A stretch of DNA of 64,000 nt from Trichobilharzia szidati (taxonomy: Eukaryota; Platyhelminthes; Trematoda; Strigeidida; Schistosomatidae), in contig OX235279.1 in assembly GCA_944472155.2 (NCBI GenBank), positions 151,116,199 through 151,180,198 of the forward strand, written 5' to 3'. Made by a program: the position numbers and the translations under genes. The notes under the pieces were generated by a model, which had not been told where the DNA came from, ran no database searches, and saw only the letters and a list, made by a program, of their open reading frames with translations. Shown here in pieces: positions 1-64,000 of the stretch (positions are counted from its first letter, which is position 1; each line of letters starts with the position of its first letter).

Positions 1-237
1 GGCAATGTTCTGTTCTTCAGTCTTGGGTTTCAAGTCCAGTCTAGAAACGGGTCTATATATACGACTGGGTCCCTTTGAGTCCTCCGAAGAGCCTGATGAT
101 GGGTTAACAACGCCACCTTTAACCCATGCCCAACTTTTCGACTGTTCCTCAAAAGTGGCAACAAACTCTTCAAATACCTGCTGTGTACGCTCTTCATCCT
201 CCTTTTTTCTTAAGTCAAAATCATTTCGCTTAACGGA
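1..237 (-). CDS. U2SURP: Partial exon, U2SURP (SR140)-like U2 snRNP-associated protein
   Basis: The minus strand is open across all 79 codons and continues off the left edge. The translation has a charged stretch (RKKEDEERTQQ), then VFEEFVATFEEQ, then WVKGGVVNPSS, then RIYRPVSRL. Order and spacing match the conserved N-terminal part of metazoan U2SURP/SR140 (KKEDEK, then EEFLAAFE, then RGGVVN, then IYKPSSRF). That family is a nuclear SR-related splicing factor associated with U2 snRNP; its RRM and SURP domains would lie further left. An in-frame TAG at 240-238 precedes the block, so I place the exon start after the AG at 239-238. The acceptor context is only fair. Upstream in the same frame (about 330-241) is another open piece containing ISTA, which resembles the MSTA of the human protein, so a damaged copy is also possible. 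Homology is inferred from remembered family features, not a search. Confidence 0.68.
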
Positions 238-412
238 CTATCTGGAAGACCTGACTGCGGTACTTATACGACTCCCAGACTTTTCACTGGGTTTCATTCT
301 TTCGGGCTTGGCGCCCCTAATATTATTATTATTATTATTAACTGATTGTAATACTAATTCTCCTATGACGATAGATTCAGTCCCAAGAAAAACCTATTTA
401 GCATAATCCTAT

Positions 413-1161
413 TGTTATTTTGTATATATGTGTACATTAAGTTTGTCAAACAACTTCTGTGTGAATATATCAGTTCACCTGCTACTATGGAGCCAGGTAC
501 ATCGGTCGTTCGACGCGCATCCTGTCCAAGAGGATTCAAGAACACTATCCAGCATGATTGCGAAAAGGCAATAGTGGTGCAATAAGGAGTGCGATAATTG
601 AACACCTGATTAACACTGTTCATTCCATTTCAACAAACGCCTCCTTCAAAGTAATCTACAGAGTCAAGAATAATCTATCAAAGGCCATACGGTTTCGTCT
701 TCTTCGTTTCGCTGAAGCTCTGGCCATTTACATAGAAAAACCGGAGCTGTGCATACAAAAGAGGATTACTCTACCACTTCTACTGTCTTGATAACAACTT
801 TCTTATTTTATTTTTATTTGGGTGACTTAATTTTGTTTCTTTGCCTGTTCTTTAATTGCTTATAATTCCTGTATTCATTTAGAACTCTTCCGTAATTTTG
901 TATTATCTACTTTGTTCTTATGTGCATCCTGAGTAAAACTCAATTATCAAACTATTCATATTATTACATAACTTCTTTTAACAACTGTTTGTGACAACTC
1001 ATCACCTTTGTTACTACCCTAATTTCACTAACACCTAATTTCCTTGACTGATTTTGTATTATGTAACTCCAACTACCAATCTTCACCTGTTTAGTTTAAG
1101 TAACTTTAACCAATTGTATTTTGTTTGACAAACTTAATGTACACATATATACAAAATAACA
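413..1161 (+). mobile_element. 5'-truncated Penelope-like element between 41-bp perfect inverted repeats
   Basis: Bases 413-453 and 1121-1161 are perfect reverse complements. Between them, about 480-790 (with one stop and a frame change near 555) encodes the end of a GIY-YIG endonuclease: a cysteine pair, then RYIGRSTR, then RIQEHYP, then AIIEHLINTVHS, then a basic FKVIYRVKNN block and a final LAIYIEKPELC. This is the C-terminal domain order of Penelope-like elements with an endonuclease. The reverse transcriptase is missing, so the copy is dead. The 790-1120 segment is AT-rich 3' sequence without coding potential. Confidence 0.75.
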
Positions 1162-1335
1162 CATACATATTTGCGACTGTACAGCTAAGAATATGAATTC
1201 ACCAAAAAGAGACTCTTCTCTGATCTACGTGTTTTGTTTTCATTAATGCCTGGATGGGGATTATACATGAATAATCCTTTTGTGTTTAGAATATCAGACT
1301 AAAGTTTTTCTGAAGATACAACTATATTTACATTT

Positions 1336-1490
1336 CAAGTATTGGTTTTTGTAGGCATTTTGTTTGACTGGTTGGAGGATTTCATCATGAGCTGACATCA
1401 TTTAGAGAACCATTTGAAAACCTGAGAATACTGGACAGTCGTTTCGTCCTAGTTTGGGAATCTTCATCAGTACGCATTTGTCATATTTCT
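1336..1490 (-). mobile_element. Hammerhead-SINE family A fragment
   Basis: In minus orientation this carries the family A 3' half: a hammerhead-like segment with stem II GTCC-type arms around CAAACTA and a GAAAC block, then the body ending in the CAAGTATTGG-type tail. The core reads ATGAAGA instead of CTGANGA (C3 to A) and should not cleave. The tRNA-like head is missing. Confidence 0.7.
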
Positions 1491-1765
1491 CACGACCTCT
1501 TTAACAGAATATGAGATCCGAGTGATTCTGTTGACATAGCTTTGACTTATACAGTAAAGCGCTCAGAAAAAAAGAACTTGCTCCAATTTCCTAAGCACAC
1601 TGGGATCATACTGTAAACAGTAGAAGGCAAGACACGGAAGCCAAGGTATGTTTTCTTTTAATCAAACCACTATTTATATGGATACAGTTTTATATTCTTT
1701 GATCAATCACTGAGCGTGTGATTTTGGTTTACATTAAACGACATAAAATAGAATGTTCAACTGCT

Positions 1766-1960
1766 TATAGTATTTTTTTTTATTATTTTGATTACAGCTT
1801 CATGCCACACCATATTTTCAGTACAAGTATGGAATTTTCAGCATGGATATCGGTAGCCCAAATTTTGCAGGCCAACCATAGATATTGGGTGTGCGTCGGT
1901 AGGGGATCGAACCCCGGACCATGTGCATGGTCGGCGAGAGTCCTAACCACTGTGCCATAT
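1766..1960 (-). mobile_element. tRNA-headed SINE, family B, copy 1
   Basis: Read on the minus strand it starts with a tRNA-like head containing an A-box-like CACAGTGGTTAGG and a B box GGTTCGATCCC, with a CCGACGCAC acceptor-like end. The body contains GGCCTGCAAAATTTGGGC and GCTGAAAATTCCA and ends in A/T-rich sequence. Nearly matching 10-bp flanks (TTCAACTGCT at 1756-1765, TTGAACTGCT at 1960-1969) look like an aged target-site duplication. Small ORFs here are not genes. Confidence 0.85.
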
Positions 1961-1984
1961 TGAACTGCTGGAATATGTGAGAAT

Positions 1985-2680
1985 AATATTCCGCTGGCAA
2001 ACATTGTCCGTATCACACCACCACAATATGAATTAATTCTATAGTGAGTCAGTCAGACTCAGTGCTCAAATTTTTATACCCAAACATCCACAGCATCTGA
2101 ATATTCGAAAATTTTGATGCTTTTCAAAATAAAGACACTGTATTTTTAATAACATGCTCATAAGCAATTCAATACTTATAGAGCTCAGTTAAAATTTAAG
2201 CTTTGTAATGACGACAAGTCTTTTGAAAGTCACTGAACAAATAATTCTGCTGGGAAAACACCGTAACTGGCGACTGCATTCACTTAGCTGTGCAAACGCA
2301 GTTATGTGTGATCCTTTTGTTTGAATAGCGATGACTATTCAAAATGTAAACGAAGGATGAAAACATTCGTGGAGAAAGAATAATTGTTCTCTGGTGGATC
2401 CTTGCCTTTTGGCGAAGTCTTCCCACTTTCGAACAGAGAGAAGCGTTTCCCGATCGTAAGATTTAGATATGATCTATCTCTATCATATCTAAATCTAAAG
2501 GATGAAAACGGAATGCCTCACTTTTTAAACGGTATTTTCGTCTTGCACCAGTTGTGTTCTAAGCTCACTAATGTTCACACCGATAGTGACATTCTCATTA
2601 ACATTTGGTGAGAGAAATATTTTGTTGTTGGGATAAGATATTGCAAACCGATATTTTCCTTATTTTGTGTCTTCCTTCCC
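1985..2680. other. No gene seen; contains one strong hairpin
   Basis: AT-rich sequence without a supportable exon or recognisable repeat. The only structured element noticed is the hairpin at 2459-2496. The left edge of the following CR1-like fragment is blurred. Confidence 0.5.
2459..2496. repeat. Perfect 15-bp inverted repeat, 8-nt loop
   Basis: AGATTTAGATATGAT at 2459-2473 and its exact reverse complement at 2482-2496 flank an 8-base loop. It is not part of any repeat family I could recognise. Confidence 0.85.
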
Positions 2681-3352
2681 AATCTCTTCTCATACAATTT
2701 ATAAATTCATGTGTTTTGCCCATCATTCTTTATTGTTCTTCATTATTCTTCCATGGGCTACTCAAGAGAGACCATATAATACTACGAAGAACATTGAAGG
2801 CTGTAAGTAGGGTCAGTACTAACCCTTTGACTCAACTAACTGACACTGTTGTCAATAGGCATATGAATTCTTGTAAACACTTAGCTAAAGTTATCTTTTC
2901 TGATAGTGAACATCCTCTTTATTCACAATTGTTTCTTTATATCTCTTCAGGTAAGACCAGAAGAAATTTCATAAACATTTATGCTCGTACTACAAAATAT
3001 AAAAATTCAACTGTACCGTATTTGGCACGAGTATTGTGTGAAGAGACGAATATCAGAAAAGAACTTTAACAACTTTTAAATCATTAACTAAACTATAAAA
3101 TGTAATGGTGCATATTATTGCATGTGTTATTTGTTATATTATTTATTTATTATTCACTATAACCTAGCAATGGTGTGATTTTGTTGGGGTTTTTATTTTT
3201 CCTATTAACTATCAATATTTTAACATTTTATACATTTATATAATTATAAACAGAGCTAAACCATTGCAATATGTAAAAGAAACGCTGAAAATTCCACGCT
3301 GTAAATTGTTATTGTTGTGGAATTAAGTGAATTATTATTATTATTATTAAAC
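2680..3352 (+). mobile_element. CR1/Jockey-like retrotransposon 3' end, copy 1
   Basis: One frame is open to 3069 and encodes the C-terminal part of a non-LTR reverse transcriptase: ILYCSSLFFHGLLKRD, then LKAVSRVS, then LTQLTDTVVNRHMNSCKHLAK, then SEHPLYSQL, then ARTTKYKNSTVPYLARVL, which resembles the RT thumb/C-terminus of CR1 and Jockey clades. A 280-base AT-rich 3' UTR ends in a TTATTA-type repeat at 3335-3352, the usual tail. Everything upstream of the thumb, including the catalytic centre, is missing. Five related copies lie in the window. Confidence 0.85.
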
Positions 3353-3354
3353 CG

Positions 3355-4684
3355 AATACACTCACAGATGCAGACACACGCAGATTAGAACTATACAATT
3401 GCAGTTGTACAGCTAAGCTACTCAAATAGGAGAAACAAAATCTCTTCACTAAACTATCCGTTCTTTTCTCTATAACCTAGATAGTTTAACTTTTCCGTAG
3501 TTGTAGAGCTGAACTCTTGGAAAAGGATTTCTCACATGCAGCTCTCTCTCTCTACATACATTGAATTTTGAATAAATGTACCGTTTATAAGCTAAATAAA
3601 TACGTCGTGTAGACAAATTAACGATATATTTTGGGGGGTGGGGTGGCGGAGGGGTTGTCGTTGGAGTGAGTGAGTCCAAATACCGAATTCCATCAGTTCA
3701 TTCAATTTTATTATCCAGGACAAAAATTTAGTTCACATTGTTCAAGTTCTTAGACAGTTTCACACACACACACAAATATATATATATATATTATTTTCAC
3801 ATAGAATTGTAAAGTTCATGAATTCTCTTGTGAATGGCAAACAACAAAAGCAATTTATGTATTCACAATAAAAGATATATATGTATATATAAATAATAAT
3901 ATTACTAAACAAATAGTAATCATAGTAACAACAACAATAATAATAATAATTTAGCGAATTGTTCAAACAAATGTTTTTTTATAGACTTCTTCATTCATTG
4001 TACAACAGTGTAGTGTTTTAATGAATCATACAACTGACCTTGATTCAGTTCTTATTTTCGCATCATTTTCAAACTATTTTTTTCTTTTGTATGTAGATAT
4101 TTAGACAGATGAAGAGAGAGAAGTGTGTGGGAAGATGATGTGCCAAGATGAAGAATAAAATGTGCATGCGTGTATTCTGATGAATACGATTTCTACATGT
4201 ATATACACCTTTCTATGTATTGCACACATATATTTTCATAAGCCAGACTCAAAACAAATTACAACAATTTATGACTTTAACCGAATGAGAATTACTAGTA
4301 CTATTATTATTATCATTATTATTATTATTATTTAAACAATTTCATATTCGATTTATAAAAAGATGTTTGTAGACGTGAATCATTTTTTTTAAAGAGAGAT
4401 GAAAATCAGGGACACAGGCAGACACACACACAATGTATTTTGGATATTTGATACATATTTCGCTTAAAGGTACAAGAGAAACGATCCGGTATGCGCACAC
4501 GCACGCCCACACAGACACAAATACCGAATTGCAGAACAATTCAAGTGAAAACATCACATAACATTGGCATAAAACAACAGTTAACTGTGTGGTTTTTGAT
4601 TTGAAAATAAAGAGTTATATTGTGCTCTTCTTTCTTGAAAAATAAGTACATGCCCGGAAAGATTTTAACAAATACATGAGACAT
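3355..4684. other. Gene-free AT-rich stretch with simple repeats
   Basis: Contains a CA/TA microsatellite (about 3761-3792), ATT/ATA runs (about 3885-3950 and 4295-4335), and a G-rich tract (3631-3657) that could form a quadruplex. No exon or transposon protein was recognised. Confidence 0.6.
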
Positions 4685-4696
4685 AGTTGTGCATTT

Positions 4697-4924
4697 GTGC
4701 GTTGGTGGTGCAGTGGTCAGGACGTTCGCCGACCATTCACATGGTCCGGGGTTCGAGCCCCGGCCGACGCACAACCTAGCTAAGCCAGAAATAAAGTTGG
4801 TACAGAGGAAAGGTTGGGCATGAGGCTAGCAACCCCACCCTGTAAAAATGAACACTGCTACAGAAACTTCAAGCCTCTAGCTTGAAGTCCTATGTTCCAC
4901 TGGGAACGTGAAGGAATAAACAAA
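4697..4924 (+). mobile_element. tRNA-headed SINE, family C, copy 1 (with 12-bp TSD)
   Basis: The head (4697-4772) begins GTGCGTTGG, has an A-box-like GGTGCAGTGGTCAGG and a B box GGTTCGAGCCC inside a CCGGGG/CCCCGG T-stem, and closes with CCGACGCAC, which pairs with its start. The body contains TTGGGCATGAGGCTAGCAACC and the 3' end reads TATGTTCCACTGGGAACGTG. AGTTGTGCATTT at 4685-4696 is repeated at 4925-4936, a clean target-site duplication. The 3' end resembles the RTE 3' end in this window, so RTE machinery probably mobilised it. Confidence 0.92.
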
Positions 4925-4989
4925 AGTTGTGCATTTTGTGAAGATATTTTGAATTATGTGGAAAAAGCATCTATTTACCGAATTATATA

Positions 4990-5150
4990 TTGTTTCAAGT
5001 GTGACCACGGATTGGTGTCGTTTAGAGAAGTATTGGAAGCCGCCAGGGAGTACTGGACATCTGTTTCGTCCTGATTTTGGCCTCATCAACAGTACTCACC
5101 AGGACCATCTGGTTACAAGCCGAGCTCGTAGACTATTCATCTTAAAAGTG
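4990..5150 (-). mobile_element. Hammerhead-SINE family A fragment
   Basis: Minus-strand copy with tRNA-like head remnants and a hammerhead region at about 5040-5092. Stem I GTACTG/CAGTAC is intact, but the core reads TTGATGA (C3 to U) and one pair of stem II is lost, so it should be inactive. Confidence 0.7.
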
Positions 5151-5384
5151 CTATACAAGTTTGAGGATAGACTTCTACCAACAGAAGAAGAAACATATCG
5201 GCTTAAAGTGGCACATTATATCCTGATTCGTCGGCAGACAGAAATATAGGCGAACATGGAATACTAACTCAAGAGTACCCTTGAAACGGCCAATGAGTTA
5301 AAGTCGTGGTTTTCCCATGAAAACATTTATTTAAGAGAAAAATACACATAATAATAATAAAATAATATAATGAAACAACTCAAT

Positions 5385-5420
5385 CCTGACCTTAATCCTA
5401 ATCCTAACCCTAACCCTAGC
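5385..5420. repeat. Interstitial telomere-like repeat (CCTAAC-type)
   Basis: About five degenerate to perfect hexamers of the CCTAAC/CCTAAT type run in one direction, equivalent to TTAGGG on the minus strand. It explains the NPNPNP-like translation here. Confidence 0.75.
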
Positions 5421-5639
5421 GTGAAATCAATCCCTTGTCTTAGCGGTACTAAGAAACGAGATAGGGATGAAATTTACACCTCAATTTGTACACAGCGTTC
5501 AAATTGGCGCTGTAATAACGGTGGCTTCTGTGATCCAAAGGTCATTGGTGCATTCTCACTCCACTGTCGCTATTCTTTGCAATAGCCAAATCAAATTCAC
5601 TACTTGTAAGTTATACACAGATCGGGGTGAAAACTCACA

Positions 5640-5860
5640 ACGGTTTCCGCTGGACGCATAGACGGTAGTCAAAGAAGCAAGCACAAATGGATGGTAGTAT
5701 ATGCTACTGGTTGATTTATGTAGCTGGAAAACACTCAACTTGACCAGTGGTCCTTGCTAGTGAGATCTCAATGACTGAAACACCGGACGACCATTTTAGG
5801 CAGAGCTCATCAGTGTAGTGTATCGAGTTTAACTCCGCTTAAGCACCTGAATTTAGGTGG
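5640..5860. repeat. Unclassified dispersed repeat
   Basis: Segments around ACACCGGACGACC and GGCAGAGCTCATCA recur in diverged form near 35110-35180 and 55745-55800. No protein motif and no clear ends were seen; it could be a fragment of a transposon or another SINE body. Confidence 0.4.
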
Positions 5861-6111
5861 TTTGAACTGAGCCAGTATTCTGAAGCTGACGTGACTATGG
5901 ACGTTCGTCATCCGAGTCAAAAATTCAACTTCCTTTCTGGATGTAAAATCCTAGAGGTAAATATACATTGTTGTAACAATCCTGGCTAGCTTATGCTTAA
6001 TTTGAGTCATAATTATTAGCCAATGACTGATAAGTATTCACTGAATTCAATCACTGCCGTACGCTTCTTGATATCTTCTGAGACGAAATTTCACCTGATA
6101 AATCACTCTGT

Positions 6112-7130
6112 TATTATTATTGTTCCCTTGGGTTCCTAGTAGAACATAGGGCTTCAACTGCACGCCTCCACTTGCTTCTGTCTTCTGCTGTACTTTTCAC
6201 TTGCATCCATATTAGTCCATACTGTTTCAACCCCTCTTCACATGATCTCCTCCATGTCACTCTTAGACGTCCCACTCGCCGCTTCCCTTTCGGGTTCCAC
6301 TCGAGCACTGACCTGACGCGCGATGTCACCCAGTGGTCTCCTCAGCGAGTGTCCAATCCATCTCCACTTTCTCCTGCATATTTGTTGGGCGATTGGTTCT
6401 TGTTTTGTTTGTTCCCATAGTTTCCTGTTGGTAATTCTTTCCGGCCATCTGATCTTCAGTATAGAGCGAAGTCAGTTGTTGTTGATAAAGGTCTGCAACA
6501 GGCTGTTGGAAATATTCTTTGTGACCCGCCAACTTTCTGATCCGTATAGAAGAACTGACTGACTTGACGTTTGTATTGAAAATCCGAATTTTGTTGTTGA
6601 TGCTGAGTTGAGTGGCGAAGATTTCCAGATTGGTTTCAGGTTGATGAATGTGTTTCTCGCCTTCCCGATTCTCGCTCGATTTGACATCCTTGTCCGTTCC
6701 TCCTGTAGTTGAGACAATGCTCCCTAGATAAGTGAATGAAGTAACCTCTTTCAAATCCCTCCCGTTGATGGTGATTGGCGTTGGATGTTTCTGCTGTTGT
6801 TGTTGTTGGTTGGTTATTTTCATAACCTCCGTCTTGTCTATGTTCACCTGGAGTCCTGTCTTTGCTGTTTCTTCGACCAGTTTGTCGGTTTTCACTTGTA
6901 AGTCTTCGATTTTGTGTGACATCAAACATAAATCATCCTCGAAATCCAGGTCTTCTAGGTTCTTCACATCGGTCCAGGATATCCCTGTCTTCTCGTTTCC
7001 CACTGTCTGACGCATAATCTAGTCCACCACAATTAGGAATATCATTGGTGATAATAAGCACCCTTGTCTGACTCCTGTGTTTACTCCAAACGCCTGGCTG
7101 AGTTTCCCGTTGTGGATCACTCTAATGAAC
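6112..7130 (-). mobile_element. RTE-type LINE, 5'-truncated, copy 1
   Basis: On the minus strand this encodes the C-terminal half of an RTE-clade reverse transcriptase: a WTDV..LEDLDF block, LCLMSHKIEDLQVKTDKL, GLQVNIDKTEVMK, a poly-Q stretch, FTYLGSIVS, then after frameshifts RKWRWIGHTLR-like and SKWRRAVEALCSTRN. The catalytic FADD reads FEDD, and stop codons and frameshifts break the frame. The 3' end (6112-6140) shows the family signature TATGTTCTACTAGGAACC followed by an AAT-type repeat. Confidence 0.88.
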
Positions 7131-7840
7131 AGAAAATGAATAAACAGGCTTTTCTCGCTTACCAACATAATTCCCACTTTTCTAGTTCATTTGTTTGTAT
7201 GTTTCTTTATGTAACTACTTTGGTATTCAGCCTTCATCAGGGAATTGTGAATAAGTATTCAAATTACCTATCCTTACTATCACAAACTGCTCAGTTTTTA
7301 ATCACTGTTATTAATGGAACTTTTATTATTGTGACCAATCACAAAATCTGTATGCACATTCTTATCATCCTAATGACTACTCACCAAGACTGGTATACAC
7401 TTAATATTCCTGTGTAAGTTTATATATATGATGAGTAAAGCACGATGAGAACCATAGGAAAACACAATACCGTTTGCTCACATGAGATGTTCCAAGTTCT
7501 ACTGTGTGAATTATTAGACTTTTAAAATGAATATCAGTCACTGATTCTTGAGGAATATAAAGGACAATTCAGGGAAAGAGGTTTTCACTATCTAAGTTAT
7601 TTTCAAATACGGGTAATGAAAGTTATACACTATCTCAACTCTCTAGTACCTAGTGAACTCAGGCCACTTAGCTTCACTAGAGTTTTCCTCTAAAATATTT
7701 TACAAGATAAGACAGGATCGTTCAAATGGCGTGTTATGTTTCGACAGTTGTGTACGGTGGAGGCGCTACAGACTCGTCAACATAACCCCGAATTCTGTCC
7801 GGAGAAAAGGTTCATTCAGCGTCTTACTCTGCCATGTCTT
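7130..7840. other. No gene recognised
   Basis: AT-rich sequence. A 117-codon plus-strand frame begins inside the antisense of the RTE copy and continues into non-repetitive DNA; its composition does not suggest a real protein. Confidence 0.45.
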
Positions 7841-7980
7841 GATGTTCTGCCTACTTCTTTCTATACTAGGCTTACTATCGGCTAGCTGCGGTTAAGGAGG
7901 ACGTCAGCTGGGAGTCGAACCCGGAACCACTTGCGTGGTTGACGACCATTCTAGCACTGAACCGCCGACACACCTGATAG
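7840..7980 (-). mobile_element. tRNA-headed SINE, family C-like, degraded
   Basis: The minus strand keeps the tRNA-like head (about 7910-7975) with a GGTTCGACTCCC B box and the CATGCAA..GTGGTTCC type arm, followed by part of the GGCTAGC-type body. No target-site duplication was found. Confidence 0.6.
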
Positions 7981-7984
7981 AGGC

Positions 7985-8440
7985 CTCCGTTATGGCGAAT
8001 TACACATTGAGACGGTTATTGTGTGTTTTGGATGGAGATACCAGTTGTGGGAGTGTGTGAGAGCAGTATGATTATGTGAATTAAGCGATGTAGCTGTTGT
8101 TGGTGTAGTGTGCATGAAGCTTACTAGGATTGGCTGGAAGATTGTTGCTGATAGTCTACGTTCAAAAGACCCTGGTTGAGGGGGAAATTGGAACCCACCC
8201 CCTCTCAGACTAGTGCGTAAAACTCGCGCTTTACACAGCTCAGACAACCCACTGACATAAATTTATGTAGAAGTAGGTTATGGGCACCATGATATAATGT
8301 GATTCCATATTAGGTAAGTTATTACTTGGACGACGTTTCGACCACATCAAGGTATTCACATGAATTCCTAACTTGCTTTATCCAACCTCCCTCTATCCTG
8401 TCTTTTGATTGCGATTTTCTATAAAATCGTGATCATATTA
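7985..8440. other. No gene recognised
   Basis: Unassigned sequence between a SINE remnant and a decayed RTE copy. No exon-like signal was seen on either strand. Confidence 0.45.
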
Positions 8441-8442
8441 TT

Positions 8443-9535
8443 ATTCCCTTGGTTCCTAGTGGAATGCAGAGCTTCACAAGAACAACTGCACTTCACCCTG
8501 GAGCGCTATGTCACTCAGTGGTCTCTTCAGCGTGTGTTCGATCCATCACCATATTCTTCGCGATATTTGTTGAGCAACAGTGTTCTCGGCTGGTTCACTA
8601 CCTGAGCTCCTTGCTGCTCATTCTTTTTGGCTGGCCGGCTGTCTGATCTACAGCATGGAGTTAGCGAAAACAGCTATTGATAAGAGTCTGCATTCACCTG
8701 TCGGAAATGCTTTCGTGACCAGAGGGTCAAGAAAGAAAATCCGAATATCGTTATTTAAGCTGCGGAAGATTTTCAAACTGATTTCGGATTGACGAAGGTG
8801 TCCCTTACCTCTCCGATTTTGGCTGGTTTTGACATGGTCATCCATGGGGCTTTCCTGTAGTTGATACGATGCTATCTAGATGAGTGTAGGAAGTGACGTC
8901 TTTCTAATTTATTTCATTGATAGCGATTGGTGTTTTTTGCTGTTGGTTGGTCGGTATACTGATCACCTCTGTCTTCTCTATGCACACCTGAATTCCTGTC
9001 TTTGCTGCTTCTTCTGGCAGTTTGTTGGTTTTCACTTGTAAGTCTTCGAGTTTGTGTGCCAATGAAAATAAATCGTTCGCGAAGTCGACATCTTCTAGAA
9101 TCTTTTTACTGGTCCAATACACTCCTGTCTTCTCGCTCCCCAAAGTCTTTTTGCATAATCCATTCCACCATAGTTAGGAATATCGTCGATGATGGTAGTT
9201 AGCCTTGTCTTGCTTTTGTCTTCACTTCATACACTTCTCTGAAATTTCTTTTCTTGATCACTTGTCATGTGGAATTGTCATATAGCTACTGAATGAGGCT
9301 GATAAATATTTAGGTCACTCCATAATGTTGGATTAGTTTCCAAATTACTTCTCGGTCAGTGCTATCGAAGTCTTTTCCAAAGTCGATGAAGTTGAGGTAG
9401 AGATTTGACGACCATTCTATGCTTTGTTCGATAATGATGCATAGAGTTGCACATGATTTGCTTCTCCCTGAATCTAGCTTGCTCCTGGCAGTGGAGTTCT
9501 GCATCGAGTGCATCGGAATAAGAGGAGGCAAGTTA
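8443..9535 (-). mobile_element. RTE-type LINE, heavily decayed, copy 2
   Basis: Minus-strand translation in broken frames keeps LYLNFIDFGKDFDSTDREVIWKL (RT motif A, aspartates present) at about 9310-9420. It is followed by a WIMQKDFG block, a decayed FANDLFSLAHKLEDLQVKTNKL block (FADD degraded to FAND) near 9060-9120, and 3' pieces. The 3' signature lies at 8443-8465. Many stops show it is old. Confidence 0.8.
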
Positions 9536-9539
9536 TCAG

Positions 9540-10690
9540 GTCGTGTGAATGCATTAGTATGGTGATGAACAAAAAATAAATTGTGCCCCCAAACATCATC
9601 CAGTTATTAAAACTGTACCATTACCGTGTTATATCTAGTCTAGAAGTAAAACCTTATGTAAATAATCATTAGACACCTTGAATTCAAATAAGAGATGGTG
9701 AACAGATTGTCAATAAATACACAGTTGGAGTAGATTTCAACTAGAATAGCCCCGATCACTACCTATTATAGGTTTAGTTATGTATAGTACAAGATATTAT
9801 TGATTAGAGCATTAGTTTCTTAGTACTTCTTTTACTACAACGTTTTCTTGTTTTTACATCTGACTAATATTTTTTTCTAAATGTTAAGTAGATTAAAGCA
9901 GAAAAAACAGTAAATCAACTCCATCCATGTCAACATTGAAACAAAGAAAGCGCGAAAAAAGTCTTTGTCACTTGAATTTTCTGTTTTTGTGTGTGTGTGT
10001 GTGTGTGGATACGATTGGGCGTATTTATGTGAGGCGGTGGGTGTATGTTTGAACACAGTGATTCCAAAACTCCCAGTAAAAACATTAAAATAAAGCTGTC
10101 TCAATATGGTGGTTAAAGTGATTTGGTTTGTCTCCTATTACCTGGAGATTTTCATTGACGTCAGTGTTACATAATTAATCATGAATAATAGAATTATATA
10201 GACGTAGTACGTATATGTGAAGAAGAGCATAACATTATTATAATAGTGGAGTAGTGGTGAGTGGGTGGGAGAGCAGCGGAATTAATAAAAGTTTCTGTCT
10301 CCACGTTAAAGTGGTAATGTAGTTATGTCGCTAAGGATAATTTACTAAGTTCTTTTTCTTCTTCTCATTAAATAACAATTTAACTTTCGCGCACTTCAAA
10401 CAGTAAGCGGCAAATTCAACATTGTACAGTGAACAGTTGACATGTGTATGAGAGCATTTATGTTTAGTGAGAAAATCCGTTGCTTGTCAACGAAAACTTT
10501 TGAGACTAATGTTAGTGTAATGGATAATGTTTGAAGGGTTAACTAAAAGTCTATGTATCTGTGGGACTCACACCAGTGGTTTGAAGTTTACTAGTTCGAC
10601 CCCCCGTTACATGAACTACGAGACGTATCATGGACAGTATATGGAGTGATTTCAGTCGAATGATGACCTGGTTGGCTGAGTTGACAAAAG
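9540..10690. other. Gene-free stretch with GT microsatellite
   Basis: AT-rich; holds a (GT)n run at about 9989-10007. No exon or transposon coding was recognised. Confidence 0.5.
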
Positions 10691-10950
10691 TGATAGAGTA
10701 GTAATTTGGATAGAATTCAGTCTGCACCACACAAAAGACTAGATGCGTGACACTAGTTACTACTTATCATAGTATCTTGTCCTCCAGGAGGTTAGTCGGC
10801 GGTCAGAATAGCCTAGTGGTATCGTTTGTGACTTCAGCACTGAGTAATGTAGGTTCGAAGCCTCTTGAAGACTGCAATACGCCTTGCTGACTGGTGAGTA
10901 CTAGCAAGCTGGAGACCCAGGTGCGATCACCTCCAACCACCTTAAAACAA
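10690..10950 (+). mobile_element. Hammerhead-SINE family D, degraded
   Basis: An inverted piece of the D-family body (about 10715-10765) is followed by a plus-strand head with an A-box-like TAGCCTAGTGGTATCG and B box GGTTCGAAGCC (10805-10862). A ruined hammerhead follows (GCCTTGCTGACTGG...). The catalytic core is destroyed. Confidence 0.65.
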
Positions 10951-11045
10951 CAATTAGGAGTCTTGGTTTGTAGGGATTTGGTTGATTGGTTACAGGATTT
11001 CATCATGAGCTGACATTGGTTAGAGAACCACTGGAAAACCTGGGA

Positions 11046-11091
11046 GTACTGGACATCTGTTTCGTCCTAGTTTGGGACTCTTCAGTAGTGC
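11046..11091 (-). ncRNA. Type I hammerhead ribozyme, core intact, stem I damaged
   Basis: Minus strand: CTGAAGA core (fits CUGANGA), stem II GTCC/GGAC with CAAACTA loop, GAAA, and an ACAGATGT stem III with 2-nt loop, then the UC cleavage site. Stem I GCACTA/CAGTAC has two mismatches, so activity is doubtful. Confidence 0.65.
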
Positions 11092-11193
11092 GCAGCCACA
11101 ACCGGGATTCGAACCCAGGACCTTCTGGTTACGAGTTATACGAGCTCGCCTTGTAACCACAAGCTCCTGGGTTCGAATCCCGGTTGTGGCTAC

Positions 11194-11239
11194 GTACTAC
11201 TGAAGAGTCCCAAACTAGGACGAAACAGATGTCCAATAC
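11194..11239 (+). ncRNA. Type I hammerhead ribozyme, core intact, stem I damaged
   Basis: Plus-strand partner of the ribozyme at 11046-11091: CTGAAGA at 11200-11206, GTCC/GGAC stem II, GAAA at 11222-11225, cleavage expected after 11233. Stem I GTACTA/CAATAC has two mismatches. Confidence 0.65.
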
Positions 11240-11702
11240 TGCCAGGTTTTCCAGTGGTTCTCTAACCAATGTCAGTTCATGATGAAACCCTGTAACCAAT
11301 TAGGAGTCTGCTGGTTGATTTCTTACCGTCGTCCAGATTTTCATCTAATCTTCAGTTATCACCCGATAAATAAAATTGATTCTATCTTGTTCATTTAAAA
11401 AAGTCACACTTATTTTCAAAATTAGTTTACTGTTTGCTCTGCCTACATATTTTATGCTTGGCAAAAGTGAGTAAAGATCATTAAGAAAACAATAAATTTA
11501 AAATAAAAGCGACAACAACAGTTTGATTTGGAGGCAAATTTATTGATTTTGATGCTTTTACAAAATAGACAAGAGTTGTATGACCCAAAGTTAAATAAGG
11601 ACATGGTATTATTTCATTCACTGAGGGTGTTATGCAAATAAACAGACCACTAAACTTTACGTTTACTGATACATAAGGCTTTACATAAAGATCAACCAAG
11701 GG

Positions 11703-11885
11703 ACGTGTGTACTGCTCAGCAGTTCGCTCCGTCCTTCTCTATGGCTCTGAAACATGGCCAATACGAGTTGAAGACATGAGAAGGTTGACTGTTTCTGATC
11801 ATAGATGTCTACGATCTCTTTCTCACGTTAGGTGGTATAACAAGGGGGTTGCTTCCAATCTCTCCAGAAACACTGTCGAAATATA
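11703..11885 (+). mobile_element. Fragment of a second RTE family (RTE2)
   Basis: Open frame with VYCSAVRSVLLYGSETW, then RVEDMRRLTVSDHRCLRSLSHVRWYNK, the conserved post-RT region shared with the longer copy at 49590-50345. It is truncated at both ends and abuts the inverted-repeat element on its right. Confidence 0.8.
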
Positions 11886-13000
11886 TTTGTAGGATAATAT
11901 GAGCTCGTTTTATTTTGTGGATTCTCTTCAACTGCCTGCTTCCTAAACAGAATCAAATTATAAGTCGAAAAATGTTCCAACATACTTTTTACAACGGCTT
12001 CAAAGTAGAAATAGAAAGTATGAGCAACATCATTCCGAAAAAATGATGCGAGTAGACTAATTATTTAGTTTTGGAAGGCCATCGACTTATAGTATATTAA
12101 GATAAGATTTGGGCAGAGTTCAGCTTTCTCTTGAGAACAACAACTGACTAGAGAGTCCTTATGATGGAGAGTTAAAGAGGATGGGAGTGAATAGTGTGAC
12201 CTTACAACTAAGTAAATTTGGAAGCTCAGTTGCAAGTTCAACTTAGTAAATCAAAATCAAAGTCAAGATGAAATGGACTGTTGCACAGTTGCACATAACA
12301 CAAAAGCTTACGAACAAAAAACAATTACAGTTACCATGGTATTGAGAGTTTAGTCGGACTATCTCTCTGCTTATGGAGGTTAGGTCGAAGTCCTTTGATA
12401 GCAATGACTTAGGCACACAAAGGTGACCCTGGTTTTCTTTATGTATTGATTATTTTGAAAGCTTGACTCGTTTCTACTATATGTCTTGTGTAAATTAGGT
12501 ATCTGGCAATTTCACATGAAAACTTTTACCTATTTCGCATACGCAGACTTAGGGATATGCTCAGAGAACCTAGTAGACGCTCTCCTCTCAGTCCTTTGTA
12601 TGTACTTGCTGACGCAAGTGCAGGTAAATTGATAAATGCAGTTGAATTTGACATGAACAGGATACTTATCCGCTTATGACTACTTTAACGAGCATATCGT
12701 GTCGTAAAGTGGAATGTATAAATTCGATCTCGTATTTAGTCTTTTGTCAATAATTACCTCCGAGTGAAATCGTAACTCCGTTCCACCCGGCTGTTTAATT
12801 TGACTATGAGTGGTTAGTCTTTTAACACTGATTAATTTGTCTACTCAGATCATTTTTCTGGAATGATTTGGCTTATACTTTCCATTTATACCTCGAAGCC
12901 GTTGTAGAAAGTATGTTGACTTATAATTTGATTTTGTTTAGGATGTAGGCAGTTGAAGAGAATCCACGAAATAAGATGAGCTCGTATTATCCTGCAAATT
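11886..13000. mobile_element. 1.1-kb element with ~175-bp inverted arms, unclassified
   Basis: The left arm (about 11886-12062) and right arm (about 12826-13000) are imperfect reverse complements; both read GGATAATA-GAGCTCGT-type, then GGATTCTCTTCAACTGCCT, then CAAATTATAAGTC inward. The 750-bp core has no recognised protein. A non-autonomous DNA transposon with long terminal inverted repeats, or a Penelope-type inverted duplication, would both fit. No convincing target-site duplication was found. Confidence 0.7.
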
Positions 13001-13039
13001 GATTAATTCTTTCTTTGTTCAAAGTGGTTGTACGAAACA

Positions 13040-14190
13040 CAGTCAAATAATAATAATAATTTGCTTTATTCAAAAACAGTACTTGTGATACAGAATGGAA
13101 TTCTCAGCATTTTTACTACAGTATTGCATCCAGTTAGTACATTATCAATAAATAGAATTCTACATAGATTAAGGAAATCTCAGTTCATTATGACAACAAC
13201 ATATTGGCATGTTGGTAGCAAAGCCAAAGTTGAACAGTGTTTGAAGTTGTTAGAAAAGTAGATGATGTCATATTTACTGGCGTAAGCGGAAGAAAGAAAC
13301 AAAGCAGCACATAACGGGAAAAAAAGAGAGAGAAAAGGAAAAGAAAGAAAGAAAATGTTGTACCTATAAATGATGTGAGTTGGAAAGACGAGATCCAGTT
13401 GTTCTACTGACTATTTGATAAGTTATAGGTGTCACGCCTGATGCTTTCTTTATCACACAGAACACGAGCTAAGTAAGGTATGGTTGAGTTTTTGTACTTG
13501 CTGGTGCGAGCACATAGTTTTCTATATAAGCTTCTGGCTTTGCCTGATGAGATGCAAAGGGAGACTTGTGAGTGAAGAGGGTAATGTGAGTTAGATAAAA
13601 TGGATTTGGCCCACTTTTCACATGAGTCCAAGTGCCTGTCAACCAGAATATTACCAAGCTGGTTAAGTGACATGTTGCTTACCCAGCTGACAACCTTTAA
13701 CATCCTGCATAATATGTTATAGTTTTTCTTCAGTAGCCCAGGAAAAACTAAGGGGAACAATAGAGAATAATAGGCAGTATGCGAGAGTTAACGAATTGTA
13801 GGAGTAAGGTTTGGGTTATACCAGAATGTCTTAACTTCTTGATGTAGAAGGTAAGACGGAATATTTTCTTAGAAATCGCCAAGATATGAGACGACCAGGA
13901 AAGATCAGCAGATAGAATGACGCCAAGATATTTAATTTCCGATTTGGTTTCTATTTCAGTGCCGTCTATGTTGCATACCTCGTAAGAGCCAAATAGTTTG
14001 TTTAGGTCGGATTTATGCTTAAAGGTGAAATTGACTGTTTGGTATTTGGAGGGGTTTTAGGTGAGATTATTTTCCTTGGACCACTGGCTGATTTCTGACA
14101 GAAAGCCATTAAGTTTAGAGCAGTCACTTCGACTTTTGACAGGCAAAGATACAGTCAGGTCGTCAGCATATTTGACAAATGAATAAATGA
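13040..14190 (-). mobile_element. CR1/Jockey-like retrotransposon 3' half with YADD motif, copy 2
   Basis: Minus-strand coding starts with SFVKYADDLTVSLPV; the catalytic YADD is at 14170-14159. It is followed by a SKLNGFLSEISQWS block, NFTFKHKSDLNKLFG, a KYLGVILSADLSWS block, and the thumb LFPGLLKKNYN, LNQLGNILVDRHLDSCEKWAKS, ARTSKYKNSTIPYLARVLCD, ending near 13404. At least one in-frame stop lies between these blocks. The 3' UTR ends in AAAGCAAATTATTATT at about 13048. Everything N-terminal to motif C is missing. Confidence 0.88.
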
Positions 14191-14194
14191 GAAT

Positions 14195-14520
14195 AAATGA
14201 AAATTCGCGACTCGCATGCTAAATATACCATCTCTACTGACGTCTTCTTGTTGAATATAACTGAAATGGAGTCAGCCTCATATGTAAGTGATAAAATCTA
14301 TTGTTTATGTCCTGCTGAGATTCAAGTTTTCAACAGATTTCAGAATTTTTTAACAGTAGTAATATGTTTACTAGTCAATGCTGTATCGAGTAATTCTATG
14401 AGTAAAGACTGATTGGCGAACCATAAATTCTCTGTCAGCACCTACATTTACATGACAGTAATAATCAAAGAAATATATTTATTAACAACATTAATGCTAT
14501 TTTAAATTACACTGAATCAA
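14195..14520. other. No gene recognised
   Basis: Short unassigned stretch between a CR1-like copy and a SINE. A 71-codon plus-strand frame (14197-14412) has no recognisable features. Confidence 0.4.
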
Positions 14521-14522
14521 TC

Positions 14523-14755
14523 GTGAGTCGTTGGTACAGTGGTGGAGTGCTATCCGACCACTCATGTGGTCCGGGTTCAATCCCCCGACCGACGCACTCT
14601 TTTATCTCGCTAGGCCAGTAGTAAGAATGGTAAAGAGGGAAGGTTGGGCATGAGGCTAGCAACCACATCCTGTAAAAATAAACACTACTGCAACAGAAAC
14701 TTCAAGTCCTTCAACTTCAAGCCCTATGTTCCGCTGGGAATGTAGAGAAATAAAA
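14523..14755 (+). mobile_element. tRNA-headed SINE, family C, copy 2
   Basis: The head has GGTACAGTGGTGGAG and a B box GGTTCAATCCC, followed by GACGCACTC. The body shares TTGGGCATGAGGCTAGCAACC, the CTACTGCAACAGAAACTTCA stretch and the 3' end CCCTATGTTCCGCTGGGAA with copy 1. Confidence 0.88.
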
Positions 14756-14764
14756 AATAGTATC

Positions 14765-15140
14765 GATAGGTGATTATAGTTCGAAAGCATCAGTAGGGGA
14801 GAGATAATATGCATTAATAATAACAACACTAAAATGAATGAATATCAGATAAATTAAGAGAAGTAATAGAGAATTTATGAATTTATAGGTTATAGAGTAG
14901 GCCAAGATGACGATAATGGCTACATATGTTACTTCCGCCCTCAGAGCTCCAGTTTATCTAGGTGAATTGCACTGGCCTTTCATGTTTGAAGTGTTTGGTA
15001 TCTAGAGGCATTTGGTAATTTATTCGAAATCCGATGGATGATAGAGGAAGATCTAATACAGAACTCTTGTCAACACCTATACTTAACCACATATATATAT
15101 AGCTCAACCACCAGCCAGTGTCGTCACCTCGTATTCAAAC
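14765..15140. other. No gene recognised
   Basis: AT-rich, unassigned; no exon signal seen. Confidence 0.4.
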
Positions 15141-15837
15141 CTGTTACCAATCAAATCCCTGCAAACCAGTTCTTGATAATAATTCTGACGCTCACTAGCG
15201 ACCGGCTCTATGCAGGAAGTTAACTGGAGTTCTAGTCAGCAGTAGTAACCAGTGGGTTCCAGCAAGTCAGGTAAGACAACAGTTAGGTCAAAATATCTAG
15301 CGAGTTGGACGAAGATGAAATTCACGGGCCACTGGATTGGATTGTTGTGGCTGAATATTCTACGAGTTCGCCTTGTAGTTGCAAGGTCCGGGGTTCGAGT
15401 CCCGGTGGTTGCATATTTCGGAGTAGTTCACAAATACAGTTAGAGAACCACTGGATAACCTGCAGGGAGTACTGGATAGCCGTTTCGTCCTAGTTTGGGA
15501 CTTTCCAGTAGTGCGCACTCACCACCAGGGTTCGAACCCAGGACCTTCTGGATGCAAGACGAGCTAGGTCGTAGACCATTAAGCCACTTGGACCCGATGC
15601 AATGGCAAGCCCATGAATTCTAACTTCTGCCAATTCACTACATAGCGCGACCACTTCGCAGTGTCTTCTTCAATGAGTTACTGCCTCACCTTCAACTTAC
15701 TGTACTCGACTGGTCACAGCTTCCCGCCAGAACCCCAGGTAACTGCTTGAATAGGGCTTGTCGCTAGTGAGCGTCATACCAGATGAAATCATCCAGCCAA
15801 TTAAACAAAATTCCCTACAAAACCAATACTTGAAAAT
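15140..15837. mobile_element. Mosaic of family A hammerhead SINE units in opposite orientations
   Basis: A plus unit (about 15150-15440) has its 5' start CTGACGCTCACTAGCGACC preceded directly by a family A tail (CCAATCAAATCCCTGCAAAC), a tail-to-head junction. Its head (15356-15412, B box GGTTCGAGTCC) is cut after the T-arm. A minus unit follows (15441-15785) with a hammerhead at about 15470-15520 whose core is CTGGAAA (dead). An inverted tail piece (CCAATACTTGA) closes the block at 15837. Confidence 0.7.
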
Positions 15838-16179
15838 TACATTTTAGTGTAGAACCGTTCATGTGGGAAATTAGTGTATAGGGACAACAAATATAATTAT
15901 ATACATTAAACAATTTCATTTCACATAACACACAATTATTCAACACTAATCCAGAAGGAATACAAATCTTCGCCCAATTTGTTGTCTTTTCTCAAAATGT
16001 AAATGGGAACATTTAAACTACTGTAAATTCTTTGTTTGAATTCTCATTACGTATATATCAGTCTGTCATGTATACCACGATTAATAATATTTGTTTTCGA
16101 AATTCAGTTGAGTAAGTCAAACTACTGTGTTAAATGGTGGTTTCTACAGTTTTTGCCTCTACACAAAGATAGACTATGG

Positions 16180-16530
16180 AAGTCATGACCAGTAGGGTGC
16201 AGCAGGTCAGGTGTGAGGATAAATACTCGCCGAAGACATTGGCTAGCGGTTGCGCTATATCGTGAATTGGCAGAAGTTAGAATTCATGAGCTGGCCATTG
16301 GACCGGGTCTCAATGGCTTAATGGTCTACGAGTTAGCACGCCTTGTAACCAGTAGGTCCTGGGTTCGAACCCCGGTGGTGGGTGCGTACTGCTGGAAAGT
16401 CCCAAACTAGGATGAAACAGCTGTCCAGTACTCCCAGGTTTTCCAATGGTTCTCTAACCAATGTCAGCTCATGATGAAATCCTGTAACCAATCAACCGAA
16501 TCTCTACAAACTAATACTTGAATAGACTAT
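16180..16530 (+). mobile_element. Hammerhead-SINE family A, near full length
   Basis: Upstream body, tRNA-like head (A-box-like CTTAATGGTCTACGAG, B box GGTTCGAACCC at 16371), then a hammerhead region at 16385-16432 with perfect stem I GTACTG/CAGTAC but a mutated core CTGGAAA. The tail follows with TGATGAAATCCTGTAACCAATC and CTACAAACTAATACTTGA. It should be inactive as a ribozyme. Confidence 0.85.
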
Positions 16531-17335
16531 GAAAGTTAGGCTTTCATATATCCACCTTATAAGCTATTGTTTAGCAATAACCACTGATATTGTAATCGCC
16601 TCATTGAAAGGCTTTAACTACTGTTGCTATTGTTACGTAACCATTGTCGGGTGTATAAAGTCATTATCCAAGTCAGTGTAGAAACTATTTTATTATAAAA
16701 TCCTATTTTGGTGTAAACCACAAACAAAAGCCATTTTGTGTGTTTTATTGACTCCATTAGAGGAAAGGCCACAAACCACAATAAATAATTTCATAGTTTA
16801 GAATATATATACATATATATTTAAAATAAGATATTGATTATTTAATTGGCTTTAAAAAAGCCTATTGATTGGTTAAGTCTCATATCGTTACAGCTGCAGG
16901 TAATTAGGTTGAAAATCTAAATTTCGCCTAATGCATTATTAATATGAAATGTCATCTTCAATTGGCAAGGAACAGGTGCAACTGATTATTATTCAACCTG
17001 TCCAGCAGATTTGTTTGTGTAATGTGTGCAACGAAGTAAACAGCACTAAAAAGGATGTGGACTATATTACATCATTCTTCATATAGATAATTTCACAAGC
17101 TGTTAAAAACGAATTGACTAGAGATGGGAGTGTACTTGGATTCTCCCAAAAGTTTGCTGTCGATCAGTATTCGGTTTGTTAAATCGTTGAAGACAATCAA
17201 CAGGAGTCTGTGAAAGTAGATGTGGAATTTATTGATACATGTCAGCCAGAAAGAAAGCGACGTCTCGCTCAGGGCTCACACCCACATCGCTTAATGGTCT
17301 TGCTACAGACTATTCTGATTTCTTGTGTCCCGAGT
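16530..17335. other. No gene recognised
   Basis: AT-rich intron-like sequence with a short TATA run near 16807-16822. No exon signals or transposon coding were recognised. Confidence 0.45.
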
Positions 17336-17545
17336 GGAATATACACCTTCACGCTTGAGCTTCAAAGTTTCAGTAGTAGTAGTAATCTTTCTTACTGGGT
17401 GGGACTGCTAGCATCATGCCCAGCATTTCCTCTTCACCGGGCTATCTACCTGCTAGGGGAGGGGGCTAGGGAGTACGTTACCTGGGAATCGAACCCGTGC
17501 CACGTGTGTAGTTGGCATGGATTCCACCAGTGAACTATTGGCTCT
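17335..17545 (-). mobile_element. tRNA-headed SINE, family C-related, diverged
   Basis: Minus orientation: head with CACTGGTGGAA and B box GGTTCGATTCCC (about 17485-17545), then GCTAGC and CCAGTAAGAAAG body segments, and a diverged 3' end. The long plus-strand frame over it is antisense to the SINE. Confidence 0.65.
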
Positions 17546-17876
17546 ATAAATGTTACCATACAGTTACTTGGATTATATGTGACTCCCTGCAGGACTCTGT
17601 TTGACGCACTGATTTGCCAATGGTTTAGTTCTTAGTTTTTTATCACTTCTGCCGGGAGAGACTCCCCACTGACCATTGGCACTCGCCTAAGTAAGGCGTA
17701 CTTGCGGACTGGTTGCGACTGGTGGATCCTCTTTAACTGCCACTCACGAACTTCTAATCTTCTCTATCAGTGCTTCATCGATACAAAGTAAACTTTCACA
17801 CTATTTTAATCAAGAATATTTGATTAAAAGCATAATAGAGAAAAAATTAGCATTATAATGCCTTAGATAAACTTAC

Positions 17877-18260
17877 ATCGCTGAAATTTTGAATCACAAG
17901 GATAACTTGCAGCCGGTCTAAAATTCCCGAATTTTCGACATGTATACTTTTTCAAAAGACAGTCATTTGCATACATTACACCATCAGAATCACAAACAGG
18001 ATTCAAGTCATTTGGACATGTTCTAGTCGGACAGGCGTATTGATTATTATTTCCACCATTGTTATTATAGTCCACCTTGACTAGTTGAGAAGGTTGTTGA
18101 AGTGATGGTGAGTCTTGTTGTGGTTTTTCATCTGTCTTCGTCTTCGGTAGATTTGAAGACGGTGTTAGTTGAATATTACTGTTGTCGGCTTTTGGGGGAT
18201 TCGACTGAGGCTTAGGCGTAGTTCTCAGTGATACATGACTGTTGATTGTAACTGATGTTT
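17877..18260 (-). CDS. Exon: linker plus Kazal domain of a follistatin/Kazal-type protein
   Basis: This 384-base exon (128 codons) has acceptor TTTCTGTACCTTAG just before 18260 and donor GTAAGT at 17876-17871. Both junctions are phase 1, so it joins in frame to the upstream exon at 25138-24848. Residues 1-70 are a Ser/Thr/Pro/Gln/Lys-rich linker, probably extended and glycosylated. An Asn-rich stretch follows, and then a Kazal domain beginning at YACPTRTC with C-x7-C-x10-C-x6-C spacing and the NPVCDSDGVMYANDC signature. Kazal modules inhibit serine proteases or mediate extracellular binding. More exons must lie to the left, where I could not find them. Agrin-, tomoregulin- or follistatin-like identity cannot be decided. 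Confidence 0.88.
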
Positions 18261-18486
18261 CTAAGGTACAGAAAGAAATGCAAACAAAATATATGTATGT
18301 ATATATCTATCAGACTGAGATTACCAGTCACCAAAATAGTAACAATACACCACATATTTTAAAACAAGCAACAATCGTGAAAAAACACGTATTTGATGGA
18401 TTCATATATTAAGGCAGAATTGTTTAACTGAATACTCTACAAGTAAGATTATCACCGACAGTTCATCGGTCACATATTTATTGAAA

Positions 18487-19215
18487 TAATAATAATAATA
18501 ATTTGCTTTATTCCAAAGCAGTACTTGTGATACAGAATGGAATTCTCAGCATTTTTACTACAGTATTGCATCCAGATTAGTACATTATCAATAAATAGAA
18601 CTCTACATAGATTAAGGAAATCTCAGTTCATTATGAAAACAACATATTGGCATGTCAGTAGTAAAGCCAAAGTTGAACAGTGTTTGAAGGTGTTAAGAAA
18701 GTAGGTGCTGTCATACTTACTGGCGTAAGCGAGAGAAAGAAACAAAGCACCACATAACGGAAAAGGAGAGAGAGAGAAAAGGAAAAGAAAGAAAGAAAAT
18801 GTTGTACCTATAAATGATATGAGTTGGAAAGACGAGATCCAGTTGTACTACTGACTATTTAATGAATTTTAGGTGTCACGCCTAATGCTTTCTTTATCGC
18901 ACAGAACACGAGTTAAGTGAGGTAGGGTTGAGTTTTTGTACTTGCTGGTGCGAGCATATAGTTTTCTATATAGGCTTCTGGTCCTGCCTGATGAGATGCA
19001 AGGAGAGGGTTGTGAGTGAAGAGGGTGATTTGAGTAAGATAAGATGGATTTGGCCCATTTTTCACATGAGTCCATGTGCCTGTCGACCAGAATATTACCA
19101 AGCTGGTTAAGTGGCACGTTGATTACCCTGCTGACAACCTTTAACAACCTGCGTAATATGTTATAGTCTTTCTTCAGTAGCCCGGGAAAAACTAAGGGGG
19201 AACAATAGAGAATAA
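18487..19215 (-). mobile_element. CR1/Jockey-like retrotransposon 3' end, copy 3
   Basis: Minus-strand frames encode the thumb region LKVVSRVINVPLNQLGNILVDRHMDSCEKWAKS, then ARTSKYKNSTLPHLTRVLCD, and a 3' UTR ending in CAAATTATTATTATT at 18487-18502. It is closely related to the copy at 13040-14190. It lies inside the large intron of the Kazal gene. Confidence 0.87.
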
Positions 19216-19564
19216 TAGGCAGAATGCGAATCCATGCTTATCTGTTGTTTGCATGTCAATCTTATGAAGTGTCATAAATAATCAGGTTTTAAAGTATTCA
19301 GATAAAGAGTCCTACAGAAATTTATCAATTAATAAAGTACATGTTTTTTCACAATAGCTGAGTTTTTTTTTAAAATTTTAATTTGACCATCAATACAACT
19401 AGTAGATTTGCCAACCCACTGTTCTAATCAATATTCGCAACGACAACCACCACAGCATCAGACCACTGACAAGTGACACAAGAAAGGAAGGAGAAAAACC
19501 GTTGAGTACAGGGCTTTCACTGTCTTGAATCGACAGTTCAAAATAGCAATCACAAGAGTGTCAC

Positions 19565-19632
<68 letters not shown>

Positions 19633-19990
19633 TTTAAAAAGGTAGAAATCAATCAACAAACTAAATATCCATCCAACATCACTTAGTAGGTATTCTTTAA
19701 TAAAAAAATTTAAATTAGTTGATATGCTTCATATTAACACAGAATTAAAGAAATATACTGACATTATTTAGGTGTATATAACAAATTTGCAGAAAATGAT
19801 AAGTAAACCTTTGGATAGTGAAAAACATAATCGTTCACGAAATCACTCATTCAACCTTGTAAGTAATGTTCCCACTCACTAAGGTTTAATGATGACATGG
19901 CTATTTATTTCGACTTGTATAAAGCTGCTTACAGAGAAACTGTTTAAAGTCGTAATCTAAGAATTTCTTGTATTTGTCTTCACTAACCAA
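19215..19990. other. Gene-free intron sequence with microsatellite
   Basis: No exon signals. The compound TA/GA microsatellite at 19567-19631 is the only clear feature. Confidence 0.5.
19567..19631. repeat. Compound (TA)n(GA)n microsatellite
   Basis: About 22 TA units run directly into about 9 GA units. Such tracts are length-polymorphic and prone to cruciform formation. Confidence 0.95.
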
Positions 19991-20404
19991 TAGAAAGGTA
20001 TTGCTAGGTGGTTTAAGACTACCGGCAAGAATTTATGGGCTTAGGTTTCGCATTTATTTGCGTGATACCTCTCTTCGGAGGTTGGTGTTAGTATCAACAA
20101 ATGATACCCACAGACGTTACCACTAGGCTATTCGCCCAAGTTGACCTCTTGTTAAACTGCAATGGATATACTGATTAGTTACTACAGGGGAACCAGTATT
20201 GTGACTCTAGCATTTCGGTTGAAACTAATACAGTATTTTTGATTGCACACTAGTCAGTAACAAGTGTAATGTGTCTAGTTCTATCTTCGGTGCAGATTGA
20301 ATTCTATCAGTCATGTTTGCAATGTGGCCACCATGCTAGGTAGCTCGCCATTACGGTGCACTGTTAATTGTTGGTATTAGATGGTTGGAGGCAATCGGCA
20401 GGAA

Positions 20405-20449
20405 GCCTTGGACCTAGGTTTCGTGCTAGTTGGCACTCATCAGCAAGGC
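20405..20449 (-). ncRNA. Type I hammerhead ribozyme, all core bases intact
   Basis: Minus strand in order: stem I GCCTTG, core CTGATGA, stem II GTGC-CAACTA-GCAC, GAAA, stem III ACCTAGGT (2-nt loop), cleavage site after GTC, then stem I partner CAAGGC. All helices pair perfectly and no conserved base is changed. A palindromic minimal stem III is typical of schistosome hammerheads and often needs RNA dimerisation for activity. Predicted to self-cleave before 20410. Confidence 0.85.
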
Positions 20450-20621
20450 GTATCTGCAACCTTGAAGGAGCTGATGTCCCTCCTGAGATTCGAACCCACG
20501 TCACCTACAGGAGGTCAGTCGCGAGCCTGAATAGCTCATTGGTAACGTCTCTGACTGCAGCACTGGGTGACGTGGGTTCGAATCTCAGAAGGGACATCAG
20601 CTCCTTCAAGGTTGCAGATAC

Positions 20622-20666
20622 GCCTTGCTGATGAGTGCCAACTAGCACGAAACCTAGGTCCAAGGC
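20622..20666 (+). ncRNA. Type I hammerhead ribozyme, all core bases intact
   Basis: Plus strand mirror of the ribozyme at 20405-20449: GCCTTG 20622-20627, CTGATGA 20628-20634, GTGC/GCAC stem II to 20648, GAAA 20649-20652, palindromic stem III, cleavage predicted between 20660 and 20661, CAAGGC 20661-20666. It lies 45 bases downstream of the B box of the tRNA-like head, so a pol III-type transcript would include it. Confidence 0.87.
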
Positions 20667-20704
20667 TTCTTGCCGATTGCCTCCAACCATCTAATACCAA
20701 ACTA

Positions 20705-21365
20705 ATACAGTATTGTAGGTAGAATTTCATGAAACCTAAGTGATACAATTGTGAATGAATACGAATAGTTTCCTCTTTGGTTTGGCCAGGAAGAAATAAT
20801 TAACTACAAGACTACATATGGAGCAAATACTCTCATCATGCAGAAACTGATGAGTAAACTTTTGGATAGTGAAAACCAAAACCATTCACGAAATCGTATA
20901 TACTACTGATTTATATGAGTAGTCCAAGGCCAATCACACAAAAACACAAGAGTGCTTGCCAGCTGATCACAGTAGCCTGAGTACCAAACTGTCGTTTCCC
21001 TTGTTCAGGGAGGGAAAAGTCGACCATGCACCCGGTTAGACTCAACTCAGAGAAATGAGTCATCTCAAAGCATATGATTTGCAAATCAGGACCTCAGTTC
21101 AACGTAACTACTGAGTCGTAAGTCCTTGATGAAATTTCTCTTTCAATGTGTGATATGCAATTACCAGACTTTGTGGTACAGTGTTACCGTGAGTTGTAAA
21201 GTTAGCTGGATAGGTTGGTCTGAATACGAGGAGAGATGCAAACTTCCACTTCCAAATGGACAGATATTAAGTCTTCCTAAGGACTACATATGCTTTAGCA
21301 CCCCCTACCAGTTTACACGCACTATGACACGGTTCGCCAGTTTAGAGAACGAAATAAGTCACTAA
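20705..21365. other. No gene recognised
   Basis: Intron-like sequence of the Kazal gene. A 79-codon plus-strand frame (21126-21365) has no recognisable motif. Confidence 0.4.
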
Positions 21366-21555
21366 TAGAGCTTGCCGGTAGTTCAGTAGTAGAGTGCTGG
21401 CCAGCGATGTACATGGTCCAGGGCCGATTTTAACCACTACTAAGCCTCAGTTAACCAATACTAAGCCCTGGAAAGAAGAATGGTCAGGCGTAAGGCTAGC
21501 ACTCAACCGGCTGCTGATACGTTGAAGCTTGAAGTCTTATGTTCCCAAACTGACA
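21365..21555 (+). mobile_element. tRNA-headed SINE, family C-related, diverged
   Basis: The head has GTAGTTCAGTAGTAGAGTGC but a degraded B box (GGGCCGATTTTAACC). The body contains GTCAGGCGTAAGGCTAGCAC and the 3' end GAAGTCTTATGTTCCCA. Both parts resemble family C. Confidence 0.65.
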
Positions 21556-21819
21556 ACCAACAACTTATAAAAAATAATGCGTAAGAAATCGTTGTGACTA
21601 TTTATAAATCATGAATGTATTAAAGAAGTATAAGTTTCAATATATACTCAGTGTGTTTACATACACATTTTTTGAGTATCAGTCAATGTGAATCTCATTT
21701 CTTTGGCTACCTATAGACTTTCCAGCTTCATACATTGTACGAACATTCCACGTCCCTATTCTTATTTTTGCTTTCATCGAAATAAAACATATTGGCTGAC
21801 TGGCTTCCCGCCCGCATCA

Positions 21820-21990
21820 CTTTGCCCCTCGGATTCCAGCAAAACATAAGTTTGTTTTTAAAATTTTCTGTATTTTTAATATTTCTCTTCTGCGTTGAAT
21901 TTCCTGTAGCAGTATGATTGATTTTTCGGGGCAGAGTCGCTAGCCTCACGCCCAGTCCTCCCTCTTTCCTCAGCATTGAGATCGGCTAGA
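21820..21990 (-). mobile_element. Family C-related SINE body fragment
   Basis: The minus strand carries GGCGTGAGGCTAGCGACTC and a GGAATCC-type 3' end; the head is lost in the break near 21990. A 40-base RTE 3' fragment (about 22030-22073) lies beside it. Confidence 0.5.
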
Positions 21991-22084
21991 AAACTAGCGA
22001 GCTAGTAACCTAGGCAAGGTCTGAGGCTGACATGAAGGAGATTGCGTGAGGAGGAGATTAGAAAATATGGACAATTAGGGGGCC

Positions 22085-22770
22085 GTACTCTCAACTACAG
22101 GAGGAACGGAGGGACGAGGATGTCAAATCGAGAATCGGGAAGGCGAGAAACACATCCATCAACCTGAAACCAATCTGGAAATCTTCGTCACTCAGCATCA
22201 ACAACAAAATTTGGATTTTCAATACAAACGTCAAGTCAGTCAGCTCTTCTATATGGATCAGAAACTTGGTGGGTCACAAAGAATATTTCCAACAGTCTGT
22301 TGCAGACCTTTATCAACAACTGTCTTCGTTCTATATTCAAGATCAGATGGCCGGAAAGAATCACCAACAAGAAACTATGGGAACAAACAAAACAGGAACC
22401 AATCGCCCAACAAATATGCAGGAGAAAGTGGAGATGGATTGGACACTCGCTGAGGAGGCCGTTGGGTGACATCGCGCGTCAGGCCAGGCCCTCGAGTGGA
22501 ACCCGAAAGGGAAGCGGCGAGTGGTTCGTCGGTGCAAGGGTGACATGGAGGAGATCGTGTGAAGAGGAGTTGAAACAGTATGGATTAACATGGATGCAGG
22601 TGAAAAGTACAACAGAAGACAGAAGCAAGTGGAGATGTTTCACTAGGAAGCCAAGGGAACAATAATAATATAATAAAGGGCCATCTAAAGAGCACAGCAG
22701 AGAATTTAACAAAAGGAGATGTGTTATTGAAGCCCTATGTTCCACAAGGAACCGAAAGAGAACAATAAAG
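22085..22770 (+). mobile_element. RTE-type LINE 3' third, copy 3
   Basis: Begins in the STTGGT block of the RT C-terminus and continues through RWPERITNKKLWEQTKQEPIA, CRRKWRWIGHSLRRPLGDIARQA, TWRRSCEEELKQYGLTWMQVKS and DRSKWR, split by frameshifts. The 3' tip with AATAATAATAT is at about 22660-22675. A second RTE 3' tip (CCCTATGTTCCACAAGGAACC) follows at 22730-22770. Confidence 0.87.
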
Positions 22771-23640
22771 ACAGTCATAGTCGACAATGATCCTATTAGT
22801 CATTTATTTTATCCTTTGCCATCCTTTTTAAATATACATATTAATGTTTCAAATGTTCCACCCAAAAGGAAACAAAAAATCTATTATCGTGATCATGGAA
22901 AGAGATGATGTGTGTGTGAGAGTGGGTGGGTTAGAGGAAGCACAGTGCCAGTAAACGGTAGGTGTGATTCATGCCAGATGTTGAATTCTCAACTGATAGA
23001 CAGATATTCTGTAATTTCATTACTCATCTTTTGTTGAATGACAGGAAGTTGAGCTACTTTTTTTGTTCCTACATGGAATAATTCCCCATACTTCTTGTAT
23101 GTTTTGAGTAATGTTCGTTTCTTTCTTGTTGTTTTGAAATTAAATTTCAAGGGTATCAACTCCCAGAGAGAAATATTATAAAATACTTGATTCACTATTA
23201 TTATTATTTTTTCATCGTGTTGGGAAGAATTATATAAATATAAAAGGCATAAATTTCGCCCAATAATTTTTTTTACTAAATAAACAGACAAAGTTTAATT
23301 GACGCATAATTACTTTTTAATATTGATTAAAGTATCTAAAAAGCGGAAGTGTAGGTGCTAAGTTGAAATAATACGGTGAGTAATATTAGCGTTGGGCGTA
23401 GACAGGAGAAGTAAGTGGATTAGCCTGTGAAGTTGCATTAATTGAGATGACTAGAACATGTGCCATGGATGCTAATCCTCCTCCTTCCTCGTCTTACAGT
23501 GTTAGCTAACATAGTAGTGGATTCAAAAAGAATTATGAGTGATCATATTAAAACATGGAATGGATCCAAGAAGTCCTTGACTAAGCGTTTGAGAAAAACT
23601 GGGAAGTGTGGATTTCCTTGTTGGATAGAGTCCTTGGGAC
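22770..23640. other. No gene recognised
   Basis: AT-rich. A 100-codon minus-strand frame (22989-23291) is lysine- and isoleucine-rich without a recognisable domain; I regard it as chance. Confidence 0.45.
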
Positions 23641-24300
23641 GCTAAGACAAGCAAATGGTCTTAAACTAAATTCCTTCACACTGTTGGTTTCAGCTTCAGT
23701 CGAGAACAAAACTTGAGTGGACTGATTCCGTCTCATGATGCATGTAATATCGATGGCACTATGATAGGGAGTAAATCGAATATCTCTCATCCTAACATCA
23801 GTTTCTCTTCGAATTCCTTTTGGTCGTCTCATGTCTTGTTGAATTCTAAAAAGGTTTTCCTTTGACCTATTACGTAGAGAAGTTGAGTCATTCTGGCATC
23901 AGAACTCAACCTCTTCTCTCGCAATTTAATAATTCATGTATTCTACCCATTCTTCCCAATTGTCTCCTCTCATTCTTCCATGGACATTTCAAGAAAGACT
24001 ATACCTTACTATGCAGAGCATTGAAGGTTGTACGTAGAGTTAGTGGTTTGGCAATGACTCGCTTAACTGACATTGTACTTATTGAGTAGGCATTTTAATT
24101 GTTGCAAGCAATTAGCTTGAGTCATCTTGTCTGATACCAAACACCCTCTTTATTCACGACTTTCTCCTTGTATCTCTTGGGGAAAAGTCAGGGGAAATCC
24201 CATAAGAACCTGCTCTCGTACAGTGATTATGTTGAGAGGTATAGTATTTCCCTTCAATAAAAGCAACCAAAAAAGGGGAACTCAGAAAATACCTATTGCA
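23640..24300 (+). mobile_element. CR1/Jockey-like retrotransposon fragment, copy 4
   Basis: In changing frames it encodes ANGLKLN, a SHSGIRTQPLLSQFNNSCILPILPNC block, FHGHFKKDYTLLCRALKVVRRVSGLAMTRLTDIVL and SDTKHPLYSRLSPCISWGK. It is collinear with the thumb region of the other copies but has several stops. The 3' UTR is missing. Confidence 0.8.
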
Positions 24301-24489
24301 CAAGTAGTGGTTTTCGTGGCTCACAATCCCACTGAGTACCAATCCAATGTTTAAAACCTTGGCTCCTGCCTTCAAGTTTAACAAGAAAACATCATCAGCT
24401 GATGGGATCCAAATGAGACGAAGCTGTATTCTAAATATGATTAATCAGAAACATAACTGGACAACTGCTTCATTTTATTTTGGAACCTA

Positions 24490-24770
24490 TCACCACTAAG
24501 AACCCACCACAGAGATTCAAACCCAGGACTTTCTTGTTACAAGTCAAGCTCTTATACCATTCAGCCACTGGAACCCGACTCAACGGCCAGCTCGTGAATT
24601 CTAACTCTTACCAATCTGTGATTTTGGCGTGACCACCAGCCAGTGTTATCAGTTAGTATTTGTCCTCACTCCTGACCGGAGGGACCTCACTTCTCACTAG
24701 AACTCCCGGTAAATTCCTCCTGTAGGCGGTCAATACAGTTAGTTTGCAGGGATTTGATTTGTTTTTCAAG
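24490..24770 (-). mobile_element. Hammerhead-SINE family A, 5' half only
   Basis: The minus strand keeps the upstream body and tRNA-like head (B box GGTTTGAATCT, TAATGG-type A region) but stops just before the hammerhead (about 24490). A family A tail piece in opposite sense lies at its right end (about 24740-24765). Confidence 0.65.
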
Positions 24771-24847
24771 TGTGACCACCAACTAATATCAGCTAGAGAA
24801 CAATTAAAACATAACTGCTTGATAAGTAAACCATTCAAATTACTTAC

Positions 24848-25138
24848 TTTCAATTAATTGACTACAATCACTTTGAGATAGTATTCTACTAAATATATTC
24901 AAATTCATTGGTTTCAATTCAGTTTGTTTTAAACACGCTTGATGTAGCATAACGCATTCATTTAGGTAAAATAAACCATTTGTTGTACAAATTGTACCAC
25001 TGTTCATATTGCACATATGATTTTTTGCCATATCTATGAGTGTTGGACAAACGCATACACCAATATACTGGTTTGTTTCTTTCGATAACCATTCTTCACA
25101 GACTGCTCCAAATCGACACTCCCGTTTTAGGCATACAT
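24848..25138 (-). CDS. Exon: follistatin-like module (cysteine hairpin plus Kazal domain)
   Basis: This 291-base exon (97 codons) lies between acceptor ATATATTTTAG (just before 25138) and donor GTAAGTA at 24847-24841. Both splice junctions are phase 1, the usual arrangement for shuffled extracellular modules, and it joins in frame to the exon at 18260-17877. The translation opens with VCLKRECRFGAVCEEW, a follistatin N-lobe hairpin with the FGAVC signature. GVCVCP follows, then a Kazal core with C-x7-C-x10-C-x6-C spacing and TTNGLFYLNEC in place of the usual SDG.TY..EC. Ten cysteines are present, all in family positions. Agrin, tomoregulin and follistatin-related proteins carry such modules; the sequence does not choose among them. 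Signal peptide and upstream exons were not found in the window. Confidence 0.9.
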
Positions 25139-25139
25139 C

Positions 25140-25500
25140 TAAAATATATATAGACAAATAAAATAGATGCGTAGTGGATAGGTCAGTTGAAAGTCCATTA
25201 ATAAACAAATAAAAACACTAATGGGGTGAATATCTGAGACAGTGTTAGGTTAGATGATTCGTACTGGCATAATGGATGATGAATGAAGGTGGAATGAGAG
25301 TCTGTCCAGCGGTAGGATTCAAACAAGCTGTGCATTACCCGTGATGCCTCCAGTTTAAATAATCACCTGACCTAACACTCAGTCCTTGTAGACCATCTTG
25401 AAGAGTTTCAGAATAGCAAACTTGGGGCCATTAATTCAAATGCTTTCGCATCCCAGATTTTGGTTTTACCCCAGATCATCATGCCAGCTTATTATTTACT
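25140..25500. other. Intron sequence, no exon seen
   Basis: Directly upstream (minus strand) of the follistatin-like exon. It begins with the polypyrimidine/AG acceptor of that exon; nothing else was recognised. Confidence 0.5.
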
Positions 25501-25715
25501 TTACTCCTTTGATTTCCAAGTGTAACATAGGTTTCCAAGTTTCGGTAGCAATGGTTTCGTTTTTAAGGGTTAGAGTTGCTAGCCCCACCCCCAACCTTCC
25601 CTCACTGTTAGGCTTACAGAGAACTAAGAGTAGCGAGGGTGTGCGCTGGCTGGGGATTACATACTGAACCACAGGCATGGTTGACGAGGATTTTATCGTT
25701 GCCAGACACCCTTTT
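25500..25715 (-). mobile_element. Family C-related SINE, diverged
   Basis: The minus strand has a head remnant (GTGGTTCAGTATGTAATCCC), the body GGTTGGGGGTGGGGCTAGCAAC, and a 3' end AACCTATGTTACACTTGGAAA. It matches family C in order but is old. Confidence 0.65.
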
Positions 25716-26390
25716 CTGCATCTGTTAATCCAACCGCTACTGAAGGTATTACTTACATTGGTGGTTCCTCTAGGAATTTGATTCTCTGTGCTAAGTAAAG
25801 GTCTAATGAAAACACTGACAGTTCCGTAATACCACGATAAGGCCAGTATTGAAGAATCACTTTGTTCTTTTGTTTATCATGTAACCAGTAAATTATCAAA
25901 TGCTACCAATTACTGGGTTCAGGACTTTGTATGCGAAGCAATAAGTCCAGCTACTATTTACAAGTACAGAATCATTTCAAACATTTCACGTATGACCTTT
26001 CATTCTCCATGCACACATTTCACCCCTACTTCCCTTATTTATCGTTTTTTTCAGTAATATTTCCTCTGATTCATTCATTTATGTATCTTCACTGTTGTAT
26101 GAATAAACCTTTTATATTCTTAAGATAACCTTTTTCACTTACTTACTTACTTACACACCCATACACACACAACATTCCACCTCATCGCTGCTCCCTGTTT
26201 CATATAAAGTTTATGATCAGATTGAATAAAATTCCCTAAGAACATTAATTATGAGTCTTAGAACACACTGACTGTTATTCAGCATCATTCATTTCAGAAT
26301 CTGACGTTCAATTTAGCGCTATATTCGTGTATGCTACCATAAACACATCTTCCTCCACTTATCTGGTCAGCATCATTTCAACTAAGGCGG
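25715..26390. other. No gene recognised
   Basis: AT-rich; a short CTTA-type run (about 26139-26152) and a CA run follow. No exon signals. Confidence 0.4.
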
Positions 26391-26935
26391 TGAAACGTAT
26401 GTGGATGTACAAGGCGAGATCCGAAAAGCAACACTCTGATATCAGTGTGGAAATCTGCTACAACTAAGCATACAGGGCAAGATTCAAAATTCCGTCACTA
26501 ATGTCAAGCCAGTGATTCTGTATGATTCAACTACATGGCGTGTCACAAAAGGCACTTCCAACAGCTTGCAGATTTTCATCAACAGCTGTCTTGGCTGACT
26601 TGACCAGATTGCCAGCAACAAGGAACTCTGGTAACAAACCAAACAGCAAACTATTCCGTAGCAAATATGTTGAAGGGATTGGAGGTGGATAGGACATGAG
26701 CTGATGAGGCCAATGAGTGAAGTTACTCGCCAGGCCACCACTAGAATAAAACAGGGTCGGGGAACGACATATTGGGTATGGGCCTGAGGATGACATAGAG
26801 GAAATCGTGTGTGGAGGAGGGGAGAGCTTATGGAGAATCATGGAGCAATCTGGAGAGGACTGAAGAAAACAGGACCAAATGGAGATGTTCTGTTGAAGTA
26901 CCATGTTCCACTCGGAAATTGAAGGAATACTAATA
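26390..26935 (+). mobile_element. RTE-type LINE 3' third, strongly decayed
   Basis: Nucleotide similarity to the RTE copies runs through the VLLYDSTTWRVTKG-like block, the RLPAT-like block, RWIGHELMRPMS-like and the 3' signature TACCATGTTCCACTCGGAAA ending near 26935 in a TAATAAT tail. Confidence 0.75.
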
Positions 26936-27214
26936 ATCATATGGACACATTTTGAAATGTAATCTATTAACTACTTATTCTGATATACCTCTTGGAAGTT
27001 TTATCTGAATCATTCGATGTAGGTCTAGGAAAATGTCTTCAGTAATAATTATCCTGAAGAAATTAACGAAAAGAAAATTCTTCCTTTACTAATTGGTGTT
27101 TGAATGTAATTAACCTCAGAGAGACCGACGAAAATAGTAGGATAGTAGGGAGAAGTAGACAGAGTTTAGGTATGCATGTTCAAAACGTTTAGAAATTTCA
27201 CTTCTTTTATAAAT

Positions 27215-27615
27215 AGTTATGTAGACTGTTGCAGACCTTTACCAACATCTGTCTTCGTTCTATACTGAAGATCAGATGACCGGAAAGAACCACCAACAAG
27301 AAACAATGGGAACAAACAAAACAAGAACCAATCGCCCAACAAATATGCAGGAGAAAGTGGAGATGGATTGGACACTCACTGAGGAGGCCGCTGGGTGACA
27401 TCGCGCGTGAGGCCATCACTCGAGTGGAACCCGAAAGGGAATCAGCGAGTGGGATGTTTAAGGTTGACATGGAGGAGATCGTGTGAAGAGGAGTTGAAAC
27501 AGCATGGACTAACATGGATGCAAGTGAAAAGTACAGCAGAAGACAGAAGCAAGTGGAGATGTGCAGTTGAAGCCCGTGTGTTCCACTAGGAACTCACGGG
27601 AACAATAATAATAGT
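27215..27615 (+). mobile_element. RTE-type LINE 3' end, 5'-truncated
   Basis: Starts at TTGCAGACCTTTACCAAC and runs through CRRKWRWIGHSLRRPLGDIAREA and TWRRSCEEELKQHGLTWMQVKS to the 3' tip at 27585-27615 (GTTCCACTAGGAACTC, then AATAATAATA). It is one of the younger copies by sequence agreement. Confidence 0.88.
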
Positions 27616-27844
27616 AGACTGGAGATGTCGATTGTGAATCTGTTTTGGATATTACTTATCACCTGGCTAGAATTACTGTTTAACACTGGTGTATTACCTG
27701 TTAGCACTCATACGTACAGTACGTTACGTATGAGAGTAATGTACAGTGATCATAAACAGTTTTCAGAAAGCTTTTTATTTACTCTAAGATTATTCTCTGC
27801 ATCTCTAGGTCCCAGTGTTTTCCTTTATTTCTTTTACCTGCGTT

Positions 27845-27990
27845 CTTAGTGGAACATAGATCTTTGATCTTCAGCCTTGAATCTTCTGTAGCAATGGTGC
27901 TGCTTTGCAATGAGGCAGGATTGATAGCCTCACGTTCAACTGTCTCCCTTTTCCGGACTTACTACTGGCAAGAGAACAAGGAGTGAGTGA
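27845..27990 (-). mobile_element. Family C SINE 3' body fragment
   Basis: The minus strand has GAACGTGAGGCTATCAATCC and a 3' end GATCTATGTTCCACTAAGAA; the tRNA-like head is absent. Confidence 0.6.
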
Positions 27991-27999
27991 GTCTAATTC

Positions 28000-28575
28000 A
28001 GACCTCCAGGGGTGGCAAGTAACCATGCTAATATTAAACTACTAGCTCATATGCTGGTTCAAAGTTGTTTTGCTAATCACAATGACATTTCAGGTCAGAT
28101 ATGACTCCTGAGCATTCAGTTTGATTGGCAATTGAAAAGCAGTTAAACCTATCAAGTTGCTGTCTTAAACGGATCAAACCCTATCACTCTACATCGATCC
28201 TTATGTGATCATTAAAACCAAACGAATCAATATTGCAAGAGAATCGGGACTAATAACAATAATAATAAATTTTGATTTTTAAATTATTAACCTAAATGAA
28301 AGTTAGGGAAAATTCGACATTTTGTATACCTAGTAAGTTGTATCACTCTTACCGATCAACGAAAACTCGTCAACGTTCATTAAGTTTATCTGACCCTACA
28401 CGAAATTTACCATTTCTGAACTAAGTTAGATAATCCATCGCCTATCGGCAGGTGTGTACGATGCATAAAATCGTGCTTTGTCATATTATAGTAGTATGGA
28501 ATCTATGCATTAAAAGCAGAAGCTACGCGGAGACCCAATTATTTCACGCACATTGCCTTCATAGTATCATCGATG
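28000..28575. other. No gene recognised
   Basis: AT-rich sequence with an AATAATAATAA run at about 28256-28268. No exon signals. Confidence 0.4.
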
Positions 28576-28785
28576 TTCAATAAAATTTTTTTATTTTTTT
28601 GATTATAGCTTGATTCCACACCGTATTTTTGGTACAAGTATGAAATTTTCAGCATGTGATGTCGGTAGCCCAAATTTTGCAGGCCGACCATTGATATCAG
28701 GTGTGCGTTGGCAGGGGATCGAACCTCGGACCATGTGCACAGTCGGCGAGATTCCTAACCACTGTGCCACTGACGCACCATCATG
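28575..28785 (-). mobile_element. tRNA-headed SINE, family B, copy 2
   Basis: Minus-strand head with CACAGTGGTTAGGAAT, B box GGTTCGATCCCC and GCGTCAGTGGC start; body GGCCTGCAAAATTTGGGCTAC and GCTGAAAATTTCATACTTGT, then A/T-rich end. It matches copies at 1766-1960 and 43345-43540. Confidence 0.88.
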
Positions 28786-29029
28786 TTAGCCATGAAAATC
28801 TAAGTAACGCAGACAAGTCAGTCAAGAAAGCTGACGATATCGCAGCCTGAAATAGCTAGAACATGTGACACTTCTGCCTCCTAGGATGTCTTATGCCACC
28901 AGAGGTAAAAGAAGGTTTTGAAAATTAATGTGACACCAGTTTTTGAAGTCATTCAGAGTTGTTCTTTGCTGTTTAAGATATTTAAGCTGGCTATTTGGAT
29001 ACACATGAACATGGAGGAAGTTATGACAC

Positions 29030-29225
29030 ACAGGCCCATGAGTGCAACCTAAACGAGAACCGAAGAGTCAGGTGTGGGTTCTAAGGAGACATGGAAAGGT
29101 ACATGTGAAGAGGAGCTGAAAACCGTAATACACTTGCATAACCAGCCAGAAATGATGAAGGAGAACAAAGCGCAAATAAATTTAGACCCTATGCTCTACT
29201 TGAAACCCAAGGAATAAATAAATGA
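29030..29225 (+). mobile_element. RTE 3' end remnant
   Basis: GGAGACATGG..AGGTACATGTGAAGAGGAGCTGAAA parallels the RTE TWRRSCEEELK segment. It ends with CCCTATGCTCTACTTGAAACCC and an AATAAATAAAT tail. Confidence 0.65.
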
Positions 29226-29399
29226 TAGTAATCTTTCGCTACCGAAAATCAGTAAGTATGTATTCGAAAGAAGTTAAATTAGCATAGCCAAAGTCAAGTA
29301 ATATTACAGTCAGTTTAGGGAACGCTCTTATGGATCTGGTGAGGGTAGGTACAGTATTCTACTTATTCCCTAGATTGATTTTTCTGTAAATCTATAACT

Positions 29400-29490
29400 G
29401 CTTTGTAGGGCTAGGGTTTGAGGTTAAGGTTAGGATTTTGGATTAAGTTTAGTATTTAGGGATATGGTTAGGGTTAGGGGTAGACTGGAG
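29400..29490. repeat. Degenerate interstitial telomere-like repeat
   Basis: Repeated GGGTTTGAGG, TTAAGGTTAGG, TTAGGGATA and GGTTAGGGTTAGGGG units, i.e. scattered TTAGGG-type hexamers in one direction. Confidence 0.65.
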
Positions 29491-29669
29491 AACCCAGTTA
29501 GAAATTTTTGATTTGACACTAGTAACTAGTGTGATGCGTCTAGTCCTCTCTTTGGTGCAGACTGAATTCTATCAGTTAGGTTGTAATGTGGCCACCATTC
29601 TAGGTAGCTCGCCATCACGGTGTGCATTGTTTGTGATGATATTAGATGGTTGGAGGCAATCGGCAGGAA

Positions 29670-29714
29670 GACCTGGACCTAGGTTTCGTGCTAGTTGGCA
29701 CTCGTCAGCAAGGC
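29670..29714 (-). ncRNA. Type I hammerhead ribozyme, core intact (C at position 7)
   Basis: Minus strand: GCCTTG, CTGACGA (fits CUGANGA), GTGC/GCAC stem II, GAAA, ACCTAGGT, cleavage site GTC, then CAGGTC. Stem I has one mismatch and one wobble, so activity is plausible but weaker. Confidence 0.78.
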
Positions 29715-30046
29715 GTATCTGCAACCTTGAATTAACTGATGTCCCTTCTGAGATTCGAACCTGCGTCACCCAGTGCTGCAGTCAGAGACGTTACCACTGA
29801 GCTATTCGGGCTCGCGATTGACCTCCTGTAGGACTGTAGTGGATATTTTGATTTGACACTAGTAACTAGTGTGATGCGTCTAGTCCTCTCTTTGGTGCAG
29901 ACTGAATTCTATCAGTCAGGTTGTAATGTGGCCTACAGGAGGTCAATCGCGAGACGGAATAGCTCAGTGGTAACGTCTCTGACTGCAGCACTGGGTGACG
30001 CGGGTTCGAATCTCAGAAGGGACATGAGTTAATTCCAGGTTGCAGA

Positions 30047-30365
30047 TGTAACAACAGAAGACAAGGGCCAGGCAACAGATCAGTTTTATTACGAAAACCA
30101 ACAGGTATTTATATGTATTTTACGTACATTAATAAGGCTCTGCCCGCAGAAAGAAGGCGGTCTTCTGATTGGTTGTTTGCAAACAAACGCAGTCTTCTGC
30201 TTTCTCGTTTTCGATATTTCTCGGAAATGCGAGCCACTTGTCTGCGAATCATATTTGTCCACGTCTAGGTCAGCTGTGATCGGTTGTTGAATCAGCCTAG
30301 ATTAATTTCCACCAATCAGCGTAGATCAATGTCTACCAATTGGCTAGCAGCTTGCTCTCACCACA
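30047..30365 (-). mobile_element. Solo LTR, 319 bp, with 4-bp target-site duplication
   Basis: The insertion begins TGTAACAAC and ends CTCACCACA, i.e. TG...CA termini. CAGA at 30043-30046 is duplicated at 30366-30369. Removing the insertion plus one CAGA restores the family D sequence exactly as seen at 20615-20625. On the minus strand a TATAAATA box (30113-30106) and an AATAAA signal (30090-30085) occur in the order expected of an LTR, so the element pointed left. A 4-bp duplication suits a Gypsy-type retrotransposon; the family cannot be named without the internal region. Confidence 0.85.
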
Positions 30366-30372
30366 CAGATAC

Positions 30373-30417
30373 GCCTTGCTGACGAGTGCCAACTAGCACG
30401 AAACCTAGGTCCAAGGC
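30373..30417 (+). ncRNA. Type I hammerhead ribozyme, intact but separated from its head
   Basis: GCCTTG 30373-30378, CTGACGA 30379-30385, GTGC/GCAC stem II, GAAA 30400-30403, palindromic stem III, cleavage expected after 30411, CAAGGC 30412-30417. All helices pair. The 319-bp LTR separates it from its tRNA-like promoter head. Confidence 0.83.
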
Positions 30418-30454
30418 TTCCTGCCGATTGCCTCCAACCATCTAATATCATCGC

Positions 30455-30740
30455 AGTTAGAAATACCAATGAATCCTAAAGTATTACAGTTTTTGGTCAT
30501 CTAGACAGATGCGCCTATAGCGCATTTTATGATTTCTCCGTGGATTATCCTTGTAGTTACTGGGAGACACTCCTACAACACACAAGAGACAATTATCCCG
30601 TGCAAAATCATGTTTTTAGTGTTTTTAATACATCATTTTAACTATTAAGAGACATTTTTCGTCTGAATTCTGATTGGCTGTTCAAGGTCACTGTAATTTT
30701 TGCCATGATATTTGAACTTTGCCGAATTCGGATTCACTTC
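30455..30740. other. No gene recognised
   Basis: Short unassigned AT-rich segment between a family D composite and family A remnants. Confidence 0.4.
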
Positions 30741-31270
30741 ACCATGAAGCTAAATCAATTACAGAATCACTGAAAATCAGGGGGACACTAGACAGCTGTT
30801 TCATTCTAGTTTGAGACTTTTCAGTGATGCACGCCCACTAAGATGTTGGGGATTGAGCCCAGATATTCGAGTTACCCGCACTGCTATGAAGTGCCCCTTG
30901 GTTTTTAATCAGTGATCTCTGACTGATCTAGGTTCGTATCAACGTTTACACTGAAGCAATAAAAAATGTTGGTGTTGGTATGCAGAGAATTGAATGGTTA
31001 CAAGTTCGCCCACGAGTTGACACCAGCTAGAGAGCCATTGGAAAACCTGAGAGTACTGGACAGCCTTTTCGTTCTGGTCCAGGACTCTTCAGACGTACAC
31101 ACCTACCACAGGACTTTCCGGTCACAAGGTCAGCTTGTAGATCAATCAGCCACCGACAGCTGCTCCAATGGCTCATGGATTTCAACTTCTGCCAGTTCGC
31201 GATATACATATCGCAGCTGTCAGCCGGTTTCACCAGCGAGTAACTGTTCTCCTACCTGACTTGGTGGAAC
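30740..31270 (-). mobile_element. Two decayed family A hammerhead-SINE copies, same strand
   Basis: The first (about 30740-30880) and second (about 31000-31265) minus copies keep the stem I and hammerhead outline (CTGTCTAGTG; GGCTGTCCAGTACTC) and the second keeps the upstream body. In both the hammerhead core is ruined. Confidence 0.65.
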
Positions 31271-32240
31271 CCGCTGAATACGACTTTTTACTTCTAATGG
31301 TTCTCAAACTGATGTCATCTCAAAATGTGATTTTGTTTATTAATAAATTTCCGTTTCTGATTACACCAAGTATTTGAGCTATCTGTGAAAAGGATTTAAA
31401 TAACTTCATGTACTTTCCAGCTGTTTTACCTATCAATTTTTTTAAATTCAAGCATGATTCACATGTTTACAAGTGGAGACAGATCATGATAAAGAGATTT
31501 GTAAAAATCACTCACTTTAACTACATAATGAGAAGTTAAATTAAGTGAAATTGTATGCTTTGAGTGAAATAAATGATTGTGTATGTTTGCATGTACGTAT
31601 GTATATCTATCTGTAGTTTTATGTATGCATTTATGATATTGATAAGAATAACTTATTTCTAATGTTTTTCTCAGATAATCGGCTCACCAAAAACCTAGTT
31701 CTCTTTTTTTTTAAAATAACCTGTATAGTTTGGAAGATTAAAAAAACAGATGACAATGCAATAGGACGGAGAAAACGTATCGATTTAGAACTATCTGAGT
31801 ACAGCTCTCTACAAATTAGTCTACGTCTTATCTCTAAGATTACTGCATCATGTACTACTGATTAGAATTATGTGAGTAGCATATGGTGTCATGATTTCAA
31901 CAAAAGTCATAAATAGAGGATTAATGCACAGTGTAAGCTTGGGAAACTGGTTTTCGTTATAGAAAGTACAAAATTGCTCAGGCATTAGATGGAAAGTGGA
32001 ACACAAACAGTTAATGATTAAAGGTGTTTATTGTGTCAGCAGGAAATAAGTCTCTTGCCACAGTTTTACACTTCCTTGACTTGATGTTGGTCGCCTTTCA
32101 GCTGGAAAATCACTTGATACATGAGAACAAAAAACATGGACTAAAGACGGAAAAGATATTTTGGAACTTTGGTAGAATAAGACGATGTTTTAAAAAGTAT
32201 TCTTTGGTGTCCATTCTGTGCAGAATATTTCCTTTCTTTG
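31270..32240. other. No gene recognised
   Basis: AT-rich, unassigned. Short frames at 31662-31865 and 32024-32254 on the plus strand lack recognisable features or good splice context. Confidence 0.45.
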
Positions 32241-32269
32241 TTTTTATGTGTTAGGTACATAAGGCTTTG

Positions 32270-32460
32270 GTCACATATCTCCTTCTGTGCTCTGTTCTCC
32301 ATCTTCACTTCCAGCTGCATCTGGAATTACCCACAGACTTTCATTCCATCTCCAAATGATCTCCTCTGTGTTATCCTCAGATGCATACGTGATTCTTCGC
32401 TTCCTATTCGGTTTCTAGTCAACACTGTAGTGTTTAATGTCACTTCAGTGTATCTGTAAC
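32270..32460 (-). mobile_element. Possible RTE 3' remnant
   Basis: The plus-strand text AATGATCTCCTCTGTGTTATCC is collinear with the reverse complement of the RTE TWRRSCEE segment (GATCTCCTCCATGTCAC). Similarity elsewhere is weak. Confidence 0.4.
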
Positions 32461-32689
32461 GGAATAGTTGTTTTGGAAACACCTCCTGAACGATCTAATC
32501 ACAATATTTATACTCGTTGGGATGTTTCAACTAACTTTGTAATTATTGTCCGTTTTTTCACCACACTGTTGTATATCATTGTTCCGGCGTTTGCATATCA
32601 TATGTTGACTTCTTCCTTATTATTTGTCATTGTCACTGTTTAATATCTAATTTTAATGCTCCCCTTTACGGTTGTGTGATAATAGTGAT

Positions 32690-33070
32690 ACTGTGCTGTC
32701 TTACGATGTGATTTTGTTTGAGTGAATCAAAGTGATTCTGACGTTGGACTGTCTGCGAGAAGCGTTGGTGTGTGATGCTTGTGGATAGAGTTTTGATCTC
32801 ACCTTGTTGGGAATATTCTGCTTGATTCTAAGTACTCGGTTTATACTTAGAATGGACTGTATAGCTGCCTGATGGCACTGCTGAGGTAGTTTTGAGTCTT
32901 TGATAATATTATTGTTGTTTAATAGAAACATGGATTAATCGAAGAATCATCTTTTTTGATGTACTCAGAGCGTTTAGTGACTGCGCGTTTCTAAAGAAAG
33001 CTTTGGACAGTTATACAGTAGGAAGCAAGATTGGTGTCCTTCACTCAGACCACCATGAGTCTGTTTTAGT
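32690..33070. repeat. Unclassified dispersed repeat
   Basis: The segment GCCTGATGGCACTGCTGAGG..TTTTGAGTCTT recurs near 57268-57315 as GCCTTAAGGCACCGTTGAGG..TTTGAGTCTT. A 76-codon minus frame spans it but is probably not a host gene. Confidence 0.4.
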
Positions 33071-33469
33071 CGTAACAGTTTCCTTAGCCAATGTCTAATC
33101 TACCTGCCTTTCCATCTCCGTTTTTTTGTCAGTAGGTTCTTGGCCATTTCGACACCGAATTTTCTTATTGATTATGCCTTCTGGCTAGCCATCTGCTAGT
33201 CAGTATCGAACAAAGACAGTTGTTTGGCTCATGAAAGTCTACAGCTGGCTGTGGAAAACTTTTCTAATAACATCACAAGTCTCTGAACCACCCTACCCCA
33301 TAAAAACCAACCCCATCGCTACTGTAACTTAAAAACACCGAAGAAATGTGGGCTTTCGGATACTGGTAATTCTAACGTAAATTTCGATTATAAAAATGCC
33401 AAAAACACAGGACAAAGTAAATCCAATGGGTCAGTATCAGTCAATACCTCTAAATTCAAAGGAACTGGT

Positions 33470-33545
33470 TCCCCCTAGGAGATTCAGACCAACGTCAACC
33501 ACTAGGGAAGTTAGATACTATACCACTGAGTTGTCGAGGTGCAGG
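33470..33545 (-). mobile_element. Family D-like tRNA-head remnant
   Basis: Minus strand: CAACTCAGTGGTATAG (A-box-like) and GGTCTGAATCTCC (B-box-like) at the spacing of the family D head; no hammerhead follows. Confidence 0.5.
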
Positions 33546-33559
33546 ATTTCCCTTATACA

Positions 33560-35040
33560 GGACTGTGGCTGATACAGTAAAACAAGTTCATGAATAGTCA
33601 GAAAGAACGTCTGCTGATGACTTTGCTAGACAATGAAATCATACAGTGAATGAAATGTGATCAGAACATTCTGAACTAATAAATTTATCTGCTGTGATTG
33701 AGTAGTAATATGCACAGCACAATATCTCAAAATGTCAGGAATGATCCCGTCAAGGTTTCTGAATAAAAAACTGTAAAAGTCGCATGGATAATACATTACC
33801 TATTGATAATCCTTTCAGAAATTGACATCACTTGAAGAAACACTGAAAACAAAGGAGCACTTGTCCGCTGCCACGTCATTATATAGGACTGTTTGACAGG
33901 TGGACCCGGAGTGGACTCGCTTACCATTCAGCTATTTGGTATCTACTGACCCATGAGTTTCATCTTACGTCCAGTCGTGATACAGCTTCCCTTTCATCCG
34001 GTGCTGTGCAGTGCTCCTTGGCTTTTAGTGTCATTTCATAATGAAATCCAAGAAAATGCGAGAAGTGAATTCTTCAACCAAGAGCAGTACTTGGTAAAAA
34101 TTACTTTCAAAATGAAGTGCTATAATTCTTTTTAACTATTCTCTGAAGAATATAACTGCACCGGCCCTGTACCCTATAAATCAATAATCTAAGTTTAAAT
34201 TACAAAAGTAGTAAAACTATATGAATGGCAGAATAATTTAATCTCATACGGCATAAATAATAATTAATATTTCATTGAAGCGAATTTTCTTAAAAATGGC
34301 GCCACACAGTATTGAAGGGAAAATATTTCATTTGAACAAATACGTGGAATTGTGTTTAGGTAAGACGATAAAGATTGATTGGACACTAACTACTGGATGT
34401 TTCATATGAATATATATAAAGCTGTCTTAGACATTACTGTATGTCATGAGTTTATAAAAAAGGAAATAACATGTCATAAATAATATTGAAAATTGATTGG
34501 TTATGTAATGAGTAGATGAGAGAATATGGTTTTGTCTTATATACGCTGGCTAACATCAACATGGTATCTGATAATAGAGAGGAAGTCCAGTTGCTAGGAT
34601 AGTTTTTTTAACCCATGGTGATGCTATGCAAAGCTTCTCATAGGATAAAAACAATGATAAAGCTACACGGTTTTGACCAACAGTCTCACCTAACAGACAT
34701 TACCTGCTAGGCTGCTAATTTATTCAATTAGTCAATAAAACAATAAATGAACTACATTCTGGACAGAATTAGCCCAGTTTATTTTAACAGTCTAACAAAA
34801 TATCGGGTAACAGGTGACAAAAAGATTTTTGGTTATAACAGTCTACTCGCAGACTAATTTTAAAGTAATCCTTTTATTTAATTTAGGATATGATAATTTT
34901 GCACAAGGGAATTATTTTAAGGGAGATGGCAGAGATGCATTAGCTGACAGAAGTTGAATCAAATTCTCAACTATAATCCGGTATGCTTAATAGCATAAAT
35001 GGTAATCAAGAAACCAAACATAAATGCGTTAAAGTAGACA
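33560..35040. other. No gene recognised
   Basis: AT-rich, largely unique-looking DNA. No exon, RNA gene or transposon coding was recognised. Confidence 0.45.
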
Positions 35041-35260
35041 GTATTGACTGACTTTGATGATTAGTCGAATACCAGTAGCATCAACCACTGGGGCCTGCTA
35101 GCCAAATCGATGTGGTCTTAACACCGGACGTCTACTTCGTTCGCCTGGGGCAGAGCGCATCAACAGTGTACCAAGTCTGACTAAGATGGGAGAGTAGAAT
35201 CAGTTCGAAACACCTGACACTTCGATCTGCTTATATACATAGCTATCATCCTAGAATTAT
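35040..35260. repeat. Second copy of the unclassified repeat seen at 5640-5860
   Basis: Shares the AACACCGGACGTC and GGGGCAGAGCGCATCAACAGTG blocks with 5780-5820, diverged. Confidence 0.4.
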
Positions 35261-35289
35261 GGTTGTATAAGTAGAGAGGGTTCTTGTTG

Positions 35290-36370
35290 ACAGATACGGA
35301 AGAGTTCTCCCCCCCCCGCAATTTCTTGGCCAAATGTTTAGTGATAGACTATTCAAGGTAGCTGTTGTATACAACCTTGAGTTTGTCTTCAGTCGCATCT
35401 TCTGAACAAGTAGTTTTGACCGTGTAGCTGAGGGTTTTTACCAAATTCATTTAAGTAATTTCCAAATAACTGTTAGTAGAAAAAACAACAGATTGAGTGA
35501 AGAAACATATTACTTTTCAATTCAAACTAATTGAAAAGGAATATATTTCTTGGCTCAAACTGTTGTTTTTTCTAAATTCATTTTACACCGATATTGACCC
35601 TTCCAACTACATTTCATATGCAGAACGTCTGGTCTTCTTATCAGTAGGACGTCTAAAAGGGAAATTTTACTTCGAGATTATTCTCCACAAAGGAATTTGA
35701 TAACTGAGTGTCCTTCAGTAAATTGAGACATTATTGCGTTCTTGTCCAAATCATTTCCACAAAGGGTGAATCTATCCTGCATATACTGTCAATAAAGTGT
35801 GACTTTCCCGATAAGATTGTTTAAAGAGCTATTTTCTAGTTTACTCAGAAAGAAATCTGCTAAAATGCGATCCTACAGGAAGACCATCACCACCCTGTCC
35901 ATCTGTCTGTAGATTTCACTGTCAAATTAGAAAATGACACTCACAATAACTTTAGCTGAAATTCGAAGGATTTCTACTTGGGGATCACAATATTTACTGA
36001 CTTTTTATTTATTTGTTTAAACAGATGTAATTAACCGTTTTAATTAAACGTACATTTGTAAATAGAGACGTTACTTTCAAAGATGATATAGCTTTATCTT
36101 TGACGGTAATATCTTGAGTACTGTCTGTGAATTTAAAAAGATCTTCCATACAGTATGTTTTACTAGCTGTTCACATAAATGATTTAAGATAGTTACCAAC
36201 GGTTTAGCTGAAACATGATAGGATGAATTGTGCTTGTCTAGGATCAGTCTTAACGGCACTCCAGGTTTATGTACTTTGTGTAAACCGTATAATCTTGGTG
36301 TGTATGTGCCTGTGGGTTTGATTTCGTCAATACAAACTTTCAGGTAATGTGTGTTCCTCTTTCAGTTCCT
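35290..36370 (-). mobile_element. Penelope-like element reverse-transcriptase remnant
   Basis: Minus-strand frames, with many stops, encode TGTYTPRLYGLHKVHKPGVPLR, then LILDKHNSSYHVSAKPLV, LKVTSLFTNV (motif A region), later FLDV-LLIRRPD-like, a WKGQY-like block and NLVKTLSYTVKTTCSEDATEDKLK. These follow the order of Penelope-like reverse transcriptases (YGLPKIHKP..LRPI..SPYH..AK, SLFTNVP, SFLDVLL, then an LI+TL.+R block). The GIY-YIG part is not next to it. The RTE copy at 36376 begins immediately to its right. Confidence 0.8.
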
Positions 36371-36375
36371 TTAAA

Positions 36376-37310
36376 CCAATGATATTCCTAATTGTGGTGG
36401 ACTGGATTATGCGTCAGACAGTGGGAAACGAGAAGACAGGGATATCCTGGACCGACGTGAAGAACCTAGAAGACCTGGATTTCGCTGATGATTTATGTTT
36501 GATGTCACACAAAATCGAAGACTTACAAGCGAAAACCGACAAACTGGTCGAAGAAGCAGCAAAGACAGGACTGCAGGTGAACATAGACAAGACGGAGGTT
36601 ATGAAAATAACCAACCAACAACAACAACAACAGCAACATCCAGCGCCAATCACCATCAACGGGAGGGATTTGAAAGAGGTCACTTCATTCACTTATCTAG
36701 GGAGCATTGTCTCAACTACAGGAGGAACGGACGAGGATGTCAAATCGAGAATCAGAAAGGCGAGAAACACATTCATCAACCTGAAACCAATCTGGAAATC
36801 TTCGTCACTCAGCCTGCATCAACAACAAAATTCGGATTTTCAATACAAACGTCAAGTCAGTCAGTTCTTCTATACGGATCAGAAACTTGGCGGGTCACAA
36901 AGAATATTTCCAACAGCCTGTTGCAGACCTTCATCAACAACTGTCTTCGCTCTATACTCAAGATCAGATGGCCGGAAAGAATCACCAACAAGAAACTATG
37001 GGAACAAACAAAACAAGAACCAATCACCCAACAAATATGCAGGAGAAAGTGGAGATGGATTGGACACTCGCTGAGGAGGCCGTTGGGTGACATCGCGCGT
37101 CAGGCCAGTGCTCGAGTGGAACCCGAAAGGGAAGCGGCGAGTGGGACGTCCAAGGGTGACATGGAGGAGATCGTGTGAAGAGGAGTTGAAACAGTATGGA
37201 CTAACATGGATGCAGGTGAAAAGTACAGCAGAAGACAGAAGCAAGTGGAGACGTGTAGTTGAAGCCCTATGTTCCACTAGGAACTCAAGGGAACAATAAT
37301 AATAATAAAC
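36376..37310 (+). mobile_element. RTE-type LINE, best copy, RT C-terminal half with FADD
   Basis: 5'-truncated copy starting at PMIFLIVVDWIMRQT, the region just before motif C. The catalytic FADD is intact at 36481-36492, followed by LCLMSHKIEDLQAKTDKLVEEAAKTG, LQVNIDKTEVMKI, a seven-glutamine run, FTYLGSIVSTTGG, KARNTFINLKPIW, then (after a frameshift near 36815) SVLLYGSETWRVTK, RWPERITNKKLWEQTKQEP, RKWRWIGHSLRR, and (after a second frameshift near 37105) TWRRSCEEELKQYGLTWMQ and DRSKWRRVVEALCSTRN. The 3' tip is an AATAATAATAATAA tail. The RTE clade is named from the LLYGSETW and WRR..EALCST motifs; SR2-like is likely. Confidence 0.92.
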
Positions 37311-38150
37311 CTCTGATTGTTTCATTTTCTTCAGAAATAAATTATGTAGCTTAGAGGAGATAACAAAACTCAAAGACCAGTAGGAACTCATGTTGAAGAA
37401 ATAGTTTGTTCTAAGGGTCAGCTGAGCTTGATTTCAGTGCACAACTCTCTACAAGGTAAAAAGGGTTGAAGGCTTTTGTTTTAATTATAACACATAAATT
37501 ACGCTTACAGTGGTTGACATTTCTTACACATGAATAGATTCTGCTTGTTTTATTGTTAAATTACTGTTATTGTGATCACATTTTAATAAGTTATATCAAC
37601 AATGTTATGAGTAGTTGTAATAATTATTATAATAAAAATAAAGACAGTAGTTTTTCATTATTATTCAATAAAACTTTGTTTTTATCAGAGATGACAACCT
37701 ATTGTCGTGGATGGGTGATTTTCAACGGAAACTAATCTGACGATACTATCATTTGAATGTTTGAAAACAGAAATGTACTCAACTGTAAACAGAGGTATTA
37801 CCTAAGTCAATAGAAATCTGCAAATAACGTCTATTTTTAGTGCTTATCAAGTTATAAGTTGAAATCCCCCCCCCCCAAAAAAGCTAGTTGAATATCACTC
37901 TTAAGTGAACACATACAATTGGGGTATATATTATTCAAATTACGTAAATGTATCAACTCAGTGAGCTACAAATTCAAGGAGATTTAAATATGCTTACACA
38001 ATTGCATTTTATAATTTTGATAAGGCTAGTTAGTTGTTCAGATAAACTAAAAGGTTGTAGGAAGAATGAGCCTACCTAAAAGCTTATGACGTAGAAGGTG
38101 TCACAATCACTGTCCCAGTCGTTTGTCCATTGGATTGTTCTGACATATGA
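37310..38150. other. No gene recognised
   Basis: The first 160 bases may continue the Penelope-like remnant interrupted by the RTE copy. The rest is AT-rich with a poly-C run at 37867-37876. Confidence 0.4.
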
Positions 38151-39445
38151 ATAGATTCCTATCTGAGATTAACCAAATGGCCTCACTCAAATAGTCTTAA
38201 ACTAAGTCAATCTAAATGTCATATTATTGATTTTAGTGTTAGACGTGAAGAAGGTTTGTTCAGACTGACTCAGCCCCATGATTTTCGTAATACTGACAGC
38301 ACTGTGATAGGAAGTAAACTGAATATCTCCCATCTCGGCATCACTTTCTCCTCAAATCTCTGTTGCTCATCTCATGTCTTGTTAAGTTCTAAGAAAAATT
38401 TTCTTTTTACCTATTATATGGAGAACTTGAGTCATTCTAGCATCAGAACTCAAACTCTTCTCTCGCTATTTAATAATTCATGTATTCTACTCATTCTTCT
38501 CAATTGTTCCCCTTCATTCTTTCATGGGCTTATCAAGAAAGACTATATCATGCTATGTGGAACACTGCAAGTTGTAAGTAGGGTTAGTGGTGTGGCTATG
38601 ACTGAATTTACTGATATTGTACTTGTTCAGTAGGCATTTTAATTGTTGCAAGCAACTAGCTTGAGTCATCCTGTCTGATACCGAGCATCCTCTTTACTAC
38701 TCACAAATTTCGCTTTACGTGTCTCCGGGTAAAACTAGAAGAAATTTCATAATAATATTTGTGCAGCTAAATACACGGACTAAATCATACCATATTTGAA
38801 TGGATTTTGTGTGAAGAGACAAATATCAGAAATAGGGTTATACCCTTTTGAAATCAGCAACTTAACTGCAAAGTATTGCAATCTTTATTATTATTTCATG
38901 CGTTAATTATTATACTATTTATTTATTACTCGTTACATTCCACCAACTTTCAGGTCTTGAGGTCTCATTATTTTTACCATTTTAAATAATTATCTATTTT
39001 CAAGTATTTGTTTTGTAGGGATTTTGTTTTATTGGTTGGGGGATATCATTATGAGCTGACATCAGTTAGGGAACCATTGGAGGAACTGCTAGGAGTACCG
39101 AACAACTGTTTCACCGTAGTTTGGGATTCATCGACAGTAAGCACCCAGTGGGTTTTGAATCCAGGAACTTCTGGTTAGAAGGCGAGCTCGTAGACCATTA
39201 AGCCACTTTGACCCAATGCAATGGCTTATAGCTCGAACCCAAGTGGGTAAGTACTGATGAAGAGTCCCAAACTAGGACGAAACAGCTGTCCAGTACTCCC
39301 AGCTGGTTTTCCAATGGTTCTCTAAGTGATGTCAGTTCATGATGAAATCCTCCAACCAATTATCTATGTATAAAAGGAGCTTAACTGTTGTATGATAATT
39401 ATTGTTGTTTGGAATAAAGTGATTATATTATTATTATTATTAAAA
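38150..39445 (+). mobile_element. CR1/Jockey-like retrotransposon 3' end, copy 5, interrupted by a SINE pair
   Basis: Encodes ISHLGITFSSNLCCSSHVLLSSKKNF, FTYYMENLSHSSIRTQTLLSLFNNS, FFHGLIKKDYIMLCGTLQVVSRVSG and MTEFTDIVL with scattered stops, then decayed thumb sequence. The 3' UTR runs to about 39002, resumes after the hammerhead-SINE pair at about 39361, and ends GGAATAAAGTGATTATATTATTATT near 39445. Confidence 0.83.
39003..39350. mobile_element. Head-to-head pair of family A hammerhead SINEs with 10-bp direct repeats
   Basis: A minus copy (about 39003-39233) meets a plus copy (about 39228-39350). AATTATCTAT occurs just before the pair (about 38987-38996) and again at its right end (about 39358-39367), inside CR1 3' UTR sequence that is otherwise continuous. 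The outer left end reads CAAGTATTTGTTTTGTAGGG and the right end CAACCAATT, the same ends as the pair at 10964-11296. The plus hammerhead (39251-39296) has perfect stem I but core ATGAAGA. Confidence 0.8.
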
Positions 39446-40700
39446 AGAAACGAAATGAAATCATTCATAAATCTGTTGAATAGAGCATATTATGAATAAA
39501 CGTAAGTTGATACCAGACAATGGTACACACTATTGATTAATATGAGCAGTTGAAATACATCCACATCAAACAGTAGTGTTTATCAGCCAGACTTGTGGGC
39601 TTCAGACACCAGGTGGCTGTTTGAGATAGAAGTCATTCTTTGCTGAATTTGCAAATTACGGTTATGATTCTGTGTATTACCAGTCCGCCCAATTTGTCTA
39701 GAACTCATGTTCCATGAGACGAGCCATTCGGAGTGCACCAATGATTGGTTTGGCCCAAAATGAGCGAAAGTGAAGTCGGGTGCTAAATCCTTTCAATCTG
39801 TCTAACAATCACTACTGCTCCATATGAGCGGTGTCAAACTACTTTTATCTGTCAACGAGTAATGTATACTATCAAACCATTTCATTTGCTTTATTGACTG
39901 TCATTTATGCCATCACACAGATGACACATTTCGAAAGCATAGATAACTGTTTCCATTTTTTGCCAAAATTTTACTCAAATAATGAGATGAATTTCGTTGT
40001 ATATCGAAGTCATTTTTAAGGAAAAACGTTTGGAAACCAGACTCCTCCTCCTGTTTCAAGACACGTCAGTAGAGTGAACTTCTTACCCACATCGAGGACT
40101 GAATCAAGGCACATCAAAATGGGAGGGCCTTTTATAATCTCTAAGAGATAACTGCTTCACTCGTCTTGTCAGAAATAAGTCTTTCCCTTCATACATATTC
40201 ACTACAGAGTACCTGCAAACTCCACAGAACTGAAATCCTCCTCAGACTGAGCACTTTGTATGATTCCCCTAATTTGTTATAATAATGTTCAACTATTTTT
40301 AACAGATAATAGTGTCTCTTAAAGTCCATTAAAGTTGGCTGAATTTAAATGCATTTCAGTCTGATATACTGCAAACGTTATGCAGTGTATAGTGGAGCAC
40401 AATGACCCCAGTGTGTATGTATGACTCATTCATATTTCCTTTTTTACTTCACAAGTGTTATGTTAAATGCAAAGTCCTTACATGAATACACGAGTGATTC
40501 TTAACTATTCCGCTGGCCAATCAGCTGAGTCACAAGACGCAGCTACTAATAAGACTATCGTTTTACTACGAATAATGATCAGGCATTATGTGAATGAGTG
40601 ACGCGTAACTGTGTTTTCCGTCATCTCTACACTATCTGTTCAGCTAGGCGATTTCTCCTGTTTTTCCTAAAAGTACCGAGAGCACTAGGCAGTTCATTGA
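39445..40700. other. No gene recognised
   Basis: AT-rich, unassigned. A 62-codon plus frame at 39831-40019 has no recognisable motif. Confidence 0.4.
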
Positions 40701-41520
40701 TAGATAGTGAGACGGAGATTTTCATTTCACCAATAATAGTTATCGATTGACTGACTGACTTGCTGGTTGGCTGAGTTTCGACACAGAACCCTGCACAAAA
40801 ATGCAGCTGTTCAAGTTGCCACACTCCATGTAGCATACAGAGGAGGACAAAAGACAGGAAATAATAATTCTGTAGTACTATAATAAGCAGAAAAGTGAGG
40901 AAGGACGAAAAGTGACATGACAAAAAGACAATTTAGTCGATGTAGGGGAACATATTGCGTCGGTAGCACAGCGGTTAGGATGCTCGCCGACCACGCGCAT
41001 GGTCAGAGGTTCGATCCCCGGCCGACGCACTCCTTTACCTCGCTACGCCAGAAATAATGCTTGTGAAGAAGAAAGATTGGGCATGAGGCTAGCAACCCCA
41101 TCTTGTAAAAATAAACACTGCTACAGAAACTTCAAGACACTAGCTTGGAGCCCTATGTTCCATTGGGAACGTGAAGGAAAAAAAGGAGGAACATATAGAG
41201 TAAAATCATCTGAGCCGTTGAAAAAGATTTTGAGCCGTATTACCAATAAGCTCCAGCCATCGGTACTTAGAATCCGCTAGGACGTCAAGCAGGCAACCTC
41301 TACCTCCCTATGTTACACAAACTAACTGTTAAAGATTTCATGAATTGATTCCAAGCATTGGTTTGACTCTTTCCTAACCTAATCCCATATCGGATAAGAT
41401 TGCCCGTCGAAGAAGCCAATGGCTCAGCATGCGCAACACATGTCCTAGGCATCTCAGTTGATTCACCTAAACAGTTTCATCATCGCCTATCTATCCATTA
41501 TGGTCTGCTAACGCAAGGCA
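40700..41520 (-). mobile_element. RTE2-family LINE 3' end, split by a SINE
   Basis: The minus strand from 41520 to 41190 parallels the RTE2 copy at 49767-50100 (GATTGCCCGTCGAAGAAGCC and ACACATGTCCTAGGCATCTC blocks on the plus strand). Sequence at 40955-40740 parallels the RTE2 3' UTR at 49740-49600. The family C SINE at 40956-41187 lies exactly between. Coding is broken by stops. Confidence 0.78.
40956..41187 (+). mobile_element. tRNA-headed SINE, family C, copy 3 (with TSD)
   Basis: The head has GTAGCACAGCGGTTAGGATG, B box GGTTCGATCCCC and GGCCGACGCAC. The body has TTGGGCATGAGGCTAGCAACC and the 3' end CCCTATGTTCCATTGGGAACG. GGAACATAT at 40947-40955 is repeated at 41188-41196, so it inserted into the RTE2 copy. 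Confidence 0.9.
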
Positions 41521-42360
41521 GGTAGTCTCATCACTGATCCTAATTACTCAGTATTAGTATTATATCATTATTATTTATTTCCTTTAATTCCTAGAGGAAC
41601 ATAGGGTTTCAACTGCACTTCTCCACTGCATTCGGTACTCTACTCAGTAGTAATATTTTAACTAATTTACTCAATCTATCGATTTTTCTTTTGTGATCCA
41701 GGAGACAGATATTGAGCATTGTTACTCACAAAAACTATTGACTTAATATTATTATTAACATTGTGTTGTATATGCGTATGTGCAGCCTAAAAAGGAATCT
41801 GCGTTTATTTGTGTATCCTAACAGTAATGATGACAATGTTTGTCTAGGTATGCGTAAACACAGTGCAGTTGTGCTATTGTTCAATTCATATTACTTCTCT
41901 CATTCCAAATAGTATTATTATTATTATTACTATTATTTGAAATTCTCTAGTTTTAAAAATAATTTATCCGTCAATAACCACAAAAGAATGAAGATGAGAT
42001 ACAAGTATTCGACAGTATACACACACTCACGTGAGTGTGTGCTTGTGTCTGTGTGTGTGTGTGTGTGTCTGTAATTGCAAAACCATTAGAGCACCTACAG
42101 TTAGTTGTCTACCGCATTTTCTAGGTGGGCGTATGAGTAACAAGAAAAGCAAATCAGGTTGTGTGAGAATTTTTCAAATTTTTAATACTCTTTAAGGTCA
42201 ATATTTCTCTTCAGTGAACAATGAATGATCAATCTCAATTGAGGTGGTTTTCAAATTGCAAATAAAAATAAAATGTAGTATTAATTAGACAAAATCAGCT
42301 TGATAAATATTGTTTGAGTTTTGTTTGTGATTGATTGGTTTGGTTTAATTAAGACAGGGT
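41520..42360. other. No gene; RTE tip and GT microsatellite
   Basis: An RTE 3' tip in minus orientation (about 41570-41635, TCCTAGAGGAACATAGGG) and a TG-rich microsatellite (about 42018-42070) are the only features seen. Confidence 0.5.
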
Positions 42361-42364
42361 TATT

Positions 42365-42862
42365 CGTTTCAAGCTTGATTACAGATTATGTCAGAAGAGA
42401 AACACTGAAAACCACATGAGGGGTACTGGACAGCTATCTCGTTCCATTTTGTGACTCGTCCGCAGTACACACCCACGACCTTCCAGTTACAAGGTGAGCT
42501 TGTAGACCATTCAGTCACTAGGACGCGGATCAGTAACCCATGAAGTCGTGACCAGTGGGATCCACACGATCTGAAGTGAGGACAAATACTTGCCGATTAC
42601 ACTGGCTAGTGGTCACACTAAAATCACAAATTAGTAGAAGTCAGAATTCATCGGTTGGCCATTGAGTCAGGTCTCAGCTGACGAATGGTACGGAAGGTCC
42701 TGGGTTCGAACCCTGTGGTGGGTTCGTACTGCCGACAAGCCCCAAACTACGACAAAACAGCTGTCTACTACTCCCAGGTAGTTTTCAATCTTTCTCTATC
42801 TGATATCAATCCGTGGTCAAACTTGAACCTACGAAAATCCCTGCAAACAAACTCATAGGAAT
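42365..42862. mobile_element. Head-to-head pair of family A hammerhead SINEs, old
   Basis: A minus unit (about 42365-42535) is followed by a longer plus unit (about 42540-42862) with upstream body, head (B box GGTTCGAACCC) and a hammerhead at 42725-42772 whose core is CCGACAA. Stem I and stem II outlines are visible in both but neither should cleave. No flanking duplication was found. Confidence 0.72.
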
Positions 42863-42864
42863 GT

Positions 42865-43340
42865 AATTCGGTTGACATTCAGTTTAAAATCATACCTTTG
42901 TAGACGTCTTGGATACTAAGTAATCGCATAGGTGTTCAAGTTTATCAAACGGGTGTCTTTCTTCGTTGGTATCTGACAGTGTTGTCTTTCAGCCAGCCAA
43001 CTATGCAACTGTAGACTTTGAGGTCAAGTCACACAGAACTACTGGTACTCACACTAAAATAAGCACACAGAACATGAGATCAAATCAGGTGTAATAGTCA
43101 CAATTCATGTTCTGCAAGTTAAATAAAGCATAACTGATGTAAGAAAGTCGGTGATTCTGAAGTCTTCTTGAACATAAACACAAATTGTTTCTGTGACCAA
43201 TTGTGCACTGCATCTCAAAGTAATGTACTCACCATGTTACCTGAAGTTCGTGTACTTTGCTGTAGAGCCTCAAAAATATTCGGCAAGGTTCACTAACTTC
43301 GGGGTCATTTTTTTGATATTCTCTTAAAGGTGACCTGCTT
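42865..43340. other. No gene recognised
   Basis: Unassigned sequence between two SINE loci. Confidence 0.4.
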
Positions 43341-43344
43341 AAAT

Positions 43345-43540
43345 TTATTTATTTTTATTTTATTATAGCTTGATTCCACACAGTATTTTGGTACAAGTAT
43401 GAAATTTTCAGCATGTGATATCGGTAGCCCGAATTTAGCAGGACGACCATATATATCAGGTGTGCGTCGGCGAGGGATTGAGCCTCGAACCATGTGCATG
43501 GTCTGCGAGAGTCCCAGCCGCTGCGCCAACGACGCAATCA
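43345..43540 (-). mobile_element. tRNA-headed SINE, family B, copy 3
   Basis: Minus head GCGTCGTTGGCGCAGCGGCTGG with B box GGCTCAATCCC-type and CCGACGCAC; body CCTGCTAAATTCGGGCTACC and GCTGAAAATTTCATACTTGT; A/T-rich 3' end into ATAAAATAAAAATAAATAAA. Confidence 0.88.
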
Positions 43541-43714
43541 CTGGTTGGTCTAGTTTTCAATCCAGGGAAATATCGCAAGGGTATGAATTATCCTACATAT
43601 CAAAACAATGATGTATCTTCAATATTAGTTTGTTTATTAGATGTATCACACAGTGAAACAGTGTTATTTACTGGATGAAGCAGTTTCGAACAAAATTTAT
43701 TGTTCATAATCATA

Positions 43715-44271
43715 TCAATTATAATCACATGACTTTGACACTTGAGTTTTATAGTTTTCTTTGTTCTCTCCTATTTGTCGTTTGGATAGTAGAATTTTCC
43801 AGATATCGGGGACAGGTGATGAATCATTCCTATTACATGTATTTGTAGTTGATTCGATAAACAATGCTTCTGTTATCAATATCTCCCTCCACCTTGTGAC
43901 ATTAGATTTTAAAAATTTCATCCTATCCCATACTATTGTATGGTTGTGTGCAGTTGCATATAGTGCTACAGCTGAACTATTCTCTAGATTCCTCATCTTA
44001 TTCGGGTCAACCAATCTAGATTTTGCTAGGTTTTTATGTTCTGCTAGTCTGACTGCCCCTGTTCTACTAGTTTGACCTATGTATTTGACCTGACAATCAT
44101 TCCAGCAGGGTATTAGATAAACTGAATTGTTTTGTTTTAAAGGCTCCACAGGATCCTTTAACCGACAAAGCTTGTTTCTAATGTTGTATCTTTGAAAAAC
44201 AATGTTGACTGCTATCTTATAATTAGCGGTACTAGTATTATTATAGTCTTGGGTGTTTCCTGATGCAGGCT
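43715..44271 (-). mobile_element. Penelope-like element: linker and GIY-YIG endonuclease domain
   Basis: A single open frame of about 185 codons. It begins SGNTQDYNNTSTANYKIA, then NIVFQRYNIRNKLCRLKDPVEP, then the GIY-YIG core: SVYLIPCWNDCQVKYIGQTSRTG, RLAEHKNLAKSR, then SAVALYATAHNHTIVWDRMKFLK and WREILITEALFIESTTNTCN. The second tyrosine motif (KYIGQT), arginine, histidine and glutamate of the fold are present. This is the C-terminal endonuclease of an endonuclease-bearing Penelope-like element (Cercyon-like in schistosomes). The reverse transcriptase is missing. It is one of the least decayed coding pieces here. Confidence 0.85.
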
Positions 44272-44274
44272 AGT

Positions 44275-45830
44275 GAAAGAAACATCACCTAGTTCATTGA
44301 TTCGTTCCTAGTCCCAGGAAACAGGACATGTCAAGGGTGGAGTTAGTAAACTCAATCCATAAGAAAAAAGCAACCCCATTCCTATTGAAACTTTAAAGTA
44401 CAGAGGAAAACAATACCTGATAGTATATCTTGGTTTAAGGTGGTTCCCTAAGGGTCAACGATTTATAATCGATTTCTGTTTTTGGTGATCACTTTTCATA
44501 GAAGTATTTTAAGAGCTGTCGGTAAAAACAAACACTGGCGCATGTGTTATTTAATAAACTGTTCGAGTAGTGATTGAATTTTTGTATTGATTAGATCTCT
44601 GATTAGTAATCACTATGATATTTTCTTTTTTTGCAAAATATTTACTGAGTTCCATGGGAGTCTATGCTAATTTATTTTATTTTTTGCATATTTTTAGCAA
44701 ATTTCTAGAACTGATCAAAGTAAATGTAGGTTGACAGATTTTTCAGTCTAATGCTGAAAATCAATAAAGAAACAGCTTTACACCGACAATGTATAAGTCC
44801 TGCGTTTTCTGTTACTAGACGTGGTGTTATATTTTCTGAGTTATTTCAATTTTACATGGAGTATATTAGTCATTTATTGATTATTACTATTGTTTATTTG
44901 TTTTTCATTATTAAATTGTAGGGATTCAATATAGCTTTCATCACGAATCTACGTCCATTAGAAAACCACTGGACGTGTCCACCATGTTTGGTACTCTTCA
45001 AGGAATACGAACCCACAACCTCATCAGAGCTTGAAGCTGACAACATCAAGTTACGAGATCAGGCTGTCAATCAGCTAGACACTGTAAAGAGATTTCTAAT
45101 CATACATGAATTTCGGTTTCTGTCATTTATTATTACTGTTATTAGTATTATTATTGATTTATTGATTTATTATCATGCCTCACATTGTCCACTATTTAAA
45201 TGCATTTTTGTTGATTTGAAAAAAGCAGTACAATGTAAATAAATTACAAACTGAAAAGATTCAATACTTATTCCATATTTCTACAAAATTCCATTGTCCT
45301 TAAAAAGCTTTTTTTAGAATTTTTTGAGAAAACGAAGAAAGAGAAAGAGAACAAAGAATGTGATTATGGAAACCAGTACTTTCATTTGCAGAACACATTT
45401 CTTTGTGTTGTTTACTTTATATATTTGTAATAAGTGAGAAGATGTGAGTTGTATTCAAATTTTCATTTTCTTTTTTTTCATTTTAAAATGTAAATGTACT
45501 AAATAGTTGGAAGATTAATGGCTACTCAGTAATGTGTAGTTTTTATTTTATAAATTCCTCAGATATCGCAATTGTAGTACCAGTGTAGTGTAGTATTACC
45601 TATTGTCAGGTGTCAAGTATCTAGGTGTTTGGTTGATTTTAAGGCAAATTTCTTCACGAACTCAAATCCTTTGGAGAAGCGATGAGAACCGGTGAATGTT
45701 CAATGGTTGTTTCGGTTTGGTTCGATATTCTTCAGAAAAACGAACCCCCTGAACACATGAGGGATCAGAAGTCAGAGCTGTTCGACTATTGGTTTCGAAC
45801 CCATTATTAGTGAATATCTACTTTCCCACC
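44275..45830. other. No gene recognised
   Basis: AT-rich. A segment near 44365-44410 (GCAACCCCATTCCTATTGAAAC) recurs near 33305-33345 as an unclassified repeat. Around 44930-45070 there are weak remnants of family A SINE sequence. Confidence 0.4.
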
Positions 45831-45839
45831 TCATAACCT

Positions 45840-46215
45840 CAAGTTTAATCATAAGTCGATATCAGATAGAGAAACACTGAAAGCTACCTGGGAGTACTAG
45901 ACAGCTGTTTCGTCGTAGTTTGAGACTCGCCGGCAGAATGGACCCACCGCAGGGGTTCGAGCCCAGGACCTTCTGATTACAAGTCAAGCTTGTAGACCAT
46001 TCGTCTACTGAGACCCGACTCAATGGCCAACCGATGAATTCTGACTTCTACTAATTCGTGATTTTAGCGTTATCGCAAGCCAGTGTCATGCTCACTCCCG
46101 ACCAAGTGGACTCTGCTGGTCATGACTTCTCACTAGAACTACAGTCAGCCTCGTCCTGTAGCTAGTCACCAGCGAGCATCAGAATGCGTTTCAAGAGTTA
46201 GTTTGTAGGGATTTT
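45840..46215 (-). mobile_element. Hammerhead-SINE family A, long subtype, near full length
   Basis: Minus unit with upstream body (GCTCGCTGGTGACTAGC start near 46180), tRNA-like head (B box GGCTCGAACCCC), hammerhead region about 45888-45940 (core CCGGCGA, dead) and 3' body. A family A tail (TTTGTAGGGATTTT) abuts the 5' start at about 46195-46215, a tail-to-head junction like that at 15150-15210. Confidence 0.78.
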
Positions 46216-46659
46216 CCCACTAAATTTGCGAATGAGGAACAATATTTCTTCAAATTAGATATGGTAATGTCAAACCTATTATTACATGGGATACATTACT
46301 GCTTCACTTGAGCAGCATGTGAAGTGAAGGCTTACAGTTCCCCTTGCATACTTGATTGCCAAATATGGTATAAAACAGGGCATAGACTGTATTCAAAGAA
46401 TTCTCTACTTGAATTGTGTAATTTTCCAAATTATTGACATCAGTTTCTCTGTTGCAACTTCTGTCATAACCAAATCAACGAGTATTTTTAAAGATTATTT
46501 TTACTTCTGAAGTTCAGAATATTTTTCAAATTAAGGCTCAGTTTCAGGGGCACATTATAATCATGTCTAGATCCCTACAAACTTATCTACGCACATGAAG
46601 TAATCGAGTAAAATGGAGCATAAATATTAGACTGGCTAAGAAGTTATCAAACGGAATGA

Positions 46660-47325
46660 TAGTAACCAAGATCAGAGAAGAAAGAATTTTATATAAGCTT
46701 AGATGAATATAGAGAAAACGGAGGTGATTAAAGTGGCCAACCAACAACAACAAGGACCAATCACCCCCAACGGAAGAAATTTGAAAGAGATCGCGCACTT
46801 CGCTTATCGGGCTAGGTAGCATCGTTCTACCACAGGCCATCCACATGGATGAAGATGTCCAGACCAGAATCGGAAAGGCGTGACAGACCTTCATCACTCT
46901 AAAATTAGTTTTGAAGTCCTCTGCACTCGGCATAAAGAACCAATTTAGAGCTTCAGGCTTTCATCAACAGCCACCTTCGCTAGTTCCGTAGTCAACATCA
47001 GATTGCCAGAAAGAATTAGCAAACAAGAAACTCTGAGAACCAAGCAACCAGGAATCTATCCATTCAACAAAAGTGACGAGGAAAGCAGAGATGGATTGGA
47101 TACACGCTGATGAGACCGATGGGGGATATCATGTGCCAGGCCATATCTCTAGCAGAACCCGAATGGAAGTGACTAGTTGAGCGTGGTTCTGAGGGTGAAA
47201 TGGATGAGATCGTGTGATGAAGAAATGAAAGCTTATAGTCCATAGTGGTGCCAGGACTGTAGAAAGCAGGATGAAATGCGATGTGTTGTTGTAATCCTAT
47301 GTTCCACTCGGAACCCAAAAACGAT
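46660..47325 (+). mobile_element. RTE-type LINE 3' part, decayed
   Basis: Follows the RTE order: a MNIEKTEVIKVANQQQQ block, FERDRALRLSG-like degraded YLGS region, RLPERISKQETLR, RKQRWIGYTLMRPMGD-like, and a 3' signature CCTATGTTCCACTCGGAACCC at 47296-47316. Frames are broken throughout. Confidence 0.78.
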
Positions 47326-47620
47326 CATGTTTACTTTTGCAATGTGATTAAAATTCTCCAAATTAATCATCAAGAATACGTAACGAAGCAAAAAGCACCG
47401 GAATTAATAAAAATCCTTTTAAACCACAAAGTCCTACAGGATGGATATCGTAAGGTTCTGTACGAAAGAATAGGCCACAAGGATCCACCATGTCAGGATT
47501 GAAGCAAATACATGCCAAAAGTTTTGTTTAGCGGTACTGGCACATAGCGAAATCTCAGAAGTGGAAATTCGTGGAAAATACTAATCAGTATGGTAGAGAG
47601 AAATCAACAGAAAGTTCAAC

Positions 47621-48602
47621 AAAGATATCTTTCCCATGATTTCATCCTCAAAAGCTGTACAACTGAATTTACATACCTAAGTTTACATACATACAATTAT
47701 TATTACCTAATTCCACATAATAACGAAGGAGATTACATGTGGTAATAATTGTCGACTTGATATGAAAATGTGGTGTGAATATAGACTACAAGAGACTTAG
47801 AAACAATATTACACAGGATTCGAAAATAGTTGCGTAATATGCAAAACTGATTTTAACGAGGACATGTGTAGACGTAATGTATATATAAACCAACTGAAAT
47901 AATAACTTTTATAACTAAAGATGAAAAGTAATGAAGGTAGTCGAACAGAACAAGATCGTTGGTAAATGTAGGGGTTGGACTACTTTCTTTAAAACAAATA
48001 TCATCGGGTTTTCGATGTTTATGGCAAGGGCTTCTGTAATAGAAAGAAGCAGGGAACACACTGTCTTTGGTAGATTTTTGTTCACTTTTTAAATGACTCT
48101 GAATGATAAATCAGTTAAGATGCTATGATAGCTATGCTGATGAGGTGTTCAGTAATGGCGCTTGTGACTGAACCAGTGCCTCCTCTTTCCAGACAGGCTA
48201 GATAATGTTTCGCTATCACGTTTTGAAAACTTCCCTCAAAGAACGACCTGTGTATCCAACTCCGGAGGAGCAGGTGAAGTGATTTATGCACACTTGAGTT
48301 GTTATATGTGTGAGTTTATCCTCCACATTGCCTAGAAACAGTAGGCGGCTAGAGAACATCACTTTTAGTATAGCTTCAAGAAAGGTTTTCTCTAGGGAAC
48401 CAATCCTGTGTATGGTTGTTTCTAAGCCTCTTGTAATCTATTTTCACACCAAATTTTCATATCAAGTCGACAATTATTACCACATGTAATCTCCTTCATT
48501 ATTATGTGGAATTAGGTAATAATAATTGTATGTATGTAAACTTAGGTATGTAGATGCAGTAGTACAGCTTTTGAGGATGAAATCATGGGGAAGATATCTT
48601 TT
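47621..48602 (-). mobile_element. Penelope-like element fragment inside ~200-bp inverted arms
   Basis: Bases 47621-47822 and 48396-48602 are reverse complements at high identity. Between and partly within them, the minus strand encodes a GIY-YIG domain: LEKTFLEAILKVMFSSRLLFLGNVEDKL, then VCINHFTCSSGVGYTGRSLREVFK, then after stops and frame changes an AITEHLISIAI-like block and an EALAINIENPMIFVLKK-like end. Organisation matches the locus at 413-1161: truncated GIY-YIG end between inverted repeats. Confidence 0.8.
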
Positions 48603-48649
48603 CTGAGCTTCTTGTTCTCTTCTCTCTAGAAGCTGAAATTTACAAGCCG

Positions 48650-48830
48650 TTGAATCCCAAACCAATGGATGAATTGCCAACGAGCTTGCCTGGTAACCCT
48701 GATGTCCTGGTATTGATCCCAGGTAAGTTAATGGGTGCGCGCTGGTAAACACTTCCAAACTAGGATGCAACAGGTGTACAGTGTTCCCGCTTTTCAAAGT
48801 ATATCTGGATGATATCGGTTCCAGACAAAA
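48650..48830 (+). mobile_element. Hammerhead-SINE family A, decayed
   Basis: Head remnant with GGTATTGATCCC B-box-like sequence, then a hammerhead outline (GCGCGCTGGTAAACACTTCC..AGGATGCAACAGG) with the core lost. Confidence 0.6.
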
Positions 48831-49500
48831 TCTACACTGAAACCGACATTAGTAAAATGTAAATCATCATGTTTGCGATTCCACTAGCTGCCTTAAAATG
48901 TGAATAACCACGAATAAGTTGACCATCATCTCATCAACAAATTCTTTAGTAATGTATACAAATTCCTGACTAAGTACAACCTTACATAAAGATAATAAAT
49001 TTTAAGTAACTTCATAATTTAAACAATTCAATTTTTCAACTTTAAAAATTTCTTCAATAAATAAAAGGAAGGAATTCTACCAAACCAAAATCTTTTAAAT
49101 ACTTATTTAAATCACTTATGATAATGTATATTGTTTCATTATTAATATTATTTGAATTTTGTTCCATTGGACATTGAACACACACTTAAACAACATTTTT
49201 TTGGGTAGAAAACATCTCTAGATGATATCGTACTTTAATCTAAGTGTAGAGTATAATTGCAAAACAGTTATGCATTTTTCACATTCTGATGAAAAATAAT
49301 AAAGAGATGAAAAGGAGTAAGCGTTACAGCACTTCTGAAATGAGTCACTGTAGGCTAAGCACTGATGTACTCAGACACAAATAAAGTAAACTGCTTTCTA
49401 ATGTGTAAATCACTTAAATCTAGCTGATAAGCACTATTTAGCTGACATGAGTGATTTCCAACTACTTATACTGAACAGAATTTTGTCTAACACATACTTA
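48830..49500. other. No gene recognised
   Basis: AT-rich, unassigned sequence. An RTE 3' tip in minus orientation follows at about 49525-49565. Confidence 0.4.
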
Positions 49501-49589
49501 TCTTTTAGATTCTATTATATTATTATACCCTTAGGTTGGAAGTGGAACATATGGCTTCAGAGGTATGTCGAAACTTCACTCTTCTTCTT

Positions 49590-50345
49590 TCTTTTTTGAC
49601 ATAGAACTTTGCACATTTGTGCGGCAATTCAAGTCGCCATACTTCACTCAGCACACAAAGCAAGATAAGAAAGTAGGAGAAATGCATAATATAGATAGTA
49701 AACAGAGGTGAGAGGCAAAGGTATAGTAGTAACGAAGAACAAAACAGATTAGTTGGAAATCATAAGTCACAAGGAGTGGATGCATCTGCGCCATTGAGAA
49801 CGATTTTGAGCCATGTCACCAATTGTTTCCAACCACTGATTTTTACCGTCCCCAGGACCCAAACCAGGAGGTCTACACCTTCCTACGTGTCTTAGACTAA
49901 CTGATGTAGATTTCATTGACTGTTGCCGTGTTTCTGTTTGACCACCGCTAGCTCTTTTCCAGCCTGGCCCTAAATCAGCTAACATTGCCCGTCGAGGAAG
50001 GCAATGACTAGGCATATGTAGCACATGTCCTAACCATCTCAGTCGATGTAATTTCACAGTCTCGTCGATTGATTTCCCCGCCTTACCTAGCACTCGACGC
50101 CTAACCTCAATATTGCTCACCTTATTATACCACTTCACATGGGAGATAGAACGCAGACACCTATGATCGAAGACAGCTGATCTTTTCATGTCTTCCGCTC
50201 TCAATGGGCAGGTCTCACAGCCATAAAGGAGGACGGAGCGGACTGTTGAGCAGTACACACGCCCTTTGGTCGATAGCTGAATATCACGTCTACGCCAGAG
50301 ACGGCGTAAACTGGCATATGCGAAACTAGCCCTCTGTATTCGTAC
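49590..50345 (-). mobile_element. RTE2-family LINE 3' part
   Basis: The minus strand encodes VSVRIQRASFAYASLRRLWRR, DIQLSTKGRVYCSTVRSVLLYG, CETCPLRAEDMKRSAVFDHRCLRSISHVKWYNK, EVRRRVLGKAG, LHRLRWLGHVLHMPSHCLPRRA, and, at the end, DMAQNRSQWRRCIHSL at about 49767. The order is that of the RTE post-RT domain but the sequence is clearly distinct from the FADD-bearing family at 36376. Its 3' UTR continues to about 49590. Confidence 0.85.
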
Positions 50346-50419
50346 TGAAACTTCACTCTGCTCCTAGCAGTCTTTTCTAGCCACATTCACGATTGCCCAT
50401 AAGCTGTTATCTCCTTCTC

Positions 50420-51110
50420 ACGTGATCTCCAGTATTTCACCTTGACACTGATCCCCTTAGACTTCTCTCAATCATCGTGATTAGCCCCTTTTTCCTATAT
50501 AAGATAACTCCACCACCTTTGTCTTCTCCTTTTTCACTTGAAGTCCTGTCTTTATTGCTTATGCTGCTAACGTGTTCGTTTTTACCTGTAAATGGTCGAG
50601 CTTTTTGTGTGACACTAGACAAATGTTTTATAGTATCTTTTGTCAGTTCAACTTATGCACCTCTTCTCACTCGTCAGTTCACTGCAGTTAGACAGAAGAT
50701 AGGTAATAGTCAGCATGATGTTCCTAAACCTGTCATCATTTCAAGGACTTCACTGAGCCTATTATTGTGGGTCGTATGAATTGTGGAATGTGCATGTGGA
50801 TGTTGAAACAAGTTTATGCATACTTGGACACTGTTCCGGAAGTTTCCAAATTATTTCGTAAACGACGTTATCAAATATCTTTTCAAACTGATGAAGTTGT
50901 CGTAGAGATTTGACTATCATTTTATTCTTGGTTCGCTGATGATGCATAGCCTTGGGATTTGATCTACACATAATTTGCTTTTCCCCTGGCCTGAATACTG
51001 CATGGAAAGCACCTTTTAGTCTGTTCAGGATGATATATTTTGCGTGAAGTGGACTGGAGTATGTTTTCATGCCAGGTCTTGTAAAAGCTTAAGTTGCCTT
51101 TCTTTGGGCG
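50420..51110 (-). mobile_element. RTE-type LINE, RT fragment, strongly decayed
   Basis: Minus-strand blocks: GAFHAVFRPGEKQIMCRSNPKAMHHQ and LRQLHQFEKIFDNVVYEIIWKL (RT motif A region; DFEKAFDS degraded) at about 51020-50840. Then a TQKARPFTGK..TSSEKGEDKG frame is antiphase to the LQVKTNKL..TGLQV region near 50590-50500. Confidence 0.68.
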
Positions 51111-51129
51111 TTTGACCAAGCAGCCATTC

Positions 51130-51300
51130 TTGCAGTCGATGCTTAAGGAGCATGTGAAATCGAGGAAATCGTGAAAGGGGGAGGAGGAGAATGTGACAAC
51201 CTATCGGAAATCTTTGGGCCAGCTAAAGAAAACAGAACAAAGTGGAGCTGGGCTATTGAAGCCCTATGTTCCATTTAGAACCCAAGTGAATAATATTGGT
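51130..51300 (+). mobile_element. RTE 3' tip, plus strand
   Basis: Ends with GAAGCCCTATGTTCCATTTAGAACCC and AATAATATT. It faces the decayed minus-strand RTE copy on its left. Confidence 0.65.
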
Positions 51301-51830
51301 GAATAAAGTTATGAAGCATCTGAATCCTTTTGGTAGCTGCAAAACGTAATGTTTAGGTCAAACACTTAACTCCTGAACTCTTTAGACTACGAATGATGAT
51401 CTATAAAAGAACCACGGAAAGATACAGACCGATCAACTGTCTTCAAAACTAGACTTAGAAAAACTTATTCAGATATACAGTAATGTAGACATGTGCCAAG
51501 ATTATTCTTTTAAATCTCCCATTGCTTTATTTTATTGTATTTAAATTTTTAGTTACTTCTGACATGTAGTCTCTTCGTACACGATATGGTGATGTTCTGA
51601 GGTCAACATGGAGTCATATGGCTGATGATGGCAAGGATAGTTATCCGGAAGACGCACTTCCTCATAATAGCCAAATTATATTAGAATCCGGGTTTTAGCA
51701 GAACCCCAGAAAAATATTTTTTCATTTGACCTTCAGTCATCTCCCATTTCACAATTACATAATAATCATTTTATTTCAGCGGTGATGGAATTTTAAGCAG
51801 AAAATCTACTCCTGATACAGTAAACATAAT
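51300..51830. other. No gene recognised
   Basis: Unassigned AT-rich segment. Confidence 0.4.
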
Positions 51831-53470
51831 TTGCTTTATTCCAGGACAGCACTTATGATAGAGTGTGGAATTCTCAGCATTCAATAAAATATAGCCTCTA
51901 ATTCACTCGACAACAGCAAAACCAAAAACAGAAAGTAATATTACAGGGTAGAGGTAACCGAAATTGATAATAGCAACTTTTTTGTCATTAGCAGTGACAA
52001 AAAAAGTCAAAAAATTACAAAAAGTGGAAAACGATGACAATAATAATGATTAATATCTAAAATTTTAAGATGATTGAAACAGTGTCACCATAAATCACAG
52101 GAGAAGGTAAGAGATCTAACTGTTTTGCTAATTACATAGTAGGTTATATGTTTCACTCTTAACACTATCTCTATCACATGGAGTGTGGGCCAAATAGGGT
52201 ACCACTGAGTTTTGTACTTAGTTGTGCGGACATATAACCTAATATAATAACTTCTGTTCCTATTTGTGTGGTGCAAGAGGATAGTTGTAAACATAGAAGG
52301 TGTTGAGAGTCAGGCAGTATGGGTTAAGACCATTTCCCACATGAGTTCAGGTGTCTGTCGTTTGCAAAAGTAACGAGTTGACTTAGTGGAACACCACTTG
52401 ACCCACTAACAACCTTAAATACCCTACACACAATGACGTAGTCCTTTCTGAGTAACCCAGAAAAGACTATGGGAGGGAAATAAGGAACGACAGGTAGGAT
52501 GCAAGAGTTAACAGATTGGAAAAGTAGAGGTTGAGTGGTTCTTGAGTGTCTTAACTCCTTAATGCATTAGATTAGTCGGAACACTTACTTAGAAATTGAC
52601 AAGATATGGGATGACCACGAAATGTTGGAGGAAAGGACCATTCACGGGTATTTAATGCTTGACTTAGTTTCTATTTCAGTGCCCTCTGTGCTACAAGCAT
52701 CATGTGAACGAACCAGTTCATTTAGATCACGTTTATTCCTGAAGGTTAAGTTAACTGTCTGACATTTGGGGGCATTTAACATAAGACTAATTAGCTTAGA
52801 TCACTGGCTGATGTCCGACAGAAGCTTTTCAGTTTGGAACAGCTGGACTGAGACAAAACTGGCAATTAGAAAGTCAGATACTCAGAGTATTCAACGAAGT
52901 CGATTTCATCCGAAATAGGTAAGTCATGTGAGAAGAAAGAGAAAAGAAGAGAATGGAGAACAGCACCTTAGGCGACACTGGGTTCGTAAAACAAGTCAGA
53001 GGAAGATTTGCTTTTACATACAGTATACTCACTCTGTTCGAGAAATAAGAATGCATACAGTTAACAGCCTAAGACTCCTTTTGTGTCAAGAAACTCTTGT
53101 GTGACAAAAAACATCCGGGTACAGAGTTGAAAGCGTATATGTACATCGAACATATTTATTCCCTTTGTCTAAACAGGAAACAATATTATGGATGTAAGAG
53201 AGCAGCAGCATCTAGAGTACTTCTGCCCTGTTTAATGGAAACTTTTGGGGTCATTAAAACATTTTAGTAAAGCTTCAAGGTTGAGTAGCAGTAATTTTTC
53301 TATTAATTTCAAAAAGGGAGAAGTAATTGCACTAGGTGTAAATTTAACAATAATACCATTACATGATTCAGGTACCAGGATAACTTTATTGTCTTTCAAT
53401 GCTACAGGTACAACATTACTAGAGATCAAAAGAGGTAACCACAAAATCTTTGATTTTTGTGCCAATTAAG
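51830..53470 (-). mobile_element. CR1/Jockey-like retrotransposon, longest copy, heavily decayed
   Basis: Minus-strand blocks in order: SSNVVPVALKDNK..ITSPFLKLIEKLL (RT N-terminal fingers region, 53465-53240), SYFSNRVSILYVKANLPLTC (region before motif B), degraded motif C near 52890, then thumb ARTTKYKT (52230-52205). The 3' UTR ends GGAATAAAGCAAATTATG at 51828-51845. It is the only copy here reaching the fingers domain. Stops are frequent. Confidence 0.8.
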
Positions 53471-54100
53471 TAATTTAGAGACAGTCATTTGATTTACGTT
53501 TCAATGCTTCATTGCTACTTCTTGCCACCCACTGTGATATCTTCGCTTGAATTTACGGTGGTAGTAAACAAAATAGCGATGAGTTGAAATATTTTATTTT
53601 TTGAAAATTGCGCGACTGAGAATAATACGATTTAATGACATATTTGATTGATTAAAACAAAAAACAAAAAGAATAAGTGAATGCATTAGTAGAAAACAAG
53701 GTTTTTCTGTAGCAAATAATTTAACCAGGCCTACCAACGAATTCAATAGAATGATACGTTCTACCTACATGTTAACGTGTTTTAGAAACATCAAAAAAAT
53801 CAATTTCTTATACAAGATAACATTCGTCTTTAAACAAAAATGTATTATTATTTAGTGAGTCAAATGAAAGTGCAAAAACAGTGTATTCATCTCCTTCTTA
53901 AACTTTTATATATACGCTTGAAATAGTCATGCTTATGAATATTATTTGTGCTCTTTTGTAATTATCATTGGTCCTACTGAGGCACATTTCTAGAAATTTC
54001 TGCCTTAATTTGAGTCTTTTGTGTAATATTTAAGTCGCTAGGGTAACCCTTCTCCGAAATATTGATTTCCAAGTGTCGGTGTTCGGGGATTTCATTATCT
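53470..54100. other. No gene recognised
   Basis: AT-rich. A weak family A hammerhead remnant may lie at about 54100-54240 (AAGAGTCTCGAATGCGGACTAAACG). Confidence 0.4.
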
Positions 54101-54268
54101 GGAAGTTAGATTTTGTTAGCAACCAACCCTCTAGTTATAGAACCATTGAATGGTGAACGCCAGTGTCTCATGAGTTATTTCTCCGAACTGCACAAGAGTC
54201 TCGAATGCGGACTAAACGTCAGTCCTCTCTGATGTTCTTCATTATTTCCCTACCTTGAGATTACTATT

Positions 54269-55015
54269 TCATTCTAAACACAGCAAAAATAAGCGAAATT
54301 TCAGTACTGAGGAATATACGAATAATAAAACCAAATTTATACATAGTACATCGTTTAATTTGAATAAGGCAAGAACAACAGTTTGTGCTGAATAAGGTCG
54401 TACCATCCTTGGTTTATCATCAACTGCATACAGCCTAAATAAATTATTAAGTTTATGTCCAGAACAATTTTTAACATACTTGCAAATGTTGCATGATTTC
54501 GGTTGACAGGAAGGCACCAAACGCAATAAACACTGCTCAGAAATTACACTTATATGGTTTTTATACAGAGAGCCCAAGTTTAAACAAAATTATGTGCTTG
54601 GATACAGACGCAAGTAGTCACGTAATAAATACAGGAAGTGAGTAAAATGATGAATGACTAATAAATTGAGTAACAATTTAGTGAGTTCAACTCAAGTCAT
54701 TGAAACAATAGACGATCAAAGTAACACTGTATCAAGGGGGGAGGTTAGAGCCAAAAATCACGTATTCAAATGAAAGAGACAGTAAAGACATTCAGTTACC
54801 AGGGAGCAGTGGAAGACTGTTAACTGTTAGCGACTGTCTCAGCCAACTTGAAGAGAACTGATCTATTTTATCTATTGGTAATTTTAAAGTATTCCGCGAT
54901 GTCCGCCTCATGACTCGTAGTGATGAGATGTCTGGCAATGGCACTGTTGTAAGCGTGTGTTCCCCTGAGATGTAAGCTTTTCGGTAAATATTCAGAAAAT
55001 GATGGGTGCACAATT
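54269..55015 (-). mobile_element. Probable Penelope-like fragments
   Basis: At 54970-54870 the minus strand encodes NSAIARHLITTSHEADIAEYFKI, which fits the C-terminal part of a GIY-YIG domain of Penelope-like elements (S.I..HL..T.H). Separately, 54577-54269 is open for 102 codons with LVPSCQPKSCNICKYVKNCSG, a C-x4-C-x2-C-x5-C cluster like the linker that precedes the GIY-YIG domain in such elements. The two pieces lie in the wrong order for one element, so at least two fragments are present. A host exon cannot be excluded for the cysteine piece. Confidence 0.55.
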
Positions 55016-55194
55016 CTTTGCTACTTAAATAAGTAAAATAATTTCGATAAAATTTAGAATTTGTACAGTCTTCTTTATCATCTCACTTAACTACAGTGTT
55101 ACAGAAAGTAATCTTGTAACCTAGTGATATCCAACATAAATTATTTAGAGCGTTGTGAAAATGGAACTTAGTAAAGTTCAAAACTCAAGTTGAA

Positions 55195-55420
55195 TTTAGA
55201 AGGTAAACAGTGAGAAGACCGCTGAGTGACACCACGTGCCATTCCATCGCTCGAGTAGAACCTGAATGAAGAACGACCAGCTTGGGGTGCTTCTGAAGCT
55301 GAAATGCAGGAGACCATGTAAGGAGGAGATAATAGCTTATAGGAATCAATCGTGCAGAGAGGAAATAGAGATGTACTGTTGAGGGACAGTGTTTCACTCG
55401 GAAACCAATATATATATATA
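55195..55420 (+). mobile_element. RTE 3' end remnant
   Basis: RRPLSDTTCHSIA-like block, then a degraded TWRRS segment (GGAGACCATGTAAGGAGGAG) and the 3' signature GTGTTTCACTCGGAAACC, followed by a TA microsatellite at 55410-55424. Confidence 0.65.
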
Positions 55421-56040
55421 TATATGAGTCTGAATTAATGAATTATTGTTACGCGTACTTTATATTCTTGTACCACTATGCTCCAATATCGAAATAACTG
55501 TTAATTTCTGTTCACTGTTATCCCGTGTGATCTCACTACTTTACTCACATAGACTTTAATTTGTCGTCTACAAATTACACAGTTCAGAGCGAAAATTCAC
55601 CAAGGGCTTCCTTTGAAAAACAAAACCAATGAGATTATAATGTGTTACCTACTAAGTAACATAAACGGCGGTCAAAAAGGCAAGCCAGCCACAAATACGC
55701 ATCAGAAACTACCCATAGCTAGCCAGAGTGAATTGATTTAACCACTGAACGTCTGTTTTCCGTTCGCTTGGGGTCAAAATTTCTCAGTGACAACGAACAT
55801 ATTTTGATTTAGATTACAAACTACACGATTTGTGACTATCTACTTATTCAGACAGATGAAATAGGCTTCAGGAAAGGGGGAAAACCTGTCTGGTGTTTAC
55901 AGGATTTCTATTTGACCAGTACTTCTAGCAGCCTACCACTTATAGGAATCAGCTGTTTTTATCGTCTCTTAAATTGCACACTTATTCAAGTAGTTTGAAA
56001 AGGTAGTTTCGTTGAATCTTAATTAATAATTCTGATTATT
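55420..56040. other. No gene; third copy of an unclassified repeat
   Basis: About 55660-55800 resembles the repeats at 5640-5860 and 35040-35260 (CTGAACGTCTG..GTTCGCTTGGGG). Otherwise unassigned. Confidence 0.4.
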
Positions 56041-56044
56041 TTAG

Positions 56045-56300
56045 AAAGTTGAAGGCAATCGGCAGGAAGCCTTGGACCTAGGTTTCGTGCTAGTTGGCAC
56101 TCGTCAACAAGGCGTATCTGAAACCTTGAAGGAACTCATGTCCCTGCCGATTGCCCTCCAACTATCTAAAATCATCAAATCAATGTACATCATGATAGCG
56201 AGCTACCTAGAATGGTGGCCACATTGCAAACCTGACTGACAGAATTCAGTCTGAACCAAAGAGAGGACTAAACACGTCGCACTAGGTACCAGTGTCCAAT
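56045..56300 (-). mobile_element. Family D hammerhead SINE, head missing
   Basis: Minus hammerhead at 56069-56113 with perfect stems but core TTGACGA (C3 to U), predicted inactive. It is followed to the right by an inverted repeat of the unit end (GCCGATTGCCCTCCAAC) and the D-body (56195-56290) in reverse orientation. Confidence 0.78.
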
Positions 56301-57510
56301 CAAAATAATTCTGATTATTCCTTTCGAGTTTAACTGCTTTCATTATAAGTTTCTATCCTTATGAAACATTCACCAAATGTTGTAAGATCGCATGGATATT
56401 TTCTAAAGTGTTTAAGAGATAATTGTTTAGTAATATAGTGAGGGGCGAGTAACGTCATTTATAGAGTTACGCGACAGTGGTTTCTCAAGATGCATAAACT
56501 CCATTCACATGATAAGTAACAAGGTAGTGAAAGTATACAAGAACCGTATTTAACATGATAATTACTGTTATCGGATAACCTCCAGTTGAATAGTGTGAAG
56601 AAGGTGAGGAGACAACTAGCGAAACAACACGACGGTACCTATTACTGACTGATACGTGTATCTGAGAAACAATCACGTCGATTATAAACTGCTTGGCGAC
56701 TGGGTCGTTCCGCTCCTTAGAAGTGAGTGAATGACACATCTCAGTGGTGTAAATGGAATCCAACGATTAGGAAACATTTTAAAGCAATTGCAGAATGTGA
56801 AATCAAAGAAACTTATTCCATTTACAGGCTACAAGCTTTACTTGACGAATTATTTGGTTCTTGCACCCTTCACAAGTGTCAAAATCTAACACACATTCTA
56901 CCATTCGACATTACTTTCTGGATAACTTCAAAGAAGGGCTCTAATGGAACTACATGATACGAAATTACCAGTTTCTACAGAATTTATCCGGTGAGTAATT
57001 TGCATAGCCACATTTGATTGTGTTCTGAGGTTTGTTTGAAAGTGCGATTTATATTTTAAGGTCATCGGAAACGAGTCAATTTGAAGATGTATACCGAGGT
57101 TGCCCGACAGCGAAATTTCATCCCAAAGACTTGTGCATATTATCTGTCAGGGAAGATGAAATGTGAATGTTCAGTCTGTGAATTTAAGATACCTTATACA
57201 ATTGAATTTTGGTTAACTAATTTTCTTCCACAGTACTCATTTTGCACTAAAAAAATATCTAGACTGCATACTGCCTTAAGGCACCGTTGAGGCAAATTTG
57301 AGTCTTGATTTTATTACTACTGAATAGAGTCACACACAAATCTATCGACTAATAATCTTTTTTGCTGTCTTTGGAGCCTTTCCTGACTATGCATGCCTCA
57401 AAGAAGTTTCATACAGCTGTACATCAAGAAGTAAAGATCGGTCCCTTGCGTTTATACCTCAATGATTCGGTTTTGGTCATTACAGGGTTTTTTACTAATT
57501 TCACAATAAT
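56300..57510. other. No gene recognised
   Basis: Two plus-strand frames (56727-56957 and 57081-57290) contain cysteines but match no family I know; 57260-57315 belongs to the repeat also seen at 32870. I do not call a gene. Confidence 0.4.
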
Positions 57511-57905
57511 TTTTTTAATGAACTGACAGCGGTTAGAGAATCAGTGAAAATCACGAAAGAATGAACAACTGCTTTTTCTTAGCTCTAAACTCCTCAGCAG
57601 TGCTCATCTGAAACCCTATCAAAATGGTTACCCAGTGTGATGTCATGGCCAGTGAGGTACACTTTACGAGGCATGAAGAGGATACTAACTGGCAGTGGAA
57701 CAGATTGACAGACTGCAAAACTAACCTAATGGCTGGATGGTCTATAAGCTCCCCCGGTAAACTTATGATTCTGGGTTCGTTCTCTGGCAGGGTCATTGGA
57801 ACACACTATCGAGGCATCCCAAACTAGGGTGAAGTAGCTGCAAAGTAATGCCTGCAATTCAATGATTCTGTGATGCTCGTTAATGACGAAATCTACTTGA
57901 AAATT
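57510..57905. mobile_element. Head-to-head pair of decayed family A hammerhead SINEs
   Basis: A minus remnant (about 57515-57605) and a plus remnant (about 57640-57905) with head (GATTCTGGGTTCGTTCTCTG) and a hammerhead outline (GGCATCCCAAACTAGGGTGAAG) whose core is lost. Confidence 0.6.
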
Positions 57906-58039
57906 CGACATTTAATATTAAGTAAAGTGAAGTAATATGAAAAGACAGAGATGTCTTTGAAGTGAAGATAGAAGTAAGATAAGGCGGCCTGTAATCAGCG
58001 ATGATACTGCTGATTTTGGTGTCCTGAGCTATGCAAGAG

Positions 58040-58880
58040 AAGGTGGGGAGTTAAAAGACAGGAATACGTTGGACAGATAACAGAACTTTAGAAGATCTGG
58101 ATTTCTCTGACAATTCATGTCAAATGTCACACAACGTCGAAGACACACAGAAGGAGACCAACAAATTAGTAGAAGAGGCGGTCAGCAAAGACGAAACTTC
58201 AGGTAGACATAGAGAAGACAGAGGTGACGAGAATAGCCAGCCACTAACAACAACAACAAGCACTAATCACTATCAATTGAATGAATTCGGACAAGGTCAA
58301 TTCTCCCGCTTATCCAGGAAGTACCGTTTCAAATAAAGACACGTCCCATGGATGATGATGTCAAAACCAGCCAGAATCGGTAAGCCAAGGCAGAACTTCA
58401 TCACTCCGATATCAGCTTGGAAATCTTCTGCACTCAGCACAAGGGACGAAATTCGGGTTTCCAGTCAATATTTCTATGAGGGTCACCAACTTGGCTAGCA
58501 CATGATGAAAAGCGTTTCCAACAGCCAGCTGCGGATTTTTATCTACACCTGCATTCGCTGGCCCCCTACTGAAAACCAGATGGCCGATCAGAAATAATTG
58601 ACAACAAAAACTCTGGGGACGAACCAATCAATAAATATGTAGGAGAAGCAAATATAGATGGACTGGACATACGCTGAGTAGACCGTTGAATGACATTGCT
58701 CTCCACGAATGGAAAACGACGAGCTTAACGTGTGTCCGAGGATGACACGGAGGAGGTTGTGTGAGCAGGGCAATCATGGAGCTAGCTAAGGACGACTGCA
58801 GAGAACAGGACATAGTGGAGATGTGCTTTTGAAGTTTTATGTTTCCCTCAGAACCAAAAGGAATAATGATACTATTGAAG
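58040..58880 (+). mobile_element. RTE-type LINE, decayed
   Basis: LEDLDFSDNSCQMSH-like block at about 58090-58130 (FADD degraded to FSDN), then ETNKLVEEA, a poly-N/T region, FGQGQFSRLSRKYR, and later RWTGHTLSRPLN-like and TRRRLCEQG-like blocks. The 3' end TTTTATGTTTCCCTCAGAACC is at about 58835-58858. Confidence 0.75.
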
Positions 58881-58889
58881 GAAAACTAT

Positions 58890-61130
58890 AATAAATTACG
58901 AGTAATAGTAAACGAAATAAGCAAATGAAAGGCCGTACATGTTTATCGCGTTCACAAGAAATAGGAAGATAGATGTTGGCTACTGACTGACTCATAATGA
59001 AGTCAAGTAATTCGTTAAGAGAACAAACACCAGTTAGAGATCACTAGAAACCAAATAGCATTGAAAAACATTTTTGTTCCAATTGGGGACTCTTTAGAAG
59101 TGCGAACCTACACATATACCGGCAAACGAACCTTGGAACTCTGGATAACGAGATCAAGTTCACTGAACATTTGTTACAAGAGATGGTCGTGACTCTGAAT
59201 CTACCATTAATACGTTTACCTATAATTCTACTTAATTATTACTATTATATTCATTATTATTTTGATTCATTAAATTTTATCAACTATTATTATAACTATT
59301 ACTATTGACTCTCTTGTTGTAATTCTTGTTAATTCTCTAATGTCTAATTGTTTACCTAAGTGATGTAATTGAAGCGTAATGCAATTTATCTTCATTTTGA
59401 TCTCCCATACTCTCTCTCCCCTTATCTAATTGCACATGACCTGGAAAAACATTCGCACCTGTCTTTCTGCATGACTAATTCAATGTAGTTTATTTACTTA
59501 TCAGTCCTATATCTTCCAATGTAACTTCAAAAGTATATATCCGTGTATGTAGAGTATTCAGCTGACGAGTTCTACCGAAATTTGATGAATTCATTAAATC
59601 CTGCTTTATTAACCTTTATTGCTTGTTTTAAATTCGTATCGGGAAATAAATGTTTCCAATTTATTTAATGACCTTTGAATTCTGTCTGACTTATTCAATT
59701 CGTGATATACCACTACCCTCAACCGATGCCTTCTATTAGCACCTACTTCATCCTGACATAGTGGACGTCACTGATGAAGACTTCTCATACAGCTTCAGGA
59801 CACCTATCCAGTAATCGTCAGTGAGCATGAGATTTATTCTTAGATTATGAATTTTATAGCAGAATTAGTATTGTCAATAATAAAAACGATATCAACAACA
59901 AAGTCTTGATAGTAGTGTCATATGAAGGAAATATTTTAGAAACCTCAGATAAGATTAACAAAAAGTGTAGAATTAGGGTGACATGTGAACAAACTAACTC
60001 ACGGAGAGAAACTTTAGCAACTGAACGATCCTTACACCCAATTCGGTAAAATAATATAATATATATCAAATTCCATGAATTCACTGTGAAGTCACCACAC
60101 ATAGGTGAAACACGTAGACCCGATTTAGTTCGATTATGGGAACATGATAATTAGCTATAAAGCGAGAATGATTGACTGTGCTGAGTTACGCAATCTAGAA
60201 AAACAGCTTGATCACTGAAATGCATTTCTTTGTAACAAGTCACAGAGTACAGCTGGATTAGCGTTAATGTATAAAAAGTAGTGAAATTAGATGGCGAGAG
60301 AGAGAGAGAGAAGTGAATCACCGATTCGCTGGTCATCCAACCAGCCATATAAATGTTCAGCTGAAATCACTCAACGCATATACCGGATTTACGGGAAACT
60401 GCAATGAAATAATAATATTAAGAAGTAAAGCCATATAAACCGGGTTAAGAAGCTGCGTGTGAATGCAGTGGTATGATTATGAGCAATAAATAAGGTTCGC
60501 TTGGTATCTCATCTCTGAACTACAGTCATATATATATATATATAAGGAGGGAGAGACGGCGTCGTGTCAACAGATATAGAACAGGCTAAACAGGCCCATC
60601 ATCCATCGCGTATCAAATAAATTATCAAAGGCCACTAGAAAAGGAACGCTGCAAACAACAGAAACCACTGCAATTCCTGTAAAACAACCGGAACTCTGAG
60701 TGTAAAATTACCAGATCCACCCTAACCTGCTGTCGAACCTATAAATTCATGAATTCTATGTTAATTGCCTTAATTTATCTGATATTCAATCAGTTTAGTG
60801 TTATATGAATACTTTTGAAATGTAAAATATCAATACTATTGATTTGATGTAATTTAAAATACCATTACTGTTGCTAATACCAATAACTCCTGAATTATTA
60901 CTGCCACATAAATGTAGAACCTGATGAGTAATTTATCAAGAAGGATATTCTTTGTTCATAACTCAGACTTCTGAATTCACGTGATTGTTGAAAATGTTTT
61001 GAAAGGAAGTGAAAACAGCTTCACAGTTTATTTTTTAGCTCTACGAGCTAATCATTTCAAAAATCATACGAAATTAGTGAGCAGTATAACTGTTTTCGTT
61101 TGAATTTTGGAATTTCGGAAACATTTTAAT
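58890..61130. other. No gene; one hammerhead-SINE remnant
   Basis: A decayed minus family A copy lies at about 59005-59175. The rest is AT-rich with GA (60295-60313) and TA (60529-60545) microsatellites. An 82-codon hydrophobic minus frame (60102-59854) is probably chance. Confidence 0.45.
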
Positions 61131-61320
61131 GGGTTGCTCTGAGGGTATGATACTCGCTTCAGATGCCAGTAGTCCTGGGTTCGTCTCTCGTATGGAGTCG
61201 ACTTTTATCCAAATGTATGACTAGTTGTGAGGTGAGCCTCACTCCCTGGATCGTAATACTGAAGTACCCGGAACTACCACGAAACAGCTGTTCAGCTATC
61301 CTTGACTTTATATCGGCGGT
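61130..61320 (+). mobile_element. Hammerhead-SINE family A, decayed
   Basis: Head remnant TAGTCCTGGGTTCGTCTCTCG at about 61170-61190, then TACTGAAGTACCCGGAACTACC and ACGAAACAGCTGTTCAGC, the outline of the hammerhead with core and stem II changed. Confidence 0.6.
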
Positions 61321-61324
61321 TCAA

Positions 61325-61510
61325 TGGTGGGATACCCACGAGGGAAGTAAGGGTTCGATTGCTGGCCGACGAACCCGTGAACCCCTCTTAGGAGGTAGTA
61401 AGCCTGGAAAAGAAGGGAGGTTTGGGCGTGTAGGTGTCACCCCTACAGCTATTGAGACGTCAGTGCTCAAAGCTTGAAGCTGTTTGTTTCACTTGAAACA
61501 TAAAGAATGA
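61325..61510 (+). mobile_element. Family C-related SINE, diverged
   Basis: Part of a tRNA-like head with GGGTTCGATTGCTGGCCGACG, body GGAGGTTTGGGCGTGTAGGTGTC and a 3' end TTGTTTCACTTGAAAC. It sits directly behind the family A remnant. Confidence 0.6.
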
Positions 61511-62180
61511 AAAAAGCAAAATAAATATATTTCAATGGGCTTTTGTAGACTTTCAGATTGTTAGAAAACATGATGGTAGTGTCATCAGTGAAAAGAAACA
61601 TTTTCTCGTTTCAGCTAAGTCATCAACAAGACTGTACATTCGTAAAGTAGCAGCAAAGCATGAGGCAACTTCAGATTCGCTTCTTTTTTCTAATCAGGTT
61701 GGTTGGTGTCCAAAAAATAGGACAGTGTCTTTGGTTTGACCACATAACACCTTATAAAAACTAAGATTGATTTGAGAAATCCCCTCACATTTAAATACAG
61801 TGTTTAAGCATGCCTGTCACAGGCAGCGAGATGAAGGCATCTGTGCATAGTAGAAGCATTAGTGATTCAAATGCTGAAACCAAAGCTGTGTATAAAATGT
61901 GACTTTGCCATGGTCATTGTGGTCAGTCTATTTTTTTTTTTGAATGAAATAATTATTACATAGTCGTGTTTAATTTCTTAATTTATAAACCACATTCTAC
62001 GTATCTTTATTTTAGTATTCAGTATATTTTAGAAGTAATTTTGGAACATACACACCCTTCCGTTGTATATGTTCACAAGTGTTCAGCCTAGTCGATGACG
62101 TCATTGAAAGTAAGACATATGACTCAGTGAAAACATCTTTTTTATTCTCCTATGAGTTTTGAATTCATTCTTTATCCCAC
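61510..62180. other. No gene recognised
   Basis: Unassigned AT-rich DNA. Confidence 0.4.
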
Positions 62181-62199
62181 GTTGCAACGTCTTGTTGTG

Positions 62200-62660
62200 G
62201 GATTTTATTATTTTCCCCTTGGGTTCTGAGTTGAACATAGGGCTTCAAAAGAATACTTCTATTTCACTCTGTTTTCCGTAACTATTTTTTCCTGGCCTCA
62301 TGGTTGCCCGTAAGCTTTCATGTCCACTTTACACCATTTTATCCATGCCACCGTCGGATCCACACCTAACTCGTAGTTTCCTATTCAGGTTCAGCCCAAG
62401 CGATGGCCTGAAGAGCACTGCCACTCAACAACGTTCTCAGCGTGTGTCCGATCTATCTCCATTTACCTCATCATGTTTGTCTAGTGAGCATAGATTTATG
62501 ATTGATTCATTGCTGGAGTTTCTTGTTTCTGATCCTCTGATCTGATCATCTGATCTTCAGTATAGGGGCAACGATGGCAGCTGTTGATAAAAGTCTGCAG
62601 CTGACTGTTGGAAATGCTTCACAAGACGCGTCAAGCTTCTGATACTGCGACGTATAGTTA
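62200..62660 (-). mobile_element. RTE-type LINE 3' end, decayed
   Basis: The plus text CCTTGGGTTCTGAGTTGAAC is the reverse complement of the RTE 3' signature. Matches to the DIARQA, RWIGHTL, ILKIRW and VTK blocks continue to about 62650 in the right order. Confidence 0.72.
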
Positions 62661-62939
62661 GTTCTTATTATTTACGTGGTTATTTTTGTTCGACAGTGGA
62701 ACTTATGATATGTGTGTGTTGATTTTATTTTACATGAAATCAAGTGAATGAAGAAAAATGTATGACAATGTTTTAAAAACATGCGGTTAAAACATATGGA
62801 ATAAACTGTACGAGCCAACAATACAAAGAGTGAGAAATTTCAGGATTGGGAAAAGCAATCACACCTTAGACAAAATTTGATCGATGGTGACTAGTAATGG
62901 AATCCACGACTAGTGGTTCATTCTTAGTGGTTCATTCTG

Positions 62940-63330
62940 TTTTGGACTCGTCATCTGGATATCCCTGCATCCACGATTTGTGGTGGCATCCTCACTGAGA
63001 CATAAACCTGACATCAATCGCTTCAAACAGCAAAGGGTCATCCACTAAGCTACTGTTGCATGGCAGCTACGTATTGAGTGATAGGTATCAGTTATCATAT
63101 CTTCAGGTTATCTTTTGTATTAGCTGTCATCACGTTTAACTGAACTGGAATCCTAAATCTCCGTTGACATTTTTTCTTCCAGTAGAGATTCTGCGAATAT
63201 ATCTTGAAGTTAAATTAACATGGTTGTCCAGAGTTAGTACCCCAATGGTAAAGGTTTTGTCGTCTGAAGCAGTGAACACTAGGTTCGAGTCTCAGTGAGA
63301 ACACCATCATTCAATGGGGATGCAGATCCA
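62940..63330. mobile_element. Opposed pair of family D-like tRNA-head remnants
   Basis: Minus remnant at about 62945-63065 (GTCTCAGTGAGG B-box end) and plus remnant at about 63225-63330 (CCCCAATGGTAAAGG and GGTTCGAGTCTCAG). No hammerhead is recognisable in either. Confidence 0.5.
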
Positions 63331-63790
63331 TCCAGCTGACAAGACAGGAAACAGTGTGAAATGCTTATCCTGGATTCTAATGATAGTTACTATCGACTAA
63401 GCAACATGACAATAATCTCAAGGAGTAGGCACTAAACTCTGAAATGTCAACAGAGATGGGAGATTTCATTCCTATCCAATCAACCAACAGAAAATACAAA
63501 AAATAGCTTAAAGACTTCATGATAATGATCTACACGGCACTGATGAGCACTGTAATGAGATGAAAAATACTTTCGGAAGCTTTATTTAAGCTAATACTAT
63601 TAATACTAATACTACTATTAACACTAGTAAGTATGTAAATCTCTTCCTTTTTTCAATAAAAAGAGTTAAGTAAACTGAAATCCAGTTTGGAAAAAAAGAA
63701 AAGGTACCTGCTGATTAGAAGAAAGGTTACCATGTAAAAATACCACTGAACTGTGACCTAGGTCTCTGCATGAACGGCATGAAATAATGC
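63330..63790. other. No gene recognised
   Basis: Unassigned AT-rich sequence with a short run of CTAATACTA units (63591-63625). Confidence 0.4.
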
Positions 63791-64000
63791 TCTTTCCATG
63801 CCAAGAAAAATAATAAGTCGCGTCATACTGCGGGACACAAAAAATGCCGAATTCCGACTGGAACAAGCTGGATTCAGGGAAAGTAAATCACAAGCTGATC
63901 AAATTGCAACTCTACGCATCATCATCAAACGCAGCATAGAATGACAGTCAACTTCGTCGACTTTGAAAAGGCCTTCCACAGCATTGAATGTGGAGTAAGT
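63790..64000 (+). mobile_element. RTE-type LINE, RT N-terminal part, continues beyond window
   Basis: Open frame ALSMPRKIISRVILRDTKNAEF, then RLEQAGFRESKSQADQIATLRIIIKRSIE, a conserved RTE block before motif A. After a frame change it continues into NFVDFEKAFHSI, where the motif A aspartate is kept. It is the only copy here that keeps this upstream region and could be longer outside the window. Confidence 0.87.

Follow-up and report, generated by a model that had tools for sequence, protein, structure and literature searches.

Retrozymes, two-strand priming by Penelope-like elements and LINE twin priming are already known. For the return of animal hammerhead retrozymes to DNA, Penelope-like elements have been named as a strong candidate (PMC7229834). 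Work with a purified Penelope-like protein has shown that it cuts both strands of its target and extends each of them. Synthesis begins at sites inside the RNA, within an AC-rich region, and the stretch between the two starts forms the 'tail' of genomic copies. In vitro, the start sites are the same for both strands and are non-homologous to the cut DNA (PMC11167929). Rotifer Penelope copies are arranged head-to-head, with one repeat shorter and with short target duplications (PMC3846280).

We analyzed a 64-kb stretch of DNA (the window, to which positions refer) from Trichobilharzia szidati, an avian schistosome of the family Schistosomatidae. Near 20 kb, it contains a palindrome with a ribozyme on each strand, built from a 340-nt unit that is like a metazoan retrozyme or an Sm-alpha-like SINE in its size, head, ribozyme and arrays.

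Anatomy of the insertion at 20 kb

The inverted repeat consists of two 135-nt arms (20371-20505 and 20566-20700) that are separated by a 60-nt spacer and match at 133 of 135 positions. The original prediction of nearly exact reverse complements is thus sustained, except that it carried the right arm to 20703 and the arms stop at 20700. Relative to the copy at 29.5 kb, each arm has one private change (by eye). The true inserted unit is 20238-20699, in which the left arm extends into a tail of ~130 nt and the right arm is without a tail. The target-site duplication is an exact 16-bp repeat, AAACTAATACAGTATT, at 20222-20237 (left copy) and 20699-20714 (right copy). Direct repeats of at least 16 bp had a frequency of 0.00045 among 20000 random position pairs. 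Because this exact repeat frames 20238-20699, both arms arrived in one insertion, and the palindrome is a single retro-insertion.

The 340-nt unit was defined from the full minus copy at 29.5 kb. In order, it comprises a tRNA-like head with A and B boxes, a hammerhead, a linker (u~195-222), a tail and an A-rich end (u331-340), with no RT or GIY-YIG ORF inside. At the 20-kb locus (L001), the first arm (20238-20505, minus strand) spans u76-u340 and includes the tail but lacks box A. The second arm (20504-20699, plus strand) spans u14-u209, with the head, both boxes and the ribozyme, and has no tail. The arms meet head-to-head with a 2-nt overlap, and their outer ends differ, at u340 (the A-rich site) versus u209.

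Each arm carries a type I hammerhead ribozyme, at 20405-20449 (minus) and 20622-20666 (plus), and both score 43.4 bits against Rfam Hammerhead_1 (RF00163), for which the gathering cut-off is 34 bits. Both arms retain an intact core (CTGATGA and GAAA), with GCCTTG/CAAGGC as stem I and GTGC/GCAC as stem II, as the original prediction had claimed. The cleavage sites that it gave also agree with the cut predicted here after GTC, between 20660 and 20661 on the plus strand and between 20411 and 20410 on the minus strand. Stem III, which it called palindromic, is interpreted here as 2 bp closed by the tetraloop CTAG. A repeat of the schistosome type had been proposed, and this agrees with a type I hammerhead in a 340-nt, tRNA-headed unit.

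By pattern match, a box A-like pol III element lies at 20532-20545 (plus), in the right arm only, and a box B-like element at 20575-20585 (plus), with a mirror copy at 20486-20496 on the minus strand. The sole complete pair at this locus is therefore that of the right arm, and the left arm has box B alone. ARAGORN called no tRNA.

Two old, decayed copies of the unit, at 10709-10952 (plus) and 20038-20173 (minus), retain a tail-to-head tandem junction. The latter sits just upstream of the palindrome. A perfect TA microsatellite occupies 19567-19612.

Copies in the window and in the assembly

The original prediction singled out the two-strand arrangement with both cores intact as worthy of attention. 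The arrangement is not unique to this locus: the 64-kb window has 11 hammerheads that score above the Rfam cut-off, and arms on both strands also occur at 29.5, 11.0 and 39.0 kb, with both above the cut-off at 29.5 and 11.0 kb and one at 39.0 kb. The plan of the 20-kb locus recurs at 29.5, 56.0, 11.0 and 39.0 kb, each time with its own repeats (11, 16, 13 and 10 bp, respectively). The second composite of the 340-nt family (29506-30452) contains one complete unit on the minus strand together with 88 nt from the tail of the next unit, and its plus arm is split by an insertion of ~320 bp. It is flanked by an 11-bp duplication (29495-29505 and 30454-30464), and A and B boxes are present in both arms (pattern match). 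The third composite (56041-56305; 16-bp duplication at 56025-56040 and 56304-56319) has one ribozyme remaining. A second hammerhead family, family B, forms a palindrome at 10964-11296, with ribozymes at 11046-11091 (minus) and 11194-11239 (plus) and a 13-bp duplication (10951-10963 and 11297-11309). An older family B palindrome at 38998-39357 has one scoring ribozyme (39251-39296, plus) and a 10-bp duplication (38988-38997 and 39358-39367).

We searched the 1.11-Gb T. szidati assembly. The palindrome query gave 3811 candidates, of which 40 were scored, yielding 24 loci, of which 22 are distinct (L016 and L021 repeat L001 and L006). These loci are all head-to-head by construction, so the frequency of palindromes rests on a second sample, drawn with the tail only. 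There, the best-scoring 40 of 563 candidates were taken, which are the youngest copies. Removal of five array hits and one duplicate (L031) left 34 dispersed loci. Among these, 23 are head-to-head and the other 11 are not, a count that applies to the best 40 of 563. Seven further loci, which were single-arm matches of the palindrome query, gave five composites. Tandem arrays of the 340-nt unit were found on C841, C4 (L050, 78.37 Mb), C505, C616 and C258.

Exact duplications of at least 9 nt (9-16 nt) flank 34 of the 50 composites, and none of that length was found at the other 16. When flanks were swapped between loci, the mean was 0.2 and the maximum was 1 in 200 trials. Two composites, L018 and L020, share both flanks and are one insertion; counted in this way, there are 49 insertions, and 33 have duplications. 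The script called no duplication for L025 since an insertion splits its arm, and its 11-bp duplication was found separately. The 11 non-inverted direct copies showed no target duplication in the seven that were checkable.

The ends recur at fixed unit positions. In the tail sample, the second end falls within u202-220 in 20 of 23 composites by script, and in 21 of 23 when L025 is placed by hand. The exceptions are L043, with both ends near u340, and L072, with its second end at u146. For the remaining comparisons, we set aside L019, L043, L072 and L025, leaving 46 of the 50 composites. In all 46, as in L025, one arm stops behind the ribozyme and its partner stops in the tail; L014 (u182) and L044 (u317) deviate from the usual positions. 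Ends of the same kind occur at L043 (both in the tail) and L019 (both behind the ribozyme). The tail query is blind to 213/213 copies, which the palindrome query is able to detect.

The head junctions vary. There are 44 distinct pairs in the 46 composites, and the only repeats are L004/L024 and L018/L020, indicating that the composites arose separately. The spacer depends on the junction and therefore also differs among loci. In 26 of the 46 composites, including the 20-kb locus, each arm has unit sequence that is missing from its partner, and in nine an arm is longer than one unit. In an arm-distance test of clustering by locus, only 16 of 66 arms had their mate nearest or tied, and private mutations dominate (mean distance of 0.051 within loci and 0.069 between loci); this comparison carries no weight in the interpretation below.

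Two loci stood out in their surroundings. The flanks of L019 (C7:2091209-2091546) are mirrored at 97% over 158 nt, so this locus either belongs to a more extensive palindrome in the genome or was misassembled. L030 and L031 (C1, 70.436 and 70.442 Mb) are one composite present twice, ~5 kb apart and oppositely oriented, probably through an inverted segmental duplication.

Origin and function of the palindrome

We consider it probable that the palindrome stems from one retrotransposition event, in which both strands of a staggered cut served as primers for reverse transcription, each at a different internal site of the RNA, and we infer that the enzyme was Penelope-like. A staggered cut would open the target DNA, and the 3' end of each target strand would prime reverse transcription inside the ribozyme RNA. 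One strand would prime at the A-rich site u340 (AATCAAAA), and its counterpart at u~202-220, in the linker that directly follows the ribozyme. From these starts, each cDNA would extend toward the 5' side of the RNA for a variable length, in some loci beyond a full unit, and the two cDNAs would join head-to-head, often across a few common bases. Fill-in of the stagger would create the 16-bp duplication, and since both cDNAs would cross the ribozyme, each strand would receive one. The enzyme would likely be of the Penelope-like type and would move the unit as a passenger; with no RT or GIY-YIG ORF of its own, the unit can only be a passenger of such an element.

The unit, its fixed termini, the target duplications, the variable junctions, the microhomology at the second end and the multi-unit arms were observed directly. 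At the second end, target bases extend the RNA sequence with a mean run of 1.6 nt, versus 0.59 nt when permuted (0/5000, n = 25; two of 27 loci, with unaligned gaps of 2 and 4, were dropped). This microhomology above chance suggests that the second target strand was also probably primed on RNA. Arms over one unit in 9 of the 46 composites indicate that the template was multimeric or circular. Three non-inverted copies (L028, L029 and L047) consist of one or two full units that run from u195-199 to u209-218, and no target duplication was found at them. These three cases are suggestive of copying round a circle rather than along a multimer, but they are few. The ends of the composites lie in or next to the most open parts of the predicted 340-nt circle: when its 340 windows of ten nt are ranked by openness, the first 17 begin at u331-338, u195-198 or u214-218. 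Use of one RNA molecule by both strands would be the simplest reading, and a strand-specific site preference would also suffice.

Several observations count against two-strand priming. Duplications were not found at 16 of the 50 composites or at any of the seven checkable direct copies. The circle windows at u203-209, where many second ends fall, are predicted to be moderately open (ranks 68-123). The microhomology run is zero in 8 of the 25 loci, and microhomology is not predicted by the Penelope model, since the published enzyme starts at sites non-homologous to the cut DNA. Moreover, 20 of the 46 composites also fit fold-back copying, and no RT or complete enzyme is tied to the 340-nt unit.

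The window contains a candidate remnant of a Penelope-like endonuclease, an ORF remnant with a GIY-YIG-like stretch at 43715-44269 (minus). It is 84% identical to P0001, whose own match to GIY-YIG is weak (E 0.0023) and falls short of the Pfam cut-off; the window ORF itself matched no Pfam family. Around it are family B copies at 42340-42480 (minus), 42691-42851 (plus), 45617-45749 (minus) and 45844-45986 (minus). This ORF and the nearby hammerhead copies may together represent a degenerate Penelope-like element in which the hammerhead copies form the terminal repeats. Among other ORFs, LINE-like fragments lie at 6326-7018 (minus; DUF6451 above the cut-off and a sub-threshold reverse-transcriptase match) and 49767-50363 (minus; sub-threshold DUF6451). 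An ORF at 17863-18306 (minus) encodes a Kazal-type serine protease inhibitor domain (33.5 bits, cut-off 21).

We scored 40 of 278 family B candidates and fetched 12, of which 11 are distinct (L077 and L079 look identical). Five of the 11 are head-to-head (L076, L078, L080, L082 and L083). The second end lies at B140-143 in L078, L080, L082 and the two window palindromes, ~25 nt before the tail end at B166; the other end of L082 falls beyond the fetched stretch. Both ends of L076 are at B166; L083 ends at B132. Family B thus has a like plan with a shorter tail, which supports the Penelope parallel.

Twin priming is the mechanism by which the APE endonuclease of a LINE would produce such a locus. 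The first strand would start at the A-rich site of a linear tandem RNA and the second end would start upstream on the same RNA, inverting the 5' part. In the L1 literature, this mechanism predicts inversion, a single target duplication and microhomology. The composites match this prediction, with inversion, one duplication of 9-16 bp and microhomology. LINE fragments are present in the window, and a dimeric RNA that left a gap of 39 nt (u253 versus u214) would account for the copy at 29.5 kb. However, with ordinary twin priming the second start should be scattered, and instead it is fixed at u202-220 in nearly all composites of the tail sample. In addition, inversion is the majority form in that sample, and the ends of the tail lie within the tandem unit. 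We regard a LINE-type origin as rather unlikely.

Fold-back, or self-priming, in which one cDNA turns at its end and copies itself, would account for the head-to-head shape. It has been proposed for rotifer Penelope elements (PMC3846280) and is compatible with the 20 composites mentioned above. However, in the other 26 each arm holds unit sequence that is absent from the other, and the second end matches the target DNA. The 20-kb locus is among these 26, and simple self-copying is therefore excluded for it. As a general explanation, fold-back is very improbable. We give equally little credence to the palindrome as a stable composite that is mobile and inherited whole. The ends do recur at the same unit positions, and the junction (76,14) is found at two loci, L004 and L024. 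However, the junctions are almost all distinct, loci with different target duplications have different junctions, and the L018/L020 pair is one insertion that was duplicated.

A DNA transposon or MITE was rejected because the two ends are different unit positions and the duplications vary from 9 to 16 nt. The ribozyme cleavage site as template end was also rejected: the 92 arm starts of the 46 composites show no pile-up at u170/171, with one within 3 nt (L039, u168). The 20-kb and 29.5-kb loci suggested a fixed RNA 5' end at u14, which we do not claim, as the further cases (L004, L011, L018, L020 and L024) belong to the sample drawn with the 20-kb locus as query.

The original prediction proposed that folding competes with cleavage and that the locus could act as a switch. 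We consider a selected two-strand ribozyme switch highly implausible. Both cores are intact at the 20-kb locus, and the competition itself is borne out by modeling: in read-through RNA, the plus ribozyme is predicted to pair with the left arm at >0.999. The predicted fold of RNA 20371-20703 has an energy of -300.8 kcal/mol against a shuffle mean of -104.4, so this hairpin is not due to chance. In the nascent RNA, 96-99% of the right arm is predicted to be paired at each of 11 lengths from 20580 to 20700. Because the antisense arm is transcribed first and the ribozyme is so fully paired, the model predicts silencing and dsRNA rather than switching, that is, one outcome and not two.

Transcripts in either direction were expected to carry a ribozyme and an antisense copy. 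This is correct for read-through, but not for a transcript that starts from the right-arm boxes. These lie inside the palindrome, so a transcript from there, if the putative promoter is used, would lack the antisense copy. Such antisense-free RNA of the right arm alone may still cleave poorly, since the probability of stem I is ~0.15 in a model of 20504-20714 versus 0.97 in the isolated 45-mer. Across 102 arms, mutated cells number 39 of 1320 inside the ribozyme cores versus 239 of 5967 outside the ribozyme (Fisher P 0.08), and thus there is no clear selection on the cores. Both cores are intact in 19 of the 36 sampled loci with arms on both strands. The intact cores are explained by the youth of the copies. 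The palindrome is without evident function, and its read-through RNA would be a hairpin with a buried ribozyme.

An assembly artefact (a mirrored read or mis-join), which the original prediction had named as its possible undoing, can be practically discounted: the L019 flanks show that mirrored segments occur in the assembly or genome, but at the 20-kb locus only element sequence is mirrored, the ends differ and the mirror stops at the element boundaries within the 16-bp duplication, and other composites have arms diverged by up to 10%.

Relation to known retroelements

The unit resembles the metazoan non-LTR retrozymes described in PMC7229834 in being a small, non-coding tandem repeat of a few hundred bp with a type I hammerhead. 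In both, copies are dispersed as well as arrayed, and target duplications, when present, exceed 4 bp (PMC7229834). The unit falls within their range in detail, with RF00163 scores of 43.4 bits in both arms, a length of 340 nt within the 150-450 bp repeat range, and duplications of 9-16 nt. In contrast, most dispersed copies in our tail sample are head-to-head palindromes, and we noticed no such description in the excerpts of PMC7229834.

Sm-alpha and Sj-alpha of Schistosoma (PMC2770079 and PMC8490949) share with the unit a tRNA-related head, a hammerhead, a length of ~335-340 nt and hosts in the Schistosomatidae. Inverted composites are unmentioned in the excerpts of these two papers. The host here is Trichobilharzia, and the likeness is one of size, head and ribozyme rather than of compared sequences. 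A and B boxes, a putative promoter, are present in the right arm at 20 kb and in both arms at 29.5 kb, as would suit an Sm-alpha-like SINE.

LINE twin priming likewise yields an inverted 5' segment, one target duplication and microhomology. It differs from the present case in that the arms here overlap across the ribozyme, the second start is fixed and inversion is the majority. In the literature searched, which was seen in excerpts and did not include the original Sm-alpha and Penelope-hammerhead papers, we found no prior description that combines retrozymes, Penelope two-strand priming and twin priming, with palindromes making up most dispersed copies of a ribozyme retroelement as they do in the tail sample. 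The locus advises caution, as two-strand ribozyme palindromes can be insertion by-products. Genomes of this kind contain many natural foldback loci that are capable of giving dsRNA if read through.

Penelope-like elements form another parallel. In both, two strands are extended from two internal starts with a 'tail' between them (PMC11167929), and genomic copies show head-to-head inverted repeats of which one side bears the tail, along with short target duplications, a hammerhead motif and tandem copies (PMC3846280 and PMC11167929). The 46 composites and L025 have this form, with two internal starts, one per arm, and the tail on one side. In contrast to Penelope-like elements, the unit codes for no protein, target microhomology is present, and the tail is ~127 nt in family A and ~25 nt in family B. 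As a tentative proposal, animal retrozymes might be moved by a two-headed Penelope-type enzyme acting on a single ribozyme RNA that is probably circular. Of two exposed A/C-rich linkers and two cut strands, each half would engage one, and the halves would almost never choose the same linker, so that a ribozyme palindrome, and not a linear copy, would be the normal product. The two fixed internal starts, one per target strand in most of the dispersed composites sampled, match the behavior of the purified Penelope-like protein in vitro and make the link between retrozymes and Penelope-like elements testable. Family B, in which a similar plan comes with a shorter tail, adds to this link.
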